From NCBI GenBank assembly GCA_021734395.1, contig JAIPJB010000001.1, positions 186,001 to 250,000 of the forward strand: a DNA stretch of 64,000 nucleotides. The letters are read 5' to 3'. Origin of the DNA: Candidatus Altimarinota bacterium (GTDB taxonomy: Bacteria > Patescibacteriota > Gracilibacteria > UBA4473). The notes under the pieces are model-generated. The model made no database searches. It was given only the letters and a program-made list of their open reading frames with translations, and had not been told where the DNA came from. A program made the position numbers and the translations under genes. The number at the start of each line of letters is the position of its first letter. Positions within the stretch are counted from its first letter, which is position 1. Positions 1-64,000 of the stretch are shown piece by piece.

Positions 1-26
1 TGCTCTTCCAACTGAGCTACTCCCGC
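1..26 (-). tRNA. tRNA 5' end, cut by window edge (probably Gly)
   Basis: Read on the minus strand, the bases give an acceptor strand GCGGGAG followed by TA and a D-arm GCTCAGTTGGAAGAGC, the usual start of a tRNA. The rest, including the anticodon, lies outside the window. GCGGGAG with this D-arm is common in bacterial tRNA-Gly, but the identity cannot be confirmed. Confidence 0.7.
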
Positions 27-135
27 AAATTGCAGAGAGCGAAATGTCCACAGGAGTATCCATCCGGGAGGGAGGGGCCATATTATTTCGCCTCTGCGAT
101 TTATGTAAAAGATGCTTCAAAAGAAGCGTAGTAGC

Positions 136-163
136 AAGGTATCCCAAAAAATATTTTTGTCAA
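136..163 (-). promoter_or_regulatory. Probable promoter for the tRNA at 1-26
   Basis: On the minus strand TTGACA (163-158) is followed after 16 bases by TACCTT (141-136). It points at the tRNA, about 100 bases downstream, and lies just past the stop codon of the preceding minus-strand gene. Confidence 0.45.
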
Positions 164-171
164 ATATTTCT

Positions 172-459
172 TTATTCGGCTTCCCGAAACCCCGTCTCGG
201 GATTTTTTCGGTGAAATTCCAGCTCTGCTTTTTGAGGATCTCTATCCGCCTGAAGGCGGATCTCGTACCCCAGAATATTAAGCCTTTCCACCAGATCATT
301 CTGAAATTTTCGAAAAAGTTCGACTTCTTCGGGATTTCGAAAAGCAATGCGACCCTGATTTTGGCTCGCAATTTCCTGTAAAATCCAAGATTCCAGCATG
401 GCAGTTTCAGACATAACATTTCCAAATTCTTCCGATTGTGTCGTTTCTTCTTCGATCAT
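172..459 (-). CDS. Hypothetical protein, 95 aa, carrying a palindromic repeat
   Basis: Not recognised. An acidic, helical small protein of 95 residues that starts at ATG and follows pyrF by 39 bases on the same strand, so it is probably co-transcribed with it. The codons for residues around 67-73 (IRLQADR) come from a perfect hairpin repeat at 244-261, ATCCGCC-TGAA-GGCGGAT, a type of short palindrome that spreads through such genomes. Its presence inside the frame means either that the protein tolerates the insertion or that the frame is not under strong selection. Confidence 0.5.
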   Translation of the reverse strand: MIEEETTQSEEFGNVMSETAMLESWILQEIASQNQGRIAFRNPEEVELFRKFQNDLVERLNILGYEIRLQADRDPQKAELEFHRKNPETGFREAE

Positions 460-498
460 GGGTCTCTTTTTGTACCAGGCTCAGATCTGAAGTCAAGA

Positions 499-1329
499 CT
501 ACCCTTGAGCCTCCCATAGTTTCTGCATTTCTTCCCGGGCAGCAGCGATATAGTCTTCTCCGTCGCTCGCGTACAGCACCGACCGAGAGACTGGAATCAA
601 AACTCCAATACCATGTTTACGACATTTGAGAACTTCCTCCATCGAACCCCCCTGTGCCCCTACTCCCGGACACAAAAACCATGCATGCGGCATTTCTTCC
701 CGGAAAAAGGAAAGCATCCCTTCTGGAATAGTGGCTCCCAGCACTGCTCCTACCGATGAGAAATTGTTTTTCGGAGATTGGGTGGTCATGTTCCATTCTT
801 CCACTTTTTCGGCAATACGCACCGATAGATCGCCTTCTCCGCCCTGAAATTCTGCGGCTGATGGATTGGATGTGCGCACCAGAACAAAAATCCCTCTGCC
901 GTTTTCTTCGCAGTATTTAATAAAAGGCAGCATTCCGTCCGTCCCAAGTAAGGGGTTTACTGTCAACGCATCTCCGCTCAATGGTCCATCCCCGAGATAC
1001 GCTTTTGCATACGCTTCGGCGGTAGAGCCAATATCATTTCTCTTTCCGTCGATAAGAACAATAAGATTTTTTTCTTTCGCCAGAGCGATTAATTTTTCCA
1101 CAGCGGCAATCCCTTCGTGTCCAAAAACCTCGAAATAGGCCATCTGAATTTTTACTCCGCAGACTAAATCGTGCAAAGACTCAATCATTTCACTGCAAAA
1201 CTGAAATGCCCCGCCCGCATTGCGGGTAAATTTTTTGGGGAATTTTTCGGGTTTGGGATCAAGCCCAAGCATCAAACAACTATTTTTTTCTTTCACGACC
1301 GATTCCAGTTTTTCTGAGAAATTCATCAT
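499..1329 (-). CDS. pyrF: Orotidine 5'-phosphate decarboxylase
   Basis: Converts OMP to UMP, the last step of de novo UMP synthesis. The OMP decarboxylase signature with the catalytic lysine and aspartates is visible as DGKRNDIGSTAEAYA, preceded by the N-terminal GLDPKPEKFP typical of the longer type-2 enzymes; the length of about 276 residues fits that type. The frame is open further upstream, but those codons are an intergenic repeat (1329-1363), so the start is one of two adjacent ATGs (1329 or 1326). No other de novo pyrimidine gene is nearby except pyrH at 9766-10479, the next step (UMP to UDP). Confidence 0.93.
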   Translation of the reverse strand: MMNFSEKLESVVKEKNSCLMLGLDPKPEKFPKKFTRNAGGAFQFCSEMIESLHDLVCGVKIQMAYFEVFGHEGIAAVEKLIALAKEKNLIVLIDGKRNDIGSTAEAYAKAYLGDGPLSGDALTVNPLLGTDGMLPFIKYCEENGRGIFVLVRTSNPSAAEFQGGEGDLSVRIAEKVEEWNMTTQSPKNNFSSVGAVLGATIPEGMLSFFREEMPHAWFLCPGVGAQGGSMEEVLKCRKHGIGVLIPVSRSVLYASDGEDYIAAAREEMQKLWEAQG

Positions 1330-1363
1330 ATCAATTATCAATGAACAATGATCAATTATCAAT
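1329..1363. repeat. Short direct repeat in the pyrF leader
   Basis: The 14-base unit ATCAATTATCAATG occurs twice (1329-1342 and 1350-1363), separated by AACAATG. This is a common type of intergenic repeat. It directly precedes the pyrF start. Confidence 0.6.
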
Positions 1364-1496
1364 GCAAAATCTCCTTTCCTTCCGCTCTGGCGAAATCCCC
1401 TCCCTCTTTGTGAAAGGGAGAGACTATTCTCTCCCCTGAGGCAAAGTTTCACTCGAACTCGAAGAGAGGGAAATTTTTAACTAAAAAGCCTCCTTT

Positions 1497-1558
1497 GTCA
1501 TCCTCGCTTGTCGAGGATCCTATGCGCAAAAAGATTGCCGCGCTTCGCTCGCAATGAC
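1497..1558. repeat. Intergenic inverted-repeat element
   Basis: A 62-base element bounded by GTCAT and ATGAC. It contains an inner hairpin, CCTCGCTTGTCGAGG, and the segment GCCGCGCTTCGCTCGC. A relative with the same ends and a similar layout lies at 32854-32960, which suggests a non-coding mobile repeat family. It sits just after the 3' end of the TraD-like gene. Confidence 0.55.
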
Positions 1559-1565
1559 AGAAAGA

Positions 1566-4196
1566 TTATTTCTTTTTCTCTTGTTTCTTTTTGTCCGGTG
1601 TTTTTTTGTTCGATTTATCTTCCGAAGGCTTCTCCGAGGCGGAGGTTTTTTGTTTCTTTCTTTTTTCTTCCTCAGGGCGAGCCCACCGCATGATTTTTTC
1701 TTCCACCATTTCACGTGGTTTGGCATACCGCTGACGAGAAAACTTCGCGACTTTGTCCCGACGTTCCTGCGGATCTTCTTCTTCGGTAAATTGAGGAGGA
1801 GGAAGTGTTCTTCCCGAAAAAGCAGGACTGGTCATGCCATCCACCATTACTCGGTTGTACACATGAAACTTCGGGAGTGAGGCCAAATCAATAGGCAGGA
1901 TTCTTTCTTCATCAAACTGTTCTGAGAAAATTTTGGCATCATCAATTCCAATCTGAAAACTCACCAATGTCCCTACGTTTCCAAAAACCGCCGCTTGGAC
2001 TTCTTCTGACATCTGCGCCACGTACTGATTGGCCATGGTAAGGTTGAGACGATATTTTCGGGCTTCAGAGAGAATCGTCGCAAAAGAATCTGTTGCAAAG
2101 TTCTGGAACTCATCTACATAGAGATAAAAATCTTTTCGATCTTTTTCTGGTACATCCGCGCGGCTCATCGCATCAAGCTGGAACTTGGTAATCAAAAGTG
2201 AGCCCAGCATTGAGGAATTATCTTCTCCAATTTTTCCTTTTGAGAGATTGACGATCACAATCTTTCCCGTATCCATCGCAAAACGCAGATCCAGAGTAGA
2301 TTTGGGCTGACCGACAATATTACGAATAACAGGTGTAGAGAGAAATTGTCCGACTTTGTTCTGGATGGGTCCGACGGCTTCGGCGAGTTTTTGGGGAGCC
2401 AGGGCGGTAAATTCTGTTTCCCAAAAAGCTCGTACCATGGGGTCTTGAACGAAGTGCAAAACTTTAGCACGGTAGACTTTATCCACCAGCATCCGTGTAA
2501 TTCCAAGCATTGTTGTGTCTGGGGCTTCTACCAGAGCAAGGATGGTATTACGCAAAAAATGCTCCAGTCGCGGTCCCCACGAATCGATGTGTAGTTTTTT
2601 GATCACGCCCACCAAACCTGATGCCACCAGTCCTCGCTGTTCGGGGTCTTTTCCTTCCAAAATATTGAAAGCGACTGGAAACTGCTTGTCTGAAGGATCG
2701 AATAGAACCACGTCATTGGTTCGTCGTTTGGGAACAAATCTCAAAACGGCTTCCGCCAGATCGCCATGCGGATCAATAACGGCCACCCCTTTCCCTGCTT
2801 CGATATCGGAAAAAATCATATTTTCCAAAAGGGTCGATTTTCCCATGCCGGTTTTTCCGATGATGTACACATGTCGCCTGCGGTCATCTTCACGGATACC
2901 ATATTTTTGCACCTGCCCATGGAAATTCGTTTCCCCGATCAGCGTGATATCTTTTTCACTGTCATCAGGAAGGTCTGAAGGCGGCTCTAGTTTTACCGAT
3001 GTGACCCAATGGATTCCCGTACTCCCGACCGTCACTGTGGGAAGGTGATACATGGTTGCCAGCTCTTCCTGACTCAAAACAAAAGCATTGCTGAGGCGAC
3101 GCGCCACCGCATTGCGAAAAATCTCTTTATTGCTCCCCCTCTCAAATGCCTGAATTTCAAAATGGTTCATCTGAGGCAGAGAAAATTGCTGAAATGTTCC
3201 GGCAATCTCGCGTATTTTTGCCTCTGCATGCAGAATCTCTGGATCCGAATGGATATAAATCATCCGGATATTCGTCGCAAAATTTAGGCGAGTAATCTTG
3301 TCAAAACAAGCTCCAAAGACAGTCTCTCTCTCATGTCGACCGGAGGTCTGCTCTTCTCTCTCCATTTCATCTTCTTCGTCGTTGGATCGCATCTGCGACC
3401 CACTCACCTTGCTCGCTCCCGTCCAGCCAAAAAGAAAGAGCCACGACCCCCAGATCGGAAAGCGCAAAATCCTCACCCACCGTTTGGGATGAAGGCGTGC
3501 CCACTGATAAAAAGTCTGCACCCAATCCCACTGCCAAAGTCCAGACTTGAAAAATTTTTTGAGTGTCTGTTCGGCGGCTTCATTCCACTTGGGAGCGATG
3601 GGGGAAATTACAAATTGTATAACCGCGGTATCATTTTTGTGGTGCAGATGAGACAAAGATCCTGTAATCGGCCCTATCGGATCTTCAAAAGCACGAGAAA
3701 TCCTGTCTTCGAATTGCGGATGTCGCTTGAACGGAAACAGCCAGGGTTCGTATGGACCGAGCTCGGCGACCAAAACTTTTTTTCCTTCGATCAATTTTTT
3801 GGTGAAATATTCGGGAACAATTTCTATTTCTACTTGTGGATACTGCGCGTAAATCTGGGAAGAAATGAGGGTGCGCAGATGAGACGGAACCACGATATAA
3901 AAATATATTTTTCGTTCTAAACGCACAATTTCAAAACTGATCTCTTCGTGTCCGATTTTTTTGGCTTCTTTTGTCAAAAGACCGTGAAGACTCGCGAGCA
4001 CTTGCTCAAATGCGATCGGGCCTCTTTCATTCTGCCGCGGAACTGCCATTCGTAAAATTGTCTTTTGTACCTTTTTCATGCGCTCTGGCTTCCGCCGCAT
4101 TATGAGTAATTTTGTGGGAAAATCAACCACCGGTTTGACAAATAGAAGTGCCAGACTAAAATCGCTGAGCTCTTTTGGCTGGCTGGGCACAAACAT
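1566..4196 (-). CDS. TraG/TraD-like ATPase (type IV secretion coupling-protein family)
   Basis: About 876 residues. The N-terminal 380 or so form a poorly conserved region also seen in the second homologue at 33111-35591 (ILRMAVPR aligns with FLQVLIPK). The ATPase part has Walker A GKTGMGKST near residue 445, AVIDPHGDLAEA, and Walker B LYVDEFQNF near residue 690 followed by SEARKYRLNLTMANQY, typical of VirD4/TraD-type DNA-translocation ATPases. The tail is a very lysine-rich stretch. No relaxase or mating-pore genes are nearby, so a role in conjugation is not supported; DNA uptake, chromosome handling or pilus-linked transport are alternatives. ATG at 4196 is chosen over an upstream GTG because the GTG lies in a tRNA-derived repeat. 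Confidence 0.85.
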   Translation of the reverse strand: MFVPSQPKELSDFSLALLFVKPVVDFPTKLLIMRRKPERMKKVQKTILRMAVPRQNERGPIAFEQVLASLHGLLTKEAKKIGHEEISFEIVRLERKIYFYIVVPSHLRTLISSQIYAQYPQVEIEIVPEYFTKKLIEGKKVLVAELGPYEPWLFPFKRHPQFEDRISRAFEDPIGPITGSLSHLHHKNDTAVIQFVISPIAPKWNEAAEQTLKKFFKSGLWQWDWVQTFYQWARLHPKRWVRILRFPIWGSWLFLFGWTGASKVSGSQMRSNDEEDEMEREEQTSGRHERETVFGACFDKITRLNFATNIRMIYIHSDPEILHAEAKIREIAGTFQQFSLPQMNHFEIQAFERGSNKEIFRNAVARRLSNAFVLSQEELATMYHLPTVTVGSTGIHWVTSVKLEPPSDLPDDSEKDITLIGETNFHGQVQKYGIREDDRRRHVYIIGKTGMGKSTLLENMIFSDIEAGKGVAVIDPHGDLAEAVLRFVPKRRTNDVVLFDPSDKQFPVAFNILEGKDPEQRGLVASGLVGVIKKLHIDSWGPRLEHFLRNTILALVEAPDTTMLGITRMLVDKVYRAKVLHFVQDPMVRAFWETEFTALAPQKLAEAVGPIQNKVGQFLSTPVIRNIVGQPKSTLDLRFAMDTGKIVIVNLSKGKIGEDNSSMLGSLLITKFQLDAMSRADVPEKDRKDFYLYVDEFQNFATDSFATILSEARKYRLNLTMANQYVAQMSEEVQAAVFGNVGTLVSFQIGIDDAKIFSEQFDEERILPIDLASLPKFHVYNRVMVDGMTSPAFSGRTLPPPQFTEEEDPQERRDKVAKFSRQRYAKPREMVEEKIMRWARPEEEKRKKQKTSASEKPSEDKSNKKTPDKKKQEKKK

Positions 4197-4213
4197 GAGG
4201 ACGTGCCATCCAC

Positions 4214-4261
4214 GCACGAGTGGCGGAACTGGTAGACCTGCCTGCCGGCAGGCAGGCGCGC
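4214..4261 (+). repeat. Partial tRNA-Leu 5' copy split by a 20-bp palindrome
   Basis: Bases 4214-4236 plus 4257-4261 reproduce the first 28 bases of the tRNA-Leu at 4541 exactly. Between them lies CCTGCCTGCCGGCAGGCAGG (4237-4256), a perfect 20-base palindrome. After position 4261 similarity to the tRNA stops. The copy forms the left side of a direct repeat that flanks the GIY-YIG gene. Confidence 0.85.
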
Positions 4262-4295
4262 TTCATTCTTTGACAGATCAAAAAAATTTTTTAGC

Positions 4296-4562
4296 ATGCC
4301 AAGCATGTTCTGGACATATGTTTTGAAAAGTAAGCAACGGGATTACATTTATGTTGGACTCACAAACAATCTTGATCGTAGAATTTCTGAACACACCACA
4401 GGGAAAGAAAAAACAACACGAGCCTACGCCCCCTTTCGACTCATTCATTTTGAAAGTTTTCAAACTCGTCCAGAGGCAAGAAAAAGAGAAAAATTTCTTA
4501 AATCTGGATGCGGAAAAGAATGGGTGAAGCAAAAATTTAAGCACGAGTGGCGGAACTGGTAG
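4296..4562 (+). CDS. GIY-YIG nuclease family protein ending inside tRNA-Leu
   Basis: A small single-domain GIY-YIG protein of 88 residues. The hallmark strand pair is visible as WTYVLKS..DYIYVGLTNN, followed by LDRRISEH, the FESF stretch and KREKFLKSGCGKEW, the usual order in UvrC/YhbQ-like GIY-YIG proteins. A second ATG at 4305 is also possible. The last six codons and the stop (HEWRNW and TAG) are the first 22 bases of the tRNA-Leu gene. The gene lies between a partial and a complete copy of that tRNA, which looks like an insertion into the tRNA by a nuclease-carrying element. It could still act as a DNA endonuclease; activity is not shown. Confidence 0.82.
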   Translation: MPSMFWTYVLKSKQRDYIYVGLTNNLDRRISEHTTGKEKTTRAYAPFRLIHFESFQTRPEARKREKFLKSGCGKEWVKQKFKHEWRNW

Positions 4563-4629
4563 ACGCGCAAGCTTGAGGGGCTTGTGGGAAATATTTTCCC
4601 GTGGAGGTTCAAGTCCTCTCTCGTGCACC
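4541..4629 (+). tRNA. tRNA-Leu (GAG)
   Basis: Acceptor GCACGAG pairs with CTCGTGC; anticodon stem CAAGC/GCTTG encloses the loop TTGAGGG, giving anticodon GAG. A long variable arm (TGGGAAATATTTTCCCGT) is present, as expected for a class II tRNA, and CCA is encoded. Its first 22 bases double as the 3' end of the GIY-YIG gene. Confidence 0.93.
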
Positions 4630-4646
4630 ACTTGATAAAATCAAGT

Positions 4647-4670
4647 GCCCGAATGAACTTGTCGAAGGGC
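4647..4670. repeat. Short intergenic palindromic repeat
   Basis: GCCC...GGGC hairpin around GAATGAACTTGTCGAA, between the two tRNA genes, directly after a second small hairpin CTTGATAAAATCAAG (4631-4645). It looks like a dispersed intergenic repeat rather than a gene part. Confidence 0.4.
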
Positions 4671-4682
4671 AAATTGTATTGA

Positions 4683-4739
<57 letters not shown>

Positions 4740-4757
<18 letters not shown>

Positions 4758-5112
4758 AAAAAGTTGTTTTGAGGGCTTGTCCCTGAAAACAGCTTTTTTT
4801 ATTTGAAAGGATGAGAACCGATAGTGGTTCGATGATTTGCACCAACCCTGAGCGGAGTCGAATGGGGGAGGATGCAAATCCCTCAAGCGAGTTCCGCTAA
4901 AGCGGAATGAAGTGACGAGTATCCCCACCCCCCGCAACCAAAAAATAGCGACAGACCCTTGTGGTTTGGCGGTATTTTTTCTATTGGAGTGAATAAGAAG
5001 CACATAAAGTGGTTCGACGCGAAAAAGGAGTGAAGCGACTATTTGAGCGCTCGAGTAGACGACCCCCAGACTTGATGGGGAGAGTCGTCAGGAGAGTATC
5101 CACCCCCCGCAA
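4740..5112 (+). repeat. Three copies of the tRNA-fMet 3' end
   Basis: The 15 bases ATCCACCCCCCGCAA of the tRNA (4740-4754) recur exactly at 5098-5112, and a slightly altered copy with full CCA lies at 4923-4940. The copies are about 175-180 bases apart. The first two are followed by an A-rich to T-rich hairpin with a CTTGT loop. The stretch holds no gene. The integrase remnant starts just after the last copy, so the copies may be old attachment sites. Confidence 0.75.
4758..4800 (+). terminator. Terminator after tRNA-fMet
   Basis: A long hairpin: AAAAAAGTTGTTTT and AGGG pair with CCCT and AAAACAGCTTTTTT around a CTTGT loop, ending in a T run directly after the tRNA CCA. Confidence 0.75.
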
Positions 5113-5117
5113 TAAAT

Positions 5118-5330
5118 TTGGGGAGTAAAATAATATTTAATATAGCTTATTTCACTTTATCCTCATTCATTAAGTACGATTTTGCGACTTTGATGTTAGA
5201 AAGGGGGTGTGATATATTTAGTCTTAGCAAAATGATGGGGCATTCTGATATCAAGACAACAACTATTTATCTTTCTGCTACGACTGTGCACTTGCAAGAA
5301 CAGATTGTGAAGCATCCGTTGAATTTCTAG
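5118..5330 (+). pseudogene. Tyrosine recombinase (integrase) C-terminal fragment
   Basis: The frame gives YDFATLMLERGCDIFSLSKM then MGHSDIKTTTIYLS, matching the last part of Xer/phage-type integrases: the box II histidine (GHS) and the tyrosine nucleophile (TIY) are there. The catalytic domain upstream is missing and the LRH motif has decayed to IKYD, so this is a remnant. It begins a few bases after the third tRNA-fMet 3' copy, as expected for an element that once integrated at that tRNA. Confidence 0.75.
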
Positions 5331-5340
5331 TTAAAAACTA

Positions 5341-6482
5341 ATGACTAAAAAAAATTCCAAACTCAAAGTAAAAAAACAACATTATATTTCTCGATTCTTT
5401 TTAGAACATTTTGCTTCATCGGATGGCAATGTGTTTGAAGTTTTACATAGAGAAAAAAAATATATCCCGCAATGCCAGAAGATTCTATGTGTGAAAACTA
5501 CACTTATGAAGATCAAGATTTCCTACCAGGAAATGCCTTAGAAGATTATTTTGCTAAGATCGAAACAGCCATTGCTCCTGAAATAAAAAAAATTATTGAT
5601 TGCTTAGAAAAAAGCACCGATGAAACATTTGCGAAAGCAAAAATTCTTCTGTTTTCTATACTACCCGAATTATTAGTGTTCTATTATCGAAGTGGGGCAT
5701 TGTTAAATGAATTTGCACAAGGGCATAAAGCTAACAAAATTTTTTATTTAACTGAAAAAATTCTCAATGATGTATATATAAAACGACTAGCAAAAACATT
5801 AATAAATGTTTATAGCTTTGCCTTTATCGAGGGAGATTTTATATTAAGCGATCAGTTTATTTCAACGGCTGGACTGAAAATAAAATCAAATTTTTCAAAT
5901 GTGAGCAATCGTCACATAGGATTGAGAGAAACCTTGGTACTAATTCCGTTATCTTCAAAATATTATGCATTGTTTTGGCATAGTGATAGTTCTTTCCTTG
6001 TCGAAGAAAATTGTTGTAATAATCTTTCTGAAATCGATAATCAAAAGATAAATGAGGTTATTATTAATAATTCATATGAAAAAAGTGTATCAAAAGATCA
6101 AAACCTTCTAGCAACTTTATTAGAAAAACACAAAAGAGTTTTCCCTACGCAAGTTTTCTGGGGAGGAGAAAAAAAAGCGGGAGGATTTTTAAAGAAAAAA
6201 GAAATTTTTTTTCATGATATTGACGCAAAAGCTTTTGATTATTTTTTCCATGTAAGATTAGACACGATAATGGATTATACAGATCTTGGACGAAATGATC
6301 TGTGTGCTTGTGGATCTAAAAAGAAATTTAAAAAATGCCATATGCCATTGTATGAAAGAGTCGAGGAAGCTTGGCGTTATATAAGTGACCCAAAAATGAG
6401 AGGGCGAAACATTCATAGTATTCCAGGTACTAGTGCCGTAGAGTTTCCAATAGCCGAATGGGTAAATAATATTAAAGACTAA
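5341..6482 (+). pseudogene. DUF4238 protein with C-terminal SEC-C motif, frameshifted
   Basis: Two overlapping frames together give one DUF4238 protein of about 380 residues. The first (from ATG 5341) has the family start KKQHYISRFFLEHFAS; the second continues from about MPEDSMCENYTYEDQDFLPG through LEDYFAKIETAIAPEIKKII. A one-base shift in the run of eight A (5453-5460) would join them. The C-terminus carries a zinc-binding SEC-C motif, GRNDLCACGSKKKFKKCH. Base composition is much more AT-rich than the surroundings and the gene follows an integrase remnant, so it is probably acquired. The shift may be decay, a sequencing error or slippage. Its function is unknown. Confidence 0.7.
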
Positions 6483-6561
6483 TTCTTTCAAAGCTCCTCT
6501 TAATCCCTGCTTTTGATAGTGAGAGATAAATTTACAGAAGAAATAATAAAAAAATAAATCT

Positions 6562-7173
6562 TTATTTCTCCCGACTCAGAAAATTCCACCGACGAATGTG
6601 GCTCTGTTCTACTAAAGGCATCATGCCTTCATTGACATAGCGAATGTCCTCGATCGTGAAAAAAGATTTTGCGTGAAGTTGGCGAATGTGTTTGACGACA
6701 AAGCCCGTGTTTTTTCTCTTGAGGATAATGTACAAAACATTCACTCTTTTTCCCGACGCGCCAATCGCCGGCACACTCGTAAAGCGATATTTGTACTTTT
6801 TCAGAATGCGCGTGAGCTTGGTGGCGGGAGTTTTGGTAATCAAACGAATCATCAGTGTCCCGACCGCCAGCTTGTCCTCAATCCAAATCCCCACACTATT
6901 TCCGATCGCAAATCCCAGACCGTACACCAGGTAGTACAAAGGATTATCGAGGTTCTGGACAATCTGACTGACCGCCAAAAGCCAGATCAAAACTTCAAAA
7001 AATCCCAAGCACGAGGAGAGTAATTTTTTCCCCCGAGAAATAAAAATTATCCGAAGCGTGCTAAAAGTCACAATCGCTACCTGAGACAGAAAAAGAAGTC
7101 CCGGAATAACGCCCCAGACAAACCATGGATCATTCATCCATTCTGCTCCCAAGATAACAACTTGTTCTTCCAT
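6562..7173 (-). CDS. UPF0316/DUF2179 family membrane protein
   Basis: About 203 residues with three hydrophobic helices in the first 110 (GVIPGLLFLSQVAIVTF, CLGFFEVLIWLLAVSQIV, YLVYGLGFAIGNSVGIWIE) and a soluble DUF2179-type domain at the end (YRFTSVPAIGASGKRVNVLY). This matches the UPF0316 family, whose role is not established. ATG 7173 is chosen over an upstream GTG at 7191. It follows gpmI by 21 bases on the same strand and is probably transcribed with it. Confidence 0.8.
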   Translation of the reverse strand: MEEQVVILGAEWMNDPWFVWGVIPGLLFLSQVAIVTFSTLRIIFISRGKKLLSSCLGFFEVLIWLLAVSQIVQNLDNPLYYLVYGLGFAIGNSVGIWIEDKLAVGTLMIRLITKTPATKLTRILKKYKYRFTSVPAIGASGKRVNVLYIILKRKNTGFVVKHIRQLHAKSFFTIEDIRYVNEGMMPLVEQSHIRRWNFLSREK

Positions 7174-7194
7174 GCTCAAAAAAAATAGCACATT

Positions 7195-8712
7195 TTATTT
7201 TTTCTCCAAAATAAGCGTTTTCCCTGTCATCTCTGTGGGAACAGGAATCGTTAGAAGATCTAATACTGTCGGAGCAATGTCCGCCAATGTGCCTTTCTCC
7301 CGAAGAGAAACTTTTTTTTCTGAAGCCGGCAAAACAAAGCAAGGCACCAGATTTTTGGAATGCAGAGGTGATGGGTTGTCTTTTGCGTCCAGCATCTCTT
7401 CACAGTTTCCATGATCCGCCGTGAGGATGACGTCATACCCTTTTTTTTGTACAGAAGGAAGAAGCTCCGACAAACAAGAATCGACTGTTTCGATGGCTTT
7501 TATTCCGGCCTCCAAATTTGCTGAATGCCCGACTAAATCTCCGTTCGCATAATTGTGAACAACCAACTCAAAATCATGTTTTTCAATGGCTTCCAATGCT
7601 TTTTGAGTTAATTCAGAAGCAGACATTTCCGGTTTTTCCGCATAGGAAGGACATTTGGGAGAATGAACCATAATGCGGGACTCTCCCTCGAAAGGCTCTT
7701 TCCTATCACCAGAAAAGAAAGTGGTGACATGATTGAATTTTTCCGTCTCGGCAATGCGCAGTTGCTTGTGCCCACTGCGAGAAATAATTTCTCCCAAGGT
7801 ATGCGCAATTGGCTGAGAAGAAAGCGCATAGATCTGATGTGCTGCCGGATAATATTTTCCGAAAACACCAACATTTTGAGGATCCAGGCGAATGGAACGA
7901 GGAAATTCTGAAAATTTTTCATCGCACAAAGCGCTCATAATCTGTCGCATCCGATCGGTGCGAAAATTAAAACAGATCAGCACGTCATCTGATTCCAGCT
8001 GCCCTTTTTTGTCGAATAACACCGGCGGAACATAGTAATCTGATTCCGATGAATGCTGGTAAAAATTCTGCAAATATTTTTCCCAAGAACTTGGTTCTTC
8101 TGAAGTCGATGTATCACACAGCACGCGATAGGCTTTTTCTGTCCGGTCCCAATTTTTGTCCCGATCCATACCATAAAACCGCCCTCCCAATGTCGTAATT
8201 TTTCCAGGACCATGATGAGGAATTTCATTCAGATACAATGATGCACTCCGCTCAGGAACATCTCGTCCATCGAGAAAAAGATGTAAAAAGACTTCTTTTA
8301 TATTGTATTTTTCAGCCATTTTTTGAAGTCCCCATAAATGCGACTGAAAACTATGAATTCCTCCGTCAGAAATCATCCCCAAAAAATGAACTCTGTTTTT
8401 TCCCTGAGCTTTCTCAAACAGTTTTTTTAATTCCGGTTTCTGGAAAAAAGTTCCATCTTCAATCTCATCATTAATGAGAGTCAAAAGCTGACGTACAGGT
8501 CGTCCAGCTCCAATCGTAATGTGACCGACTTCCGATCCCCCCATCTGAAACTCCGGCAAACCAACCGCTCGTCCATGTGTTTTGAGTCGAGAAAAAGATT
8601 CCTGCTGAAAAAGATGATCCAAAAAAGGAGTTTTTGCTTGAAGTATTGCATTTCCCTTTTTTTCTTTTCTGAGTCCCACTCCATCTAAAACAATCAGATA
8701 AACTTTTTTCAT
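7195..8712 (-). CDS. gpmI: 2,3-bisphosphoglycerate-independent phosphoglycerate mutase
   Basis: Interconverts 3- and 2-phosphoglycerate in glycolysis with two Mn ions; cytosolic. It belongs to the alkaline phosphatase superfamily. Visible parts: N-terminal metal motif LIVLDGVGLR, the serine nucleophile in MGGSEVGH (usually MGNSEVGH), FLDGRDVPERSA, and the C-terminal metal sites TADHGNCEEM and PSPLHSKNLVP. The length of 505 residues is normal. The divergent pilin-like gene starts 31 bases upstream. Confidence 0.95.
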   Translation of the reverse strand: MKKVYLIVLDGVGLRKEKKGNAILQAKTPFLDHLFQQESFSRLKTHGRAVGLPEFQMGGSEVGHITIGAGRPVRQLLTLINDEIEDGTFFQKPELKKLFEKAQGKNRVHFLGMISDGGIHSFQSHLWGLQKMAEKYNIKEVFLHLFLDGRDVPERSASLYLNEIPHHGPGKITTLGGRFYGMDRDKNWDRTEKAYRVLCDTSTSEEPSSWEKYLQNFYQHSSESDYYVPPVLFDKKGQLESDDVLICFNFRTDRMRQIMSALCDEKFSEFPRSIRLDPQNVGVFGKYYPAAHQIYALSSQPIAHTLGEIISRSGHKQLRIAETEKFNHVTTFFSGDRKEPFEGESRIMVHSPKCPSYAEKPEMSASELTQKALEAIEKHDFELVVHNYANGDLVGHSANLEAGIKAIETVDSCLSELLPSVQKKGYDVILTADHGNCEEMLDAKDNPSPLHSKNLVPCFVLPASEKKVSLREKGTLADIAPTVLDLLTIPVPTEMTGKTLILEKK

Positions 8713-8743
8713 CGCTCACATTGTAGGATAGAATAAGAACAAG

Positions 8744-9769
8744 ATGAAATGGAAAAATCAGGGGGCTTCTCTCTTTATCACCTTGGGAATTTCTTTTACG
8801 ATTCTCACTATTGCGCTTTCTATAATGGTGTCTATTTCTCGCTCTCTTCGAGAGAGTGTTTCTATAGAACGTTACAACCAGGTGTTTTTTGCCGCTGAAT
8901 CAGGATTGGAAGCGGCGTTTTATCATCATAACGCTCGCGGGCAAGGCGTGCATTTCATGGCTGATCCCGTCCCAGAAAGCCAAAAAATTCCCCATGATGC
9001 TGCGAATGCAAATGTCTCTTGGTTTATTGATGGCAGGACAGAAGGAGCGGCCGACAATCCTTTGGTCGGTCTTCTGCAAGAAAATCAACGCGCCCAATTT
9101 CGTTTTTTTGCGGATAATTCCGCCAATCCAAGTGAAGTTCCCAATACTGCTTCTTTTTTCCCACTTGATTTCAATCTGACTTTCTATAACCGAATTGCCG
9201 ACGACGAGCCCCCTGGATCAACCGAAGAAAAAATATACCAACGATATGGAGAATTTGATTTCTTTGCTTTTGATTTTGGAGCAGAAAGTGATGAAGAAGT
9301 TCTGATTGATTGGAATTTCTCAGGAAAGAGAACCGTTGCGGGAGACGACTATCAACCAGTAGGGAAGCGAGAGAGCCTCGTCGCCAGTGATCTCGATAAT
9401 GAAGACCGGTGTGATGGTTCCTTTTTGTGTATCGAAAATACGTTTACTTTTGGAGACTTTACGACAACAACAGAAGGAAAACTTCTTCCTTATGGGGGAG
9501 ATAGTGAGTCACGACAGACTGTGCAAGAATTTGTAGATGAGCATGAACAAGTGAGTTTTTCTTTTCGCCCCCTGCAAAGCTTTGAGGCTTCGGGAGGAGA
9601 AAAAATTCGGGGGATTCCTTTCTCTCTGGAGACGGGAGCTCAGTCTATACCCAAAGACACATATACCGCTATCGCTGAAGTTTCACTCGGAGATTTTTAT
9701 AAAACTATTTCGGTCAATATTGCCGAAAAAGGATCATTGGGAGCCTTTGATTATGTAATATTCGATTAA
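8744..9769 (+). CDS. Pilin/PilX-like secreted or membrane-anchored protein
   Basis: The N-terminus is a short basic stretch (MKWKNQGAS) then a hydrophobic helix LFITLGISFTILTIALSIMV and AAESGLEAA, the layout of PilX/PulK-like minor pilins that retain an N-terminal membrane helix. The remaining ~300 residues are acidic and not recognisable. A -10 box TAGAAT lies 9 bases before ATG, so the transcript is probably leaderless. Its 3' end overlaps pyrH by four bases tail to tail. Role in a type IV pilus is inference from the N-terminus only. Confidence 0.6.
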   Translation: MKWKNQGASLFITLGISFTILTIALSIMVSISRSLRESVSIERYNQVFFAAESGLEAAFYHHNARGQGVHFMADPVPESQKIPHDAANANVSWFIDGRTEGAADNPLVGLLQENQRAQFRFFADNSANPSEVPNTASFFPLDFNLTFYNRIADDEPPGSTEEKIYQRYGEFDFFAFDFGAESDEEVLIDWNFSGKRTVAGDDYQPVGKRESLVASDLDNEDRCDGSFLCIENTFTFGDFTTTTEGKLLPYGGDSESRQTVQEFVDEHEQVSFSFRPLQSFEASGGEKIRGIPFSLETGAQSIPKDTYTAIAEVSLGDFYKTISVNIAEKGSLGAFDYVIFD

Positions 9770-10479
9770 GCACCAATCTTGGTGCCAATCTTTTTCCCGG
9801 AGACAACTTTTTTGAGGTTTCCCTCTTGCATGAGCTTGAACACAATAATCGGAAGCCCGTGATCTCGGCATTGTGCAATAGCAGTCGCGTCCATAATCTT
9901 GAGATCTTTTTCGAGAACCTGGTCGAAAGAAATTGATTCGAATTTATGTGCTTTCGGATTTTTTTCCGGATCGGCATCATACACAGCATCTACATTCGTG
10001 GCCTTGATCAATACATCACACTGGAGCTCTAACGCTCGCAATGCTGCTGCTGAATCGGTCGTGAAAAAGGGATTCCCAGTCCCCGCAGCACAGATCACAA
10101 TCCGTCCTTTTTCCAGATGTCGCATTGCTCGGCGCGTAATGTACGGCTCCGCAACCGCTGGAATATCTAATGCACTGCACACCCGAGCATGGAGTCCTAT
10201 CTTTTCCATTGCCGCCTGCAGAGCTACGGAATTCATAATCGTCCCCAGCATGCCGATATAATCAGAAGGGACTCTATCAATGCCCGATTCTCCACTTTCC
10301 GCGCCGCGCCAAATATTCCCCGCTCCGATAACCACGATAATCTCAATCCCCATCTTCTGAACCGAAACAATTTCCTGACAGATCTTGTCCAAAACCGAAT
10401 AATCTATTCCAAAACTCTTTTTTCCGAGTAATGCTTCCCCGGAAAGTTTCAACAAAATTCGCTTATATTTTTTTGTCAT
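9766..10479 (-). CDS. pyrH: UMP kinase
   Basis: Phosphorylates UMP to UDP with ATP; hexameric in the family. The amino-acid-kinase fold is shown by KRILLKLSGEAL at the start, IGAGNIWRG, GTGNPFFTTDSAAALRA and DVLIKATNVDAVYDADP. The length of 237 residues is normal. The divergent formyltransferase gene starts 28 bases upstream, so the promoters overlap. Confidence 0.96.
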   Translation of the reverse strand: MTKKYKRILLKLSGEALLGKKSFGIDYSVLDKICQEIVSVQKMGIEIIVVIGAGNIWRGAESGESGIDRVPSDYIGMLGTIMNSVALQAAMEKIGLHARVCSALDIPAVAEPYITRRAMRHLEKGRIVICAAGTGNPFFTTDSAAALRALELQCDVLIKATNVDAVYDADPEKNPKAHKFESISFDQVLEKDLKIMDATAIAQCRDHGLPIIVFKLMQEGNLKKVVSGKKIGTKIGA

Positions 10480-10507
10480 CTTTACAATTTTTCTAAAATT
10501 TTACAGA

Positions 10508-11350
10508 ATGGCTCAGAAAATGAAAGTGGTTTTATTAACGACCGACTACAATATTGGAGCAAATATCTGCATCAAAGCCTTCCTGCAGAATACGCTGCGA
10601 AAAAAATATGGTATTCAGGTGGTAGGGATCGTGGTTACATCTTTATTTCGCCCCTGGGAAAAAAAATCCTGGCGAAGAATGTTTCGGTTTTTCAGGCAGA
10701 CGGGATTTGGTTTTGCTGTTCGATCTATCACGATCAACATCATCCAGAATATAAAAATGAACATCGCCCAATATTTTGTGGCTGATAAAAAACGACATTA
10801 TTTTACGTTTCAGGAAATGGCGCGAAGCTATGGTTTTCCCATAATGTATACCAAAGACATCAACAGCCCCCAAACGATCGATTTTATTCGGAAACAAAAA
10901 TCTGATTATTTGGTGTCCGCGCTTCTTCTTCAAATAGTCAAAAAAGAACTCTTAAGTATTCCCAAAAAAGGAGCGATTAACTTTCATCCTGCACTCTTTC
11001 AGGAACACCGAGGAACTTTTTCGAGCTTCTGGACACTCTTTCGGAATCGAAAGAAATCAGGTGCCACAGTTCATTTTATGAACGAGGAAATCGATGGAGG
11101 AGAGATCATTCTTCAGCGAAATTTTTTCGTACATCGATCCGATAGTATTCACTGTATTAATCAAAAAAGTGCTCGATTGGGAGGAAATCTCCTCGTAAAA
11201 TCGTTGGTAAAAATCAAAAAACAGAAGGCCAAACTTTTTTGGATAAAAAAAGCCAGTCACCTTCTTTCCATGCCCAATAACAAACAAACCGAAGATTTTC
11301 TGCGTCGCGGGAAAAAAATCATTCACTGGGAAGATTTATTTCGGATCTAA
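10508..11350 (+). CDS. Formyltransferase-family protein
   Basis: About 280 residues with the folate-dependent formyltransferase fold: MKVVLLTTDY at the start, the signature GAINFHPALFQEHRGTFSSFW (the Asn and His of the NxHxSxLP motif kept), then GATVHFMNEEIDGGEIILQ with the conserved aspartate. It lacks the C-terminal domain of methionyl-tRNA formyltransferase. The substrate could be a sugar nucleotide amine or another amine. A TAAAAT box lies 8 bases before ATG. Confidence 0.75.
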   Translation: MAQKMKVVLLTTDYNIGANICIKAFLQNTLRKKYGIQVVGIVVTSLFRPWEKKSWRRMFRFFRQTGFGFAVRSITINIIQNIKMNIAQYFVADKKRHYFTFQEMARSYGFPIMYTKDINSPQTIDFIRKQKSDYLVSALLLQIVKKELLSIPKKGAINFHPALFQEHRGTFSSFWTLFRNRKKSGATVHFMNEEIDGGEIILQRNFFVHRSDSIHCINQKSARLGGNLLVKSLVKIKKQKAKLFWIKKASHLLSMPNNKQTEDFLRRGKKIIHWEDLFRI

Positions 11351-11356
11351 ATACCC

Positions 11357-11977
11357 TCAACTTACTCTTTCATTACTCTCTGAGAAAACTATTTTTTTTA
11401 ATTTTTCTGCCATTTGATGGGTTGATTCTCCACGATGAGAAATCGAATTTTTTTCTTCCTTACTCATAGCTGAATACACAATATCTTTCCCTTCTGGGAG
11501 AAAAACAGCCGATACCGGAATTCCTTTTTCGAGTGGAGCTTGGGGGAATTCCGTAATCTCGCCACGGCAAGTCCCCTGAGTCATATGCTGCTTTTTGGTA
11601 ATCGGATCATAATACGCCAGAGCCGAAAAAAATGTGGCTTTTCTGTTTTTTTCTCCTTCTAGTAATTCCAGAAACTGCCTGAGCCAATCTACATCATCTG
11701 AAGATGAAATCTCTCGACGAGTCCGAACTCCGAATTTTTCTGGAAACGCTTCCAAAATAATCCCTGAATCCTCTCCGAGAGTTGGAATCTGAAATTTTTC
11801 CGCAAAATATTTTGCTTTCAAAAGAGCGTTTTCTCGAAATGTCTGACCGTGTTCTTCTGGATCTTTGACAGGAGAAAAGTCTTTCAGAGAAAGCCACCTG
11901 ATCCCCTGAATTTCTCCTAAAACTTCTAAAAGTTCTTTTTTCTTCCCTTCATTTCCTGTCGCAAGAAGAATTTTCAT
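11357..11977 (-). CDS. rdgB: Non-canonical purine NTP pyrophosphatase (RdgB/HAM1)
   Basis: Hydrolyses ITP, dITP and XTP to monophosphates and keeps deaminated purines out of nucleic acids. The family start MKILLATGNEGKKKELLEVL, the central GQTFRENALLKAKYFAEK and LGEDSGIILEAF, and SHRGESTHQM at the end are present. The start overlaps the stop of rbfA by ATGA, so the two are translationally coupled. Confidence 0.92.
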   Translation of the reverse strand: MKILLATGNEGKKKELLEVLGEIQGIRWLSLKDFSPVKDPEEHGQTFRENALLKAKYFAEKFQIPTLGEDSGIILEAFPEKFGVRTRREISSSDDVDWLRQFLELLEGEKNRKATFFSALAYYDPITKKQHMTQGTCRGEITEFPQAPLEKGIPVSAVFLPEGKDIVYSAMSKEEKNSISHRGESTHQMAEKLKKIVFSESNERVS

Positions 11978-12297
11978 AACCCGTGACGCTTAAGGTTTTC
12001 AACGTATTGAACGGATTTATCAAGCTTAAAGCGCAGGTGTATTTTTCGTCGCATAGATACTTCTTGTGTGAATTCATGCGCTATTTTGGAAGCAGCGGAA
12101 TTAAGTTTTTTGAGAAACCCTTTCGGAGCATGAAGAGCGTTCACATAAATATCAGCAACTCCCAAGTCACCCGAAACCTCTACCGCCCGAATAGTACAAA
12201 AACCTATGTCTTCTGGAGTAAAGTAACGAGGAAGAATGGGGGGAATTTTTTCTTCTAATATTCCGGCAAAACGTTTGCTGCGGGGAGACATTTTCAT
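11974..12297 (-). CDS. rbfA: Ribosome-binding factor A
   Basis: Small KH-like protein that assists maturation of the 30S subunit. The sequence shows SPRSKRFAGILEEKIPPIL, the strand VEVSGDLGVADIYVNAL and VSMRRKIHLRFKLDKSV, as in RbfA; 107 residues is usual. It is followed by rdgB with an ATGA overlap. The divergent exonuclease gene starts 60 bases away. Confidence 0.85.
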   Translation of the reverse strand: MKMSPRSKRFAGILEEKIPPILPRYFTPEDIGFCTIRAVEVSGDLGVADIYVNALHAPKGFLKKLNSAASKIAHEFTQEVSMRRKIHLRFKLDKSVQYVENLKRHGL

Positions 12298-12319
12298 CGA
12301 CGTTTATGGTGATGTTTTT

Positions 12320-12348
12320 TTGAAGAAAATCAATATTTCTGCGATACT
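12320..12348 (+). promoter_or_regulatory. Promoter of the exonuclease gene
   Basis: TTGAAG (12320-12325), a 17-base spacer and GATACT (12343-12348), with ATG only nine bases after the -10 box. The transcript would be leaderless. Confidence 0.55.
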
Positions 12349-12357
12349 CAAAAAAAT

Positions 12358-14571
12358 ATGAAATTCTGTTTTTTAGATTTGGAAACTACTGGGCTCGAAG
12401 CAGAAAAAGATTCTATTCTCGAAATTTCTTTTTTGGTCTGTGATGAAAAAGGAAAAATTCTTGATTCTTTTGATGAGGTTATTATCCCCGAAAAAAGCCC
12501 ACTGACGCCCTATGTTACCAACATTACTGGCATCAGCGAAAAAGAAATAGCGACCAAAGGAAAGCCTCTCGATACCATCCGTCTCACCGTAAATAAAAAA
12601 ATCAAAGACACGGTTATTGTTGGTCATAATATTGATTTTGATATTGTTTTTTTAAGAGAAAATAATTTTCAGGTTCCCGATCAAAGAATCGACACGCATG
12701 AATTAGCTCGCATCACGCTTGTCAATGAAGAAAGTTATTCACTGGAAATCCTTTCTCAAAAGTATGGATTTATTCATACCGATGCCCACCGAGCGATGTC
12801 AGATGTAGAAGCTTCGCGCGACCTTTTCTTTTTTCTGCAAAAAAAAATCCCCACTCTCCCCAGCCAATTTTTTCAAAATATTGTATCGGTTCTTAGAAAA
12901 ACTGACTGGTATGCTCGATATCTTTTTGAAAATGTTCCAGGAGAAAAGGTGATTCCTTCTTTTCCCGAAACAAAATATGTTCCGCGTGACTCTTCTCTTC
13001 CAGCTGAACTCCAAAAGAAACTCCAAAATCTTTCCGCCCAAACTCCTCTCTTTATCAAAGAGGGAGATTCTTTGGTTTCTGGTGAATATATCAAAACTAT
13101 TGCCGAGAATCTTCGAAAAAAAGAAAAAATATTGATCGTCTCTCCAAAACTCTCTTTTTTTGAGGGAATAAAAAAATTTCCTATTCCCGAAATACTTTTC
13201 AACCCGGAAAGAGCAGAAACCTTTGTTAAAAAAAGAGAGAAGTTGAGCGACAGTGAAACAGCTTTTATCTTAAAATGTATCCTGAGAGATATTCTTGGAT
13301 TTCGGGGGGTGGACCATTTTAACCTTTTTGCCGGGGAAAGGCGTCTCTGGAAAGAGGTGCATATCGAAAACCCCGAACACCCCCTCTTTCAAAAAATCAT
13401 CACCGAAAAAGATTCCGAAGAGATTCTCTTGGCTTCTCCTCAGGCATTTTTGAGATTTATAGACACCCCCTGTTTTGAAGAGCGAACCCTTCTCATTGAT
13501 GAGAGTGAAGTCTTTGCCGAAAAACTTCTTTTTGCCCCAACTGAAGAATTTTCTTTTTTCTCCTATCTCAATTCCCCCGAAGAAAACATTTCTATTGCGG
13601 CACAATTTTTTGTTACTCAGGTTTGTCGCGAAATTATTGAACCCCGTATCCAAAGAGCCCTTGGTCCTTTTCCCGAAAAAATTCTTTTAGAGGAAAGAGA
13701 TATTTTTTCTTCGTTTGAGCAATCACTTGAAAAGTTTGTGTCTTCGGAAGAAAGTCCGCTTCCTAAAAAATTTCTTACCTCTCCTCCAGAAAAATCTATT
13801 CGCTGGATTTATTATTCTCCTTTCTCTGGGAATCTTTCGCTAAATCTCTGGGAACCACAAAAATGGCGTGAAAAGCAAAAAGAACTCAAAAAATTTAAAA
13901 AAATATTTTTTCACCGACATACCGTGTCCGAGTCGAACGCCTTTTTTCGTATTTTTATCGGTCAAGAGGAAGGCATTTTTCATGAAGAAAAAGACCTGCT
14001 TTTACAAAAAACTCTCGTCTTTCCAGAAAATCCCGTATCAGCTAACTCTCCCGATTTTGTTCCCTTCTGTGCTGATCACATTTTGGAATATGCACAAAAA
14101 TATGTGGATGAGAAAAACAATCTACTGGTTAATTTTTCAAGTCAGGAGACCTTGGGGAAAATTCATACAAGTCTTTTTGATCGTTTGGCAGAATCCAATA
14201 TCACGCTTTTGGGAGAGGGCGTTTCAGGGGGAATCGGGAAATTGCTTCAGAAATTGAAGCCAACCGAAAAACTTGTACTCTTCACGCAAAATCTGATCGA
14301 TCCTTCTCTGGCTCAAAAAAATTTTTCACATCTTATTGTTCAAAAATTCCCTTTTTCTCCTCCTCATCCTCTACTAGAAGTTATTCAAAATTTGATGCGC
14401 GAATCCGGGCAGTCTCTCTGGGAAACCTGGACGATGCCACAACTAGAAGCCAGTATTTCGCGGAGAATTTCTGTTTTTCCTGAAGCCAGAAAAATTTTGT
14501 GGCTGGATCCACGATATAATTCTGATTGGGGGAAAAAAGTTTTACAGTCTGTTTTCTCTGTGAAACTATAG
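12358..14571 (+). CDS. DEDDh exonuclease fused to a degenerate DinG-type helicase
   Basis: 737 residues. Residues 1-165 form a DnaQ-like 3'-5' exonuclease with all catalytic residues: FLDLETTG (D7, E9), HNIDFDIVFL and DAHRAMSDVEA. The rest follows the order of a DinG/XPD-like helicase but has lost its motifs. Where Walker A should stand is LFIKEGDSLVSGEYIKT with no GKT, the DEAH box reads LLIDESEVF, and the last arginine-finger motif is IARR-like (SISRRISVFPEARK) before ILWLDPR. The usual exonuclease-helicase fusion of Firmicutes DinG has an intact ATPase, so here the helicase half is probably a structural or DNA-binding remnant. Confidence 0.8.
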   Translation: MKFCFLDLETTGLEAEKDSILEISFLVCDEKGKILDSFDEVIIPEKSPLTPYVTNITGISEKEIATKGKPLDTIRLTVNKKIKDTVIVGHNIDFDIVFLRENNFQVPDQRIDTHELARITLVNEESYSLEILSQKYGFIHTDAHRAMSDVEASRDLFFFLQKKIPTLPSQFFQNIVSVLRKTDWYARYLFENVPGEKVIPSFPETKYVPRDSSLPAELQKKLQNLSAQTPLFIKEGDSLVSGEYIKTIAENLRKKEKILIVSPKLSFFEGIKKFPIPEILFNPERAETFVKKREKLSDSETAFILKCILRDILGFRGVDHFNLFAGERRLWKEVHIENPEHPLFQKIITEKDSEEILLASPQAFLRFIDTPCFEERTLLIDESEVFAEKLLFAPTEEFSFFSYLNSPEENISIAAQFFVTQVCREIIEPRIQRALGPFPEKILLEERDIFSSFEQSLEKFVSSEESPLPKKFLTSPPEKSIRWIYYSPFSGNLSLNLWEPQKWREKQKELKKFKKIFFHRHTVSESNAFFRIFIGQEEGIFHEEKDLLLQKTLVFPENPVSANSPDFVPFCADHILEYAQKYVDEKNNLLVNFSSQETLGKIHTSLFDRLAESNITLLGEGVSGGIGKLLQKLKPTEKLVLFTQNLIDPSLAQKNFSHLIVQKFPFSPPHPLLEVIQNLMRESGQSLWETWTMPQLEASISRRISVFPEARKILWLDPRYNSDWGKKVLQSVFSVKL

Positions 14572-14578
14572 GATCCGC

Positions 14579-15022
14579 ATGCAACTTCCTTCTTTTTTGC
14601 TCTCGGCAAGTGATGACAAAACGTATTCCGAACAAGATTTTCAAAAAGGAAAATATATTCTGTATATCTATCCAAAAGATATGACTCCTGGTTGTAGCCG
14701 AGAAGCTCAAGACTTTCAACGTCTCCAAAAAGAATTTCAAAAACTCGATATTCATATTTTGGGGCTTTCCAAAGATTCAGTAACTTCTCATAAAAAATTC
14801 TGCCAAAAGGAATCTCTTTCTTTTCCTCTTCTTTCTGATCCTGATGGAACACTTATTAAAGCTTTGGGCGCCTGGAAAGAGAAATCTATGTACGGGAAAA
14901 AATATATGGGTATTGATCGATCAACTTTGTATATACAGAACGGAAAAATTCAAAAAGAATGGCGAGGAGTAAAAGCCACAGGACATGCTGAGGAGGTGCT
15001 GCATTTTTGTAAGAAGCATTAG
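14579..15022 (+). CDS. bcp: Peroxiredoxin, Bcp/PrxQ type
   Basis: Thiol peroxidase that reduces peroxides. The peroxidatic cysteine stands in the motif YPKDMTPGCSREAQDF, and downstream FCQKESLSFPLLSDPDG and GIDRSTLYI follow the family order. The second cysteine that some PrxQ enzymes carry five residues later is absent, so it probably works as a 1-Cys or otherwise resolved enzyme. The start lies 7 bases after the exonuclease gene, so the two form an operon. Confidence 0.88.
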   Translation: MQLPSFLLSASDDKTYSEQDFQKGKYILYIYPKDMTPGCSREAQDFQRLQKEFQKLDIHILGLSKDSVTSHKKFCQKESLSFPLLSDPDGTLIKALGAWKEKSMYGKKYMGIDRSTLYIQNGKIQKEWRGVKATGHAEEVLHFCKKH

Positions 15023-15025
15023 ACC

Positions 15026-15547
15026 TTATTTCTGATAGATATAAATCTTAGATTTTCCCTCTTGGATAGTTTTTTTAGGAGAAATATTGGGAATCGAAAA
15101 ACCATGAGAAATAATTTGGCAGCCAGATTTTAATTCTGACCATTTTTCTCGGTGCAAACGTTCCATTACCGATGGAAACAGATAACAAAAAAGGACATCA
15201 GCATCCGATAAGTTTTTATGAAAAAAGTTTGCGCATTCGAATCGAATATTTTTGCGCAGAAAAATATTTTTTAATCGTGTAAACCAAATCGCTGGACGAA
15301 CAATGTCATATCCCACTCCTTGTATTCCATGGGGCAAAACAAAAAGGATCGTTCCCATGCCACAGCCCAAATCATAAGCCTTTTGTCCGGGTTTCAAATC
15401 GGCCAGTCGAATCATCGTCCGGACAACTTTTTGAGAAGTCGGCACGAGTGGAACTCTGTAAGCCAAAATCCCCCACACAATCCCCATTCCCAAAACCAAA
15501 AGCAGAATGAGGAGAAGCAGTAAAAACAACAGAATAAAATCTATCAT
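15026..15547 (-). CDS. Membrane-anchored class I methyltransferase-like protein
   Basis: One N-terminal membrane helix (FILLFLLLLLILLLVLGMGIVW) precedes a short SAM-binding Rossmann domain: AYDLGCGMGTILF (motif I), GVGYDIVRPAIW, and ADVLFCYLFPSVMERL. It resembles small methyltransferases of the SAM-fold that lack a clear substrate domain. ATG 15547 is chosen because it overlaps the stop of the upstream helicase by ATGA. The substrate is unknown. Confidence 0.72.
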   Translation of the reverse strand: MIDFILLFLLLLLILLLVLGMGIVWGILAYRVPLVPTSQKVVRTMIRLADLKPGQKAYDLGCGMGTILFVLPHGIQGVGYDIVRPAIWFTRLKNIFLRKNIRFECANFFHKNLSDADVLFCYLFPSVMERLHREKWSELKSGCQIISHGFSIPNISPKKTIQEGKSKIYIYQK

Positions 15548-18507
15548 TTCCCAAAATTCTGCCAAAAATCAATATCTGGATCATTGTCCGGATTTTCGAC
15601 CAGTGGAAATTCAAGGTTCAATAACTTCTCGTGGCAATCTTTTAGTTCTCGAATAACTTTTTCTCGGTCTCCAGCAGAGACCTGCATTGCTCGTGTCCCA
15701 AATTTCCCGCGGCTATCGGGAGTAAGAAATTCTAGTTCGCACTCTTGGGGGACCCATCCCAATCCTTTGCATGAACGAGCCAAAAGATCATAAAAAACCA
15801 TCTGCCTCCATTCCCTCTCGCCTTCGCGGATCGGTCGCGGCTTTCCTGATTTATAGTCAACGATTTTTGTCAGCGTTTTGGTTGTGTCCACAAAAAGAAC
15901 TTTGTCCATTTTCCCGGTGATACGAATCCCGTCTACATCTGGATGAAATTTTCCGAAATTGAATTCGAGCAAGTGATCGAGTGAGAAGTCGTCTTTTTTG
16001 TGGTCGAGATATTGACTGAGAATCTCCTGTCCGTGGAGCAGAAGTGTGTCGAATTCTGACTTTGGAATGTTCTGTCCTCGGAGTGCTCGTTCGAATTCCT
16101 GCAAAAGCATTTCTCTGGAGGGCAGTTTTTTTTCGAGAGAAAACTGACGCAAAAACTTCTCCAGCGCTTCGTGTAGTGCTACCCCGAGTGCCATCTGGGG
16201 GGTGGGTCGACGCGGAAAATGGTAGAGCCGCTGATACAAAAATCTCCGCGGACACTCCAAAAAATCCTGGAGACTGGTCGCCGACCAGACGAATTTTTGA
16301 ACCGTACTCTGGAGTATTTCTTTCTCGTTTTGGGTGAAAAGGGGTTTCTCAATCCCTGACAAAAAGACCGGAAGAATTTTTTCCAGCGATTGCTCCGCTT
16401 CATCCTGAGGGATATCCATCACACAGTTTTCTGGGATCTCGTGCCAAAATTGTGAGGGATTTTTTTCTTTCCCAGAAAAATCAGTCTTCGCATACGAAAG
16501 GAAAAGATGCTTTCGAGCCCTCGTCGTGGCGACAAAAAAGAGTCTTCGTTCGTCTTCATTTTCGTCATGCTGATCCTGAAAAAGATGTGGCAGAGGAATA
16601 TTATTTTGGCTCCACGGATTCCCCCATTTTCGATCTTCCAATCCAGGAATAAAAACCACATCAAATTCGCGCCCTTTTGCGCTATGGGCTGTCAGAATAT
16701 GAACCGAATGTCGATCAGAAGGCATTTCATCCGGACGAACTGGAATTTGCAAATCCTGGTGAAGTTGAATTCTATCTAAAATCTCAGGAAGAGTGTCGAC
16801 ATCTTGCTCGGAAATCCATTCGAGAAATTTCTGTATTTTCTGCCAATCCCGAGATGATGAATCGTTCTCCGAACGGGAAATATATTTTGCTAATCCCGAT
16901 TCGTACAGAAGTTTCTCAGCCAAAACAAGCGGGCGGCAATGCCAATAATTTTTTCGGGAGGACACAAAAAAATCAAGAAATTTCCGTAATTCTTTGTTCT
17001 CTTCTGATTTTTTCTCTAGTAACTCAATCGCAGAGATTTTTTCCTTTCTGAGTTCCTGCCAAAACCGAAGAAGGAGATGAGGCTCTACGGAGACAAAAGG
17101 CGAGTGCAGCAATTCAAATATTTTTTCATCTTCTTGGGGAGAAGAAAAAATCTGCATCATCGCAATCAGATGTCGTACATTCTCATCTTCAAAAATATTT
17201 TCAAAAATCTGTGCACTTACTGGAATTCCGAATCTCGGCAAAGCACGAGCAATATCTTGTACTTCTGAATTTTTGCGTACCAAAATTGCCATTTCCCCTG
17301 GGAGAATTTTTTCTCTCAAAAGAGAACGAATTTGTTCTACTAAAAAATTTATTTCCGTATAACGCGACCCAAAAATAGCACGCCTCACAACGCCGGGATA
17401 CTGCTTATTTTTTCCAGAAGCGCGAAGCGATTTTTCTGGATCCAGTCGATCCAAATTGTGGGCAATAACACCAAAAGAAGCATCCAAAATATTCTGGGCA
17501 GAACGATAATTTTCGGTGAGTGTTATCTCTTTTCGATGTGGAAATTTTTTCTGAAAATCATGGATATTTACCACTGATGCGCCCTGAAAACGAAAAATTG
17601 CCTGATCATCATCCCCAACAACAAAAAGATTTGGCTGATCATCAAAATCAGACAAAAGCCAGAGAATTTTATTCTGAGCCGAATTCGTGTCTTGATATTC
17701 GTCGGTCAGCACCCACTGAAATTGCTCCTGTAAATCTAATTTCAGATTCTTATTCTGCTCGAGTTCTTCCACAACCCACTGAATCTGATCGTCAAAATCA
17801 AAATATCCCCGTTCTGCCAATTTTTTTTCGTATGACTCCCAAAGATCTACAAATTCTGTCATTTTTTCTATTTTTTGATCTATTTTTTCTCGAGCAGATG
17901 GTTTGAAATCCCCCTTTTCGAACTCTCCAAATTTTCGTTTGTAAAAATTTTCTGGATCCTCTTCAAGCCGTTCTTTTTCTTCCGGAATAAGAGTACGAAA
18001 CTCTTCCATAGAAATGTTTTCACGTTTTAATTTTGAAAGTGCCATCAAAAAATCCTGACGCAGGAAAAAAGGATCCCAAATATTGGAAAAATATTCCCAT
18101 TTTCGTGTTGTTACGGCTTCCCGAAAAGTAATCGCCTTCTGAAGGTCGTCCGCCAACTCTCTCTTTTTTCGTTTTTTCTGAAATGTTTCGGGAAAAGTAT
18201 CCATAACCCATTCACAAAAGGCATGGAAAGTAAAAATACGCAGTCTATACGCTGTAGGGCCAATTTCTTTTTGTAAACGGTCACGCATTTCTACCGCTCC
18301 AGCATTCGTGAAAGTCAGACACAAAATATTTTCTGGTCGAGCATCAGTTTCTTGAAGAATATGAGCAATGCGAGAAGCGAGAAGATGTGTTTTTCCTGTT
18401 CCAGGACCAGCTAAAACCAATACCGGCCCATAAATCTGCTCGGCTGCTTTGCGCTGAGCCGGATTGAGTTCTGCTAAAAAATCAGTAGATTGAGGGTGAT
18501 GCGCCAT
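15544..18507 (-). CDS. UvrD/PcrA-type helicase fused to a PD-(D/E)XK nuclease domain
   Basis: 987 residues. The N-terminal two thirds is a superfamily 1A helicase: Q motif LNPAQRKAAE, Walker A LAGPGTGKTHLL, motif II LTDEYQDTN, motif III VGDDDQAIFRFQGA, motif VI ATTRARKHLFLSYA. The C-terminal part from about residue 760 is a RecB/AddB-like nuclease: SATSLQDFLECPRRFLYQRL, ALHEALEKFL, then GKMDKVL and IVDYKSGK with the acidic and lysine residues of the active site. This layout is like AddA/AdnA-type end-resection enzymes, so a role in double-strand break repair is likely. ATG 18507 lies 18 codons before the Q motif; upstream codons overlap the divergent lipoprotein gene. Confidence 0.88.
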   Translation of the reverse strand: MAHHPQSTDFLAELNPAQRKAAEQIYGPVLVLAGPGTGKTHLLASRIAHILQETDARPENILCLTFTNAGAVEMRDRLQKEIGPTAYRLRIFTFHAFCEWVMDTFPETFQKKRKKRELADDLQKAITFREAVTTRKWEYFSNIWDPFFLRQDFLMALSKLKRENISMEEFRTLIPEEKERLEEDPENFYKRKFGEFEKGDFKPSAREKIDQKIEKMTEFVDLWESYEKKLAERGYFDFDDQIQWVVEELEQNKNLKLDLQEQFQWVLTDEYQDTNSAQNKILWLLSDFDDQPNLFVVGDDDQAIFRFQGASVVNIHDFQKKFPHRKEITLTENYRSAQNILDASFGVIAHNLDRLDPEKSLRASGKNKQYPGVVRRAIFGSRYTEINFLVEQIRSLLREKILPGEMAILVRKNSEVQDIARALPRFGIPVSAQIFENIFEDENVRHLIAMMQIFSSPQEDEKIFELLHSPFVSVEPHLLLRFWQELRKEKISAIELLEKKSEENKELRKFLDFFVSSRKNYWHCRPLVLAEKLLYESGLAKYISRSENDSSSRDWQKIQKFLEWISEQDVDTLPEILDRIQLHQDLQIPVRPDEMPSDRHSVHILTAHSAKGREFDVVFIPGLEDRKWGNPWSQNNIPLPHLFQDQHDENEDERRLFFVATTRARKHLFLSYAKTDFSGKEKNPSQFWHEIPENCVMDIPQDEAEQSLEKILPVFLSGIEKPLFTQNEKEILQSTVQKFVWSATSLQDFLECPRRFLYQRLYHFPRRPTPQMALGVALHEALEKFLRQFSLEKKLPSREMLLQEFERALRGQNIPKSEFDTLLLHGQEILSQYLDHKKDDFSLDHLLEFNFGKFHPDVDGIRITGKMDKVLFVDTTKTLTKIVDYKSGKPRPIREGEREWRQMVFYDLLARSCKGLGWVPQECELEFLTPDSRGKFGTRAMQVSAGDREKVIRELKDCHEKLLNLEFPLVENPDNDPDIDFWQNFGK

Positions 18508-18951
18508 CGGAAATTTAAAATTTTTTGTGTGGGACTTCTTTGTACACTTTTTTTCGTGGGTTGTGAATATGCTCCTCAGGGCTCTTCGGATCCGCTCCCT
18601 CAAACAACCGTGAAAATCGGAGAACAGTCTTGGGAGGTAGAAATTGCTCGCGAACCTTGGGAGCGACAGCGAGGACTTATGCACAGAGATTCTTTGGGTT
18701 CAGGAAAGGGTATGTTTTTTGTTTTTCAGAATGAAGATTTTCATGAATTTTGGATGCAAAATACCTTTCTCCCTCTTGATGTCATCTGGATTTCATCCGA
18801 CAAAAAAGTGGTAGATGTGCAAACTCTCCAGCCATGCAAAGAATCTCCTTGCCCCAATTTTAAACCCAACCAAAAAGCCCTGTTTGTCTTGGAAGTGAAT
18901 GCCGGGGAATTTGAGGGGAAAGAAGGGGATATTGCGACATGGAAATACTAA
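18499..18951 (+). CDS. DUF192 lipoprotein
   Basis: 150 residues with a lipoprotein signal (IFCVGLLCTLFFVGC, lipobox FVGC) and a DUF192 domain: VEIAREPWERQRGLMHRDSL, GMFFVFQNEDFHEFWMQNTFLPLDVIWI, and LEVNAGEF. The function of DUF192 proteins is unknown. ATG 18499 is preferred over an in-frame TTG at 18490. The 5' end overlaps that of the divergent helicase gene by 9 bases, so the two genes share a promoter zone inside each other's coding start. The 3' end overlaps the next gene by four bases tail to tail. Confidence 0.82.
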   Translation: MRHRKFKIFCVGLLCTLFFVGCEYAPQGSSDPLPQTTVKIGEQSWEVEIAREPWERQRGLMHRDSLGSGKGMFFVFQNEDFHEFWMQNTFLPLDVIWISSDKKVVDVQTLQPCKESPCPNFKPNQKALFVLEVNAGEFEGKEGDIATWKY

Positions 18952-19397
18952 TCACTTTTTTCCGATTGTTGAACAATCTCAAGAGCCGAATTTTTAAAAA
19001 CAGCCACAAAATCTTTGCATCCCACAAATTCTAATTCTTCCTTTGGTTCTAATTCAAAGTCTGAAGGGAAAGGTATTCTATTTTGGCTGTCTAATAACAC
19101 AAGAGAGGCTCTCATGTACAAATGAGATACTTTATTTTTTGAAGATTCTTCTCCCGAATAGAGAATTTTTTCAATCTGTTCTAGTGTTTCAGAAACAAGA
19201 GCGATAAGATGTTCTGCCGTTTCCCCAAAAAACTCCTGTATCTCAGGAATCTGCGGCTCTGCTTTCCAAAGAATAAATTTCTTTTCTTCTTTTCCTGCTT
19301 CCTCATTAAAAAATTGTTTCCGAAAAGCAGCAGGAAGAGGGGCTCTGTTTTTTCTATCAACGCGAGAAGAATGATTTCCAATGATTTCTTTTGTCAT
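18948..19397 (-). CDS. MraZ-like protein with two AbrB-type domains
   Basis: 149 residues with a duplicated swapped-hairpin AbrB-type motif: NHSSRVDRKNRAPLPAAFRKQF near the start and ASLVLLDSQNRIPFPSDFELEP in the second half, followed by LEFVGCKDFVAVF. This order fits MraZ, a transcription regulator that normally heads the division and cell wall cluster. No such cluster is near here and the conserved DxxGR residues are changed to DRKNR and DSQNR, so this may be a diverged paralogue. ATG 19397 is used. Confidence 0.6.
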   Translation of the reverse strand: MTKEIIGNHSSRVDRKNRAPLPAAFRKQFFNEEAGKEEKKFILWKAEPQIPEIQEFFGETAEHLIALVSETLEQIEKILYSGEESSKNKVSHLYMRASLVLLDSQNRIPFPSDFELEPKEELEFVGCKDFVAVFKNSALEIVQQSEKSD

Positions 19398-19451
19398 TTC
19401 CCTTTTAATACACATTTTTTATATTTAGTCAATAGTCCTTGTGTCTCTGAA

Positions 19452-19479
19452 TTGAATTTTCTCACCAGCAAAGTACACT
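19452..19479 (+). promoter_or_regulatory. Promoter of valS
   Basis: TTGAAT (19452-19457), 16-base spacer, TACACT (19474-19479). ATG follows after nine bases, so the mRNA should be leaderless. Confidence 0.6.
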
Positions 19480-19488
19480 CTTGCTCGA

Positions 19489-22400
19489 ATGGATAAAGCC
19501 TACGATCATAATTCTTCCGAAGACACAATCTACGAATCCTGGGAAAGATCAGGAGAGATGACGGCAAATGCACAATCAAAAAAGCCTCCTTTTGTGATTC
19601 CTTTGCCCCCTCCCAATGTTACCGGACAGCTACATCTCGGGCATGCTGCTATGCTCGCTATTGAGGACATCATGATCCGATACAAACGCATGACCGGCCA
19701 CGAAGTCCTGTGGATTCCGGGAACAGATCATGCGGCTATCGCGACGGAGAATGTAGTTCTCAAGCACCTCGGGATGCAGAATCGGGAAGAAATGAGCCGG
19801 GAAGAATTTTTGGAAGAATGTAAAAAATTTGCCCAAGAAAAACACGATCGCATTGTTCATCAGGTGAAGAAAATGGGCGCGTGGCTGGATTGGGGTCGAG
19901 AAGCCTATACTTTCGATGAAGCTCGACACGAAGCGGTCAATGCTATGTTTAAAAAACTCTACGAGGACGAACTTATTGTTCGTGGTCATCGCATGATCAA
20001 TTGGTCGGTTGGGGCGCAATCGGTACTTTCTGATGATGAAGTTGAGTATCGAGAAGTCGAGGGGTCTCTGTATCATTACAAATACTTTCTAGCAGATAAT
20101 TCTGGGGAATATCTAGAGGTAGCAACGACTCGCCCCGAAACTATTTTTGGCGATACTGCCGTAGCACTTCACCCCAAAGATAAACGCGCTAAAAAACTCA
20201 TAGGGAAAAAGGTCCTCGTCCCTTTTACCGAACGAAAAGTTCCCATTATTACTGACGAACACGTCGATCCAAAATTTGGAACTGCCACACTCAAAGTCAC
20301 CCCCGCTCATGATCCCAATGACTTTGAAATTGGCGAACGCCATAGTCTTCCAAAAATCCAAGTCATTGATTTTGACGGAACGATGCGCGCCTGTGAGCAA
20401 GTTCCCCAGAAATTTCATGGTGTAACCCGAGAGCACTGTCGAGCCGAACTTGTAAAGTCCAGTAAATACTTTGTGAAGAAAAAATCTCATACCCACAATA
20501 TCGGATTTTGCTATCGATCAGAAACAGTCGTCGAACCCATGCTCTCTCCACAATGGTTTGTCAGTGTAGAGAAAGAATTTCTTGATCCAAAAACAAACAA
20601 AAAGACAACACTCAAAAAACTAACCCAAGAAGCCGTACGAGAAAAACATGTAAAAATCATCCCTCAGCGATTTGAAAAAACATATTTCCAATGGATTGAT
20701 AATCTTCGCGATTGGTGTATCAGCCGACAGATCTGGTGGGGACACCGAATTCCGGTATGGTATGATAAAGCGGGAAATATCCATCTACCCCGAGAACAAA
20801 AATTTATTTTTGCTCGACACGGACAAACTGAAAACGGAGCGAAAGAAATCTGCCAATTCCCTGATGATTCCCTAAACGAAGAAGGAAGAAAACAAGCGCA
20901 GGAGCTCGCTGATTTTCTCAAAAAAAAGAAAAATGTAACCAAAATCATTTCCAGTCCGCTCCCCAGAGCAAAAGAAATGGCAGAAATAGTCGCCAAAAAA
21001 CTCAATCTTTCGGTCGAAATCCTGGAGGAATTACAGGAATTTGATGCGGGAGATCTGTGCGGGAAACCACGCATTCCAGAGACTCCAACAACCGAAAGAG
21101 CACTTCAAGAAAATACTGGAGAATCCTTTCAGTCATTGCTAAAACGTGCAGAAACATGCTGGCAGGAACTTCAAAAAAGAGAGAGTGATGGGGCTATTTT
21201 GGTTGTGGGGCATCGAACTATTTTTGCCGCCATGGAGGCCTCAAAAAAAGACAAAACAAAAGAACGTTTTTTGGCTGAACGCCGAAAAATTCACGATATG
21301 AATTTTGGCATTTGGAAAGAGATATCGCTTTTGCAGACGCCAAAAGACAAAAATTTGCGTCAGGACAAAGACACGCTCGATACCTGGTTCTCATCCGCAC
21401 TCTGGCCATTTTCAACACTTGGGTGGCCAGAAAAAACCGCTGATGGAGAAAAGTTTTATCCCAATGACGTCTTGGAAACCGGCTGGGATATTCTCTTTTT
21501 CTGGGTTGCCCGAATGGTCATGTTTGGTCGATATGCAACTGGGGAATATCCTTTTCATACCGTATATTTACACGGGCTGGTCTGCGACGAAAAAGGACAA
21601 AAAATGTCCAAATCCAAAGGAAATGGCATCGATCCGATCGAGGTAATCGATGAATACGGCGCTGATGCAGTACGGCTGAGCTTGGTTGTGGGGACAAGCC
21701 CCGGAAATCCTATCCCCTTGGGAAAAGGAAAAATTTCTGGTTATCGAAATTTTGTGAACAAGCTCTGGAATGCCGGACGATTTGTAAAAATGCAGATGGA
21801 AGCAAGTGGAACCATTGAAATTAATGGAAAGCCCCAAATTATGAACCTTGATAATTACAATCATTACAATGCTAGCCCTGCTGATCAGTGGATTATTGCT
21901 AAATTTGGAAAGGTTGTAGAAGCAGTAAATAAAAAACTGCAGTCTTATGATATCTCTTCTGCTGGAGATTTAATTTACCATTTTATATGGGATGATTTTT
22001 GTAATTGGTATATCGAAGCAACCAAAAAATTTGAAAGTAATACTGACACTTTAATCAGTATTTTTAGAGACATCTTAAAACTATCACACCCACTCTGCCC
22101 ATTTGTAACAGAGACATTATGGAAAGAGCTTTCTCGTCATAATGAATTACTCATCGAACAAATATTTCCAAAAAGAGAAGATTATCAACTAGAAGCTGAG
22201 TATGAAGAAAATGCATTAGCTTCCTTTGAGGTAGTACAAAAAATAGTTACAAAAATTCGAACAATCAAAAGCACAGCAAAAAAACAAACCTCTATTCCTA
22301 TTCATATTAATTGGGGAGAAGGAAATTTAATTAAAAAACATCATGAAAAACAATATGAAGAACTTATTAAAAAATTTGGAGAAGTTAAATTAGATCTCAA

Positions 22401-22644
22401 TCTTGCAAGAGCCAACACTGATACAACAATGATAACTTTTGATGATGGCATAACTGTAACTATTGGTTTAAGTGTTATAAAAATACATGAGAAAGAAAAA
22501 TCCGAACTCAAAAATCAAATCCAAACACTTCGCGCCCGACTGCAAAATAAAGGTTACACCGAAAAAGCCCCCAAAAAACTCGTCGATCAAACAAAAAAAG
22601 AGCTCTTGGAAGCAGAGGAGAAGTTAAAAAAATTGAAAAGTTAA
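19489..22644 (+). CDS. valS: Valyl-tRNA synthetase with an inserted histidine phosphatase domain
   Basis: Charges tRNA-Val. HLGH at residues 49-52 (in PPPNVTGQLHLGH), the editing domain with TTRPETIFGDTAVA, DWCISRQIWWGHRIPVWY, and KMSKS at 705-709 are all there, with a C-terminal coiled coil. Between VWY and QDKDTLDTWFSSALWPF, at about residues 436-622, sits an entire histidine phosphatase (phosphoglycerate-mutase-like) domain: RHG at 443-445, SSPLPRAKE with R493, a glutamate near 517, and GHR with H575. All catalytic residues of that fold are kept. The insertion sits where synthetases of this class often carry small zinc or peptide insertions. From about 21830 to 22500 the gene is clearly more AT-rich than before or after, suggesting a recombined segment. 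Confidence 0.95.
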   Translation: MDKAYDHNSSEDTIYESWERSGEMTANAQSKKPPFVIPLPPPNVTGQLHLGHAAMLAIEDIMIRYKRMTGHEVLWIPGTDHAAIATENVVLKHLGMQNREEMSREEFLEECKKFAQEKHDRIVHQVKKMGAWLDWGREAYTFDEARHEAVNAMFKKLYEDELIVRGHRMINWSVGAQSVLSDDEVEYREVEGSLYHYKYFLADNSGEYLEVATTRPETIFGDTAVALHPKDKRAKKLIGKKVLVPFTERKVPIITDEHVDPKFGTATLKVTPAHDPNDFEIGERHSLPKIQVIDFDGTMRACEQVPQKFHGVTREHCRAELVKSSKYFVKKKSHTHNIGFCYRSETVVEPMLSPQWFVSVEKEFLDPKTNKKTTLKKLTQEAVREKHVKIIPQRFEKTYFQWIDNLRDWCISRQIWWGHRIPVWYDKAGNIHLPREQKFIFARHGQTENGAKEICQFPDDSLNEEGRKQAQELADFLKKKKNVTKIISSPLPRAKEMAEIVAKKLNLSVEILEELQEFDAGDLCGKPRIPETPTTERALQENTGESFQSLLKRAETCWQELQKRESDGAILVVGHRTIFAAMEASKKDKTKERFLAERRKIHDMNFGIWKEISLLQTPKDKNLRQDKDTLDTWFSSALWPFSTLGWPEKTADGEKFYPNDVLETGWDILFFWVARMVMFGRYATGEYPFHTVYLHGLVCDEKGQKMSKSKGNGIDPIEVIDEYGADAVRLSLVVGTSPGNPIPLGKGKISGYRNFVNKLWNAGRFVKMQMEASGTIEINGKPQIMNLDNYNHYNASPADQWIIAKFGKVVEAVNKKLQSYDISSAGDLIYHFIWDDFCNWYIEATKKFESNTDTLISIFRDILKLSHPLCPFVTETLWKELSRHNELLIEQIFPKREDYQLEAEYEENALASFEVVQKIVTKIRTIKSTAKKQTSIPIHINWGEGNLIKKHHEKQYEELIKKFGEVKLDLNLARANTDTTMITFDDGITVTIGLSVIKIHEKEKSELKNQIQTLRARLQNKGYTEKAPKKLVDQTKKELLEAEEKLKKLKS

Positions 22645-24011
22645 TTTTTCTTCCCAAATAATTCCTTCATCAACTCTTGGATTGATTTCACGGATTGAAT
22701 CTGGAGGGTTTTTGATTGGAATTTCTCTGTTTTTATTCGGGGTACAATGGCACGCTTGAAACCGAGCTTTTCCGCTTCACTCAAGCGCGACTCTAAATGC
22801 GGCACTGATCGAATTTCTCCGCTCAATCCTACTTCCCCGAGAATAATCGTGTCAGCCGGAATCTCTGTATCGGTGAGCGAGCTCAAGAAAGCTGCCACGA
22901 CTGCCAAATCTGCCGATGTTTCGCGAATACGAAAACCATTCACTACATTTATATATGCATCAAACATCTCTGACTTGAAGGGCGTAAATTTGGAAATCAC
23001 AGCCAAAAGTAAATGCATTTTGGATAAATCGATTCCGTGTGAAGTTCGCCGAGGCTGACCGAAATTTGTTTTTACGGTGAGTGTTTGTATCTCAAGTAAA
23101 AAATTTCTCGCTCCTTCGCGTACCACGGTAATCGCCGATCCAGTGGCTTTGTCCGCTCGTTCGGAAAGAAAAAACTCTGAAGGGTTTTGAAGTTCTTTGA
23201 GACCTTTTGAAGTCATCTCAAAAACACCGACTTCAAAGGTCGAACCAAAACGATTTTTGGAGGTGCGCAAAATACGCAGTTCGGAATTTCGTTCACCTTC
23301 CAGATATAATACCGTATCCACAATGTGCTCGAGAATTTTGGGGCCGGCGAGCTCTTCCGACTTGGTCACATGTCCGATGAGAAGTATTGCTGTGCCAGTG
23401 GATTTTGCCAAACGTAATAAAACCTCTGCGTTTTCCCGCAATTGAGAAATTTGTCCAAGCTGAGACCCTTCTAGCCCCACCATTTGAATCGAATCGATAA
23501 CAGCTACATCGGGTTTTTGGGATTCGATAGTCTGAATGATATCCTCCAATGAATTCGTACTAAAAATCTTTTTCTCTGCTAATTCGATTGGCTGTTTTTG
23601 AATTCGTTCTGCCCTCTGAAAAACTTGCTCCGAGCTCTCTTCTCCCGAAAAATAAAATGCCTTTTTGAGCTTGAGAAATATCTGGAGTGCCAGTGTGGAC
23701 TTCCCAACACCAGGACTCCCCCCAAAAAGAACCAAACTCCCCGGAAAAAATCCCGATCCGATAACACGATCGACTTCTTCAATCCCCGAAGGAATCCTCT
23801 CATTTGAATGAAGAATTGATTCTTTTTTCTTGTCTCGAATAGTCAAATCACTTCCTGTTACCGCATTACTCCGAGTAGAAAAAGATTTTGTTTTGGATTC
23901 ACGAAATTCTTTGATGGTATTCCATTCTCCACACGAAGGACATTTTCCCATCCACTTAGGAAGCGTCTCACCGCATTCTGTACACAAAAATTGGGGAATT
24001 GTTTTTGGCAT
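22641..24011 (-). CDS. radA: DNA repair protein RadA
   Basis: RecA-related ATPase that drives branch migration during recombination. The N-terminal four-cysteine zinc finger (CTECGETLPKWMGKCPSCGEW), Walker A GGSPGVGKSTL, the RadA-specific KNRFG motif, and a Lon-protease-like C-terminal domain (GEVGLSGEIRSV, KRAIVP) are present in order; 456 residues is normal. Its ATG directly follows the stop of the Kazal/SLH gene with no gap. The 3' end overlaps valS by four bases tail to tail. Confidence 0.96.
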   Translation of the reverse strand: MPKTIPQFLCTECGETLPKWMGKCPSCGEWNTIKEFRESKTKSFSTRSNAVTGSDLTIRDKKKESILHSNERIPSGIEEVDRVIGSGFFPGSLVLFGGSPGVGKSTLALQIFLKLKKAFYFSGEESSEQVFQRAERIQKQPIELAEKKIFSTNSLEDIIQTIESQKPDVAVIDSIQMVGLEGSQLGQISQLRENAEVLLRLAKSTGTAILLIGHVTKSEELAGPKILEHIVDTVLYLEGERNSELRILRTSKNRFGSTFEVGVFEMTSKGLKELQNPSEFFLSERADKATGSAITVVREGARNFLLEIQTLTVKTNFGQPRRTSHGIDLSKMHLLLAVISKFTPFKSEMFDAYINVVNGFRIRETSADLAVVAAFLSSLTDTEIPADTIILGEVGLSGEIRSVPHLESRLSEAEKLGFKRAIVPRIKTEKFQSKTLQIQSVKSIQELMKELFGKKN

Positions 24012-25673
24012 TTAACGAAGAATTTCTACCGTTTTTTTAATAACTTTTGCGGCCTCCGCACGACTGATTGATTCCTCTGGGCGGAAAGTCCCATCTGGGT
24101 ATCCAATAATAATTCCGATATTTTTGGCATGCTCAATAATCTCCAAATACGGAGAATTTTCAGAAACATCAGAAAAAGAGCTATCAGGAAATCGGGTTGG
24201 TAAATCTTCACCAAATACTTCAAAAATAAGCTCCAAGACTTCCACCCGATCTACTTTTTTCTCTGGATTGGGAAGGTCTTCCCAAATCGATAAATCCATT
24301 TCTTCGGCCTTCGCAATAACATCCGTTGCCCAATGATCTGGAGCATAGGGATTTAGAGGAAGGGGGATATCGGTGTGATAATCAATCTCTGCCGCATCAA
24401 AAACAAGTTTTGTAATCTCGGCTTTCGTTACAAGATTTCCCGGTCGAAAAAGCCCCGTTTGCTCTCCATTTTCATTGATATATCCGGTGGTCCAATCTCG
24501 CTCGGCTAAAAATTTCACCGGACCAAAAAACCATGCTTCTTCATCCACATCGATAAATGGGATTTTTCCTCGTTGATATTTTTCATGTGCTGAATCCGTA
24601 CGAGCTTTTATAACTGCTGCATTAAGTAATTCTATTTCTTGCTCCAACCGTGTCCGATCCGATAGATTTTGGGTGAATTCCAGGAAATCCCCCAATTCTT
24701 TTACCATGTCTTGTCGGGGATCAAAGGTAAAATTATACTGATGGAGTACAAAAGAAATGTCATCGAGCCTGCTTGTAGCCCTGTCTGATAATCGTGGGCG
24801 GAGTTTTTTGAGTTCGTTATTCTTCAGATCGTATAACTCTACGGCCCGTAAAAATGTTCGTGGACGCTCAAAGTTTTTTGGGAAACATTCTCCGTCGTGC
24901 TCTTTGTACACCCCTTCTTCTCGGCTGAGAAAACAGGCATTCGCATACGTCTCCCCGTCATCTCCGCAAACTGGATTATATTCTTCCGTACAAGGTTCGG
25001 GCTCAGGGAAACTCCAGTGTTGACAGGTTCCTTTGTGCAAAATTTCCACTCCTTTTTGAAATGGAATACAGAGGTTGTAGTACGTTTTCCCGTCTTTTCC
25101 GCAAACCGGCTCTTCCCGTAAATTACAATCTTCCGGGGGGGTCTCAAAGCTTTCATCAATCAAAACTTTATTCGCTCGTATTGGAAAATCGCCGACAATA
25201 TGAGTCTCTAAATCACGAATGTCATTTTTTTCAAGCGTGATATGTGCCGGATGGGCAATAGAAAACTGATGATCTCCCGCTATGTCCCCCGTCGCTATAT
25301 CGCCCAAAAGGCGCAACTCAATAATATTCCCGTCTTCCAGCCAAATACTCAGATTGGAAAATTCTAAATAATCAGCATCCACAAGAGAGAGTTTTCCGAG
25401 TAATTTATTTTCTTGCATTAGGGAATACCGTAAAAAATGATCACGATCGTCTCCTTCGTAAGTAAACAAAAGTTTTTTGATTTCAATTCCTTCTGACTCG
25501 TGTCCACGAGCTTCAAACCATAATCGATGCAGTTCAACCGATTTGTCCCCCGGATGAACCCTTTGGGTCGGTTTTATCCCTGGACTTAAACGTACCTCTA
25601 CCTGCGGAGTCGTATCGACCGCAAAAACGGAAGAAGTTAGCAAAAACGCAAACGTCAAGATATATTTTTTCAT
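24012..25673 (-). CDS. Exported protein with two Kazal domains and SLH repeats
   Basis: 553 residues with a signal peptide (ILTFAFLLTSSVFA). Residues ~180-217 and ~228-261 are two Kazal-type protease inhibitor modules with the cysteine pattern and the typical PVCGKDGKTYYNLC and PVCGDDGETYANAC cores. After a helical linker, about residues 370-553 form three S-layer-homology repeats, of which the first (IPFIDVDEEAWFFGPV..FRPGNLVTKAE) and the last (YPDGTFRPEESISRAEAAK) are clear. The protein is probably fixed to the cell surface and could inhibit foreign proteases, for example those of a host cell or competitor. ATG 25673 is used. radA follows without gap. Confidence 0.87.
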   Translation of the reverse strand: MKKYILTFAFLLTSSVFAVDTTPQVEVRLSPGIKPTQRVHPGDKSVELHRLWFEARGHESEGIEIKKLLFTYEGDDRDHFLRYSLMQENKLLGKLSLVDADYLEFSNLSIWLEDGNIIELRLLGDIATGDIAGDHQFSIAHPAHITLEKNDIRDLETHIVGDFPIRANKVLIDESFETPPEDCNLREEPVCGKDGKTYYNLCIPFQKGVEILHKGTCQHWSFPEPEPCTEEYNPVCGDDGETYANACFLSREEGVYKEHDGECFPKNFERPRTFLRAVELYDLKNNELKKLRPRLSDRATSRLDDISFVLHQYNFTFDPRQDMVKELGDFLEFTQNLSDRTRLEQEIELLNAAVIKARTDSAHEKYQRGKIPFIDVDEEAWFFGPVKFLAERDWTTGYINENGEQTGLFRPGNLVTKAEITKLVFDAAEIDYHTDIPLPLNPYAPDHWATDVIAKAEEMDLSIWEDLPNPEKKVDRVEVLELIFEVFGEDLPTRFPDSSFSDVSENSPYLEIIEHAKNIGIIIGYPDGTFRPEESISRAEAAKVIKKTVEILR

Positions 25674-25710
25674 CAAAGGTTATTGTTTCATTTCTACCAA
25701 AAAAATCAAT

Positions 25711-25740
25711 TTGACAAAAAACAACAAAATGTCCTAAATA
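25711..25740 (+). promoter_or_regulatory. Promoter of the 124-aa hypothetical gene
   Basis: TTGACA (25711-25716), an 18-base spacer and TAAATA (25735-25740); ATG is six bases further on. Confidence 0.45.
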
Positions 25741-25746
25741 AAAAAT

Positions 25747-26121
25747 ATGAAAATTGAAAATTGTAGTGAAAAAATGAATTCTGCTGAAATAAGCAATTGG
25801 CCAGATGGGCAAGCGTTTGATACACATGTACAAATCATTCCCCTCGTGAATCCAAAAAATTCATGTGAAATTCAAATCCAAACAGCCGATGGAAGTCTCT
25901 CTGTCCAAACAAAAAAGAGCACAAAAAAAGAAATCATTGCTCTTATTTCTCGCTTCCACCCTTTTCAGCTTGAGACCATTCGCTTTCGAGAAGCTCTTCT
26001 TTCTGTTTTACCAGAAGAAAGTTTTGTATGCGAAAGCCACATAAAAGGGACTGTTGAGGAAACTATGCCTTCTGGTGACACTGCTCCACCCATTCTCGAT
26101 TCTGAAGATACCACTGAATAG
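25747..26121 (+). CDS. Hypothetical protein, 124 aa
   Basis: Not recognised. An acidic protein with no signal peptide, membrane helix or cysteine motif (two or three scattered cysteines). A promoter-like TTGACA/TAAATA pair lies just upstream, which supports a real gene. Its last 59 bases run against the 3' end of rfbB on the other strand, an unusually long tail-to-tail overlap for this window, so either its C-terminus is recent or the rfbB tail is extended. Confidence 0.5.
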   Translation: MKIENCSEKMNSAEISNWPDGQAFDTHVQIIPLVNPKNSCEIQIQTADGSLSVQTKKSTKKEIIALISRFHPFQLETIRFREALLSVLPEESFVCESHIKGTVEETMPSGDTAPPILDSEDTTE

Positions 26122-27043
26122 TTTTGGGAAGAGCCTGCTCAAAAGTGTGAGTTGGCTTCCAGCCGAGCTGTTTCTCTATTTTACTGGCGTCCATTGCATA
26201 ACGTCGATCGTGTGCTTTTCTGTCTTCGATAAAAGTAATCTTCGATTTTGAATTTGGAACGTGCTGCAAAATCAACTCCGCAATTTCAATATTGGTTTTT
26301 TCGTTGTGTCCACCAATATTCCACACCTCTCCAGGGTCTGATTTTTCAAAGGCGGTCAAAATTGCCTCGCAATGATCTCGTACATAGAGCCAATCACGGA
26401 TATTTTTTCCATCACCGTACAATGGCAAATCCTGATCGCTCATCGCCCGAAAGAGAAAAAATGGAATGAGTTTTTCGGGGAATTGGTACGGGCCGTAATT
26501 ATTGGAGCAACGCGTGATAATTGCGTCCAGCCCGTACGTCTCATGCCAGCTGAGCACAAGCAGGTCGGCCGAAGCTTTGGCAGCTGCATACGGACAGTTG
26601 GGGTTGATGGGTGTTTTTTCGGTGAAATAATCAGAGGAATTGTCCCCCAGGTCTCCGTACGCCTCATCGGTAGAAACCTGGTGATAGCGTTTTATTTTAT
26701 AAGCACGGGCAACTTCCAAAAGCGCGTGCGTCCCCACAATATTGGTCTGAACAAATGGACTCGAATCCTCAATCGATCGATCCACATGGGTTTCTGCCGC
26801 GAAATTAATCACGCCGTCAAACTGTTCTTTTTCAAAAAGCTGCTCTAGAAAACGAGTATCTGCAATATCTCCCTGTGCGAATTTGTAGCGAGGATGTTTT
26901 TCGACATCACGCAGATTTTCTAGGTTTCCGGCATAGGTCAATTTGTCGAGATTAACGATCTCGTATTCTCGATTTTCGAGCAGGTGGTGGATGAAATTCG
27001 AGCCGATAAATCCCGCTCCTCCAGTAATGAGTATCTTTTTCAT
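26063..27043 (-). CDS. rfbB: dTDP-glucose 4,6-dehydratase
   Basis: Second enzyme of the dTDP-rhamnose pathway, making dTDP-4-keto-6-deoxyglucose for surface glycans. Extended SDR fold: ITGGAGFIGSNF for NAD, TDEAYGD with the active-site acidic residues (usually TDEVYG), PYAAAKASAD with the catalytic Tyr-Lys, and NNYGPYQFPEKLIP. The length of 326 residues is normal. No other rhamnose genes lie in the window, though a remnant of another epimerase gene start is found just upstream (27121-27174). Confidence 0.93.
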   Translation of the reverse strand: MKKILITGGAGFIGSNFIHHLLENREYEIVNLDKLTYAGNLENLRDVEKHPRYKFAQGDIADTRFLEQLFEKEQFDGVINFAAETHVDRSIEDSSPFVQTNIVGTHALLEVARAYKIKRYHQVSTDEAYGDLGDNSSDYFTEKTPINPNCPYAAAKASADLLVLSWHETYGLDAIITRCSNNYGPYQFPEKLIPFFLFRAMSDQDLPLYGDGKNIRDWLYVRDHCEAILTAFEKSDPGEVWNIGGHNEKTNIEIAELILQHVPNSKSKITFIEDRKAHDRRYAMDASKIEKQLGWKPTHTFEQALPKTIQWYLQNREWVEQCHQKA

Positions 27044-27064
27044 TTTTTATGTTGGATAAATAGA

Positions 27065-27083
27065 TCCCGCATCAAGTGCGGGA
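27065..27083. repeat. Short hairpin repeat
   Basis: TCCCGC-ATCAAGT-GCGGGA, a small palindromic element between rfbB and the epimerase remnant, probably a dispersed repeat. Confidence 0.45.
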
Positions 27084-27120
27084 CAACTTTTTTTCCGGTT
27101 CGTTCCTCACCGCAAAAAAA

Positions 27121-27174
27121 ACGTTGATTAGAACCAATAAACCCTGCTCCACCGGTCACAAGAATCTTTTTCAT
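27121..27174 (-). pseudogene. N-terminal remnant of an NAD-dependent epimerase gene
   Basis: The minus strand from ATG 27174 reads MKKILVTGGAGFIGSNQR and then loses similarity, so only the first 18 codons of an SDR epimerase/dehydratase remain. It differs from the rfbB start (MKKILITGGAGFIGSNF) in many codon positions, so it is a diverged duplicate or a relic of a neighbouring sugar gene, truncated at the hairpin repeat. Confidence 0.7.
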
Positions 27175-27209
27175 CGCGAGCAACGTAGCATATTTTATGA
27201 AAAAAATCT

Positions 27210-27237
27210 TTGAATTTTCTCAAAATTTCCGTATAAG
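27210..27237 (+). promoter_or_regulatory. Promoter of tRNA-Thr
   Basis: TTGAAT (27210-27215), 16-base spacer, TATAAG (27232-27237), about 38 bases before the tRNA. Confidence 0.5.
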
Positions 27238-27274
27238 TCGTGCGTTCTTTGTTGCATTTCAACATCAACAACGC

Positions 27275-27349
27275 GCCGCCTTAGCTCAGGGGTAGAGCAC
27301 ATCCATGGTAAGGATGGGGTCTCGGGTTCAATTCCCGAAGGCGGCTCCA
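27275..27349 (+). tRNA. tRNA-Thr (GGT)
   Basis: Acceptor GCCGCCT/AGGCGGC, D-arm GCTCAGGGGTAGAGC, anticodon stem CATCC/GGATG with loop ATGGTAA (anticodon GGT), T-arm CGGGTTCAATTCCCG and encoded CCA. Confidence 0.95.
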
Positions 27350-27355
27350 GGAAAA

Positions 27356-28186
27356 TTACATTGATGAGGGAGTATTTTTAGCTCTATTTTCCGTGTCTCT
27401 AATTACCTCTTGAACTTCTTCTTCCAGTAGTTCATTGATACGATTTAAATCGTCCAAACTTTGTTTAATTTTCTTCCCTCTTATTTTATTTATTAACTTC
27501 CCCCAACAAGAAGGGATCTTTTCATATTCTTTTAAAGTTTTTGAATATTCTTCTCTCAGCTTTAAGTTATAAACTTTCGCCTGAATAATAGATTTTGTAT
27601 TACTGTCCTTTAGGGAATTCAAAAAAAGTTCAACCATTCCTATGTAACCTTTTAAATTTTGAGCATGCATCATTCTTTGAGCTCGTGCCCCATTTCGATC
27701 GGCTAGCATATCATTCCTTTCTAGTAGTTTTTGAAAATCAAATTTAAATTGATTGATCATGCTATTCGCCCAATTTACAATTTGCTCAATTATTAAAACT
27801 TTGTTGTGCAAGTAATAACTTTTAAACTTCATTGTTGTTAGTGTTTCATCAAAGTGTATTTTGATCATTGGGGGGTAATTCGCTATCTGTAGTGATCGAG
27901 TATTCTCGTCATCAATACTTTCTATTTCCTCTATTAGCTTTTTCACTCGTTGAACAAAATCCTCTAGCTGCATTTCACAATTAAAGACATGATTAAGTGA
28001 TTGAGAAAAACATACTTCAGCCCTACGAAGAGCCTCTCTACGCTCTTGTTTTTCTTCCCACCTTTTCTTTATTGCAAACACAACAAGAGAAGAAATGATG
28101 GCCAAAAAAGCTCCTAATGCAGCCCCAACAAGCGTTTGCCATTTTTCTAAGAACTCAATAAGCGTTATTGGAATATCTTCTGCCAT
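27356..28186 (-). CDS. Hypothetical membrane-anchored coiled-coil protein
   Basis: Not recognised. 276 residues with one N-terminal membrane helix (ALGAFLAIISSLVVFAIKK) followed by a basic stretch KKRWEEKQERREALRR and long helices rich in Glu, Lys and Leu. The cytosolic part is likely a helical bundle. The gene is AT-rich and lies directly after tRNA-Thr, running toward it, as accessory genes near tRNAs often do. No transposase or integrase is seen beside it. Confidence 0.65.
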   Translation of the reverse strand: MAEDIPITLIEFLEKWQTLVGAALGAFLAIISSLVVFAIKKRWEEKQERREALRRAEVCFSQSLNHVFNCEMQLEDFVQRVKKLIEEIESIDDENTRSLQIANYPPMIKIHFDETLTTMKFKSYYLHNKVLIIEQIVNWANSMINQFKFDFQKLLERNDMLADRNGARAQRMMHAQNLKGYIGMVELFLNSLKDSNTKSIIQAKVYNLKLREEYSKTLKEYEKIPSCWGKLINKIRGKKIKQSLDDLNRINELLEEEVQEVIRDTENRAKNTPSSM

Positions 28187-28329
28187 AAAAAATTTGATCT
28201 TATGAAAAACATCTTAAAAGACTTAAGTATCTTGGTTTTTTCAAAGGAAAAGGCAAACTTCTTTTGCTATTTGATTCTTGGAAGTGGTCTTCATTGGAGA
28301 GAATTTCCCACAGATAAACTTTTTATATT

Positions 28330-28536
28330 CTACTGCGTATGACAAAAATTACAGCAATAATAACACCCATTTGATTGTTGATAATGTTTTCTTGCTGCGC
28401 TCACTGCACTAAAACAGTTTAAATGCTCTCCAAGAAATATTCTATTATCTCTTTCTGGAAGCCATGAGCAATCACTTTTATGAACCTCATGGTCTCCGTT
28501 TTCTTGGGCATTGATGTTTACATAATACCGATTCAT
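28330..28536 (-). CDS. Small cysteine/histidine-rich protein, 68 aa
   Basis: The protein starts MNRYYVNINAQENGDHEVH and has the pattern HKSDCSWLPE..RIFLGE..C..AVSAARKHY..SNGCYYCCNFCHTQ. Small proteins of this form occur in scattered bacteria as unnamed conserved proteins; this is from memory and should be checked. The paired cysteines at the end suggest metal binding. It follows the 56-residue gene at 28554-28724 by 17 bases and is probably co-transcribed with it. Confidence 0.75.
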   Translation of the reverse strand: MNRYYVNINAQENGDHEVHKSDCSWLPERDNRIFLGEHLNCFSAVSAARKHYQQSNGCYYCCNFCHTQ

Positions 28537-28553
28537 TGTTGAAAAATTAAAAA

Positions 28554-28724
28554 TTACTTTTCGCGACGAACACCTTTAAAACGTCCTCCGCTTGTTTTCT
28601 GATCCATAAACCGTCCTGTTTCCGCATTTCTTTTTATCCAATTCCCGCTTGGTCCTTGGAATTGAGATCTTTCGCGAATTGCTCCATGACGTCGATCATC
28701 TCCTGAAGGTGGATTTGTAGCCAT
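28554..28724 (-). CDS. Small basic protein, 56 aa
   Basis: A short gene from ATG 28724 to TAA 28554. The protein begins MATNPPSGDDRRHGAIRERS and ends RFMDQKTSGGRFKGVRREK. The pattern RxGAxRERSQ..GPSGNWIKR.AETGRFMDQK is a recognisable form of an unnamed conserved small protein often near the 68-residue type. Strong promoter-like boxes lie upstream. The function is unknown. Confidence 0.7.
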   Translation of the reverse strand: MATNPPSGDDRRHGAIRERSQFQGPSGNWIKRNAETGRFMDQKTSGGRFKGVRREK

Positions 28725-28757
28725 AAATAAATTGTTAAAAATAAGTGTATTAAAAGT

Positions 28758-28784
28758 GTATACCTCTGTATGTATTTTGTCAAG
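28758..28784 (-). promoter_or_regulatory. Promoter of the two small genes
   Basis: On the minus strand TTGACA (28784-28779), a 15-base spacer and TATACA (28763-28758). The sequence ATACACTT occurs twice in tandem at and after the -10 box, which could be an operator. Confidence 0.5.
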
Positions 28785-28798
28785 TTTTTTACTAACAT

Positions 28799-28827
28799 TT
28801 GCCCTTTTTTTCCTTCTGCACTATAAC
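28799..28827 (+). promoter_or_regulatory. Promoter of the methyltransferase gene
   Basis: TTGCCC (28799-28804), 17-base spacer, TATAAC (28822-28827), seven bases before the GTG start. This spacing decides the start at 28835 and predicts a leaderless mRNA. Confidence 0.5.
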
Positions 28828-28834
28828 CTCTTTC

Positions 28835-30052
28835 GTGAATCCTTATCTTTTTATCCTCGGTCGAGACCCTCTCCTTTCTCGCACAGAATTACAGAATTTT
28901 TGTGATGAGATTCTGTACGATGAAAGGGAAAGTCTGTTGCTGGCTGAAAACCTGAAATTTGAAAACCCTCGCGATCTTCCCCAAACCAAAGAACAGATAT
29001 TTTTGGATCGACTGGGGGGCACGATTCGATTTGCAAAAGTAATCGGTGAATTTGAGAGTGAAAAAGAAGTTTTTGCAAGTATATTGCAAAACATTCTGGA
29101 CCAGAAACCCGACGGGAAGTTGCACCTGGGGATTTCGAGCTTCGGATGGAGAAGGGAACCCACTAAGGCGTTGCTTTCAAAAATCAAAAACACACTCCGC
29201 GAAGAATACGATCGCAATTGTCGGGTTGTGAATATTGATGGACGGACTCTGGATTCAGGGAAAATCTTTGGTGATCGATTACTCCAGAAGGGATTCGAAT
29301 TTGTAATCTGGAAAAAACATGCCGCTGGATTCGAATCCAAAGCTGCCCAGGATTCGAATCCCACTTTTTTGCTCGCTCAAACCGTGGCCAGTCAAAATCT
29401 GCGCAATTATACCCTGCGTGATCGCGGCAAAGATTTCCGTGATGCACGAATGGGGATGCTCCCCCCAAAGCTCGCACAAATCCTGATCAGCCTCTCAAAT
29501 CCCGATTGGGACGACGTTGTGATTGATCCTTTTTGTGGCAGCGGAACCGTTAATATAGAAGCAGCCATCATGGGATACAAAACCATCGGATCAGATCTGG
29601 ACGCAACACGTGTTCGCCGAGCACAAGAGAATTTTGAACAAATGGCAGAAAAATTTCGCTATGAGAAATCTCATGGTGATTTTTTTATGATCGATGCTGA
29701 AAAATTTCCGATCCAAAAAACATCGGGCATTATCGCGACAGAGGGATTTTTGGGAGATGTATATGAAAAACATGCCACACGAGAAAAAATACAAAGCGAA
29801 AGTCAAAAAATACTTTCTCTCTGGCAAAATCTTCTGAAAAATCTTGAGGATTCGTCTCTTCACACCCTTTCTTTTTGTTTGCCCGCTTGGAATTTTCAAG
29901 GAAAAACAATCTCACTCAGCGAAAATTTATTTGCAAAACTCGGTCAAAGTTCTTATATTCCGTCCGCTCTTTTCAACGGAAAACGCACTTTTATTTACTC
30001 TCGCCCAGGCAGTTTTGTGGGCCGAGAAATCTGCGTTCTCCAGAAAAAATGA
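28835..30052 (+). CDS. Trm11/TrmG10-like SAM-dependent methyltransferase
   Basis: About 405 residues. The N-terminal half resembles the region that carries THUMP-type RNA binding in archaeal and eukaryal Trm11/Trm-G10 enzymes (RLGGTIRFAKVIGE, LGISSFGWR). The catalytic half has RDARMGMLPPKLAQILI, DPFCGSGTVNIEAAIMGY (SAM motif) and IGSDLDATRVRRAQEN. The catalytic motif usually reading DPPYG is changed to ATEGFLG, so either the target differs from guanine N2 or this is a separate subfamily. GTG 28835 fits the family N-terminus (NPYLFILGRDP) and the promoter. RNA is the likely substrate. Confidence 0.8.
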   Translation: MNPYLFILGRDPLLSRTELQNFCDEILYDERESLLLAENLKFENPRDLPQTKEQIFLDRLGGTIRFAKVIGEFESEKEVFASILQNILDQKPDGKLHLGISSFGWRREPTKALLSKIKNTLREEYDRNCRVVNIDGRTLDSGKIFGDRLLQKGFEFVIWKKHAAGFESKAAQDSNPTFLLAQTVASQNLRNYTLRDRGKDFRDARMGMLPPKLAQILISLSNPDWDDVVIDPFCGSGTVNIEAAIMGYKTIGSDLDATRVRRAQENFEQMAEKFRYEKSHGDFFMIDAEKFPIQKTSGIIATEGFLGDVYEKHATREKIQSESQKILSLWQNLLKNLEDSSLHTLSFCLPAWNFQGKTISLSENLFAKLGQSSYIPSALFNGKRTFIYSRPGSFVGREICVLQKK

Positions 30053-30065
30053 GCGACCCTGTCGC

Positions 30066-30140
30066 TCCCGGGTAGCTCAGCGGTAGAGCAGTTGGCTGTT
30101 AACCAATTGGTCGCCAGTTCGAATCTGGCCCCGGGAGCCA
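30066..30140 (+). tRNA. tRNA-Asn (GTT)
   Basis: Acceptor TCCCGGG/CCCGGGA, anticodon loop CTGTTAA (GTT) in stem GTTGG/CCAAT, T-arm GCCAGTTCGAATCTGGC, discriminator G and encoded CCA. Confidence 0.95.
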
Positions 30141-30470
30141 TTTGAAAAAGAATAAGCCCTTGTGGCTTGTTGTTTTTCAAAAACGCACCAACGGTGCGGG
30201 ATACAAACTGGAAGTTCGATCTGAAAGAATCCTGAGGATCATCTGGCCCCGGGAGCCATAAAAATACTGATGTTTATGGCATAGCAGGGTTTTTATTTTT
30301 TCCGAAGGAAAGAATTCGAACTGGCCAGTTCGCTGTAGCACAGCGCGAAGTGAAACGAAGCGCCATCTGGCCCCGGGAGCCATTTGAAAAAGAGCGAGTC
30401 CTTGTGGTTCGTTGTTTTTCAAAAACGCATTAACGATGCGCGATACGAACTGGAAGTTCGATCTAAAAGC
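30123..30470 (+). repeat. Three copies of the tRNA-Asn 3' end with spacers
   Basis: The 18 bases ATCTGGCCCCGGGAGCCA of the tRNA (30123-30140) recur exactly at 30241-30258 and 30365-30382. Each is followed by a hairpin of A-rich and T-rich arms. The ~85 bases after copies 1 and 3 are near-identical (TTTGAAAAAG..TTTTTCAAAAACGCA..AACTGGAAGTTCGATCT), while the spacer after copy 2 differs and contains the palindrome CGAACTGGCCAGTTCG. The stretch 30141-30534 holds no gene. The layout matches that behind tRNA-fMet. Confidence 0.8.
30141..30182 (+). terminator. Terminator after tRNA-Asn
   Basis: Hairpin TTTGAAAAAGAATAAGCC / GGCTTGTTGTTTTTCAAA around a CTTGT-type loop, directly after the tRNA. A similar hairpin follows the third 3' copy at 30383. 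Confidence 0.7.
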
Positions 30471-30534
30471 ACCAAAGAATTCTCTGCAACAATTTTGTAT
30501 TTTTTTCGTTGTATTGTATGTTGCAAAAAGAAAA

Positions 30535-31098
30535 ATGACCCCTCAAAGACTTTTTTTGGCTATTCGGGTTCCCGAAAAATTAAAAAAATCGTTTGTGCGT
30601 TTTCAGGAAAAAAACACACTACTCGAAAAATCAGCACGTGTTCGCTGGACCCCTGCGGAAAATTTTCATGTGACTCTTTTTTTCTTGGGAAATGTTCTCC
30701 CTCATCATGTGCCGTCCTTGACCCAAACGCTGCATAATTTTTTCGAAGACAAAAGTCCTTTTTTAATTGAATTTGAACGATTTTGTATTCGCGAACCTCA
30801 TGATCCGCGCATGATTTGGGCTCGGTTTCAAGACAATGAAAACTTCGTTCAGCTTTCACAAAAAACTTTTCATACCTGTCGAAAATATCTCGAAAATAAA
30901 ATTCCACCCCGCCACAAGCAAATCCCCCATGTAACGGTTGCGCGCATGAAAAAAACAAAAGAGACTGCCCTTTCTCTCGAACAAACTTCTGTCGAAAAAG
31001 AAAAAATTCTTATCGATCACGCCGAACTTTGGCTTTCGGAACAAAGACAGGAAGGAGCAAAATACAGACCTCTGGCTCATTTTTCATTCTCTTCATAA
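30535..31098 (+). CDS. thpR: RNA 2',3'-cyclic phosphodiesterase (2H family)
   Basis: 187 residues with two HxT motifs, FHVTLFFLG and PHVTVARM, which form the active site of 2H phosphoesterases such as ThpR/LigT. It opens or closes 2',3'-cyclic phosphates at RNA ends. ATG 30535 is chosen because MTPQRLFLAIRVPEK is the family start; upstream codons belong to the tRNA repeat region. The 3' end overlaps acyP tail to tail by 22 bases. Confidence 0.88.
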   Translation: MTPQRLFLAIRVPEKLKKSFVRFQEKNTLLEKSARVRWTPAENFHVTLFFLGNVLPHHVPSLTQTLHNFFEDKSPFLIEFERFCIREPHDPRMIWARFQDNENFVQLSQKTFHTCRKYLENKIPPRHKQIPHVTVARMKKTKETALSLEQTSVEKEKILIDHAELWLSEQRQEGAKYRPLAHFSFSS

Positions 31099-31376
31099 TC
31101 ATCTTCGTGCCGAATCTCAAACTTCTCAGGATAAACCAAAAAGCCTTCCTCAAAAGCAACCTCTTCTACACTTGATCCTACAGAACCATGATGACACCAC
31201 TGAAGAAATTGCTGGAGATCTTTTTTCTCCCCCTCCGCCTCAATATATACTGATCCGTCCGAATCATTGCGAACAAATCCAGCAATGTTGAATTCTTCCG
31301 CTTTTTCTTGTGCGTTTTTTCGAAAAAAAACGCCCTGCACTTTTCCAAAAATCTGAATATTGTAGTGCTTCTTCAT
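31077..31376 (-). CDS. acyP: Acylphosphatase
   Basis: 99 residues. The conserved start KHYNIQIFGKVQGVFFRKNAQ holds the phosphate-binding loop and catalytic arginine, and GFVRNDSDGSVYIEAEGE holds the catalytic asparagine. Hydrolyses acyl phosphates. It overlaps thpR at the 3' end. Confidence 0.92.
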   Translation of the reverse strand: MKKHYNIQIFGKVQGVFFRKNAQEKAEEFNIAGFVRNDSDGSVYIEAEGEKKDLQQFLQWCHHGSVGSSVEEVAFEEGFLVYPEKFEIRHEDDYEENEK

Positions 31377-31454
31377 GCCAAGAAAACTGTACCGTATTTC
31401 TGGAAGAAATGAAAAGGAGTCGCAAATTTTTTTGTGCTCTTTACAATAGAAGCG

Positions 31455-32846
31455 ATGATTCTGAAATCAAAAATTTTTCGAGCCTATGATATCCGCGGAG
31501 AAGCATTTGTGGATTTTGATGAAGATGGATTTTTTTCTATTGCTGCTGCCTTTGGCAAATATCTCCAAAAAAAACATTCCCTCAAAAATCCCAAAATATT
31601 CGTTTCTGGAGACGGCAGAATTTCTATGATTGAATTGTGGCCTGCTGTCGTTGCTGGTCTTCAGTCGGTGGGATGCACTGTGACATGGGGCGGGACGATC
31701 CCCACTCCTGTGAATTCATTTGCCCTGCACGCAGGGAGTTTTGATGCGACAATTCAAATCACGGCTTCCCATAACCCCTCTTCTGACAATGGACTCAAGC
31801 TGAATGATCAAGAAGGAGCTGTCTGTGGCGATGAGATTCAAAAAATAAAAAATCTCGCCGTCTGTAACGAATGCCGAGAAACAAAAGATTTCGGAGAGTG
31901 TGTTGGGGAATGTGAAGTTGTTTCTTTTGTGGATGCTTATACGCAAAAATTAAAAGCCATTACCCCTGCGCAAACAGCCCAAAAAATAGTGATCGATTGC
32001 GGAAACGGCGTTCCTGGGCTCTTCTATCCAAAGATATTAAAAGATTTCGGTCACGATGTCATCGAACTTTACTGTGACCTAAATGGTCACTTCCCTAACC
32101 ACCAACCGGATCCCGAAGAACCCGAAAATCTACGCGATCTGAAAACAAAAGTATATGAGGTGCGGGCGGATTTTGGTGTGGCCTTTGATGGAGATGGCGA
32201 CCGACTGGGGATCATTTTGAGTGATGGAACAATTCTTTCGGCCGATAAAATTTTATATATTCTGGCAGCTGATTTTTTGAGAAGAAATCCAAGAGAAAAA
32301 ATAATCGTGGATGCAATGAGCTCTGCCACATTGATCGAAAAAATAAAAAAGTTAGGAGGGAAACTCATCGTTTCTAAAACCGGGCATTCACACATTATGC
32401 AGAAAATGAAAGAAGAAAAAGCTCTCTTGGGAGGAGAGCAATCTGGTCATGAATTTTTCGGGGAAGATTTTTATGGACACGATGATGCGATGCTGGCTAT
32501 GCTTCGATTTTTGAGTGCCGTCCAAGACACTCCAACCCTGCTCCAAGAAGTCACTGAATCCTGGCCCAAGATGCAGGAATTTTCTGAGAAATTTAAAACC
32601 TCCGACGAAGAAAAATTCGAGATTGTAAAAAATGTAGCGACACAATTGGTCGCGTCTCTCCAAGATAAAAACGACAAGATTGACACTTTGGATGGTATCC
32701 GAATCGACTTCGGAGGCGGGGAATGGGCTATTATTCGTTGCTCGAATACTTCTCCCAAAATTGCCGTCCGAATCGAAGCAAAAGACGAAAAGAGCCTAGA
32801 AGAGAAAAAAGAATTATTGGTTGGAACGCTGAAGAAATATTTATAG
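31455..32846 (+). CDS. Phosphomannomutase/phosphoglucomutase
   Basis: 463 residues of the alpha-D-phosphohexomutase family: FRAYDIRG at the start, phosphoserine loop TASHNPSSDNGLK, metal loop DGDGDRLGI, sugar loop GGEQSGHEF, and C-terminal phosphate loop RCSNTSPK. It interconverts hexose 1- and 6-phosphates, probably feeding sugar nucleotides for surface glycans. A TACAAT box lies seven bases before ATG 31455, so the mRNA is probably leaderless. Confidence 0.92.
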   Translation: MILKSKIFRAYDIRGEAFVDFDEDGFFSIAAAFGKYLQKKHSLKNPKIFVSGDGRISMIELWPAVVAGLQSVGCTVTWGGTIPTPVNSFALHAGSFDATIQITASHNPSSDNGLKLNDQEGAVCGDEIQKIKNLAVCNECRETKDFGECVGECEVVSFVDAYTQKLKAITPAQTAQKIVIDCGNGVPGLFYPKILKDFGHDVIELYCDLNGHFPNHQPDPEEPENLRDLKTKVYEVRADFGVAFDGDGDRLGIILSDGTILSADKILYILAADFLRRNPREKIIVDAMSSATLIEKIKKLGGKLIVSKTGHSHIMQKMKEEKALLGGEQSGHEFFGEDFYGHDDAMLAMLRFLSAVQDTPTLLQEVTESWPKMQEFSEKFKTSDEEKFEIVKNVATQLVASLQDKNDKIDTLDGIRIDFGGGEWAIIRCSNTSPKIAVRIEAKDEKSLEEKKELLVGTLKKYL

Positions 32847-32853
32847 CTTTCCA

Positions 32854-32960
32854 GTCATTCCGGCTTGTCGGGAATCCTGAGCGAAAAGCATGTATATACC
32901 GCGCTTAGCGCTTGCCAGGAATTTCTTCCTCCACAGGATCCCCGCCTACGCGGGGATGAC
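32854..32960. repeat. Composite inverted-repeat element
   Basis: 107 bases with ends GTCAT and ATGAC, containing two modules: CCGGCTTGTCGGGAATCCTG and a hairpin CCCCGCCTACGCGGGG. It is a relative of the element at 1497-1558. The gap 32847-33110 holds no convincing gene. Confidence 0.6.
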
Positions 32961-33110
32961 ATCTTTATCTCCCTTTAGCTTTCTTTCCAGACCTGAATTG
33001 CTCCTCCGAGCAACCCACTTAAAACACCGACCGAATCAGTAGTATTTTGCGGGAGTAAATTTTAGATCTATTTGTTCAGCATCAATTCTAAAAAAGAATA
33101 TTTCTTCTCT

Positions 33111-35591
33111 TTACACATCTAACCGCGCAAATATCTCTTTCTCCACAAATTTTCGACTCCGGCCATACGTCAGGCGTGAAATCTGCTTGAGTGCAGTGGC
33201 GGCTTCCTCGTCTCCTTCTTCTAAATATGGGTTGAGAGGGACAACCGAAAACGGCTTGGAAGGCTGCGTATCAATAGAGAGCTTCATGACAGCCTTGTAT
33301 TTGTCGATATTGATCAGATCTTGATCGGTAAACGTTGGTCCCATTTCTTTCGCCATGTACTCCGCATCCTGGGCGCCAATTTTATAGGACATCATCGTCC
33401 CTACGTTCCCAAAGACAGCGTCTTTGAGATTTACCGATCGATCCCGTTTTTCTTTCTGTTCGATCTGACCGATGTACTGATGGGCGATATTGAGTCCCAG
33501 CCTATACTTTCTGGCTTCGGAGAGAATCGATTCAATCGATTCGGTGACATAATTTTGAAACTCATCGATATAGAGAAAAAAGTCCTGTGGTTTTTGTCCC
33601 TGAGCGAGTTGCTTTTGACGACGCATCGTCGCCATTTGAAGTTTGGAAACAATAATGAGTCCCAAAAGCTTGGAATTAATCTCTCCAACAGATCCTTTGG
33701 ACAGATTCATGAGGAGAATCTTTTCCTCCTCCATAACTTTGGCAAAATCAAAAGCTGATCGAGTCTGCCCGATGATATTGCGCATCATGGAGTTGGTCAC
33801 AAACGCTCCAAATTTGGCCGCAAAATATGGAATCATTTCTTGTTTTTCTCGGGCACCAGTTTGTGCCATCTGCTTCGTCCAAAATGATTTTACGACTGGA
33901 TTTTTTACGTGTTGTATTTTTGCTCGCTGAAACGCATCATCAGTAAAAAGCCGCACAATGTCCGTCAAGGAACCCCCCGCGGGATCAGCCATCAGCGTCA
34001 AACATCCATTGCGAAAATAATCTTGAATTCGAGGACCAAAAACTTCTTCGTCAAAAATTTTCAGCATAATGTTCATTGCGTCTAATGCCACCATATCTCG
34101 CTCTTCATCAGTTTGTGCTTCGAGCAAGTTGAGCCCCATGGGGCGCTCAGTATCGGAAGGGTCAAAAATAATCACATCATCGACCCGTGAACGAGGGACA
34201 AAAGGAAGCGTGTCTTCAATCAAGCTTCCATGCGGATCTACCACACACAAGCCTCTTCCATTGAGGAGATCTTGCCGGATCATAGATTTGAAAATCGAAG
34301 TTTTCCCCGTTCCTGTCTGCCCAATCACATAAAAATGCCGAAACCGATCTTCATTTTTGAGATAGACCGGTGTTTTTTCCCCTCGATAGACATTGTGTCC
34401 CAGAAGCAATCCTTCCTTCGGGAGATTCGAAGGAGCCTTCACGATTTTGTAGTTCTGCCATTTTACTCCGGGAGTCTGATTGTATTTTGTATGGGGAAAA
34501 TGAAAAAAAGACGCAACCTCTTCAGGACTCAAAAGCATTTTTTTCTGCCACCAAGGAGGTCTCGTAAAAGCCCGAAATAAAAATTCTCGGATAAGCTTTC
34601 GGGCGGAGTACCATTTTCTCTTAAAGAATCCATTCAAACTCGGGGTTCCGTATTGTGCAAAAGAATTCAGAAGTGAATGAAGATTGACCTCGGCTGTTTT
34701 TTTGTCAGGCGAAGAGGTAACACAGCGAATAAGTGATTGGAATCCAGGCTTTTCCGATTTTTCTTCTAGCGCTTTAATCGCTTCCTGAGACTCCTCGGAT
34801 CCAGAACTTTTGTCGTCTTGTATTTTTTGTTCGTTGGTCCCTCGAACCAAAACGCTAAAAAGACTTCCCAAAAGCGCAAAGGGGTTCCACCAAGGGGTTT
34901 CTGTCTTCCCTGAACTCATTTGTTTTGCTTTATGACGAGCTTTTTGCTGCCAATTATTTTTTGCGGGACGAATCATGATCTGGACTGCCGCAGAGTTTCC
35001 ATTTTCATCTGATGCGTTTGAAAGTGCATTAAGAATATTATTAATTGGGTCGGCTGACTCGAATCGCGTATAAGTCTTGAAAGGGAACCAATATTTTTTT
35101 GCGGGAATGAGCTGTGCGGTGCGCTGATGGGTCTTCTCATAGAAAATCTGCGGAGCTTCCAGTTCTTCCACCACCGCATCGGGATAAAAGCTCGTGATCT
35201 GTTTTTCGATAACCTGCTTCAGGTGACGAGGACCCCCAATATAAAAAGCGATTTCACCTTCTGTCGCAATATATTCTAACGACAAAAAGTCCTGATCGGT
35301 CACAATTGTTTTTGCTTCTTTTGAGTAAATACCGTGAAGGGTAGAAAAAAAATGCTCACTAATCCCAATAACCTTTCGAATCTCTGATGTCTGATCGCGT
35401 TCTCGCTCGTATTCTTCCTTTGATTCTTTTTTGGGGATAAGTACCTGAAGAAATACGAAGTCTAATGAGCGTCGAAAATCCGCTTTTCGGCGCAGCAAGA
35501 GAACGAGGAATATTCCAGCTATAGCCAGAGCAATTCCAATCCATATCCAGTCCCAAAATCCCAGTATCATGTACTCCTGCATTATGCTCAT
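33111..35591 (-). CDS. TraG/TraD-like ATPase, second copy
   Basis: 826 residues. A single N-terminal membrane helix (WIWIGIALAIAGIFLVLLL) is followed by the same N-terminal region as in the copy at 1566-4196, then Walker A GQTGTGKTSIFKSM near residue 430, CVVDPHGSLIED, and Walker B LYIDEFQNYVTES near residue 673 with SEARKYRLGLNIAHQYIGQ. It is the membrane-bound form of the coupling-protein-like ATPase. As with the other copy, no type IV secretion or relaxase gene is adjacent. ATG 35591 is chosen (35582 and 35570 are alternatives) because the frame upstream is antisense to the fusA start. Confidence 0.85.
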   Translation of the reverse strand: MSIMQEYMILGFWDWIWIGIALAIAGIFLVLLLRRKADFRRSLDFVFLQVLIPKKESKEEYERERDQTSEIRKVIGISEHFFSTLHGIYSKEAKTIVTDQDFLSLEYIATEGEIAFYIGGPRHLKQVIEKQITSFYPDAVVEELEAPQIFYEKTHQRTAQLIPAKKYWFPFKTYTRFESADPINNILNALSNASDENGNSAAVQIMIRPAKNNWQQKARHKAKQMSSGKTETPWWNPFALLGSLFSVLVRGTNEQKIQDDKSSGSEESQEAIKALEEKSEKPGFQSLIRCVTSSPDKKTAEVNLHSLLNSFAQYGTPSLNGFFKRKWYSARKLIREFLFRAFTRPPWWQKKMLLSPEEVASFFHFPHTKYNQTPGVKWQNYKIVKAPSNLPKEGLLLGHNVYRGEKTPVYLKNEDRFRHFYVIGQTGTGKTSIFKSMIRQDLLNGRGLCVVDPHGSLIEDTLPFVPRSRVDDVIIFDPSDTERPMGLNLLEAQTDEERDMVALDAMNIMLKIFDEEVFGPRIQDYFRNGCLTLMADPAGGSLTDIVRLFTDDAFQRAKIQHVKNPVVKSFWTKQMAQTGAREKQEMIPYFAAKFGAFVTNSMMRNIIGQTRSAFDFAKVMEEEKILLMNLSKGSVGEINSKLLGLIIVSKLQMATMRRQKQLAQGQKPQDFFLYIDEFQNYVTESIESILSEARKYRLGLNIAHQYIGQIEQKEKRDRSVNLKDAVFGNVGTMMSYKIGAQDAEYMAKEMGPTFTDQDLINIDKYKAVMKLSIDTQPSKPFSVVPLNPYLEEGDEEAATALKQISRLTYGRSRKFVEKEIFARLDV

Positions 35592-35655
35592 TTTCTTTTG
35601 GGTTGCAATGAGATCCCTTTCTGATATGACCTCCCCGAAGAGAAGCCCTGAAAAA

Positions 35656-35683
35656 TTGACATTTCTGCGCTGCTTCTTACAAT
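35656..35683 (+). promoter_or_regulatory. Promoter of fusA
   Basis: TTGACA (35656-35661), 16-base spacer, TACAAT (35678-35683), giving a leader of about 20 bases before ATG 35709. Confidence 0.7.
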
Positions 35684-35708
35684 CTGCGCGAATTTCTAAT
35701 ATTTGCCC

Positions 35709-37787
35709 ATGGCCCTCTCTCACTATCCTCTCAAACAAGTTCGAAATATCGGTATTATCGCGCATATCGATGCGGGAAAGACAACTGTCACCGAACGTGT
35801 CCTTTTTTATACTGGCCGATCTCACAAGCTCGGAGAAGTGCACGAGGGAGAAGCCATTATGGACTGGATGGAACAAGAACGTGAACGTGGAATCACGATC
35901 ACGTCTGCGGCCACGACCTGTTTTTGGAAGGACTGTCAGATCAATATCATCGACACCCCTGGGCACGTAGATTTTACTGTTGAAGTAGAACGGTCGCTGC
36001 GAGTTTTGGATGGAGCGGTTACTGTTTTTGATGGAGTTGCTGGTGTAGAACCTCAGTCAGAAACAGTGTGGCGACAGGCCGACCGCTATAAGGTTCCCCG
36101 CATGTGCTATATCAATAAATTGGATCGAACTGGTGCCGATTTTTGGCGTTCGTACGAATCTATCCTCAAGCGACTGACAAAAAATGCGCACCCCCTTCAG
36201 ATCCCTATTGGGTCAGAACAGGATTTTAAAGGCATCATTGACCTCATCGAAATGAAAGCCATTATGTTCAAAGACGAAATGGGAAAAGAGGTTGATATCA
36301 TTGATATCCCTGCTGAACACAAAGCGAAAGCGGAAGAGTGGCGAGAAAAAATGCTCGAAGCAGTCGCCACAAGTGATGAAGAGTTGATGGAAAAATATCT
36401 CGGAGGAGAGAATCTATCAGTCGAAGAAATCCGAGAGGGAATTCGACGAGTGACCATTGCAAATGAATTTGTACCAGTGTTAACCGGTTCCGCATTAAAA
36501 AATAAGGGCGTACAGCCTCTTTTGGATGCAGTCACGTATTATCTTCCTTGTCCTTTAGACGTTCCTTCTATCCCCGGAAAAAATCCTGAAACAGAAGCTG
36601 TCGAAGAACGACATGCCGACGAAAAGGAACCACTTGCCGCATTGGCTTTCAAGGTGGCGACCGACCCTTTCGTGGGACGTATTACTTTTGTGCGTGTTTA
36701 TTCTGGGATTATGGAAGCTGGGAGCTATGTATACAACTCCGCCAGCCAGAGCAAAGAACGCATTGGACGATTACTTCAGATGCACTCCAATCACCGAGAA
36801 GAAATCAAAAAAATCCCAGCCGGACACATCGGGGCTGTGGTAGGATTGAAAAATACAAAAACCGGGGAAACACTCTGTGATGAATCAACCCCCATCTTAC
36901 TCGAATCTATCGAATTTCCAGAACCTGTTATTTCGATTTCTATTGAGCCCAAAACAAAAGCCGATCAAGAGAAAATGGCTTTGGCTCTTCAAAAGCTTGC
37001 CGAAGAGGATCCTACCTTCCGAGTCCATACCAACGAAGAAACCAATCAAACTATTATTTCGGGGATGGGAGAATTACATTTGGAGGTGTTGGTCGATCGA
37101 CTCAAGCGGGAATTTAAAGTCGAAGCCAATATTGGCGCTCCTCAAGTTGCTTATCGAGAAACCATTCAAAAAGAAGTCGATGCGGAATACATGCACAAAA
37201 AGCAAACTGGTGGACGCGGACAATATGGACATGTTTTGTGTCACATTCGTCCCGGAGAACCAGGCAGCGGATTCGTTTTCAAAAATGCTATTAAGGGAGC
37301 TTCTATTCCCAACGAATTTATTCCGGGCTGTGAAAAAGGATTTAAAGAAGCCTCCTCTCGTGGTATTTTAGCGGGATATCCAGTGGTAGACGTGGAAGTT
37401 GAACTGTATGACGGAAGCTATCATGATGTTGACTCTTCTGAGATAGCATTTAAAGCCGCTTCCATACAAGCCTTTAAAGATGGAGCCAAACAAGCCGATC
37501 CGGCTCTTTTGGAACCAGTCATGAATGTAGAAATTGTTGCCCCAGAAGAATATCTCGGGGATGTTATGGGAGACGTGTCTTCCCGGCGTGGAATTATCCA
37601 GGAGACCGGAGATCGGGGATTGGCAAAATTTATTGACGCCAAAATCCCGTTGGCTGCGATGTTTGGATACGCCACAGATCTTCGATCTATGACCCAAGGA
37701 CGCGCTACCTATACCATGGAATTTGCCAACTACGAAAAGGTGCCGAAAAATGTGGCAACAGAGATTATTGAAGAACGTGCGGGATAA
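35709..37787 (+). CDS. fusA: Elongation factor G
   Basis: Translocation GTPase. G1 AHIDAGKTT, switch [14 protein letters not shown]3 [10 protein letters not shown]4 [10 protein letters not shown], and the later domains ([24 protein letters not shown]) are present; 692 residues is normal. ATG 35709 is used. In most bacteria fusA sits with rpsL and rpsG; here those genes follow rpoC about 18 kb away and fusA has its own promoter. Confidence 0.97.
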
Positions 37788-37790
37788 AAG

Positions 37791-37818
37791 TTGACAAAAA
37801 ACATTCTTTTTTTATGTT
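37791..37818 (+). promoter_or_regulatory. Promoter of the radical SAM operon
   Basis: TTGACA (37791-37796), 16-base spacer, TATGTT (37813-37818). The start codon of the leader peptide follows after eight bases, so the RNA would start at or next to that codon. Confidence 0.7.
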
Positions 37819-37826
37819 GTTATTGA

Positions 37827-37895
37827 ATGAAAATATTCCTCTTTTGCTTTTGGTATTGGAAAGCTCCGGTTTTGCCGGTGAGGATTTGTGCATAA
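37827..37895 (+). CDS. Leader peptide rich in Phe, Trp and Tyr
   Basis: A 22-codon frame from ATG to TAA beginning MKIFLFCFWYWKAP. Six of residues 4-11 are aromatic (F4, F6, F8, W9, Y10, W11). The aromatic run ends about ten bases before the first attenuator hairpin, so a ribosome stalled there would cover segment 1. This is the arrangement of amino-acid-controlled leader peptides such as TrpL and PheL. The peptide itself probably has no other role. Confidence 0.8.
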   Translation: MKIFLFCFWYWKAPVLPVRICA

Positions 37896-37941
37896 AAAAT
37901 TTCTTTTGTGTTTAAATCTGACCGGCTAAGCCGGTCTTTTT
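37864..37941 (+). promoter_or_regulatory. Transcription attenuator with competing hairpins
   Basis: Segment 1 CCGG (37866-37869) pairs with segment 2 CCGG (37875-37878). Segment 2 read as GCCGGT (37874-37879) is fully complementary to segment 3 ACCGGC (37921-37926), the antiterminator. Segment 3, GACCGGCT (37920-37927), also pairs with segment 4, AGCCGGTC (37929-37936), followed by a T run, the terminator. Stalling at the aromatic codons should favour 2:3 and allow readthrough. Confidence 0.8.
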
Positions 37942-38031
37942 GTTTTTATAGTTCCTTTCAGGGAAGCTATAAGAATTTTTCGTGCTGTGTTCTTTTATAT
38001 TTCAAAACCATTAAAAACAAGGAGACTTCTT

Positions 38032-38904
38032 ATGAATACTTTGTATGTAGACCTCCGCGGGAAATCAAAAGATATCATTTTGAAAAACCTTCGCGCATTT
38101 CTTCAAAACCTAGAGAACCGTAATTTTGATATTCAGCCGTCTAAATTTTCTTTCCAAGAAGCTGAAAACAAAGTCCGTTCAAAAAAATTAGAGGAATTTT
38201 TTGGAAAAAGTGTTCCTTATTCTTTTGCTGAGTTCTCTTCCTCCTTTTCCGGAGAAGACACTCTCTTGATTTTGAACACTTGTCTTCGTTTTACGCCTTC
38301 ATCTTTTCTTACAAAAAAAATCTTTGAACGCGTCCGATACAATAAAAGAGGCATCATTGTTGCGCACCCCCAATCTTGTTTTCGAGGAAAAAACATATTG
38401 CACTATTTTTTCTGCTATATAAAACAGGATGTCGCTTGTGTTCTTCTAAGAAAAGAAAATTTCTTGGAATATGTTCTAGATGTGTCTGTCTTTGAAAAAA
38501 CCCCGAAAGATCCTTCCGGAAAAAATCAGTATCTGGGACAAGATTTAGTGCAATTTCACAGCAAAAATAAAACTTTTGGGAAAGAATTAGGAAGAATAAT
38601 TCAAAAAATTTTTCTTGCTTTTCAAAGCGGTGGATTGGAACTTCTGATCGTCGATCTCCACGGAATTCCCTTCGTCACAAAATCCGGTCGAAAAATTCGT
38701 CGATTTGAAAGAGATTATTTTGTTCCCGTAAAGAATAAAAAAAATGTCGTGTGTGGGGTTTTAGCGGCTGCCGATGTTTTTTTTCAGAGCTCGGAAGAGT
38801 CTCTCAGTCCTTATGAAGGCGGTGTTTATTTCCAGGGCATAGAAACACAAACTGACATAATAAATGAGGATTTTATTCCCGAGAAATGCTTTTTATATGA
38901 ATAA
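38032..38904 (+). CDS. Unknown protein in the radical SAM operon, 290 aa
   Basis: Not recognised. A soluble protein of 290 residues with no signal or membrane helix. Notable stretches are GEDTLLILNTCLRFTPSS, GIIVAHPQSCFRGKN, and in the C-terminal part GLELLIVDLHGIPFVTKSG and RRFERDYFVPVKNKKN. Two of these look like buried beta strands ending in turn residues, so an alpha/beta fold is likely. ATG 38032 is set by a strong Shine-Dalgarno site AAGGAG (38019-38024), unusual in this window. It is transcribed behind the Phe/Trp/Tyr attenuator and 19 bases ahead of the radical SAM gene, so it probably supplies a substrate, partner or further step for that enzyme. Confidence 0.8.
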   Translation: MNTLYVDLRGKSKDIILKNLRAFLQNLENRNFDIQPSKFSFQEAENKVRSKKLEEFFGKSVPYSFAEFSSSFSGEDTLLILNTCLRFTPSSFLTKKIFERVRYNKRGIIVAHPQSCFRGKNILHYFFCYIKQDVACVLLRKENFLEYVLDVSVFEKTPKDPSGKNQYLGQDLVQFHSKNKTFGKELGRIIQKIFLAFQSGGLELLIVDLHGIPFVTKSGRKIRRFERDYFVPVKNKKNVVCGVLAAADVFFQSSEESLSPYEGGVYFQGIETQTDIINEDFIPEKCFLYE

Positions 38905-38923
38905 ACAAAAGGAGGAAAAAATC

Positions 38924-39976
38924 ATGAAAAAACAAATCCTAGATCTCCTAGAAGGAGATCAAGAAAAAAAATTAGATTCTGCCAAAGTCATTCTGGATAA
39001 TATGCCTTTGTTTTTTAATTCGGTAATCCAAGAGGCAAAAACTGTACATTTGGAACATTTCAGCCCGCGTATATTATTATACGCGATAAGTTATATTTCC
39101 GATGTTTGTATTAGTTCTTGCCAATATTGTGGTCACTCCAAAGACAATGCAAGAAAGCGTCGCCGCCTCTCTCTGGAAGAAATAGAGAAAGATTTTTCTG
39201 CTGTTTTGCAATACCACCCTCAGGAGCTGTGCGTATTAGCTGGGGAAGATCCTAAGATTTTCGATCACTTTATAGAAGCTATAAAAATTCTGAACAAACT
39301 GAATCCACATTTTGATAATTGCCTTCAACTGATCAGTCTTAATATTGCCCCTCTCGATAAGCCAAAATTCGAAAAAATAATTCAGGATTCACAGTCAAAA
39401 ATCCCCCTCCAATTTCGGATATTCCAGGAAACATATGACCGAGAAGAATATACACGCAATCATACCGATGGCCCCAAGACTAATTTTGATTTTCGTTATT
39501 CTGCTCAAGAAAGAGCCCTATCATCTGGATTTCAAAGTGTTGGGATTGGAGCACTCCTGGGAATTAACTCAAAAGGAACAAAAGGCAACAACCAGGAAAT
39601 ACTCTCTTTGATTGCTCATGCCTATGATTTAAAAACAAAAACCGGGCAATTCCCCGAAAGTGTCGCCATCCCTCGTTTACAACCAATCCCTGAGCAGCCT
39701 TCCCCCAAAAACTTCGTTGAGGACAAGAGATATATTTTTTATTTAGGAGTCTTGCGTCTAGCACTCCCAACTGTGAAAATCTACATCACAGCCAGAGAAG
39801 TTGCTTCTTTTATCGAAACGGTTGAGCCCTTTATAAATGTCCGCGACCTAGCCCCTCGCCCCTGCGTAGGAGGAAATATTAATGGCATGGATATTACCAA
39901 ATTCCAGAATCTCTTAGGAGATTCTCGTTCTGCCAAGGAGATAATAAATGATCTAAAAAATCGAAATAAAATATAA
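38924..39976 (+). CDS. Radical SAM enzyme of the HydG/ThiH (aromatic amino acid lyase) type
   Basis: 350 residues. The radical SAM cluster motif is CISSCQYCG (C62, C66, C69). Downstream, LNIAPLDKPKFEKI, FQETYDREEYTRNHTDGPK, DFRYSAQERALSSGFQSVGI and IPRLQPIPEQ follow the order of HydG and ThiH, which cleave tyrosine between C-alpha and C-beta; NosL does related chemistry on tryptophan. The C-terminal CxxC cluster domain of HydG is absent, so it is closer to ThiH in build. No thiamine, hydrogenase or thiopeptide gene is nearby. A strong Shine-Dalgarno site AAGGAGG (38909-38915) sets ATG 38924. Substrate (Tyr or Trp) and product are unknown. Confidence 0.88.
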   Translation: MKKQILDLLEGDQEKKLDSAKVILDNMPLFFNSVIQEAKTVHLEHFSPRILLYAISYISDVCISSCQYCGHSKDNARKRRRLSLEEIEKDFSAVLQYHPQELCVLAGEDPKIFDHFIEAIKILNKLNPHFDNCLQLISLNIAPLDKPKFEKIIQDSQSKIPLQFRIFQETYDREEYTRNHTDGPKTNFDFRYSAQERALSSGFQSVGIGALLGINSKGTKGNNQEILSLIAHAYDLKTKTGQFPESVAIPRLQPIPEQPSPKNFVEDKRYIFYLGVLRLALPTVKIYITAREVASFIETVEPFINVRDLAPRPCVGGNINGMDITKFQNLLGDSRSAKEIINDLKNRNKI

Positions 39977-40000
39977 CTTTCTCGAACACAGCACCATATA

Positions 40001-40029
40001 AAAAGTCCCGCTCGAGCGGGACTTTTTTT
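40001..40029 (+). terminator. Terminator of the radical SAM operon
   Basis: AAAAGTCCCGCTCGAGCGGGAC followed by a run of seven T; the 5' A run makes it potentially bidirectional, also ending the minus-strand gene at 40046. Confidence 0.85.
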
Positions 40030-40045
40030 CTGTCTCAAAAAATTA

Positions 40046-40549
40046 TTACCGCAAATACCAATTATACAACTTATTTCGTCCACTCCGCTGACCATCTAGT
40101 TCATTCTTCGCTGATCGATACTTTCGGTTGTATTGAATCGGACTTGGCCTTGAATCGAGAATTGGATCCTTATATCTCCCTTCGTACCGGTCTGTCATCT
40201 GATAGGCTTTTTTGACTCGATTCTTGTAGTGAAGAGATTCCCAAGGCAAAAGTGCCGGTTTCTCAAACTCGAAATACTCTGGAGATTCCTTTTTTACCTC
40301 TTTTAGTTGATATGATGACGTGGAAAAAGGCGTAACGGCCTTTTTTTGATTCTGATATAGCCGTTGCCCGCGGCTCTCTGAAATATTTCCTGAATAATTC
40401 CGAGAAATATCTAAAGAACGATCAACGTTCCTTTTGGGAAGCATAAGTTGATATTGCCCAAAGGGGGATACCTGGGCTGATACAGAAGAAGGGACTAAAA
40501 ATGCTCCCAATAATATTGCGGCGCCGAATATTGAACGAAGATGATTCAT
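40046..40549 (-). CDS. Exported hypothetical protein, 167 aa
   Basis: Not recognised. A signal peptide (FGAAILLGAFLVPSSVSAQ) is followed by a basic, Tyr/Arg-rich mature part with many RY, KY and NR pairs and no cysteine. This composition suggests a secreted, probably disordered or surface-bound protein. Promoter boxes at 40592-40619 leave a leader of about 50 bases. Confidence 0.65.
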   Translation of the reverse strand: MNHLRSIFGAAILLGAFLVPSSVSAQVSPFGQYQLMLPKRNVDRSLDISRNYSGNISESRGQRLYQNQKKAVTPFSTSSYQLKEVKKESPEYFEFEKPALLPWESLHYKNRVKKAYQMTDRYEGRYKDPILDSRPSPIQYNRKYRSAKNELDGQRSGRNKLYNWYLR

Positions 40550-40591
40550 GCTTAAAAAATTAAGAGAGAATATATATACATATACACAAAG

Positions 40592-40619
40592 ATTTTAAAT
40601 TTCTCCTTAAAAGAGTCAA
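40592..40619 (-). promoter_or_regulatory. Promoter of the exported protein gene
   Basis: Minus strand TTGACT (40619-40614), 16-base spacer, TAAAAT (40597-40592). Confidence 0.55.
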
Positions 40620-40632
40620 GCATTTGCTTTTC

Positions 40633-42078
40633 TTAAGCCTTTCTTGTGTTTTTTTGTTCGAATAAAATCTCCGGAATTCCCACTTTTTTTTCGTCTCCCA
40701 GTATTTTTTTCATCTTTGGGGCCGTTTCAGGAAGAATCACTTGAGACATTTCTGCCAATACCTCCAACTTTTGCAATAATATTGCAAAAACTTTTTTTGC
40801 GGCTTCAATATCGGTTTTTGCAAGCTTCCAAGGCTCTTCTTTATTGAGGATTTCGTTCGCCGAATCCACGATTGAAAAATAGTAGTCAATCGCTCCCTTT
40901 ATCTTTCCTGCTTCAAACAATTGTCCAAATTCTTGTAATTGTTTCTGCATCTCTGCCGTCTGATCCTCGCTCTTTGGTTTTTCTCCATCCAGGAATTTAT
41001 GGATAAGGGTAATCACCCGGTGAAAAAGGTTTCCCACCCCACCAGCGAGTCTCATTCGATAAAACCCTTTAAAATTTTCTAATGAGAAGTCTCCGTCATG
41101 ACCAAACTCAAAAGAACCCAAAAGTCCCGCCCTCAAAGCATCATTCCCATACTGTGCCGCCAATTCGACAGGGGACACAACGTTCCCCAAAGATTTTGAC
41201 ATCTTCTGTCCATCAACGGTGAAAAACCCGTGTGCAAAAACTTCTTTTGCTGGCTTTATCCCCGCGGACAAAAGCATCGCCGGCCAAATAACACAGTGAA
41301 AGCGAGTAATGTCTTTCCCGATAATATGGACTGACTCTTTCCAGAAATCTCCATCCGCCCCCCCCGGAACGCCTGAGATATAATTAATGAGCGCGTCAAA
41401 CCAGACATATACTTTGTGGCTTTCGTCTATTGGCAATGGTATCCCGAATTCTGCCGTTTCTCGAGAAATTGAGACATCTTCCAGTCCCGATCGAATAAAA
41501 TTTGTAATTTCTTTCCGGCGAGTTTCGGGCTGCAAAAAACTCGGATTTTCTTCGTAGAGCTTCAAAAGCGGTTCTGAGTATTTGCTCAGTCGAAAAAAAT
41601 AATTTTCTTCTTGAAGTTTTTGGGGAGGTGTTTTGTGGTCGGGACAATTCCCGTTTTCATCTAAATCTGATGCTTTCAAAAATGTCTCACATCCTGTGCA
41701 GTAAAGCCCTGTATATTTATCTTTATAGATATCCCCTCTATCATAAATGGTATGAAAAATTTGTTGCACCATTTTGACGTGTCGCTGCTCTGTTGTTCGA
41801 ATAAAATCGTCAAAATCAATCCCAATTGCTTCCCAGCTTTGTCTCCAGTTGGCAGCCATTTCTTCTAAGTATTCGGCAATACTTTCCCCTTTTTTGCGAG
41901 CGGCATCAACGGTCTTTTGTGAATTTTCGTCCGTCCCCGTGAGAAAAAATACATTTTCTCGACCGAGCTTTTTGCGCCAATAACGAACCAATGTGTCCGT
42001 TGCCAAAGTACAATACGCATGACCGATGTGAGGAACATCGTTTACATAATAAATGGGAGTGGTGAAATATTTTTTCAT
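40633..42078 (-). CDS. metG: Methionyl-tRNA synthetase
   Basis: Charges tRNA-Met and initiator tRNA. HIGH motif in YYVNDVPHIGHAYCTLATD, zinc region CTGCETFLKASDL, the DISISRE-type stretch (SISRETAEFGIPLP), and KMSKS as KMSKSLGN are present; 481 residues without the C-terminal tRNA-binding extension. TATACT lies nine bases before ATG, so a leaderless mRNA is likely. A possible additional control region lies upstream at 42102-42199. Confidence 0.95.
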   Translation of the reverse strand: MKKYFTTPIYYVNDVPHIGHAYCTLATDTLVRYWRKKLGRENVFFLTGTDENSQKTVDAARKKGESIAEYLEEMAANWRQSWEAIGIDFDDFIRTTEQRHVKMVQQIFHTIYDRGDIYKDKYTGLYCTGCETFLKASDLDENGNCPDHKTPPQKLQEENYFFRLSKYSEPLLKLYEENPSFLQPETRRKEITNFIRSGLEDVSISRETAEFGIPLPIDESHKVYVWFDALINYISGVPGGADGDFWKESVHIIGKDITRFHCVIWPAMLLSAGIKPAKEVFAHGFFTVDGQKMSKSLGNVVSPVELAAQYGNDALRAGLLGSFEFGHDGDFSLENFKGFYRMRLAGGVGNLFHRVITLIHKFLDGEKPKSEDQTAEMQKQLQEFGQLFEAGKIKGAIDYYFSIVDSANEILNKEEPWKLAKTDIEAAKKVFAILLQKLEVLAEMSQVILPETAPKMKKILGDEKKVGIPEILFEQKNTRKA

Positions 42079-42101
42079 GGCAGAGAGAGTATACGGAAAA
42101 A

Positions 42102-42199
42102 TCCGGCCCGCTGCGACCGGAAGACTTGCAAAGTTTGAGCAACGCTTCTCAGGCCGCCGAAAACAACAGCATCATCACAAAAGAGCCAAACATTGTATA
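42102..42199 (-). promoter_or_regulatory. Possible leader with Met codons and hairpin before metG
   Basis: On the minus strand a TATACA box (42199-42194) is followed by a short frame containing GTG ATG ATG CTG and ending TGA at 42149, then a terminator-like hairpin TCCGG/CCGGA (42121-42102) with TTTTT. The codons give MM near the start. It resembles an amino-acid leader but the -10 box touches the start of the longer frame and metG has its own -10 further down. Confidence 0.3.
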
Positions 42200-42290
42200 A
42201 TCCATGAGCAGGTTTCTTCTATCTTTTTCTCTCCCGAGTGTCAAAAAATCTTTTCTGAAAAAGGGAAAAGTTGTACTATCATTTTGTCCT

Positions 42291-42869
42291 ATGAAGTATG
42301 CCTTCCTAAAACGCAATTTTCAAAAACTCTCCTTTGAAGAGAGAACCGTTTTTTTGGTTCACGCACTCACGATTCTTTTTTGTTTTTTTCCTTGGATATC
42401 AATCCAACCACTTTATGACGATCCCTATTGGCATTCGGCCCTTTCAGGACCGGGATTTTTGATTGGGACTTTTGTTCTGATTCTTTCCGTATTAGTGGTT
42501 CTTTTTTATTTGGATAAAATCCTGGAGAGCAATCGTATCAAGACCAAAGTCCCCGATACACATATTTTTCTGACGGCCGGAATCGAGCAGTTAATTCTTT
42601 TGGTTCTCGCCTGGTCCGTTTTAATCTCTATCAGTCGGGAGTTTGAAAGTTCTGAGATCCGATTCGGAATCTTTGCTGCCTTTTTAGCACAGGTTGTTGG
42701 CGTTGTTTCGGCCTATCTCCATCTTCAGAATCAACAGAAAAAGAGAGCTCGTGACTTTTTTCAACATCCAAAAGCGCCTCAAAAAAATGAAAGCGAGGGG
42801 GATACCGAATCCTCCGAGAAAGAAGACATTGGCGGACTTTTTGCCGAAAATAACACTGATAAAAAATAA
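42291..42869 (+). CDS. Hypothetical membrane protein, 192 aa
   Basis: Four hydrophobic segments can be seen (VFLVHALTILFCFFPWISI, GFLIGTFVLILSVLVVLFYL, GIEQLILLVLAWSVLISI, FGIFAAFLAQVVGVVSAYLHL), then a charged cytosolic tail. Not recognised. A TATAAT box at 42196-42201 would start the RNA near 42208; ATG 42291 is the first well-placed start after it. Its stop overlaps the next ATG by one base (TAATG), so the two are co-translated. Confidence 0.7.
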   Translation: MKYAFLKRNFQKLSFEERTVFLVHALTILFCFFPWISIQPLYDDPYWHSALSGPGFLIGTFVLILSVLVVLFYLDKILESNRIKTKVPDTHIFLTAGIEQLILLVLAWSVLISISREFESSEIRFGIFAAFLAQVVGVVSAYLHLQNQQKKRARDFFQHPKAPQKNESEGDTESSEKEDIGGLFAENNTDKK

Positions 42870-43210
42870 TGAAGAAAGATGATGTTTCCTTTTTGGACGA
42901 TACCCAACGAGAAGGAAAGGCTTCTGGAAAGGTAGAAGTAACCGATCTCGATAAGGCTATCGAAGCCGTCCATATTATTCTTGATAAAGAAACCGTTCAG
43001 ACCTTTCGAGAAAAAAAAGAAGAAGATCTCCCCACAGCAAAGATGGTGGTATATTGCCATGATTGCGACGAAATTGTCCCCGCGGGGGTCGGAAAGACAC
43101 TCCGTGGGAAACCTCGAACCGTCTGCGGAAACTGTAAGTCCAAAAAAATATCAATGGGACAGGAAGAAGCGATTCGAAAATTTTATCACTTAGACAAGAA
43201 AAAAGACTAG
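42869..43210 (+). CDS. Zinc-ribbon hypothetical protein, 113 aa
   Basis: The C-terminal half holds CHDC...CGNC, two CxxC pairs 26 residues apart, a zinc ribbon. The N-terminal half is helical and acidic. It is co-transcribed with the membrane protein before it and lies ahead of lexA. The function is unknown; nucleic-acid binding is a guess from the ribbon and the basic end. Confidence 0.7.
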   Translation: MKKDDVSFLDDTQREGKASGKVEVTDLDKAIEAVHIILDKETVQTFREKKEEDLPTAKMVVYCHDCDEIVPAGVGKTLRGKPRTVCGNCKSKKISMGQEEAIRKFYHLDKKKD

Positions 43211-43268
43211 TGTCAATTCGTTTTTTTGGCTTCTCTGCGCCCTTTCCGGTTATTTTTTTCTGTTTTTT

Positions 43269-43304
43269 TTGACCAAAGACATACGAAGTGTATTCTTCTG
43301 TATG
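43269..43304 (+). promoter_or_regulatory. lexA promoter with probable LexA operator
   Basis: TTGACC (43269-43274), 16-base spacer, TATTCT (43291-43296), then ATG at 43302 or 43308. An imperfect palindrome, CATACGAAG and CTTCTGTATG (43280-43288 and 43295-43304), overlaps the -10 box and the start codon, as expected for an autoregulatory operator. Confidence 0.6.
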
Positions 43305-43931
43305 CAAATGAAAACTGATATTGATTTTTCGTCTCGGGAAATGTTCGCACTTCGACACATTCGCAATGAGCTCATGCAGAGCGGAAAATTTCCCTCGGTT
43401 CGAACCCTTATGGAAAAAATGGGCTATCGATCTCCTCGGTCTATTTCTGTATTACTACAACAACTCGCTGAAAAAGGAGTCGTTATTCACAGGGAAGGAC
43501 GATACATCTTGAACGAAAATGCTGAAATTTCTTCTCCCAACGAAGACACGGTTGACATTCCTTTGTTGGGCTCGGCTTCTTGTGGCACCCCTATCTTCGC
43601 CGAAGAGAACATAGAAGCCTACTACAAAATCAGCACGCGACTGGCGCGCCCAACGGCCAAACACTTCTTACTTCGGGCACTGGGCGACTCCATGGACCAG
43701 AAAGATATTCACGGTGGCGACCTTCTTCTTATTCGTCAGCAAAATACGGCCGAGAACGGGGACATTGTTGTCGCGCTCGTTGATGGTGAAGCCACCATCA
43801 AAGAGTTTCAGAAAAAAAACAATACCATTATCCTGTATCCTCGATCTTCTAACCCCCTTCACAAACCCATCATCCTGGATGAAAATCTTCAAATCCAAGG
43901 AGTAGTGGTGCGCAGTATTCCCGCTTTTTAA
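43302..43931 (+). CDS. lexA: LexA repressor
   Basis: About 209 residues. N-terminal winged helix (ALRHIRNELMQSGKFPSVRTLMEKMGYRSPRSISVLLQQL), then the self-cleavage site SASCGTP (usually AG), the catalytic serine in LGDSMDQ and the lysine in GEATIKEF. It represses the SOS genes and cleaves itself with RecA, whose gene follows 36 bases later. ATG at 43302 or 43308; with the promoter so close the mRNA is probably leaderless. Confidence 0.92.
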   Translation: MQMKTDIDFSSREMFALRHIRNELMQSGKFPSVRTLMEKMGYRSPRSISVLLQQLAEKGVVIHREGRYILNENAEISSPNEDTVDIPLLGSASCGTPIFAEENIEAYYKISTRLARPTAKHFLLRALGDSMDQKDIHGGDLLLIRQQNTAENGDIVVALVDGEATIKEFQKKNNTIILYPRSSNPLHKPIILDENLQIQGVVVRSIPAF

Positions 43932-43967
43932 TTCTTTTTTATTCTTTATTTTTAATCTTCTTTTCTC

Positions 43968-44975
43968 ATGACTACCGACGCAAAAAAATCGGCTCTCTCT
44001 TCTGCTCTCGCCCAAATCGAAAAAAATTTTGGGAAGGGTTCTATTATGCGCCTGGGAGAAAAAACCCACGGCAAAATCGAAACTATTACTTCGGGATCCA
44101 TATCTCTGGATATTGCTCTAGGAGGCGGTATCCCGAAGGGGCGTATTATCGAAGTCTACGGTCCAGAATCATCTGGAAAAACAACTATTTGTCTGCACAC
44201 CGTCGCTGAATTCCAGAAAGCCGGCGGAACCGTCGCTTTTATTGATGCTGAGCACGCTCTTGATCCTGAGTATGCCAGAAAACTTGGCGTAAAAATCGAC
44301 GACCTTCTTCTGTCCCAGCCAGACTCTGGGGAGCAGGCCTTGGAAATCGTGGAGGCCTTGGTTCGTTCCGGTGGGGTTGACCTGATTGTTGTCGACTCTG
44401 TGGCTGCGCTCACCCCTCGAGCGGAAATCGAAGGAGCTATGGGCGATGCACAGGTCGGCTTGCAGGCTCGCTTAATGAGTCAGGCTTTGAGAAAACTAAC
44501 GGCTATCTCCTCAAAAATGGGAACGACGATTATGTTTGTGAACCAAATTCGCATGAAAATCGGCGTGATGTTCGGAAACCCAGAAACCACGACCGGAGGG
44601 AACGCCCTGAAGTTTTATTCTTCGGTTCGAATCGAAGTGCGAAAAGGAGGAAAAATCGAAGAAGGGACTGGTGATGCCAAAGAAGCACACGGAAATGAGG
44701 CGCGTATCAAGATTGTAAAAAATAAGGTCGCCCCTCCTTTCAAGTCCACAACCGTCGATATCATGTTTAATGAGGGGATCTCGCGCACAGCGGATCTTTT
44801 GGACATGGCTACAAAATATGGCGTTATAGAAAAGGCCGGCGCTTTCTACAGCTACAAAAAGACGAAGCTCGGACAAGGCAAGCAAAAGGCCGTCGAATTC
44901 CTCAAGGCCAACAAAGATCTAGCCAAAGAGATCGAAAAAACTGTTCGAGAGAAAGCCGGCTTGAAAAAAGCCTAG
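43968..44975 (+). CDS. recA: Recombinase RecA
   Basis: 335 residues: Walker [21 protein letters not shown], Walker [24 protein letters not shown], loop 2 region [30 protein letters not shown]. It follows lexA closely and is likely co-regulated with it. Confidence 0.98.
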
Positions 44976-44994
44976 ATTTGCCGTATATTAAAGA

Positions 44995-45034
44995 CAAGAA
45001 GAAAGCATTGGTCCTGTGGATCAGTGCCTTCTTG
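44995..45034 (+). terminator. Hairpin after recA
   Basis: CAAGAAG/CTTCTTG with inner GGTCC/GGATC pairing forms a 40-base hairpin, followed by a T-rich stretch. It probably ends the lexA-recA transcript. Confidence 0.55.
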
Positions 45035-45068
45035 TATCCTTCATTTTTTATTCTTACCCCCTTTTCAA

Positions 45069-45686
45069 ATGACTTTTTCTCTCCCCGATCTCGAATACGA
45101 CTATGGCGCACTTGAGCCCCATATTGATGCACGTACTATGGAAATACATCATTCCAAGCACCACCAGGGCTATGTGGACAAAGCCAACAAGGCTCTGGAA
45201 GGAACTGAATGGGCCGACAAATCGCCCTGCGAAATTCTGACGCAACTAGAAAAATTGCCCGAAAACATCCGCACTGCTGCCAAAAACAATGTTGGCGGAC
45301 ATTGCAATCATTGGTTTTTTTGGACGACAATTGGCCCCAATGCCGGCGGAGAACCCGTTGGTGATTTAGCCTCAGTCATCAATAAATCCTTTGGTGATTT
45401 TAATTCCTTCAAAGAAGACTTTAAAAAGGAAGCGCTAGGGCGCTTTGGCTCTGGCTGGGCGTGGCTGGTAGTAAAAAACGGAAAACTCGAAATTATTTCT
45501 ACCCCAAACCAAGATTCCCCACTCACGCTCCTTGGCAAAGATACGCGTGTCATCGGACTCGATGTCTGGGAACATGCCTATTATCTAAAATACCAAAATC
45601 GCCGCCCCGAGTATGTAGACGCATTTTGGAACGTTGTTCGCTGGGATCGAGCCGAAGAAAACTACCAAAAAGCGCTCCAAAAATAA
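45069..45686 (+). CDS. sodA: Superoxide dismutase (Fe/Mn)
   Basis: 205 residues. Metal ligands H27-region [28 protein letters not shown] with the final Asp and His. Removes superoxide. An ATG at 45069 matches the family start [17 protein letters not shown]. Confidence 0.95.
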
Positions 45687-45706
45687 AAGAACGATAAATA
45701 AGCTCG

Positions 45707-45747
45707 GAACTCTAAAAAAGTCGTCGTATTTATCGACGAGAGAGTTC
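45707..45747. terminator. Bidirectional hairpin between sodA and the deaminase gene
   Basis: GAACTCT and AGAGTTC enclose AAAAAAG and an inner stem TCGTCG/CGACGA. It lies between converging genes. Confidence 0.6.
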
Positions 45748-46205
45748 TATTTATTTCCGTTCCCCTTCGCAAATTTTTCCGCCGCCCCGCGAACTAGATA
45801 CAAATCTTCGATCCCGGACTGAATCATCGCCTCCCAGCACCACTGGCAAGCCCACCAGTGCCCCCACAAATACACATCCGCACCCGACAGGTCGTGCCCA
45901 TGCGATCGGGCATCATCTAAGGCTCGACGTTCGGCATGATTTGCCGGATCACATCCGGGACACAAGTCATAATCTTGACCGGTGGGGCTTCCGTTTTTCT
46001 TCCGCTGGCAACCATGTTCTTGATGGTAGCGAGAGCCGTTTGCCCCCCGTCCCAAAATCTGCCCTTCCCGCACGACGACTGCCCCTGTGGGGTGTTCGGG
46101 GTCGAGTGATAATTCGTGGGCAGCTTGTTGGGCTGTACGCATAAATTCATTGTCTTCTCCGACATATAAAATTTCTCGGCCTTTGGGGAGATAGGGCAAT
46201 TCCAT
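45747..46205 (-). CDS. dCMP/cytidine deaminase family protein
   Basis: 152 residues. Zinc-dependent deaminase signature: NHAERRALDDAR (His and catalytic Glu) and ACQWCWEAMIQSGI (the two cysteines). An extra pair of cysteines, CPGCDP, precedes the HAE motif and may bind a second zinc, as in dCMP deaminases. With dcd, the DHFR gene and thyA on the same strand it fits dUMP supply for dTMP synthesis. Its ATG directly follows the dcd stop. Confidence 0.82.
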   Translation of the reverse strand: MELPYLPKGREILYVGEDNEFMRTAQQAAHELSLDPEHPTGAVVVREGQILGRGANGSRYHQEHGCQRKKNGSPTGQDYDLCPGCDPANHAERRALDDARSHGHDLSGADVYLWGHWWACQWCWEAMIQSGIEDLYLVRGAAEKFAKGNGNK

Positions 46206-46856
46206 TTAGTAGGGATGTTTTTTGAGGCTTTTAAAATCTCCTTTTCGGATAAGTGAAATCTCTTCTTCTGCATCTTTTTTTGAAGAAAGATTTTGTGCAT
46301 CACAGCCATCATACTTGGCATTTGATTTTCCGTGTCTCCGGGCTTCCTCGGGATTCATTTCCCCCGTCAGTCGATGAAAGACAATCTGGCAAATCCGTTC
46401 TCCTGGATATACGCGAATAACCTGAGAAGATGTCCGATTGAGAATCGGAATCATTAGGTGACCTGAGTAGTGAACATCGACAATGCCTGTCAGATCGACG
46501 GTTAGTCCTCGTCGATTAATCGAGCTACGGGGATAGAGAATCCCCATAATATCCGACGAACACAGCGAAATTTTTTCGAGTGTTGACGCGACGATAGACT
46601 CCCCCGGAGCCAACTCAAAGAATTGCCCGGGCTTGAGTTCTAATTTTTCAAAGTTTTCTCCGGCAGATTCGGTTACATCCACATTGAGAACTTCTCGACC
46701 TTCTGGGCTCAGTTTCCAGATTTTTGGAATATAAAAAACCATTCCCAATCTCAAATCCACCGCATGGGGCTGATTTTGGAATGCATCCAATGCTGGCTCA
46801 AAAAGAAGTTTTTTCTCCTGCATGAGCTGCGCAATATCGTGGCGGGTCAGAATCAT
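46206..46856 (-). CDS. dcd: dCTP deaminase
   Basis: 216 residues of the dUTPase fold. The sequence shows ILTRHDIAQLM, IMGILYPRSSINRRGL with the family SS motif, and GIVDVHYSGHLMIPILN with a catalytic region of dCTP deaminases. It makes dUTP from dCTP, or dUMP if bifunctional. It is followed without gap by the deaminase gene and preceded 30 bases upstream by the DHFR gene. Confidence 0.85.
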   Translation of the reverse strand: MILTRHDIAQLMQEKKLLFEPALDAFQNQPHAVDLRLGMVFYIPKIWKLSPEGREVLNVDVTESAGENFEKLELKPGQFFELAPGESIVASTLEKISLCSSDIMGILYPRSSINRRGLTVDLTGIVDVHYSGHLMIPILNRTSSQVIRVYPGERICQIVFHRLTGEMNPEEARRHGKSNAKYDGCDAQNLSSKKDAEEEISLIRKGDFKSLKKHPY

Positions 46857-46886
46857 AGAAAGGAATGAAAAATTTCGAATGACGAA

Positions 46887-47396
46887 TTACGAATTTTTAA
46901 GAACATTGTAGTGAGCGACCAGTGAATTTTCTCCCAGCTTTTCTACACTTTTCAGAGCTAAATGCAAGCCAATGCCCTCCCCGAACATGCCCATTCCTTC
47001 TCCAAAAATCACCGGAGAAATCGTGACGACGATTTCATCGATCAAATTCTCTCGGGCAAAAAGCGTATTGATCTGCTGGCCTCCCGCGAGAATGGCTTCT
47101 CTATGCCCCTCTTGTTCTAGCTTCTGAAGAATGTCGGCTGGCGAGTCACTCGTGAAAAACAAATCCTGATGATCGGATTTTCGAGAACTGTCTCGGGTAA
47201 GAATTATATTTTTCCGACCCGGAAGAGGCTTTCCTATCGTATCGTATGTCTTGGATCCCATAATGATTACACCGATCTTTTTGGTCAGCTCAAAAAACAG
47301 TTTTTTGTCGGCCTTCTCGGTCCAGTCTGGAAAATCATGATCCGATCGAGCGATCTTCCCGTCCAGAGTCTGCGCCATCAAAAGAATTACTTTCAT
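46887..47396 (-). CDS. Dihydrofolate reductase (RibD C-terminal-like)
   Basis: 169 residues. The start MKVILLMAQTLDGKIARSD and MGSKTYDTIGKPLPGRKNIILTRD, then ILAGGQQINTLFARENLIDEIVVTISPVIFGEG match the DHFR/RibD reductase fold. In the context of thyA, it probably reduces dihydrofolate formed in dTMP synthesis. A structured RNA with a terminator-like end lies just upstream (47413-47551), so expression may be attenuated. Confidence 0.85.
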   Translation of the reverse strand: MKVILLMAQTLDGKIARSDHDFPDWTEKADKKLFFELTKKIGVIIMGSKTYDTIGKPLPGRKNIILTRDSSRKSDHQDLFFTSDSPADILQKLEQEGHREAILAGGQQINTLFARENLIDEIVVTISPVIFGEGMGMFGEGIGLHLALKSVEKLGENSLVAHYNVLKNS

Positions 47397-47412
47397 GGGA
47401 GATCATCATAAT

Positions 47413-47551
47413 AAAAAAGCCCCCGAAGTCCAAGTCATACAAAAATTTGTATGAAAAGGACCCGCGGGGGCAAGGGGGACCAGAAAAAAGATTTCTGGCG
47501 CAATTCGTGAGACGATTCTTCCTTTTAGAATGTCGCCCAAACAAATTGCTG
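47413..47551 (-). ncRNA. Candidate structured leader or small RNA before the DHFR gene
   Basis: The minus strand after the promoter at 47558-47585 can fold as follows: GCAATT with AATTGC enclosing GAC-ATTCT/AGAAT-C-GTC, then CCAGAAA/TTTCTGG, then a long hairpin (47471-47419; GCCCCC/GGGGGC, GTCC/GGAC, TCATACAA/TTGTATGA) followed by six T. Only 16 bases remain before the DHFR ATG. It has its own promoter and terminator, so it is either a riboswitch/attenuator or an independent RNA. I do not recognise the family; the conserved core of the tetrahydrofolate riboswitch is not visible. Confidence 0.5.
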
Positions 47552-47557
47552 GTTCCC

Positions 47558-47600
47558 TGTATACCAAAAACTTGCAATTTGTCAATATTTGTGGTATAAT
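47558..47600. promoter_or_regulatory. Overlapping divergent promoters
   Basis: Minus strand: TTGACA (47585-47580), 16-base spacer, TATACA (47563-47558), toward the structured RNA and DHFR gene. Plus strand: TTGCAA (47572-47577), 17-base spacer, TATAAT (47595-47600), toward the VIT1-ferritin gene. The two overlap and should compete. Confidence 0.7.
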
Positions 47601-47674
47601 AAGGGTTTAGGGCTCCTTCCCTAGAAAGCGGATTTTCTTGCAATATTTCCCTTGCGCGCTATCAATAGTGCGCC

Positions 47675-48559
47675 ATGAATGATGTAAAAATTGATGCCAA
47701 AACCCGACAGTTTTTGCTCGCCGCACAGGAAAGCGAAATTACCGAATATTATGTTTATTCTCGGCTCGCACAACACACCAAAAAAGAAGAGAATAAGAAG
47801 GTGCTCCAGCGCATTGCTGACGAAGAAAAAGGGCATTATGAATTCTGGAAAAAATACACCCAAAAAGAAGTCCGACCCAATTGGCTCAAGGTGCGATTGT
47901 TCTACTGGACTTCCCGTTTTTTGGGGCTCACTTTTGGCGCAAAGCTTATGGAAAAAGGCGAAAACGCGGCGCAGAGAAACTACGACGAAATTATTGATAT
48001 TGTCCCCGAAGCCCGAAAAGTCCAGCAGGACGAAGAAAACCACGAAAAAGAATTGCTCAATATGATCAACGAGCAGTCGCTCAATTATGTCGGATCCGTT
48101 GTGCTGGGGCTCAATGATGCATTGGTAGAACTGACCGGCGCCCTGGCGGGGCTGACCTTTGCCCTGCAGAATACCCAGCTCATTGCTATGGCCGGTTTTA
48201 TTACGGGGGTCGCGGCTTCCATGTCTATGGCCGCTTCCGAATATTTATCCACCAAGGCCGATGGCGAACCCACCCGCGAGGCTATTCGGTCCTCTACTTA
48301 TACGGGGATTGCGTATTTTGTGACGGTATTGCTATTGATCACCCCATACTTGATATTGGATCACTACCTCTGGTGTTTGGCTACAACCCTCGTCATAGCG
48401 CTCTTTATTATTTTCTTTTTTAATTTCTACATCTCCATCGCCAAAGATTACAACTTCAAACACCGCTTTTTCGAAATGGCGGGGCTGAGCTTAGGTGTTG
48501 CGGCAATCAGTTTTGGAATTGGAGTCCTGACGCGGATGTGGTTTGGGATTGAGGTGTGA
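47675..48559 (+). CDS. VIT1/CCC1-type iron transporter fused to a ferritin-like domain
   Basis: 294 residues. The first ~135 form a rubrerythrin/ferritin-like helical bundle with metal ligands (QESEITEYYVYSRLA, DEEKGHYEFW, QDEENHEKELL), and the rest is a VIT1/CCC1 membrane domain (VVLGLNDALVELTGALAGLT, SMAASEYLSTKADGEPTREA, then three further helices). Such fusions export or store iron/manganese. The 70-base leader holds hairpins, including GCGC/GCGC just before ATG. Confidence 0.88.
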   Translation: MNDVKIDAKTRQFLLAAQESEITEYYVYSRLAQHTKKEENKKVLQRIADEEKGHYEFWKKYTQKEVRPNWLKVRLFYWTSRFLGLTFGAKLMEKGENAAQRNYDEIIDIVPEARKVQQDEENHEKELLNMINEQSLNYVGSVVLGLNDALVELTGALAGLTFALQNTQLIAMAGFITGVAASMSMAASEYLSTKADGEPTREAIRSSTYTGIAYFVTVLLLITPYLILDHYLWCLATTLVIALFIIFFFNFYISIAKDYNFKHRFFEMAGLSLGVAAISFGIGVLTRMWFGIEV

Positions 48560-48650
48560 TCCCCCCTCTCCTTTCGAGAAAAGGAAAAAAGCTTTTCTAA
48601 AAATGGGAAAGTGATTCTTTGTCATCGTTTATTGCCCCGCATAGCGATAT

Positions 48651-49487
48651 TTACACCACAATCGCCATCTTCTCTAGTGGTGGTTGAGGGGAATAAGTCT
48701 TCATCAGGGCTTCACAGCATTCATCGACCAAACTCTCATCGCCTTCCTCGGCTCTTTCATAAGAGCGAGGTGGACATTCAAATTTTATTGGGTCGTGTCC
48801 GGCTTTTCGTTTCAGGATTTCTTCCGCCTGCGCGAAATGAATATCGTAGATGTGCGCATTGGAAATAGATACCGTCAGCGTTCCCAAGTCCACCTGTAAC
48901 TTCTGTGCCAAAATGTGGGCCAAAAAGGCAAATCCTGCCACGTCGTGCGGATTCCCAAGCATCATGTCGTTGGAGCGAATAATGAGATGCAAGCACAACT
49001 TCCCGCCCATAATTTGAACCGTGAACGTGTAAGGACAGGGGACGTTTTTCTTCTTGATTCCCGTTGCGAGCCCATCGTCGGAGGGATCCCACATAAGAAT
49101 AACTCCGTGTCGAGAAGAGGGGTCGTCCTGCAAAAGCTTAATTAGTCCATCAATTTGATCTCGCCCAAAATGTTTGCGCCAACGATAGCCATAGGCTGAT
49201 TCGACACAATTATTTGCTTCGGCAAAGTCGTCCCAAATCTTCGTAAATCTCTGGAGAAAAGCCAAATTTTTGTGCCCCATCAAAAACCAGATTTGCTCCG
49301 CAATAAAAACCTTGATCGGAATTTTCCGGAGCGAAAGCAAGGGGAACCCCTTTTCTAAATCAAATTTCATTCTCATGCCGGGAAGGCTTTTGCAGATGTG
49401 CCCAGTGCGTTGATTTTTTTCTTCGATTCCGTGTTCCAAAATCTCTCGAAGTATTTCCTGATATTGGATATCAAATTCGTTTTTCAT
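48651..49487 (-). CDS. thyA: Thymidylate synthase
   Basis: 278 residues. Makes dTMP from dUMP with methylene-tetrahydrofolate. Folate/dUMP residues include RTGHICKSLPGMRMKFDL, the region AYGYRWRKHFGRDQIDGLI, the catalytic cysteine in NVPCPYTFTVQI, DDPSSRHGVI and the YDIHFAQAEEIL. The gene is followed on the other side by dihydrofolate reductase and deaminases, a dTMP set. Confidence 0.93.
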   Translation of the reverse strand: MKNEFDIQYQEILREILEHGIEEKNQRTGHICKSLPGMRMKFDLEKGFPLLSLRKIPIKVFIAEQIWFLMGHKNLAFLQRFTKIWDDFAEANNCVESAYGYRWRKHFGRDQIDGLIKLLQDDPSSRHGVILMWDPSDDGLATGIKKKNVPCPYTFTVQIMGGKLCLHLIIRSNDMMLGNPHDVAGFAFLAHILAQKLQVDLGTLTVSISNAHIYDIHFAQAEEILKRKAGHDPIKFECPPRSYERAEEGDESLVDECCEALMKTYSPQPPLEKMAIVV

Positions 49488-49516
49488 CAGGTGTATTTTG
49501 TCCTAAAATCGCCGCG

Positions 49517-50047
49517 ATGACAAGACAGAAGAAACCTTATTTCGATGGATCAGAAACAATCGCAGACATACTTGCCGAGATGCCCGAAGCATCGGAAATT
49601 CTCTTATCGCACGGACTCTCGTGCGTGAGTTGTCATATCAATGTCGCCGAAAGCTTGCGGGAAGGAATTTTGGGACATGGATTTGACGAAGGAACCGTTG
49701 AGCGGATTCTCGCCGATCTCAACGAAGCCGCCCAAGACACCCTTCCTGTCCGAAAAGCCAAAACCCCACCCACCCTCACAGACCAAGCAGCCAAAAAGAT
49801 TCACGAATTCCAGGCACAACAAAACCAAGAAGGATTTGGATTCAAGATTGAAGTTATTCCACAGTCAGATGGTTCTCCGTCCTATTTCTTAGATTTTTTA
49901 GAAAAACCCGAGCCCGGTGATCGAGTTATTGAGAGTAATGGTATTAGGTTGTTCTTGGACATTGATTCAAACAACTTTTTGCAAGGGTGTTGCATTGATT
50001 TTAAAAAGACAAACAAAGGCGAAGGGTTTACAATCAATCCTGTATGA
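49517..50047 (+). CDS. DUF1858 domain fused to an A-type Fe-S carrier-like domain
   Basis: 176 residues. The N-terminal 65 are a DUF1858 (ScdA N-terminal-like) domain with the CxxC signature GLSCVSCHINVAESL. The rest resembles HesB/IscA proteins (LTDQAAKKIHEFQ, GFGFKIEVI, GIRLFLDIDSNNFLQGCCIDF), but of the three conserved cysteines only the GCC pair is near the usual place. The role is probably in Fe-S or redox chemistry. A TAAAAT box seven bases before ATG suggests a leaderless mRNA. The stop overlaps the next gene by ATGA. Confidence 0.7.
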   Translation: MTRQKKPYFDGSETIADILAEMPEASEILLSHGLSCVSCHINVAESLREGILGHGFDEGTVERILADLNEAAQDTLPVRKAKTPPTLTDQAAKKIHEFQAQQNQEGFGFKIEVIPQSDGSPSYFLDFLEKPEPGDRVIESNGIRLFLDIDSNNFLQGCCIDFKKTNKGEGFTINPV

Positions 50048-51243
50048 AAACGATTTTTCTGGCTTCCGGACGATCTAGCCGTATGGAACCATTGGGAGAC
50101 AAAAACCTGCTCGAATTTTGTGGTGTCCCCTTTGTCCTGCATTTATTACAAAACGCCCAAAAGGGCGGGCTTAAAAATTTTATCGTCGTGACCAACGGGG
50201 AAAATACCGAAGAAATTAAAAATATCCTCCAAAAAGAAGGTTTCCCCGCACAAATCGCTATCCAAGAAAATCTGGATGAGGGGCAAGCCGGCGGCGTGAT
50301 AGCAGGTTTGAAGTTGGTAGAAGATGGGGATGAAGTTTTTGTTTTGGGGGGGAATGATTTGGTCGACTCGTCGGCCTACCAGGACATTTTCAAACAATCC
50401 AAGAACGCCGACGGCGGCATTCTGGCGAAAAAAGTCGATCAGTATTTCCCAGGCGGATATTTGCAAATCTCTGGTAAAAACAAAATTGAATCAATTGTAG
50501 AAAAGCCGGGAGAAGGGAATGAGCCGTCGGACTTGGTAAATATTGTTGCTCATTTTTTCCGATCTGCAGGGGATCTTCGTGTAATGTTGCAGAAGCAAAC
50601 ACTCACCCAACCCGATGCCTACGAAAAGGCGCTCACAAAACTTTTCGCAAAAAAAACCTTTCTCGCTGTTCCTTACGAAAAAATTTGGCAGGCAATTAAA
50701 TATCCCTGGCATATCTTGGAAATAATGGAAACACTCCTTTCTCAACAAAAAGCTTCTATTTCTAAAAAAGCTGAAATTTCGAAAAGTGCCCAAATAAAAG
50801 GAGAGGGTGTTATTATTAAGGATGGAGCACGTGTTTTTGAAAATGCTGTTGTCCAGGGACCTTGTTATATTGGAGAAAATTGTGTTGTGGGAAATAACGC
50901 ATTAGTTCGTCACTCAATACTAAATAAAAATTCCGTTGCTGGTTATAATACCGAAATTGCGCGGAGTTTTTTAGCTCAAAACGTAACAACCCACATGGCT
51001 TATGTTGGAGATTCTGTCGTGGACCAAGGGGTGAACTTCGGAGCCTACTCTTGTACTGCAAATCTAAGACTTGATAAAAAAACAGTGAAAGTGACGATTA
51101 AAGATGAGCGAATTGATTCACACCACGAAAAACTCGGTGCGATAGTCGGTGCCCGAGCACAAATTGGGATTCATTCCATGCTCATGCCTGGTGCAAAACT
51201 CTTAAAAGAAGAGCTACTCGGTCCCGGAGAAATCCGAAAATAA
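50044..51243 (+). CDS. GlmU-like sugar nucleotidyltransferase
   Basis: 399 residues. N-terminal nucleotidyltransferase (MKTIFLASGRSSRMEPLGDKNLLEFCG, the GxGxRM loop changed to ASGRSSRM; VLGGNDLVDS; VEKPGEGN) and a C-terminal left-handed beta helix (QGPCYIGENCVVGNNALVRHSIL, GAIVGARAQIGIHSMLMPGA). The layout fits GlmU or glucose-1-phosphate thymidylyl/uridylyltransferases, and its exact sugar is not clear. It is coupled to the DUF1858 gene by an ATGA overlap. Confidence 0.78.
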   Translation: MKTIFLASGRSSRMEPLGDKNLLEFCGVPFVLHLLQNAQKGGLKNFIVVTNGENTEEIKNILQKEGFPAQIAIQENLDEGQAGGVIAGLKLVEDGDEVFVLGGNDLVDSSAYQDIFKQSKNADGGILAKKVDQYFPGGYLQISGKNKIESIVEKPGEGNEPSDLVNIVAHFFRSAGDLRVMLQKQTLTQPDAYEKALTKLFAKKTFLAVPYEKIWQAIKYPWHILEIMETLLSQQKASISKKAEISKSAQIKGEGVIIKDGARVFENAVVQGPCYIGENCVVGNNALVRHSILNKNSVAGYNTEIARSFLAQNVTTHMAYVGDSVVDQGVNFGAYSCTANLRLDKKTVKVTIKDERIDSHHEKLGAIVGARAQIGIHSMLMPGAKLLKEELLGPGEIRK

Positions 51244-51630
51244 AAATTTATACACCCCTTTTAGAGAAGGTTTTCTCCAAATATTCAAAAAGTTTTCCAC
51301 GTTTTTTTTGTTTTATTCTGAATATTTTTTTAGTTCGTTTTTTTTCTCTCCGTGGGGCGCTTTTTTTTGAACACAATTTTTCCCTTTTCTCTTCTTTTCC
51401 CTTTTCCTTTTTTTTTACAAGAAAGAAGTACTTTCTTCTTAATCCTTTTTGTACCGTTTTTTCACATCTTTTCTCTATAGAATACGAGTTCTTTAAATAT
51501 TAAAAATTATAAATACAAAAAAGAAAGAGAAATAACTTGACGATAAAATTTTTTTTTATACACTCGCCCCGATTTCCGGTATAAATGTGTCTACCGGAGA
51601 AACGCGTTTCTCCTTTTTTCTTCCCATTTC
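51244..51630 (+). promoter_or_regulatory. rpoC leader with perfect terminator-like palindrome
   Basis: 387 bases without a gene. The first 240 are pyrimidine- and AT-rich. TTGACG (51537) and TATACA (51557) are promoter-like but 14 bases apart, a short spacer. GGAGAAACGCGTTTCTCC (51596-51613) is a perfect palindrome followed by six T, 11 bases before the rpoC ATG. TCCGGTA/TACCGGA (51575-51581, 51592-51598) overlaps its left arm and could be an alternative fold. The hairpin looks like an attenuator for rpoC. Confidence 0.6.
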
Positions 51631-54600
51631 ATGGCTGATCCAAAACACATCAGAAAACTGAAGGATTTTAATGCCATTGCTCTTTCAATAGCCTCCCCGG
51701 AGGATATTTTGAGTTGGTCTCATGGCGAAATCACAAAACCCGAAACCATTAATTATCGCACCCAAAAACCAGAACGGGACGGGCTTTTTTGTGAACGGAT
51801 ATTCGGTCCCGTAAAAAACTGGGAATGTGCCTGTGGAAAATACAAACGAATTCGGTATCGAGGAATTGTGTGTGAAAAATGTGGTGTTGAGGTAACGCGA
51901 TCTATTGTTCGTCGTGAAAGGATGGGACACATCAAACTCGCTGTTCCAGTAGCCCATACTTGGTTTTTGCGTTCGACACCTTCAAAAATAGGACTTCTCC
52001 TTGACCTTCCGGTAAAAAAACTCGAACAGGTTGTTTATTTTGCTTCTTATATTGTGGTTAGTGTGGATGAAAAAATGAGAGAAGAGGAACTAAAAAAACT
52101 AGAGGACGAATACAAGAAGATGATAGAAAAGATAAAAGAAGAGAATAGTGAATCTCTTCGGGCTGCAAAAAAAGCTGTAAAAAAAGGCGACATGAAAGAG
52201 GCCGATCTTGCAAAACTTGAGCAGGAATTAGTAGAAAAAATCGAATCGGTAAATGAAAATTTTAAAACCGCTCGAGAAGAGCTCCGAATGATTGAAAAGG
52301 CGGCCGTATTTACGGAAACAGAATATCGAACAATTTCTATGAAATTTGGTCACGTGTTTCGTGCTGGGATTGGTGCGGATGCAATTCGAGAAATCGTTCA
52401 TTCGATCGATCTAAAAGAGTTTTTGAAGCAGATGAAAGAAGAGTATAAAAACTCTTCCGGCCAGCGACAGAAAAAGATTGTAAAACGGACAAAACTCGCA
52501 GGATCTCTTTTGCGAAGCGGTATTCGTCCGGAATGGATGGTTTTGACCGTTATTCCGGTTATTCCTCCAGATCTGCGTCCTATGGTTCAGCTTGATGGAG
52601 GACGGTTTGCAACTTCGGATTTAAATGATCTCTATCGACGAGTTATTAATAGAAATCAGCGCCTCAAGAAACTTATCCAACTCGGAGCGCCTGAAATTAT
52701 TTGTCGCAATGAGAAGAGAATGCTTCAAGAAGCGGTTGACATTCTAATTTCCAATCAGGTGCGAAACTCTCGCGCAGGAATGAATTACGTTCAGAAGCGA
52801 AAACTAAAATCTCTCTCGGATATGCTCAAAGGAAAACAAGGGCGCTTCCGACAGAACCTTTTGGGAAAACGAGTCGACTACTCAGGACGATCGGTTATCG
52901 TGGTGGGTCCCCAATTAAAACTTCATGAGTGCGGACTTCCGAAATATATCACCCTTGAGCTTTTTAAACCTTTTGTGATTTCAAAGCTTATTGAGTATGA
53001 ATTAGCTTATAATGTGAAGAGTGCAGAGAAAATTATTCGTTCCAGCGAAAAAATAGTGTGGGATATTTTAGAAGAAATTATTCAGGACAAATGTGTCCTT
53101 CTGAACCGCGCACCAACTCTTCATAGGCTTGGAATACAGGCATTTAAACCACGACTTGTAGAAGGAAAAGCAATCCAGGTTCATCCTTTGGTCTGTACAG
53201 CATTCAACGCAGACTTTGATGGAGACCAAATGGCAGTTCACCTTCCTCTTTCTGTGAAAGCACAAAAAGAAGCGCACGAAATTATGTTGTCCTCACAGAA
53301 CCTTCTTAAACCCTCTAGTGGAGAGCCCATCGTGAACCCGTCTCAGGATATGGTTTTGGGGTGTTATTTTCTCACCCAACAGTTTGAAGGGAAAAAAGGA
53401 GAAGGAATGAGTTTTGGCTCGGAGAAAGAGGTGAAACTCGCTTATGATTCAGGATTTATTCACCTTCAAGCGAAAATAAAAGTTCGCACCCAAAAAGAAG
53501 GAACCTTAGAAACAACAGCAGGGAGAATTATCTTTAACGAAGCATTGCCCGAAGAAATCGCATACCAAAACCAAGCGTTTGGAAAGAAGCAGCTCAGTGC
53601 TCTTTTGGGACAGATTTATGCAGAATTTGGAACAAAAGAAACAGCCGAAGCAGCTGATAAAATTAAAGACCTTGGGTTTCATTACTCGACGAAATCAGGG
53701 ATTTCTATTTCGGTCTTTGATTTACATGTTCCCGCCAAGAAAGATGAAATTATCGAGAAAGCGAATGCTATTATTGAAAAAATTAATTCACAGTATCGAT
53801 TTGGCCTTATCACCGACGAGGAACGATACAACCATACCATCAAAATCTGGTCTCGGGTGAAAACTGAGATCACCCAAGAAATGGTTACCGGTTACGATCC
53901 TCAAAACGATATTTTCTATCAGATTGATTCTGGTGCACGAGGAAACTGGGGACAAATTACACAGTTATCAGGGATGAAAGGATTGGTTGCGAGTCCCTCT
54001 GGGCGGACAATCGAATTGCCGATTAAATCGAACCTAAAAGAAGGATTTACTATCCTGGAATACTTTATTGCGACTCATGGAGGACGAAAAGGAAAATCTG
54101 ATACAGCCTTAAAAACAGCAGAGGCTGGTTACCTGACTCGCCGACTAGTAGATTCGGTACAGGATGTCGTGATTCGAGAAGAGAATTGTGGGAGCCAGAG
54201 ATACAAATTGGTTACCCGAGAAAACTCTAAAAAAATCGGCTTGGAATTTGAAAAGCGTCTTCTCGGGCGAGTTGTTGCAGAAGACGTAAAAGCAAAGGGA
54301 AAAACGGTATTTAAGCGCGGCGAAGTCATCGACGAAGAAAAACTCATGTTGGTTGGGGAACATCAGCTGGAAGAAGTAAAAGTGCGATCGGTGATGTTTT
54401 GTGAAACAATCGGCGGGATCTGTCAGCATTGTTATGGCTATGATTTGGGGCGGAACAAAATCGCCGAAAACGGAACGCCAGTTGGAATTATTGCGGCACA
54501 GTCTATTGGAGAACCGGGAACACAGCTGACCATGAGAACTTTCCACATGGGAGGAATTGCTACAGAAGAAGCTTCTATTACACAGGGGCTGACGAGGGTG

Positions 54601-55455
54601 GAAGAACTTTTCGAGGCGCGCACTCCTGGAAAACCGGGGGTTATTGCTGAAATTACGGGAAAAGTGGCGATAAAGAAAGGAAAAAGCGATACCAAGATTG
54701 CGATCACCGCTGAAAAAGCAGAGGACGATGTTCATCATCTCGCACATAATTTTGAGCCCGACGTAAAAAAAGGAGACGAAATAAAAGAACGGCAAATTAT
54801 TGCTCGTTCCACAGAAAGCAAACAAACTCTCAAGTCGCGATGTGCAGGAAAGGTAAAATCAGTTTCTTCTGATGAAATTGTGATTCATCAGCACGAAGCT
54901 CAAGAGAAAAAATACACTGTTTCTTCACGAGCTACGCTTCGAGTAAAACATGGCGATATGGTAGAGCGAGGACAGGCCTTGACAGCGGGGCACTTGGATT
55001 TGCGCCAGCTGATGGAGCTGACAACCGTCGAGAGGGTTCAGGAATATATTCTTTTCAGCGTTCAGCAGATTTATTCTTCCCAAGGGCAGGACATCAACGA
55101 GAAACACATTGAGATTATCACTCGTCAGATGGTGAGCAAAGTTCGTATCTTGGAATCAGGGGGGAGTGATTGGCTCCCAGGAGAAATCAAGGATTTTGTA
55201 GAGTATGAGAAAAAGAACAAAGAACTGGCCCAGAAGAAAAAGCGACCAATAAAGATCGAACGACTCCTTCTTGGTCTCACAAGAGTTGCTCTGTGGACGG
55301 ATTCATGGTTATCGGCAGCGTCATTCCAAGAAACAACACGTGTTTTGGTGGAGGCAGCGACAACGCGGAAAATAGATAAACTTGACGGGTTAAAAGAAAA
55401 CGTTATCATCGGCCGGCTTATCCCGGCTGGAACAGGCATAAAAAGGGATTGGTAA
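51631..55455 (+). CDS. rpoC: RNA polymerase subunit beta-prime
   Basis: 1274 residues. N-terminal zinc site [19 protein letters not shown], the catalytic [12 protein letters not shown], bridge helix/trigger loop region ([21 protein letters not shown]) and second zinc site ([13 protein letters not shown]) are all present. A coiled-coil insertion lies near residues 145-230. The gene upstream is GlmU-like, not rpoB. rpsL follows by 20 bases. Confidence 0.98.
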
Positions 55456-55475
55456 GCCTAAAAAAGACATTTTTC

Positions 55476-55889
55476 ATGCCCACAATTAACCAACTTATCC
55501 GCAAATCTCGAAAAGACAAGATTCGAAAATCGAAATCTCCGGCCTTGGGAAATATTTTGAATAGTTTGAAAAACAGACCCCGCAAGCTTTCTTGTCCTCA
55601 AAAGCGAGGAGTCTGTGTGAAAGTGACAACAATGACTCCCAAAAAACCAAACTCAGCGCTCCGAAAGATCGCCCGTGTTCGGTTGACCAATGGATACGAA
55701 GTGAATGCCTACATCATGGGGGAAGGACATAACCTCCAGGAGCACTCAGTTGTTCTTCTGCGGGGAGGGCGCGTCAAAGACCTCGTTGGAGTTCGATATC
55801 ATATCGTTCGTGGAAGCTTGGACACGCAGGGGGTAACTGATCGAAAACAAGGTCGTTCCCGGTACGGAACGAAAAAACCGAAAAACTAA
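55476..55889 (+). CDS. rpsL: Ribosomal protein S12
   Basis: 137 residues: [60 protein letters not shown]-type loop ([10 protein letters not shown]; the usual Pro is Val). ATG 55476 is chosen by the family start. Confidence 0.97.
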
Positions 55890-55901
55890 TCATTTTTTTT
55901 G

Positions 55902-56501
55902 ATGGCAAAAACAAAAGCAGCGGCAGAGGAAGCCGCCTCTCAAAACTCCTCCCCGGCAACACAAGAAAAAAAAGAGAAACAAGAAGTTTCTCCTGAAAAG
56001 AACCCAAAGGAAAAAGCCTCGATCAAGGGCGGTGGAGGAAAAACGGAAAAAAAGGTAAAATACACGAATCCTTTTTCTCATACTGATCCTCTGCAAAAAA
56101 AGTTTATCAATTCGTTGATGAAAAAAGGAAAGAAAACAGTGGCCCAAAATATCCTCAGAGAGGCGTTTGACGAATTGGCGAGACTCGGCGAGAATGAGCC
56201 ACGGAAAACATTTGAGGCAGCACTACAGAACGCTTCCCCTAGTATGAATGTTCAACCAAAGCGTATTGGTGGGGCAATCTACCAGATTCCTGTTGAAGTG
56301 CCTTCTAAGCGACAACAAAGTTTGGCAATTCGCTGGATTTTGCAGGGCGCCCGAGGAAGAAAAGGAAGACCAATGCATAAGCGTTTGGCTCAGGAACTCA
56401 TGGACGCGGCAAATGAAACCGGTCACGCCGTGACCAAGAAAAATGATGCCCACCGAATGGCTCAGTCTAATAAAGCCTTCGCACACTTGGCACGCTACTA
56501 A
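55902..56501 (+). CDS. rpsG: Ribosomal protein S7 with N-terminal extension
   Basis: 199 residues. The S7 body begins near residue 52 (KYTNPFSHTDPLQKKFINSLMKKGKKTVAQNIL) and continues RRIGGAIYQIPVEVP and RMAQSNKAFAHLARY. The first 50 residues are an extra Ala/Lys/Glu-rich tail without parallel in the usual 156-residue protein. Overlaps the next minus-strand gene at its 3' end by four bases. Confidence 0.95.
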   Translation: MAKTKAAAEEAASQNSSPATQEKKEKQEVSPEKNPKEKASIKGGGGKTEKKVKYTNPFSHTDPLQKKFINSLMKKGKKTVAQNILREAFDELARLGENEPRKTFEAALQNASPSMNVQPKRIGGAIYQIPVEVPSKRQQSLAIRWILQGARGRKGRPMHKRLAQELMDAANETGHAVTKKNDAHRMAQSNKAFAHLARY

Positions 56502-56692
56502 GCGTCTTTTAATTCGAGTTCGAGCTGATGGAGTGATTCCTCCTCTTTTTTCTCTTCGCTTGATTCTGCTTTTTGGAGAGCTTGCTTTTTTATATTCTCC
56601 AGCTTTTGGACAAATTGAGCGTGTGCTTCAGAGAGTTGGCTTTCAAACTCTTCGATAATTTGTATCGCGGACGATGTTTTTTTATCAGGCAT
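56498..56692 (-). CDS. Small coiled-coil protein, 64 aa
   Basis: Not recognised. 64 residues forming a continuous charged helix (EEFESQLSEAHAQFVQKLENIKKQALQKAE). It starts eight bases before the stop of the preceding coiled-coil gene, so the two are translationally coupled and may interact. Confidence 0.55.
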   Translation of the reverse strand: MPDKKTSSAIQIIEEFESQLSEAHAQFVQKLENIKKQALQKAESSEEKKEEESLHQLELELKDA

Positions 56693-58730
56693 GGGTTTCG
56701 TTGTTTCTATCGAGTGTTTTTGAAAATTGATTTATTTTTTCGAGCGACTCTTTCAGAATAGAAAGATTTTTTTCTAAATCCTCAATAGTCAGATCGGCAA
56801 CTGCTAAATCTTCAGGATTAATAGATATTAATCCTTTCTCCTTTTCTTCGGTTGATCGCTCCTCTTTTGTTCTTTTGCGTTCTAAGTATTCTTCAGCATT
56901 TTTTATCATTTCGGCCGGCGTGATACTTCCGGAGAAAGAAGAAGGCTTGAGAGACCCTTTTTGTACGGCTTTCGCAAACAAAACCTCGTTCTTCCCTGTA
57001 TTCATCGAAACAATAAACGCCTCTTCCCCTGAATTTATTCCAAAGCGATATTCGTCTCCGACTTTATAGAGATCGGTGCTTATCTCTACCCCGGAAATAC
57101 CATGCTTCTTGGCGACCCCTTCGAGTTGATCTTGGAGTTTGGTAACCGAAAGACCCTCTTTTTCGGTTTCAAGATTCTCAGTTTTTACCAGTTGTTTTTC
57201 TTGTTTGTTGTAGCCGAGGACATCGACTGATTTTTGATCCCATTGCGTGATATAGTCATGATTGAATTTTGAAACCCACTCTCGATGTTCCGAGGCGTCT
57301 ATACTTCCCCCTTGTAATTTGAATAGACTCAGCGCGGAATGGGGACCAAAATTCCCATCGGGTTGAGAGCCGATGAGCTCCTGTATCTTTCGAATATTTT
57401 CTTCGGTATTTTCTACGTCGATCATTTCGGTTATTTTTTGGTTCCATTCGGCCTGATTATATTTCTGAGGATCAAAACCTTCTTTTATCGAATCCGGTTT
57501 TACTTTGGATTCTACCAACTTATAGATTTCTTCGGCGGATTTTTCTCTGAGAAGTTCTTGACTTTGAGGCTTTTCGGTTTCTGTCTTATTGGCAACTTCG
57601 GGGCCTGTTTTTTCGGGGGCGCCAATTTCAACGCTTCCCTCCATTTTATCATACATTTCGTGAAGATTCTTGATCGAAAGAGCGTCATTGATTTGGTCTT
57701 TTAATTCCACTAAATCCTTCGGGCTTGAGTCTTTGAACAGATCTTGATGTTCCGGCTTGAGAGCCTGAATCAATGTGTCATCAGCGGCAAAGAATTCATC
57801 AGGTGATTCGTTTTGCAGAAAAGAAAGGGTTTCTTGATAGTTTCTTGGAAGGCCATTTTCGTATTTTTTTATTTGCTCGTTGAGCGCTTTCATATTTACG
57901 TCTCCATCCGCATCGCGAATGTTGGATATATTTTGAATATCTTGAATATATCGAGGATCGGCCTTGTTTTGATATGCTTCCCAGAGGTTTCGACGTTGTT
58001 CTTGTATCTGCTCTTGATTTACAGAATTTTGGAGTTTTTCGGTCAGTCCCTGGAAAGTTTCTTTTTGGGCTTGAAAATTTTCATCTTCGCGATCTTTTTC
58101 AACGGCGGATTTGAGCTCTTTTGATTTTTCGGCCAATGTTTTTTGGAGATTCTCTAATTCTTTTTTTTCAAAAATATCACGGGGCTCTCCGAGTTCACTT
58201 ATCCTGTCTTTCACTTCTTTCCAAGCGTTGTAGACTTCTTTTGTTTTGCTTCCTTCTGGGGCATCGGCAATATCATCACTGCCAAAAACATTTTCATACC
58301 CCGCTAATTCGTCGTATTTATTCAGCGAAGCATCATTTTTTATATAGCCCTCGTCCTGGAGATCCTCCATTCTTTCGTAAAAGGTTTGTGTGGAGTCAGA
58401 AAGGGTTGTTTCATAATTTGTTACTAGTGTGTTTATTTCCCCTTCAACGTCTTTAGGGAGGTCGATGCCGACTTTTTGGAAAAAGTCCTTGAGATTGTTT
58501 TTGACAAAATTTACTCTCTCATGCCCTTCTTTTTTTTGTTTTTCCGCGAGTGAAGAAAACTCCTGCACGAGTTCATCGATTCCTTTTTCTCCTGAAAGTA
58601 AGGCCTCCTTCCATTCTTTCTGTTCTTCGGCAGTATTCACAGGATGTTCGTCAGGAGTCTCTGGATTTTGGAAGACAAAACGCCTTTTCCAGCACTGCGA
58701 AGGATTAAAATTATGAGCGAAAATCTTCAT
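56685..58730 (-). CDS. Large coiled-coil protein with a peptidoglycan-binding-like repeat
   Basis: 681 residues of charged helices with glutamate- and lysine-rich segments. Near the middle, IRKIQELIGSQPDGNFGPHSALSLFKLQGG follows the pattern of PG_binding_1 modules (QxxLG..pDGxfGpxT). No membrane helix or signal is visible. The promoter and the position of -10 set ATG 58730 (MKIFAHNFNPSQ). Function unknown; a structural or cell-envelope role is a guess from the module. Confidence 0.7.
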   Translation of the reverse strand: MKIFAHNFNPSQCWKRRFVFQNPETPDEHPVNTAEEQKEWKEALLSGEKGIDELVQEFSSLAEKQKKEGHERVNFVKNNLKDFFQKVGIDLPKDVEGEINTLVTNYETTLSDSTQTFYERMEDLQDEGYIKNDASLNKYDELAGYENVFGSDDIADAPEGSKTKEVYNAWKEVKDRISELGEPRDIFEKKELENLQKTLAEKSKELKSAVEKDREDENFQAQKETFQGLTEKLQNSVNQEQIQEQRRNLWEAYQNKADPRYIQDIQNISNIRDADGDVNMKALNEQIKKYENGLPRNYQETLSFLQNESPDEFFAADDTLIQALKPEHQDLFKDSSPKDLVELKDQINDALSIKNLHEMYDKMEGSVEIGAPEKTGPEVANKTETEKPQSQELLREKSAEEIYKLVESKVKPDSIKEGFDPQKYNQAEWNQKITEMIDVENTEENIRKIQELIGSQPDGNFGPHSALSLFKLQGGSIDASEHREWVSKFNHDYITQWDQKSVDVLGYNKQEKQLVKTENLETEKEGLSVTKLQDQLEGVAKKHGISGVEISTDLYKVGDEYRFGINSGEEAFIVSMNTGKNEVLFAKAVQKGSLKPSSFSGSITPAEMIKNAEEYLERKRTKEERSTEEKEKGLISINPEDLAVADLTIEDLEKNLSILKESLEKINQFSKTLDRNNETHA

Positions 58731-58752
58731 CAAAAAGAGAATATATCTCTTT

Positions 58753-58781
58753 ATTATATCACAAATACACCGAAAAAGCAA
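58753..58781 (-). promoter_or_regulatory. Promoter of the large coiled-coil gene
   Basis: Minus strand TTGCTT (58781-58776), 17-base spacer, TATAAT (58758-58753) preceded by TGTGA, a good extended -10. Confidence 0.7.
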
Positions 58782-58784
58782 TAC

Positions 58785-60065
58785 CTAGACCGACTCAAAG
58801 CTTTCTGGAATCGGAAATTTTTTGCAGAGTTCACGAATTTCTTCTCGGATCTTCTTTTTAGTAGATGTATCGTCTTTGTTTTGCATCGTTTGGATCATGA
58901 GTTCCGCTACTCGGGCACACTCTTGCTCGCCAAATCCGCGAGTGGTAATGGCGGGAGTGCCGAAACGAATACCAGAAGGATCCAGTGGTGGACGAGGATC
59001 ATCGGCAATAGCATTCATATTGAGTGTCATTCCTACTTCATCCAGGACGGTTTGCGCTTCTTTTCCGGTAATACCAAGTGACCCGTAAACATCGGCAAGA
59101 ATTAAATGATTGTCGGTTCCTCCCCCAATCATTCGAACTTTTTTTTCGGCAAAGAGGCTCTCCATTGCTTTGGCATTTTTGAGAATCTGTTGTGCATACT
59201 TTTTGAATCCAGGGTTTAGGGCTTCTCCGAAGGCGACCGCTTTGGCGGCAATAGAGGCCATGTGAGGTCCCCCCTGAAAGCCAGGGAAAACAGACTTATT
59301 TATCTTTTTTGCGATTTCTTCACTTTCTCGAGTCAGGATCATCCCGCCTCGCGGACCACGAAGAGTTTTGTGTGTGGTCGTTGTGATCACATCAAATCCG
59401 TCATCAAAAGGATTGCGTACGGCTTTTCCGGCAATGAGTCCCGCAATGTGAGCCATGTCGGCAACCGTTATTGCGCCTACTTCACGTGCGATTTCGACAA
59501 ATTTTTTGTAGTCTAGCTCTCGAGAGTAGGCCGAAAATCCAGCGAGAATAATTTTTGGTTTTTCTCGGAGTGCAGTTTCTCTGAGTTGGTCATAATCAAT
59601 CTCCCCGGTGTCGGGATCCTTCATTTTGTAGCGCACAAAGTTGAAAATTTTTGCCAAATGAGTCACGGGATGTCCATGAGTCAGATGTCCTCCATGAGAG
59701 AGATCCATTCCCAAAATTGTATCTCCTGGTTCACAGAGTGCGAAATACATCGCGACATTGGCAGGAGCTCCCGAAAGGGGCTGGACGTTGGCGAATTTAC
59801 AATTGAAGAGTTTACATGCTCGCTCAATGGCAATTCGTTCGACTTGATCGGTAAAATCTTGACCACCATAGTAGCGGCGACCGGGATATCCTTCGGAATA
59901 TTTATTGGTGAAGACTGATCCATTGGCCTCGAGTACCGCACGAGAAACATAGTTTTCAGAAGGAATAAGTTCTAAGCCTTCTTCTTCGCGTTTTTCTTCG
60001 CCGCGGATGGCTTTGGAAATTTGAGGATCTACTTTTTCGAGAAACGGAATATTTTGATGTGTCAT
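58785..60065 (-). CDS. glyA: Serine hydroxymethyltransferase
   Basis: 426 residues. PLP lysine in TTTTHKTLRGPRGG, active-site EEGLELIPSENYVSRAVLEANGS, and the folate-site region SGAPANVAMY. Produces glycine and methylene-tetrahydrofolate, the cofactor for thyA. ATG 60065 is nine bases after a TATAAT box (60080-60075). Confidence 0.96.
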   Translation of the reverse strand: MTHQNIPFLEKVDPQISKAIRGEEKREEEGLELIPSENYVSRAVLEANGSVFTNKYSEGYPGRRYYGGQDFTDQVERIAIERACKLFNCKFANVQPLSGAPANVAMYFALCEPGDTILGMDLSHGGHLTHGHPVTHLAKIFNFVRYKMKDPDTGEIDYDQLRETALREKPKIILAGFSAYSRELDYKKFVEIAREVGAITVADMAHIAGLIAGKAVRNPFDDGFDVITTTTHKTLRGPRGGMILTRESEEIAKKINKSVFPGFQGGPHMASIAAKAVAFGEALNPGFKKYAQQILKNAKAMESLFAEKKVRMIGGGTDNHLILADVYGSLGITGKEAQTVLDEVGMTLNMNAIADDPRPPLDPSGIRFGTPAITTRGFGEQECARVAELMIQTMQNKDDTSTKKKIREEIRELCKKFPIPESFESV

Positions 60066-60132
60066 GGCAAGAAAATTATAAAAGAAAAAAAGCCTGCGTA
60101 CAGACTGAATATTATTCGTTGGATTCGAAATA

Positions 60133-60204
60133 TCATATCTCCTTGCGACCTTTGCCGACAGGGCGTCGACGCTTGAGGACAAAGAAAGCAGAACAAGAAA
60201 TCAT
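60133..60204 (-). pseudogene. L34-like C-terminal remnant
   Basis: A 23-codon frame from ATG 60204 ends VLKRRRPVGKGRKEI, like the tail of ribosomal protein L34 (VLKRRRxKGRKxL), but the L34 body is absent. It has promoter-like boxes (TTGGGA, 17 bases, TATTAT) and its stop overlaps, through ATGA, a further 24-codon frame whose own stop overlaps the glyA start. This may be a chance resemblance or an old translational leader for glyA. Confidence 0.3.
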
Positions 60205-60241
60205 TTGCAAAACAATAATAGAGTATTTTTGCTTTCTTCCC

Positions 60242-60281
60242 AAAAAAAATCCTCTTGGTCTTTGTGTTCAGACCAAGAGGA
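60242..60281 (-). terminator. Terminator of the Trp-leader cassette
   Basis: Perfect 12-base stem TCCTCTTGGTCT/AGACCAAGAGGA with an eight-base loop; on the minus strand it ends in a T run, just past the 80-residue gene. Confidence 0.9.
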
Positions 60282-60289
60282 CAAAAGGT

Positions 60290-60532
60290 TTACCAAGCAC
60301 CTCCCAAAATTGGCTGAAAAGCGGGATCATTTTTTCGACTCAGAGCAATATTGGTGATTCGTTTTTCAAAATCATTTAGGGTTGCTATCTTTTTCTTTAT
60401 TCCTGTCGAATAAAAAACAGAAGCAGGAATATCAGAATTTTCAAAAAGTTCGAGAAGAAAATTTTCGGAAATATGAAACTTGTTTTTCAGAATTGTTTTT
60501 TGTTTGCGCGAAAGCATTTTGTTGGTATTCAT
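60290..60532 (-). CDS. Small unknown protein, 80 aa, under Trp attenuation
   Basis: Not recognised. 80 residues: a basic start (MNTNKMLSRKQKTILKNKF), a hydrophobic patch ENFLLELFENSDIPASVFY, and a C-terminus ending FQPILGGAW, with one tryptophan as the very last residue. It has a strong Shine-Dalgarno site AAGGAG seven bases before ATG, rare in this window. Its transcript begins at the Trp leader peptide and ends at a strong terminator, so it is the only product of the cassette. It could be a regulator, an inhibitor or a precursor peptide; nothing in the sequence decides. Confidence 0.72.
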   Translation of the reverse strand: MNTNKMLSRKQKTILKNKFHISENFLLELFENSDIPASVFYSTGIKKKIATLNDFEKRITNIALSRKNDPAFQPILGGAW

Positions 60533-60589
60533 AGAAAACTCCTTTTTGATAAAGTTAAAAATTAATTGAAAGGTGCTGGATACGAAAAA

Positions 60590-60704
60590 GAACGATATTT
60601 CGACAATCCATTTGGATATCGAAATATACAAAAATCCGGCCTAGAGGCCGGAAGCAAGTATTCAGATTCTTTGATTTTAGAACTAAATACTCACAGCGAC
60701 CTCT
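60590..60704 (-). promoter_or_regulatory. Trp-type transcription attenuator
   Basis: Segment 1 GCGACC (60739-60734, inside the leader peptide) pairs with segment 2 GGTCGC (60701-60696). Segment 2 as AGAGGTC (60704-60698) also pairs with segment 3 GGCCTCT (60649-60643), an antiterminator. Segment 3 is part of the terminator TCCGGCC-TCTA-GGCCGGA (60652-60635), followed by five T. A further hairpin TTTCGA/TCGAAA with ATCC/GGAT lies at about 60595-60625, before the Shine-Dalgarno site. Confidence 0.8.
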
Positions 60705-60754
60705 CCGCCGGACGGAGTCCACCACCAATTCAGGGTCGCGAGTGAATAATTCAT
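60683..60754 (-). CDS. Leader peptide with three tandem Trp codons
   Basis: A 23-codon frame starting MNYSLATLNWWWTPSGG. W10-W12 are encoded at 60727-60719, in the loop between attenuator segments 1 and 2, where a stalled ribosome would mask segment 1. ATG 60754 is seven bases after the -10 box, so the RNA is probably leaderless. Confidence 0.82.
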   Translation of the reverse strand: MNYSLATLNWWWTPSGGEVAVSI

Positions 60755-60761
60755 CAAAATA

Positions 60762-60789
60762 AAAATACCCACCTTTTTCTTTCTGTCAA
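60762..60789 (-). promoter_or_regulatory. Promoter of the Trp leader
   Basis: Minus strand TTGACA (60789-60784), 16-base spacer, TATTTT (60767-60762). The -35 box overlaps the stop codon of the HTH gene. Confidence 0.65.
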
Positions 60790-61181
60790 TTTCTGGAGGA
60801 GCTAAGTTCGATAGAAAGCTCTCTAAAAATATTTAAATTTTCAAGAGCCTTTTCATATTGCCCGATTTTATCAAGATCTGTTTTTTTCTCCTCAATAATT
60901 TTTTCGATCTCATCACAAATAATTTCGTATTCTCTCATGGAAAAGGGTCTGAAGAAATTGAATCCAGCAGAGAAATTTTTATTATGAATATCTGTCTTTT
61001 TCGCAAGATCAGAGTGAGTAATTTGTAATTGCTGAAGAAGGATTTTTATTGTAAGTCCTGCTTTCTTCTTTTTTTCGTCTAAATTTTCTACAATATTTTT
61101 GTGGCACGAGATTATTTTATTTGAAGATTGTTCATTATTGATATCACTTTCCAACGCCTTTGTGTTCTCTGGAATGTTCAT
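60786..61181 (-). CDS. Helix-turn-helix-like protein, 131 aa
   Basis: Residues ~50-85 (ILLQQLQITHSDLAKKTDIHNKNFS) resemble a Cro/XRE-type HTH, followed by SMREYEIICDEIEKIIEE and a helical tail. No clear family. It lies directly ahead of the Trp-leader cassette on the same strand, so it may control it. A good promoter (TTGACA, 17 bases, TATAAA, 61235-61207) precedes it. Confidence 0.6.
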   Translation of the reverse strand: MNIPENTKALESDINNEQSSNKIISCHKNIVENLDEKKKKAGLTIKILLQQLQITHSDLAKKTDIHNKNFSAGFNFFRPFSMREYEIICDEIEKIIEEKKTDLDKIGQYEKALENLNIFRELSIELSSSRN

Positions 61182-61206
61182 TTTTTAGAGGGGGCATCAG
61201 AATTTA

Positions 61207-61235
61207 TTTATAAATTGTGTTTTTTATTTTGTCAA
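61207..61235 (-). promoter_or_regulatory. Promoter of the HTH gene
   Basis: Minus strand TTGACA (61235-61230), 17-base spacer, TATAAA (61212-61207), leader about 20 bases. trmB is divergent from here. Confidence 0.7.
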
Positions 61236-61257
61236 AATTATTACACTGCTTCCCGTT

Positions 61258-61857
61258 ATGTCTCCCCGAAGAATTCGTCCTCACGTGAACCCCCTTTCAA
61301 TCACCAAAGAGTATTCGTTTGAGGGCTTTCAGAATTCAGCCCCCATCCTTGTAGATGTGGGAGCCTGTAAAGGAGAATTCGCAGAAGAATTCATTCGCCA
61401 GTTTCCCGAAAAAAATTTTGTATTATTTGAGATTCGCGTCCCTCTCGCTCAAAAATTAAAAGAAAAATTTGCTGGCAATAAGAACGTTGTTGTTTTTGAT
61501 GGAGATGCGGGGCGCAATTTTGAATCTATTTTACGTCCTTCTGTGGAGCGAGGGAGAAAACTCGAAACGGTCTTTATAAATTTCCCCGATCCGTGGTTTA
61601 AGGAGCGGCACAAAAAACGACGATTTCTCAATAAAAATTTTTTAAATTCTTGTGCTGAATGGATAATGCCAGAAACAAAATTTATATTTCAGACTGATCA
61701 AGAATTTTTGTTCTTGGAAACATTAGAGCTGGTGCGCGAGTCGGCATTTTCTCAGGTTGAGTTTTTTGACGAACCGCCCTTTGGGATTTCTACTGATTGG
61801 GAACAGGCAAAATTACGTGAGGGAGAAAAAATTTGGCGGATGAAATTTTATAAATAG
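61258..61857 (+). CDS. trmB: tRNA (guanine-N7-)-methyltransferase
   Basis: 199 residues. SAM motif VDVGACKGEFAEEFI, FEIRVPLAQKL, and the TrmB signature INFPDPWFKERHKKRRF, then FGISTDWE near the end. It makes m7G46 in tRNA. A TACACT box ten bases before ATG suggests a leaderless mRNA. Confidence 0.93.
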   Translation: MSPRRIRPHVNPLSITKEYSFEGFQNSAPILVDVGACKGEFAEEFIRQFPEKNFVLFEIRVPLAQKLKEKFAGNKNVVVFDGDAGRNFESILRPSVERGRKLETVFINFPDPWFKERHKKRRFLNKNFLNSCAEWIMPETKFIFQTDQEFLFLETLELVRESAFSQVEFFDEPPFGISTDWEQAKLREGEKIWRMKFYK

Positions 61858-61887
61858 GATTCGTATCCTCTAGAAGATACGAATCCT
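61856..61887. terminator. Hairpin between trmB and rny
   Basis: AGGATTCGTATC/GATACGAATCCT, a perfect 12-base stem between converging genes; no long T run follows, so termination is likely but unproven. Confidence 0.55.
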
Positions 61888-61918
61888 AAATGCACTTAAT
61901 GCAAGATTGTTGCAAAAA

Positions 61919-63460
61919 CTATTTTGCTATCCCTTCAAAGCGGCTTTCTCGGATAACAGCAACGTGTACTTCCCCCGGATATTCACATTCTTTTTCGATT
62001 TTCCGAGCGATATCAAAAGCCAATTTTTCAGACTTCAGATCGTTCATTTCCTTGGCATTCACAAAGACGCGGACTTCTCGTCCAGCTTGAATAGCAAAAA
62101 CCTTCTCGACTCCCGAGAAAGCACTCGCAATAGATTCCAATTCTTTGAGTCGTTTGATGTATTTCTCGAGGGTTTCTCGGCGTGCTCCGGGACGGGAAGC
62201 AGAAATAGCATCTGCTGCCTGAAGGATCCGGGCTTCGATAGATTCATACGGAAAATCTTCATGGTGTGATTGCATAGCAATCACGACCCGTTTATCAATC
62301 CCAAACTTTTCGAGAATCTCTTTTCCGATAACCGCATGCCCTCCTTCCACTTCATGAGAAACCGCTTTCCCAATATCATGGAGAAGTCCGGCTCGTTTGC
62401 AGATTTCGGGATCGACGCCGCCGAGCTGAGTAGCAATAGCTTCAGCGATATACGCGACTTCAATGGAATGTCCCAAAACATTCTGACCGTAGGACGTACG
62501 GAACCGCAAACGCCCCAAAAGCTTCAGAACCGGTTCGGGATAAAGTGGAATTCCGAGATCTTGGCAGGCCTTTTGTCCAATTTCCAAAATTAATTTGTCG
62601 GCATCTTTTTGCGCTTTTTCGACCATTTCCTCAATACGAGAGGGATGAATGCGTCCATCTTTGATGAGGTTTTCGAGTGCGACCTTTGCTACATATCGTC
62701 GGAACATATCAAAGCTTGAGATCGTTACAGTTCCAGGCGTATCGTCAATAATAAGATCGACTCCCGTGAGCATTTCAAAAGCATTAATATTGCGGCCTTC
62801 GCGACCAATAATTTTTCCCTTGATGTCTTCAGAGTCAATTTTTACAACACTGGTTGTTGATTCGCTGGTAGTGGGTGAGGCATAGCGCTGAATGGATTGC
62901 ACGATGATATTTGCGGATTCTTCATCAGCGGCTTGTCGCATAACCTCGACCTTTTTTTTGAGAGTTTCGGCAAGCTTGTCGGAGACCTCTGTTTCCATTC
63001 GATCAAAAAGTTCTTTTTTGGCTTCTTCTCGAGAAAGTTTCGCAATTTTTTCGAGTGCTTCATTTTGCTTATCGAGACCTTCTTCGAGCTCTCGCCGCTT
63101 GGCATTATATTGTTCGATGGACTGTTCATATTTTTCACGTGTTTGCTCATTTTTTTCTATTTTTTCTTCGAGAATTTTTTCGCGCTTATTGATACGTTCA
63201 TCAAATTGTTCCTGCAAACGCTCCATGCGCTTGTGGGTTTTTATTTCTTCTTGCTCGGCTTGTTGCCGGAGCTGTTGTGCTGTTTGACGAGCAGTGTTCA
63301 GTATTTTTTCGGATTCCTGTTGGGCAGAGCGACGAAGGTCTTCCGCTTCTTTGCGAGCGCCTTCTTCGATTTTTTTTGATTTTGGACGAAAAAGCACAAA
63401 ACCAATTCCACCTCCCACCAGGAGCCCAGCAATACCGAGAGCGGGCATAAGGATATCCAT
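61919..63460 (-). CDS. rny: Ribonuclease Y
   Basis: 513 residues. N-terminal membrane helix (ILMPALGIAGLLVGGGIGFVLF), long coiled coil, KH domain (SEDIKGKIIGREGRNINAFEMLTGVD) and an HD domain (AGLLHDIGKAVSHEVEG, HHEDFPYESIEARIL). It starts mRNA decay at the membrane. ATG 63460 is chosen; the frame upstream lacks family similarity. Confidence 0.95.
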   Translation of the reverse strand: MDILMPALGIAGLLVGGGIGFVLFRPKSKKIEEGARKEAEDLRRSAQQESEKILNTARQTAQQLRQQAEQEEIKTHKRMERLQEQFDERINKREKILEEKIEKNEQTREKYEQSIEQYNAKRRELEEGLDKQNEALEKIAKLSREEAKKELFDRMETEVSDKLAETLKKKVEVMRQAADEESANIIVQSIQRYASPTTSESTTSVVKIDSEDIKGKIIGREGRNINAFEMLTGVDLIIDDTPGTVTISSFDMFRRYVAKVALENLIKDGRIHPSRIEEMVEKAQKDADKLILEIGQKACQDLGIPLYPEPVLKLLGRLRFRTSYGQNVLGHSIEVAYIAEAIATQLGGVDPEICKRAGLLHDIGKAVSHEVEGGHAVIGKEILEKFGIDKRVVIAMQSHHEDFPYESIEARILQAADAISASRPGARRETLEKYIKRLKELESIASAFSGVEKVFAIQAGREVRVFVNAKEMNDLKSEKLAFDIARKIEKECEYPGEVHVAVIRESRFEGIAK

Positions 63461-63644
63461 GAGAAAAGAGTTAGGGGAGAATACTCTTTTCCCTCTCCTC
63501 AAATATTTCGATAAAAATCACGCCTTTCTAGGGAAGAGGCGTTGCAAACAAAGGGCAAAAAATTTCATCGTTTTTAGTCTTTTTGAGAAAAAGGAAAATT
63601 GTCTGAAGTTATTCTACAAAAGGAATAAAAAAAGTCAATTGGCT

Positions 63645-64000
63645 TTATTTTGGGCGAAAGCAGCGAGAACAAATTCCCCAGAAATACATTTCGACTTTTT
63701 TAAGAAGGAAATTTTTTTCTTGTGCCAGTTGGCGCGAAATAGAATTTTGATAGTCCAGAAAAATTTCTTCCGCATGTCCGCACTTTTCACACAAAAGAAA
63801 ATGATGCTGGCGACTAGATTCTTTTGGATTTGAACACGGAAAGACCTGTCCCTGGAGATTATGTATCAAATGCCCTTCTTCGAATCGTTCTAATATTCGA
63901 TAAATAGTAGAAGGATCTACGGAATGTTCTTTACTCAGAAGCAGTGACTGGATTTGTTGGACAGAAAGGGGCATCGATGTTTCTTGCAAAAGATGGGCGA
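63645..64000 (-). CDS. Fur-family metalloregulator, start beyond the window
   Basis: Partial, the first ~20 residues are missing. DNA-binding wing SVDPSTIYRILERFEEGHLI, the metal site HHFLLCEKCG, and the structural cysteines CSRC near the end are present. It could be Fur, Zur or PerR; the nearby genes do not decide. Confidence 0.88.
   Translation of the reverse strand, partial: AHLLQETSMPLSVQQIQSLLLSKEHSVDPSTIYRILERFEEGHLIHNLQGQVFPCSNPKESSRQHHFLLCEKCGHAEEIFLDYQNSISRQLAQEKNFLLKKVEMYFWGICSRCFRPK

Follow-up and report, generated by a model that had tools for sequence, protein, structure and literature searches.

The 64,000-nucleotide stretch of DNA analysed here (the window; G000:C6:186001-250000) carries a two-gene operon, encoding a predicted PAS-fold protein and an orphan radical SAM protein, which is preceded by what is likely a conserved ribosome-type attenuator with an aromatic signal. 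This ribosome-mediated attenuator is probably related to the 3′ end of a TrpR/HisR-type repressor gene, and expression of the operon probably rises when charged tRNA for tryptophan, and probably for tyrosine and phenylalanine, runs short. More generally, the orphan PAS and radical SAM pair is likely under the control of tryptophan status.

The window belongs to genome G000 (1.02 Mb, 81% complete), whose closest operon-carrying relatives are Candidatus Gracilibacteria, including G016 (JAIPIF010000001; genome 76% complete). Further carriers are G002 (contig JALVIB010000080), the Peribacteria G613 and G614 (operon loci L018 and L013, respectively) and two archaeal loci, L014 and L015. Because of their completeness, genes described below as absent from G000 or G016 may be assembly gaps. 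The promoter, leader, terminator, two genes and end terminator named in the original prediction are all present at their assigned positions, and its orphan HydG/ThiH-like radical SAM operon under an attenuator is borne out:

37791..37818, forward strand: promoter predicted from the sequence, TTGACA (37791-37796), 16 nt, TATGTT (37813-37818)
37827..37895, forward strand: leader open reading frame of 22 codons, MKIFLFCFWYWKAPVLPVRICA and a stop, with the aromatic run F4 F6 F8 W9 Y10 W11 (sequence)
37865..37872, forward strand: region 1, the CCGGTTT side of a weak 1:2 hairpin (folds)
37874..37897, forward strand: region 2, the 5′ arm of the antiterminator, including GGATTTGTGCATAAAA (fold, comparison with G016)
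37903..37925, forward strand: 3′ arm of the antiterminator, ending in region 3 (folds)
37920..37946, forward strand: terminator 3:4, GACCGGC-TAA-GCCGGTC and a T run (sequence, fold, covariation)
37947..37971, forward strand: hairpin 3′ of the terminator with one bulged base (comparison of six homologous elements)
37983..37997, forward strand: conserved box TGCTGTGTTCTTTTA, boxA-like (comparison)
38032..38904, forward strand: gene 1, 290 aa, PAS-fold protein resembling the HODM alpha subunit (predicted structure)
38924..39976, forward strand: radical SAM gene, 350 aa, CX3CX2C, ThiH/HydG/NosL superfamily, separate clade (profiles, tree)
40001..40029, forward strand: operon-end terminator GTCCCGCTCGAGCGGGAC and a T run (sequence)

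The gene fusA ends at 37787, just 5′ of the promoter, and has no other obvious terminator.

RNA spanning 37868-37945 folds at -31.4 kcal/mol, compared with -14.0 +/- 2.9 for shuffled sequences (z -6.1), and none of 200 shuffles was as stable. Region 1 pairs with region 4 in the fold of the free RNA. Masking a ribosome at codons 10-11 of the window leader allows the antiterminator to form (-24.8), whereas masking it at the leader stop leaves only the terminator (-12.8), and the G016 leader makes the same switch with ribosome position. Thus, of the three mutually exclusive hairpins originally proposed, the terminator and antiterminator do exclude one another; the antiterminator is built not from six pairs but from the long arms 37874-37897 and 37903-37925. 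In both genomes, the two structures lie 5′ of the first gene. No Shine-Dalgarno sequence lies upstream of the leader ATG in the window or G016, and transcription is predicted to start about 1-2 nt 5′ of that ATG, placing it at predicted +1 to +3. Translation of the leader would therefore be leaderless.

Within G000, an aromatic run followed by a terminator is not a unique coincidence: 13 matches (about 10 places) occur in 1.02 Mb, mostly Phe codons from T tracts. The proof of an attenuator lies in its conservation in G016, where the upstream gene differs and the operon proteins are 43% and 59% identical to those of the window. The promoter geometry is kept, with TTGACA and an ATG 36 nt after the start of the -35 element in both. 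Aligning the leaders, a check proposed with the original prediction, showed that the G016 peptide MHTLFFSFLYWQSRFRR retains F6, F8, Y10 and W11; codon 6 differs synonymously (TTT/TTC). The string GGATTTGTGCATAAAA is identical in the two genomes but is read in different frames, as a one-base gap in G016 shifts the frame inside the hairpins and the leader ends in YWQSRFRR. Conservation thus lies at the RNA rather than the peptide level within the hairpins, and at the codon level before them.

All 25 predicted pairs form in both the window and G016, with one-sided changes in three; in the G016 terminator, a single C to T change turns a G-C pair into G-U. The stand-alone leader is known in these two copies, too few for proof by covariation. 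Across six homologous elements, the covariation of the terminator was matched by 2 of 500 shuffles; the antiterminator pairs are mostly invariant, and their covariation did not exceed that of shuffles. An Rfam search of the leader returned no family at the gathering score, and no convincing aromatic leaders were found 5′ of the aro, pab and Phe-tRNA synthetase genes of G000.

From the computed anatomy and conservation of this switch, we infer ribosome stalling and the direction of control as follows. The ribosome would start at the leaderless ATG. When aromatic tRNA is ample, it would reach the stop codon and cover region 2, the 3:4 terminator would form and the operon would be off. A ribosome stalled at F-W-Y-W would instead leave region 2 to pair with region 3, and RNA polymerase would read through.

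Aromatic control of the operon proved stronger than originally noted, as the gene pair has a TrpR gene nearby in G002, G016, G613 and G614. In G002, trpR is directly upstream of a 665-aa fused gene 1::radical SAM gene, and in G016 it is upstream in divergent orientation. In G613 and G614, trpR is followed by a small ORF, then by a TrpE/TrpG-like fused gene and finally by gene 1::radical SAM. Alignment showed that residues R54, R84 and G85 of E. coli TrpR are kept in the operon-linked TrpR of G002, G016 and G614, and inspection by eye found the same residues in G613, whereas the YerC-type homolog of G000 lacks G85. The operon-linked proteins score above the PF01371 cut-off and do not reach that of TIGR01321.

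TrpR-operator-like palindromes accompany these genes. In G002, TGTACTAGTACA overlaps the -10 box; the Peribacteria carry GTACTGTTGTAGCGGTAC and GTACCGTTGTAACGGTAC, of the form GTAC(C/T)N8GGTAC, in plausible places, spaced 5+8+5 like the E. coli trpR operator GTACTCTTTAGCGAGTAC. No palindrome of the GTAC(C/T)N8GGTAC type occurs in the 1.02 Mb of G000. With these neighbours and operator-like sites, the link to tryptophan rests on more than the window leader, and the relatives in which TrpR appears to control the same pair suggest that it is probably tied to tryptophan supply. The archaeal copies, L014 and L015, showed no sign of Trp control.

The first gene of the pair matches no Pfam or NCBIfam family. 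An AlphaFold model computed from seven sequences (pLDDT 82, pTM 0.84) best matches the HODM alpha subunit (5lte; Z 11.3, 217 residues, 4.0 Å, 9% identity), followed by DUF438 PAS domains (Z 8.4). According to the model, the product is a PAS-fold protein with an HODM-like shape. The HODM/PF11927 sequence profile gave no match for the window protein, and E 0.2 for L014 only; a gene 1 profile found no match among PDB sequences.

In each of the seven core members, five of them bacterial and two archaeal, gene 1 either adjoins the radical SAM gene or is fused to it, the fusions occurring in G002, G613 and G614; gene 1 was found nowhere else among the examined loci. Searches for gene 1 recovered G000 alone among 380 genomes phylum-wide, and 5 of 353 class-wide, while viral contigs contained neither operon protein. 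The archaeal members and sparse spread suggest horizontal transfer.

G000 encodes DAHP synthase, aroB, aroE, aroK, aroA, aroC, pabA, a pabB-like protein and folP, but E. coli trpA, trpB, trpC, pheA, tyrA, thiG and thiC queries found no match there. TrpA is missing from G000, G016, G613 and G614, with a weak partial match in G002. The operon would thus answer Trp shortage in cells that are probably unable to make Trp conventionally. Both Peribacteria have a TrpE/G-like gene ahead of the fused gene. No chorismate-binding enzyme was found in G002 or G016, so that a route from cell-made anthranilate cannot be general. A PabC-like role in folate synthesis was considered from the presence of pabA, pabB and folP in G000, which gave no pabC match; it was rejected in view of the missing chorismate-binding enzymes and the regulation by Trp.

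It is proposed that, in cells without classical trp enzymes, the pair would help to provide tryptophan or an aromatic compound. The original prediction that the enzyme consumes Tyr or Trp sits badly with expression raised by starvation, which aromatic or Trp supply fits better. Trp-linked supply is accordingly the leading but unproven candidate for function, and the narrower idea of the pair supplying Trp itself or one of its precursors is tentative, and less likely than not.

Its main rival is that the pair makes a Trp-derived product as a NosL-like Trp lyase, TrpR and the leader merely tuning the operon to Trp status. As in NosL, N and L occupy positions 158 and 128 (ThiH numbering) of the window protein. 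At the tip of the ring pocket, an invariant Asp stands in for S318 and could offer a binding site for an indole NH. However, the NosL profile score is 74 of 400 bits (TIGR04158), and both TrpR repression and attenuation should raise enzyme levels under Trp shortage, which is poor logic for a consumer. A Trp lyase is therefore possible, if somewhat doubtful.

A clue to the origin of the leader came from a covariance model built from it, which matched the end of a YerC-type gene in G003. YerC has been named HisR, a histidine regulator of the TrpR family (PMC9413887). Homologous yerC-type tails occur in G000, G001, G003 and G016, with His codons HHH, HYH, HRH and HHH, and share a layout of His codons, GGCTTCGCCGG or similar, stop, terminator, bulged hairpin, TGTTGYGTTCTTTKA and the next gene. 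The window leader has every part of this tail except the His codons, in place of which it has F-W-Y-W, and its 3′ half, including the peptide end, is homologous to HisR/YerC gene tails. Across six homologous elements, the bulged hairpin (37947..37971) keeps its shape and not its sequence. Further covariance-model matches in G001 (C17:69115) and G042 looked like chance. The conserved 14-mer GGATTTGTGCATAA, tried as a stand-alone motif, had few exact matches elsewhere, none of them linked to the operon.

Three further YerC-type genes with such tails (RHHH, HQHH, HGHH) were found in Peribacteria. The next gene is hisG in two of them (TIGR00070; E 6e-46 and 2e-26) and a radical SAM gene in the third, as it is for the YerC-type gene of G016. 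The YerC gene on contig C2 of G613 has neither tail nor terminator. Masked folding was clear for the tails of four Gracilibacteria; in Peribacteria, the predicted terminator was weaker or the tail did not lend itself to stall modelling.

A Trp counterpart is found in G002, where TrpR ends in ARLQTWWRKLFWRS, with the tail WWRKLFWRS and a terminator within about 30 nt. Masked folding of this trpR tail yields an antiterminator (-22.9) with the ribosome at WW and a terminator with the ribosome at the stop. Of 1376 long ORFs of G000, 4 have a tail with three W in a stretch of eight residues.

This homology raises the prospect that the leader is a trpR/hisR tail remnant whose RNA structures work, with a signal other than aromatic stalling, such as translation coupling or another ligand. 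Both the homology of its 3′ half and its lack of a Shine-Dalgarno sequence would suit such a remnant. Yet G016 and the window keep the aromatic codons at the same distance from region 1 and differ in the later frame, and the G002 trpR tail has WW-F-W at the matching place. A non-aromatic signal is thus quite unlikely, and stalling at aromatic codons remains the preferred reading. A bolder proposal would place attenuators in the last codons of TrpR/HisR genes, with the window leader cut loose from such a gene, and would add a radical SAM and PAS-fold pair that, in CPR bacteria lacking trpA, provides tryptophan or an aromatic precursor through a pathway yet to be described; taken as a whole, this combination is unlikely.

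It is very unlikely that the radical SAM protein represents a divergent ThiH or HydG that still splits tyrosine to give 2-iminoacetate for thiamine or CO/CN for hydrogenase. The best profile matches are indeed ThiH (1e-55) and HydG (2e-37), and the protein retains R300 and the cluster cysteines, but scores of 189 of 380 bits for ThiH (TIGR02351) and 129 of 312 for HydG are far below the cut-offs. The C-terminal second-cluster domain of HydG is also missing, the match stopping at position 378 of 470. Mapping of the pocket on a Tyr-bound ThiH structure (PMC9046217) showed that all four phenolate-holding residues are replaced (T299 to A, S318 to D, S321 to P and R306 to I), with E158 changed to N as in HydG and NosL. 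All ThiH/HydG controls, including three from CPR bacteria, keep the phenolate four; the archaeal L014 and a Methylococcales and Ignavibacteriales sister pair retain R306 and have lost the other three. In the phylogeny that had been suggested as a check, the window protein and its kin form a clade apart from ThiH, HydG and NosL (support 99/98; the NosL branch is long), in neither the thiamine nor the hydrogenase group. Tree and pocket together speak against tyrosine, the substrate originally suggested.

Thiamine and hydrogenase genes had been described as lacking nearby. Genome-wide, no [FeFe] hydrogenase was found in G000, G002 or G016; these three genomes have partial, short-stretch ThiG profile matches within larger frames and no full-length ThiG. 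G613 and G614 gave no ThiG match and encode a PF02906 protein on contigs other than that of the operon.

Finally, that the hairpin is a mere fusA terminator and the aromatic ORF a chance product of Phe codons in T-rich DNA, as the position of fusA and the roughly ten coincidences in G000 might suggest, is strongly disfavoured and most improbable, since G016 keeps promoter, leader, stems and operon behind a different gene, T tracts give no W or Y codons, and TrpR accompanies the same operon in other genomes.

The enzyme pair is thus tied to tryptophan by three regulatory signs, namely leader codons, TrpR and operator-like palindromes, and the orphan radical SAM family now poses a pathway question that can be tested, in bacteria regarded as Trp auxotrophs. 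If the attenuator-in-repressor class is true, a single gene would encode a DNA-binding repressor and also serve the next operon as its tRNA-sensing leader. A literature search found no paper on this design, in which the 3′ codons of amino-acid repressors act as an attenuator leader, for His (hisR-hisG) and for Trp (trpR-radical SAM).

Among known enzymes, the window protein shares with ThiH and HydG the radical SAM barrel, CX3CX2C, R300 and membership of the aromatic amino acid lyase superfamily. It differs from both in the loss of the phenolate pocket and E158 and in its PAS-fold partner (and TrpR in other genomes), and from HydG in having no C-terminal domain. It resembles NosL at positions 158 and 128 and in lacking R306, and differs in its very low profile score, its other pocket residues and a neighbourhood in which no thiopeptide genes were seen. 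On the model, gene 1 resembles the alpha subunit of HODM, a heme-dependent oxidative N-demethylase, in its whole-domain PAS-type fold, but its sequence identity is 9%, it has no profile match and its partner is a radical SAM enzyme.

Like the E. coli trpL and pheL attenuators, the window element combines codons for the sensed amino acid with a mutually exclusive terminator and antiterminator, the terminator lying 5′ of the first gene. The trpL peptide has WW at codons 10-11, where the window leader has Y10 and W11. Unlike trpL and pheL, the window leader is predicted to be leaderless, has mixed F/Y/W codons and homology to repressor tails, and precedes orphan genes.

In Chlamydia trachomatis, Trp codons in a repressor gene (the WWW motif of YtgCR) tie its translation to trp expression, alongside trpRBA (PMC7755916). 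The G002 arrangement is similar in having trpR upstream of the regulated genes and Trp codons within the repressor gene. However, the chlamydial repressor level falls and acts in trans, whereas the last codons of the G002 repressor would work in cis, through a terminator and antiterminator.

HisR and His attenuators are alternatives in different Firmicutes (PMC9413887). The tails described here recall that system in placing a TrpR-family repressor near his genes and in their His-codon attenuators; unlike the published case, both would share one gene, with the attenuator forming its 3′ end.

The YerC/HisR-type repressor genes listed below, which belong to the TrpR family, have His-rich terminal codons that continue into hairpins and a terminator. 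These 3′ ends may constitute a His attenuator within the repressor gene itself.

YerC/HisR-type repressor genes with a His-rich tail
L061, ~9968-10330, minus strand
L062, ~10038-10340, minus strand
L059 (G614, Peribacteria), ~9942-10240, minus strand
L054, 9872-10270
L057 (G016, Candidatus Gracilibacteria), 9500-9997, minus strand
L138, 1237-1670
L139, 150-618, minus strand

The next gene is hisG in two Peribacteria cases. In L057 and L059, which represent two distant genomes, the hisR stop is followed after ~160-250 nt by another orphan radical SAM gene, for which no family scored above cut-off.

Two Peribacteria loci carry a fused TrpE/TrpG-like gene:
L055, 9558-11468, minus strand
L056, 8829-10787
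It contains the MNPISGT motif, scores far under TrpE cut-offs and is the sole chorismate-binding enzyme in these Peribacteria.

The sister clade of the window radical SAM protein occurs in Methylococcales and Ignavibacteriales (L016 4730-11137; L017 38-5913). At these loci, gene 1 is absent, and the radical SAM gene lies between an upstream amino-acid-type ABC binding protein and a very large downstream protein. On a Nanoarchaeota contig (L020 3385-6945), two divergent radical SAM paralogs flank an Lrp/AsnC-like regulator, one on each side; they form a further clade of the family, with members also in WOR-3 and Kuenenbacteria.

One ORF in the window is oriented toward the gene 1/radical SAM operon and had no family match:
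40046-40549, minus strand, 167-aa ORF with a signal-like start

Immediately 3′ of the terminator, window positions 37947-37997 contain a ~10 bp hairpin with one bulged base. The window and the six homologous elements share the shape of this hairpin, with unlike sequences, and a conserved TGTTGYGTTCTTTKA box 3′ of it. Hairpin and box together are possibly an antitermination site. The box is boxA-like, and the rRNA leader of the window's genome (G000) carries AGTTCTTTTTTACA upstream of 16S.
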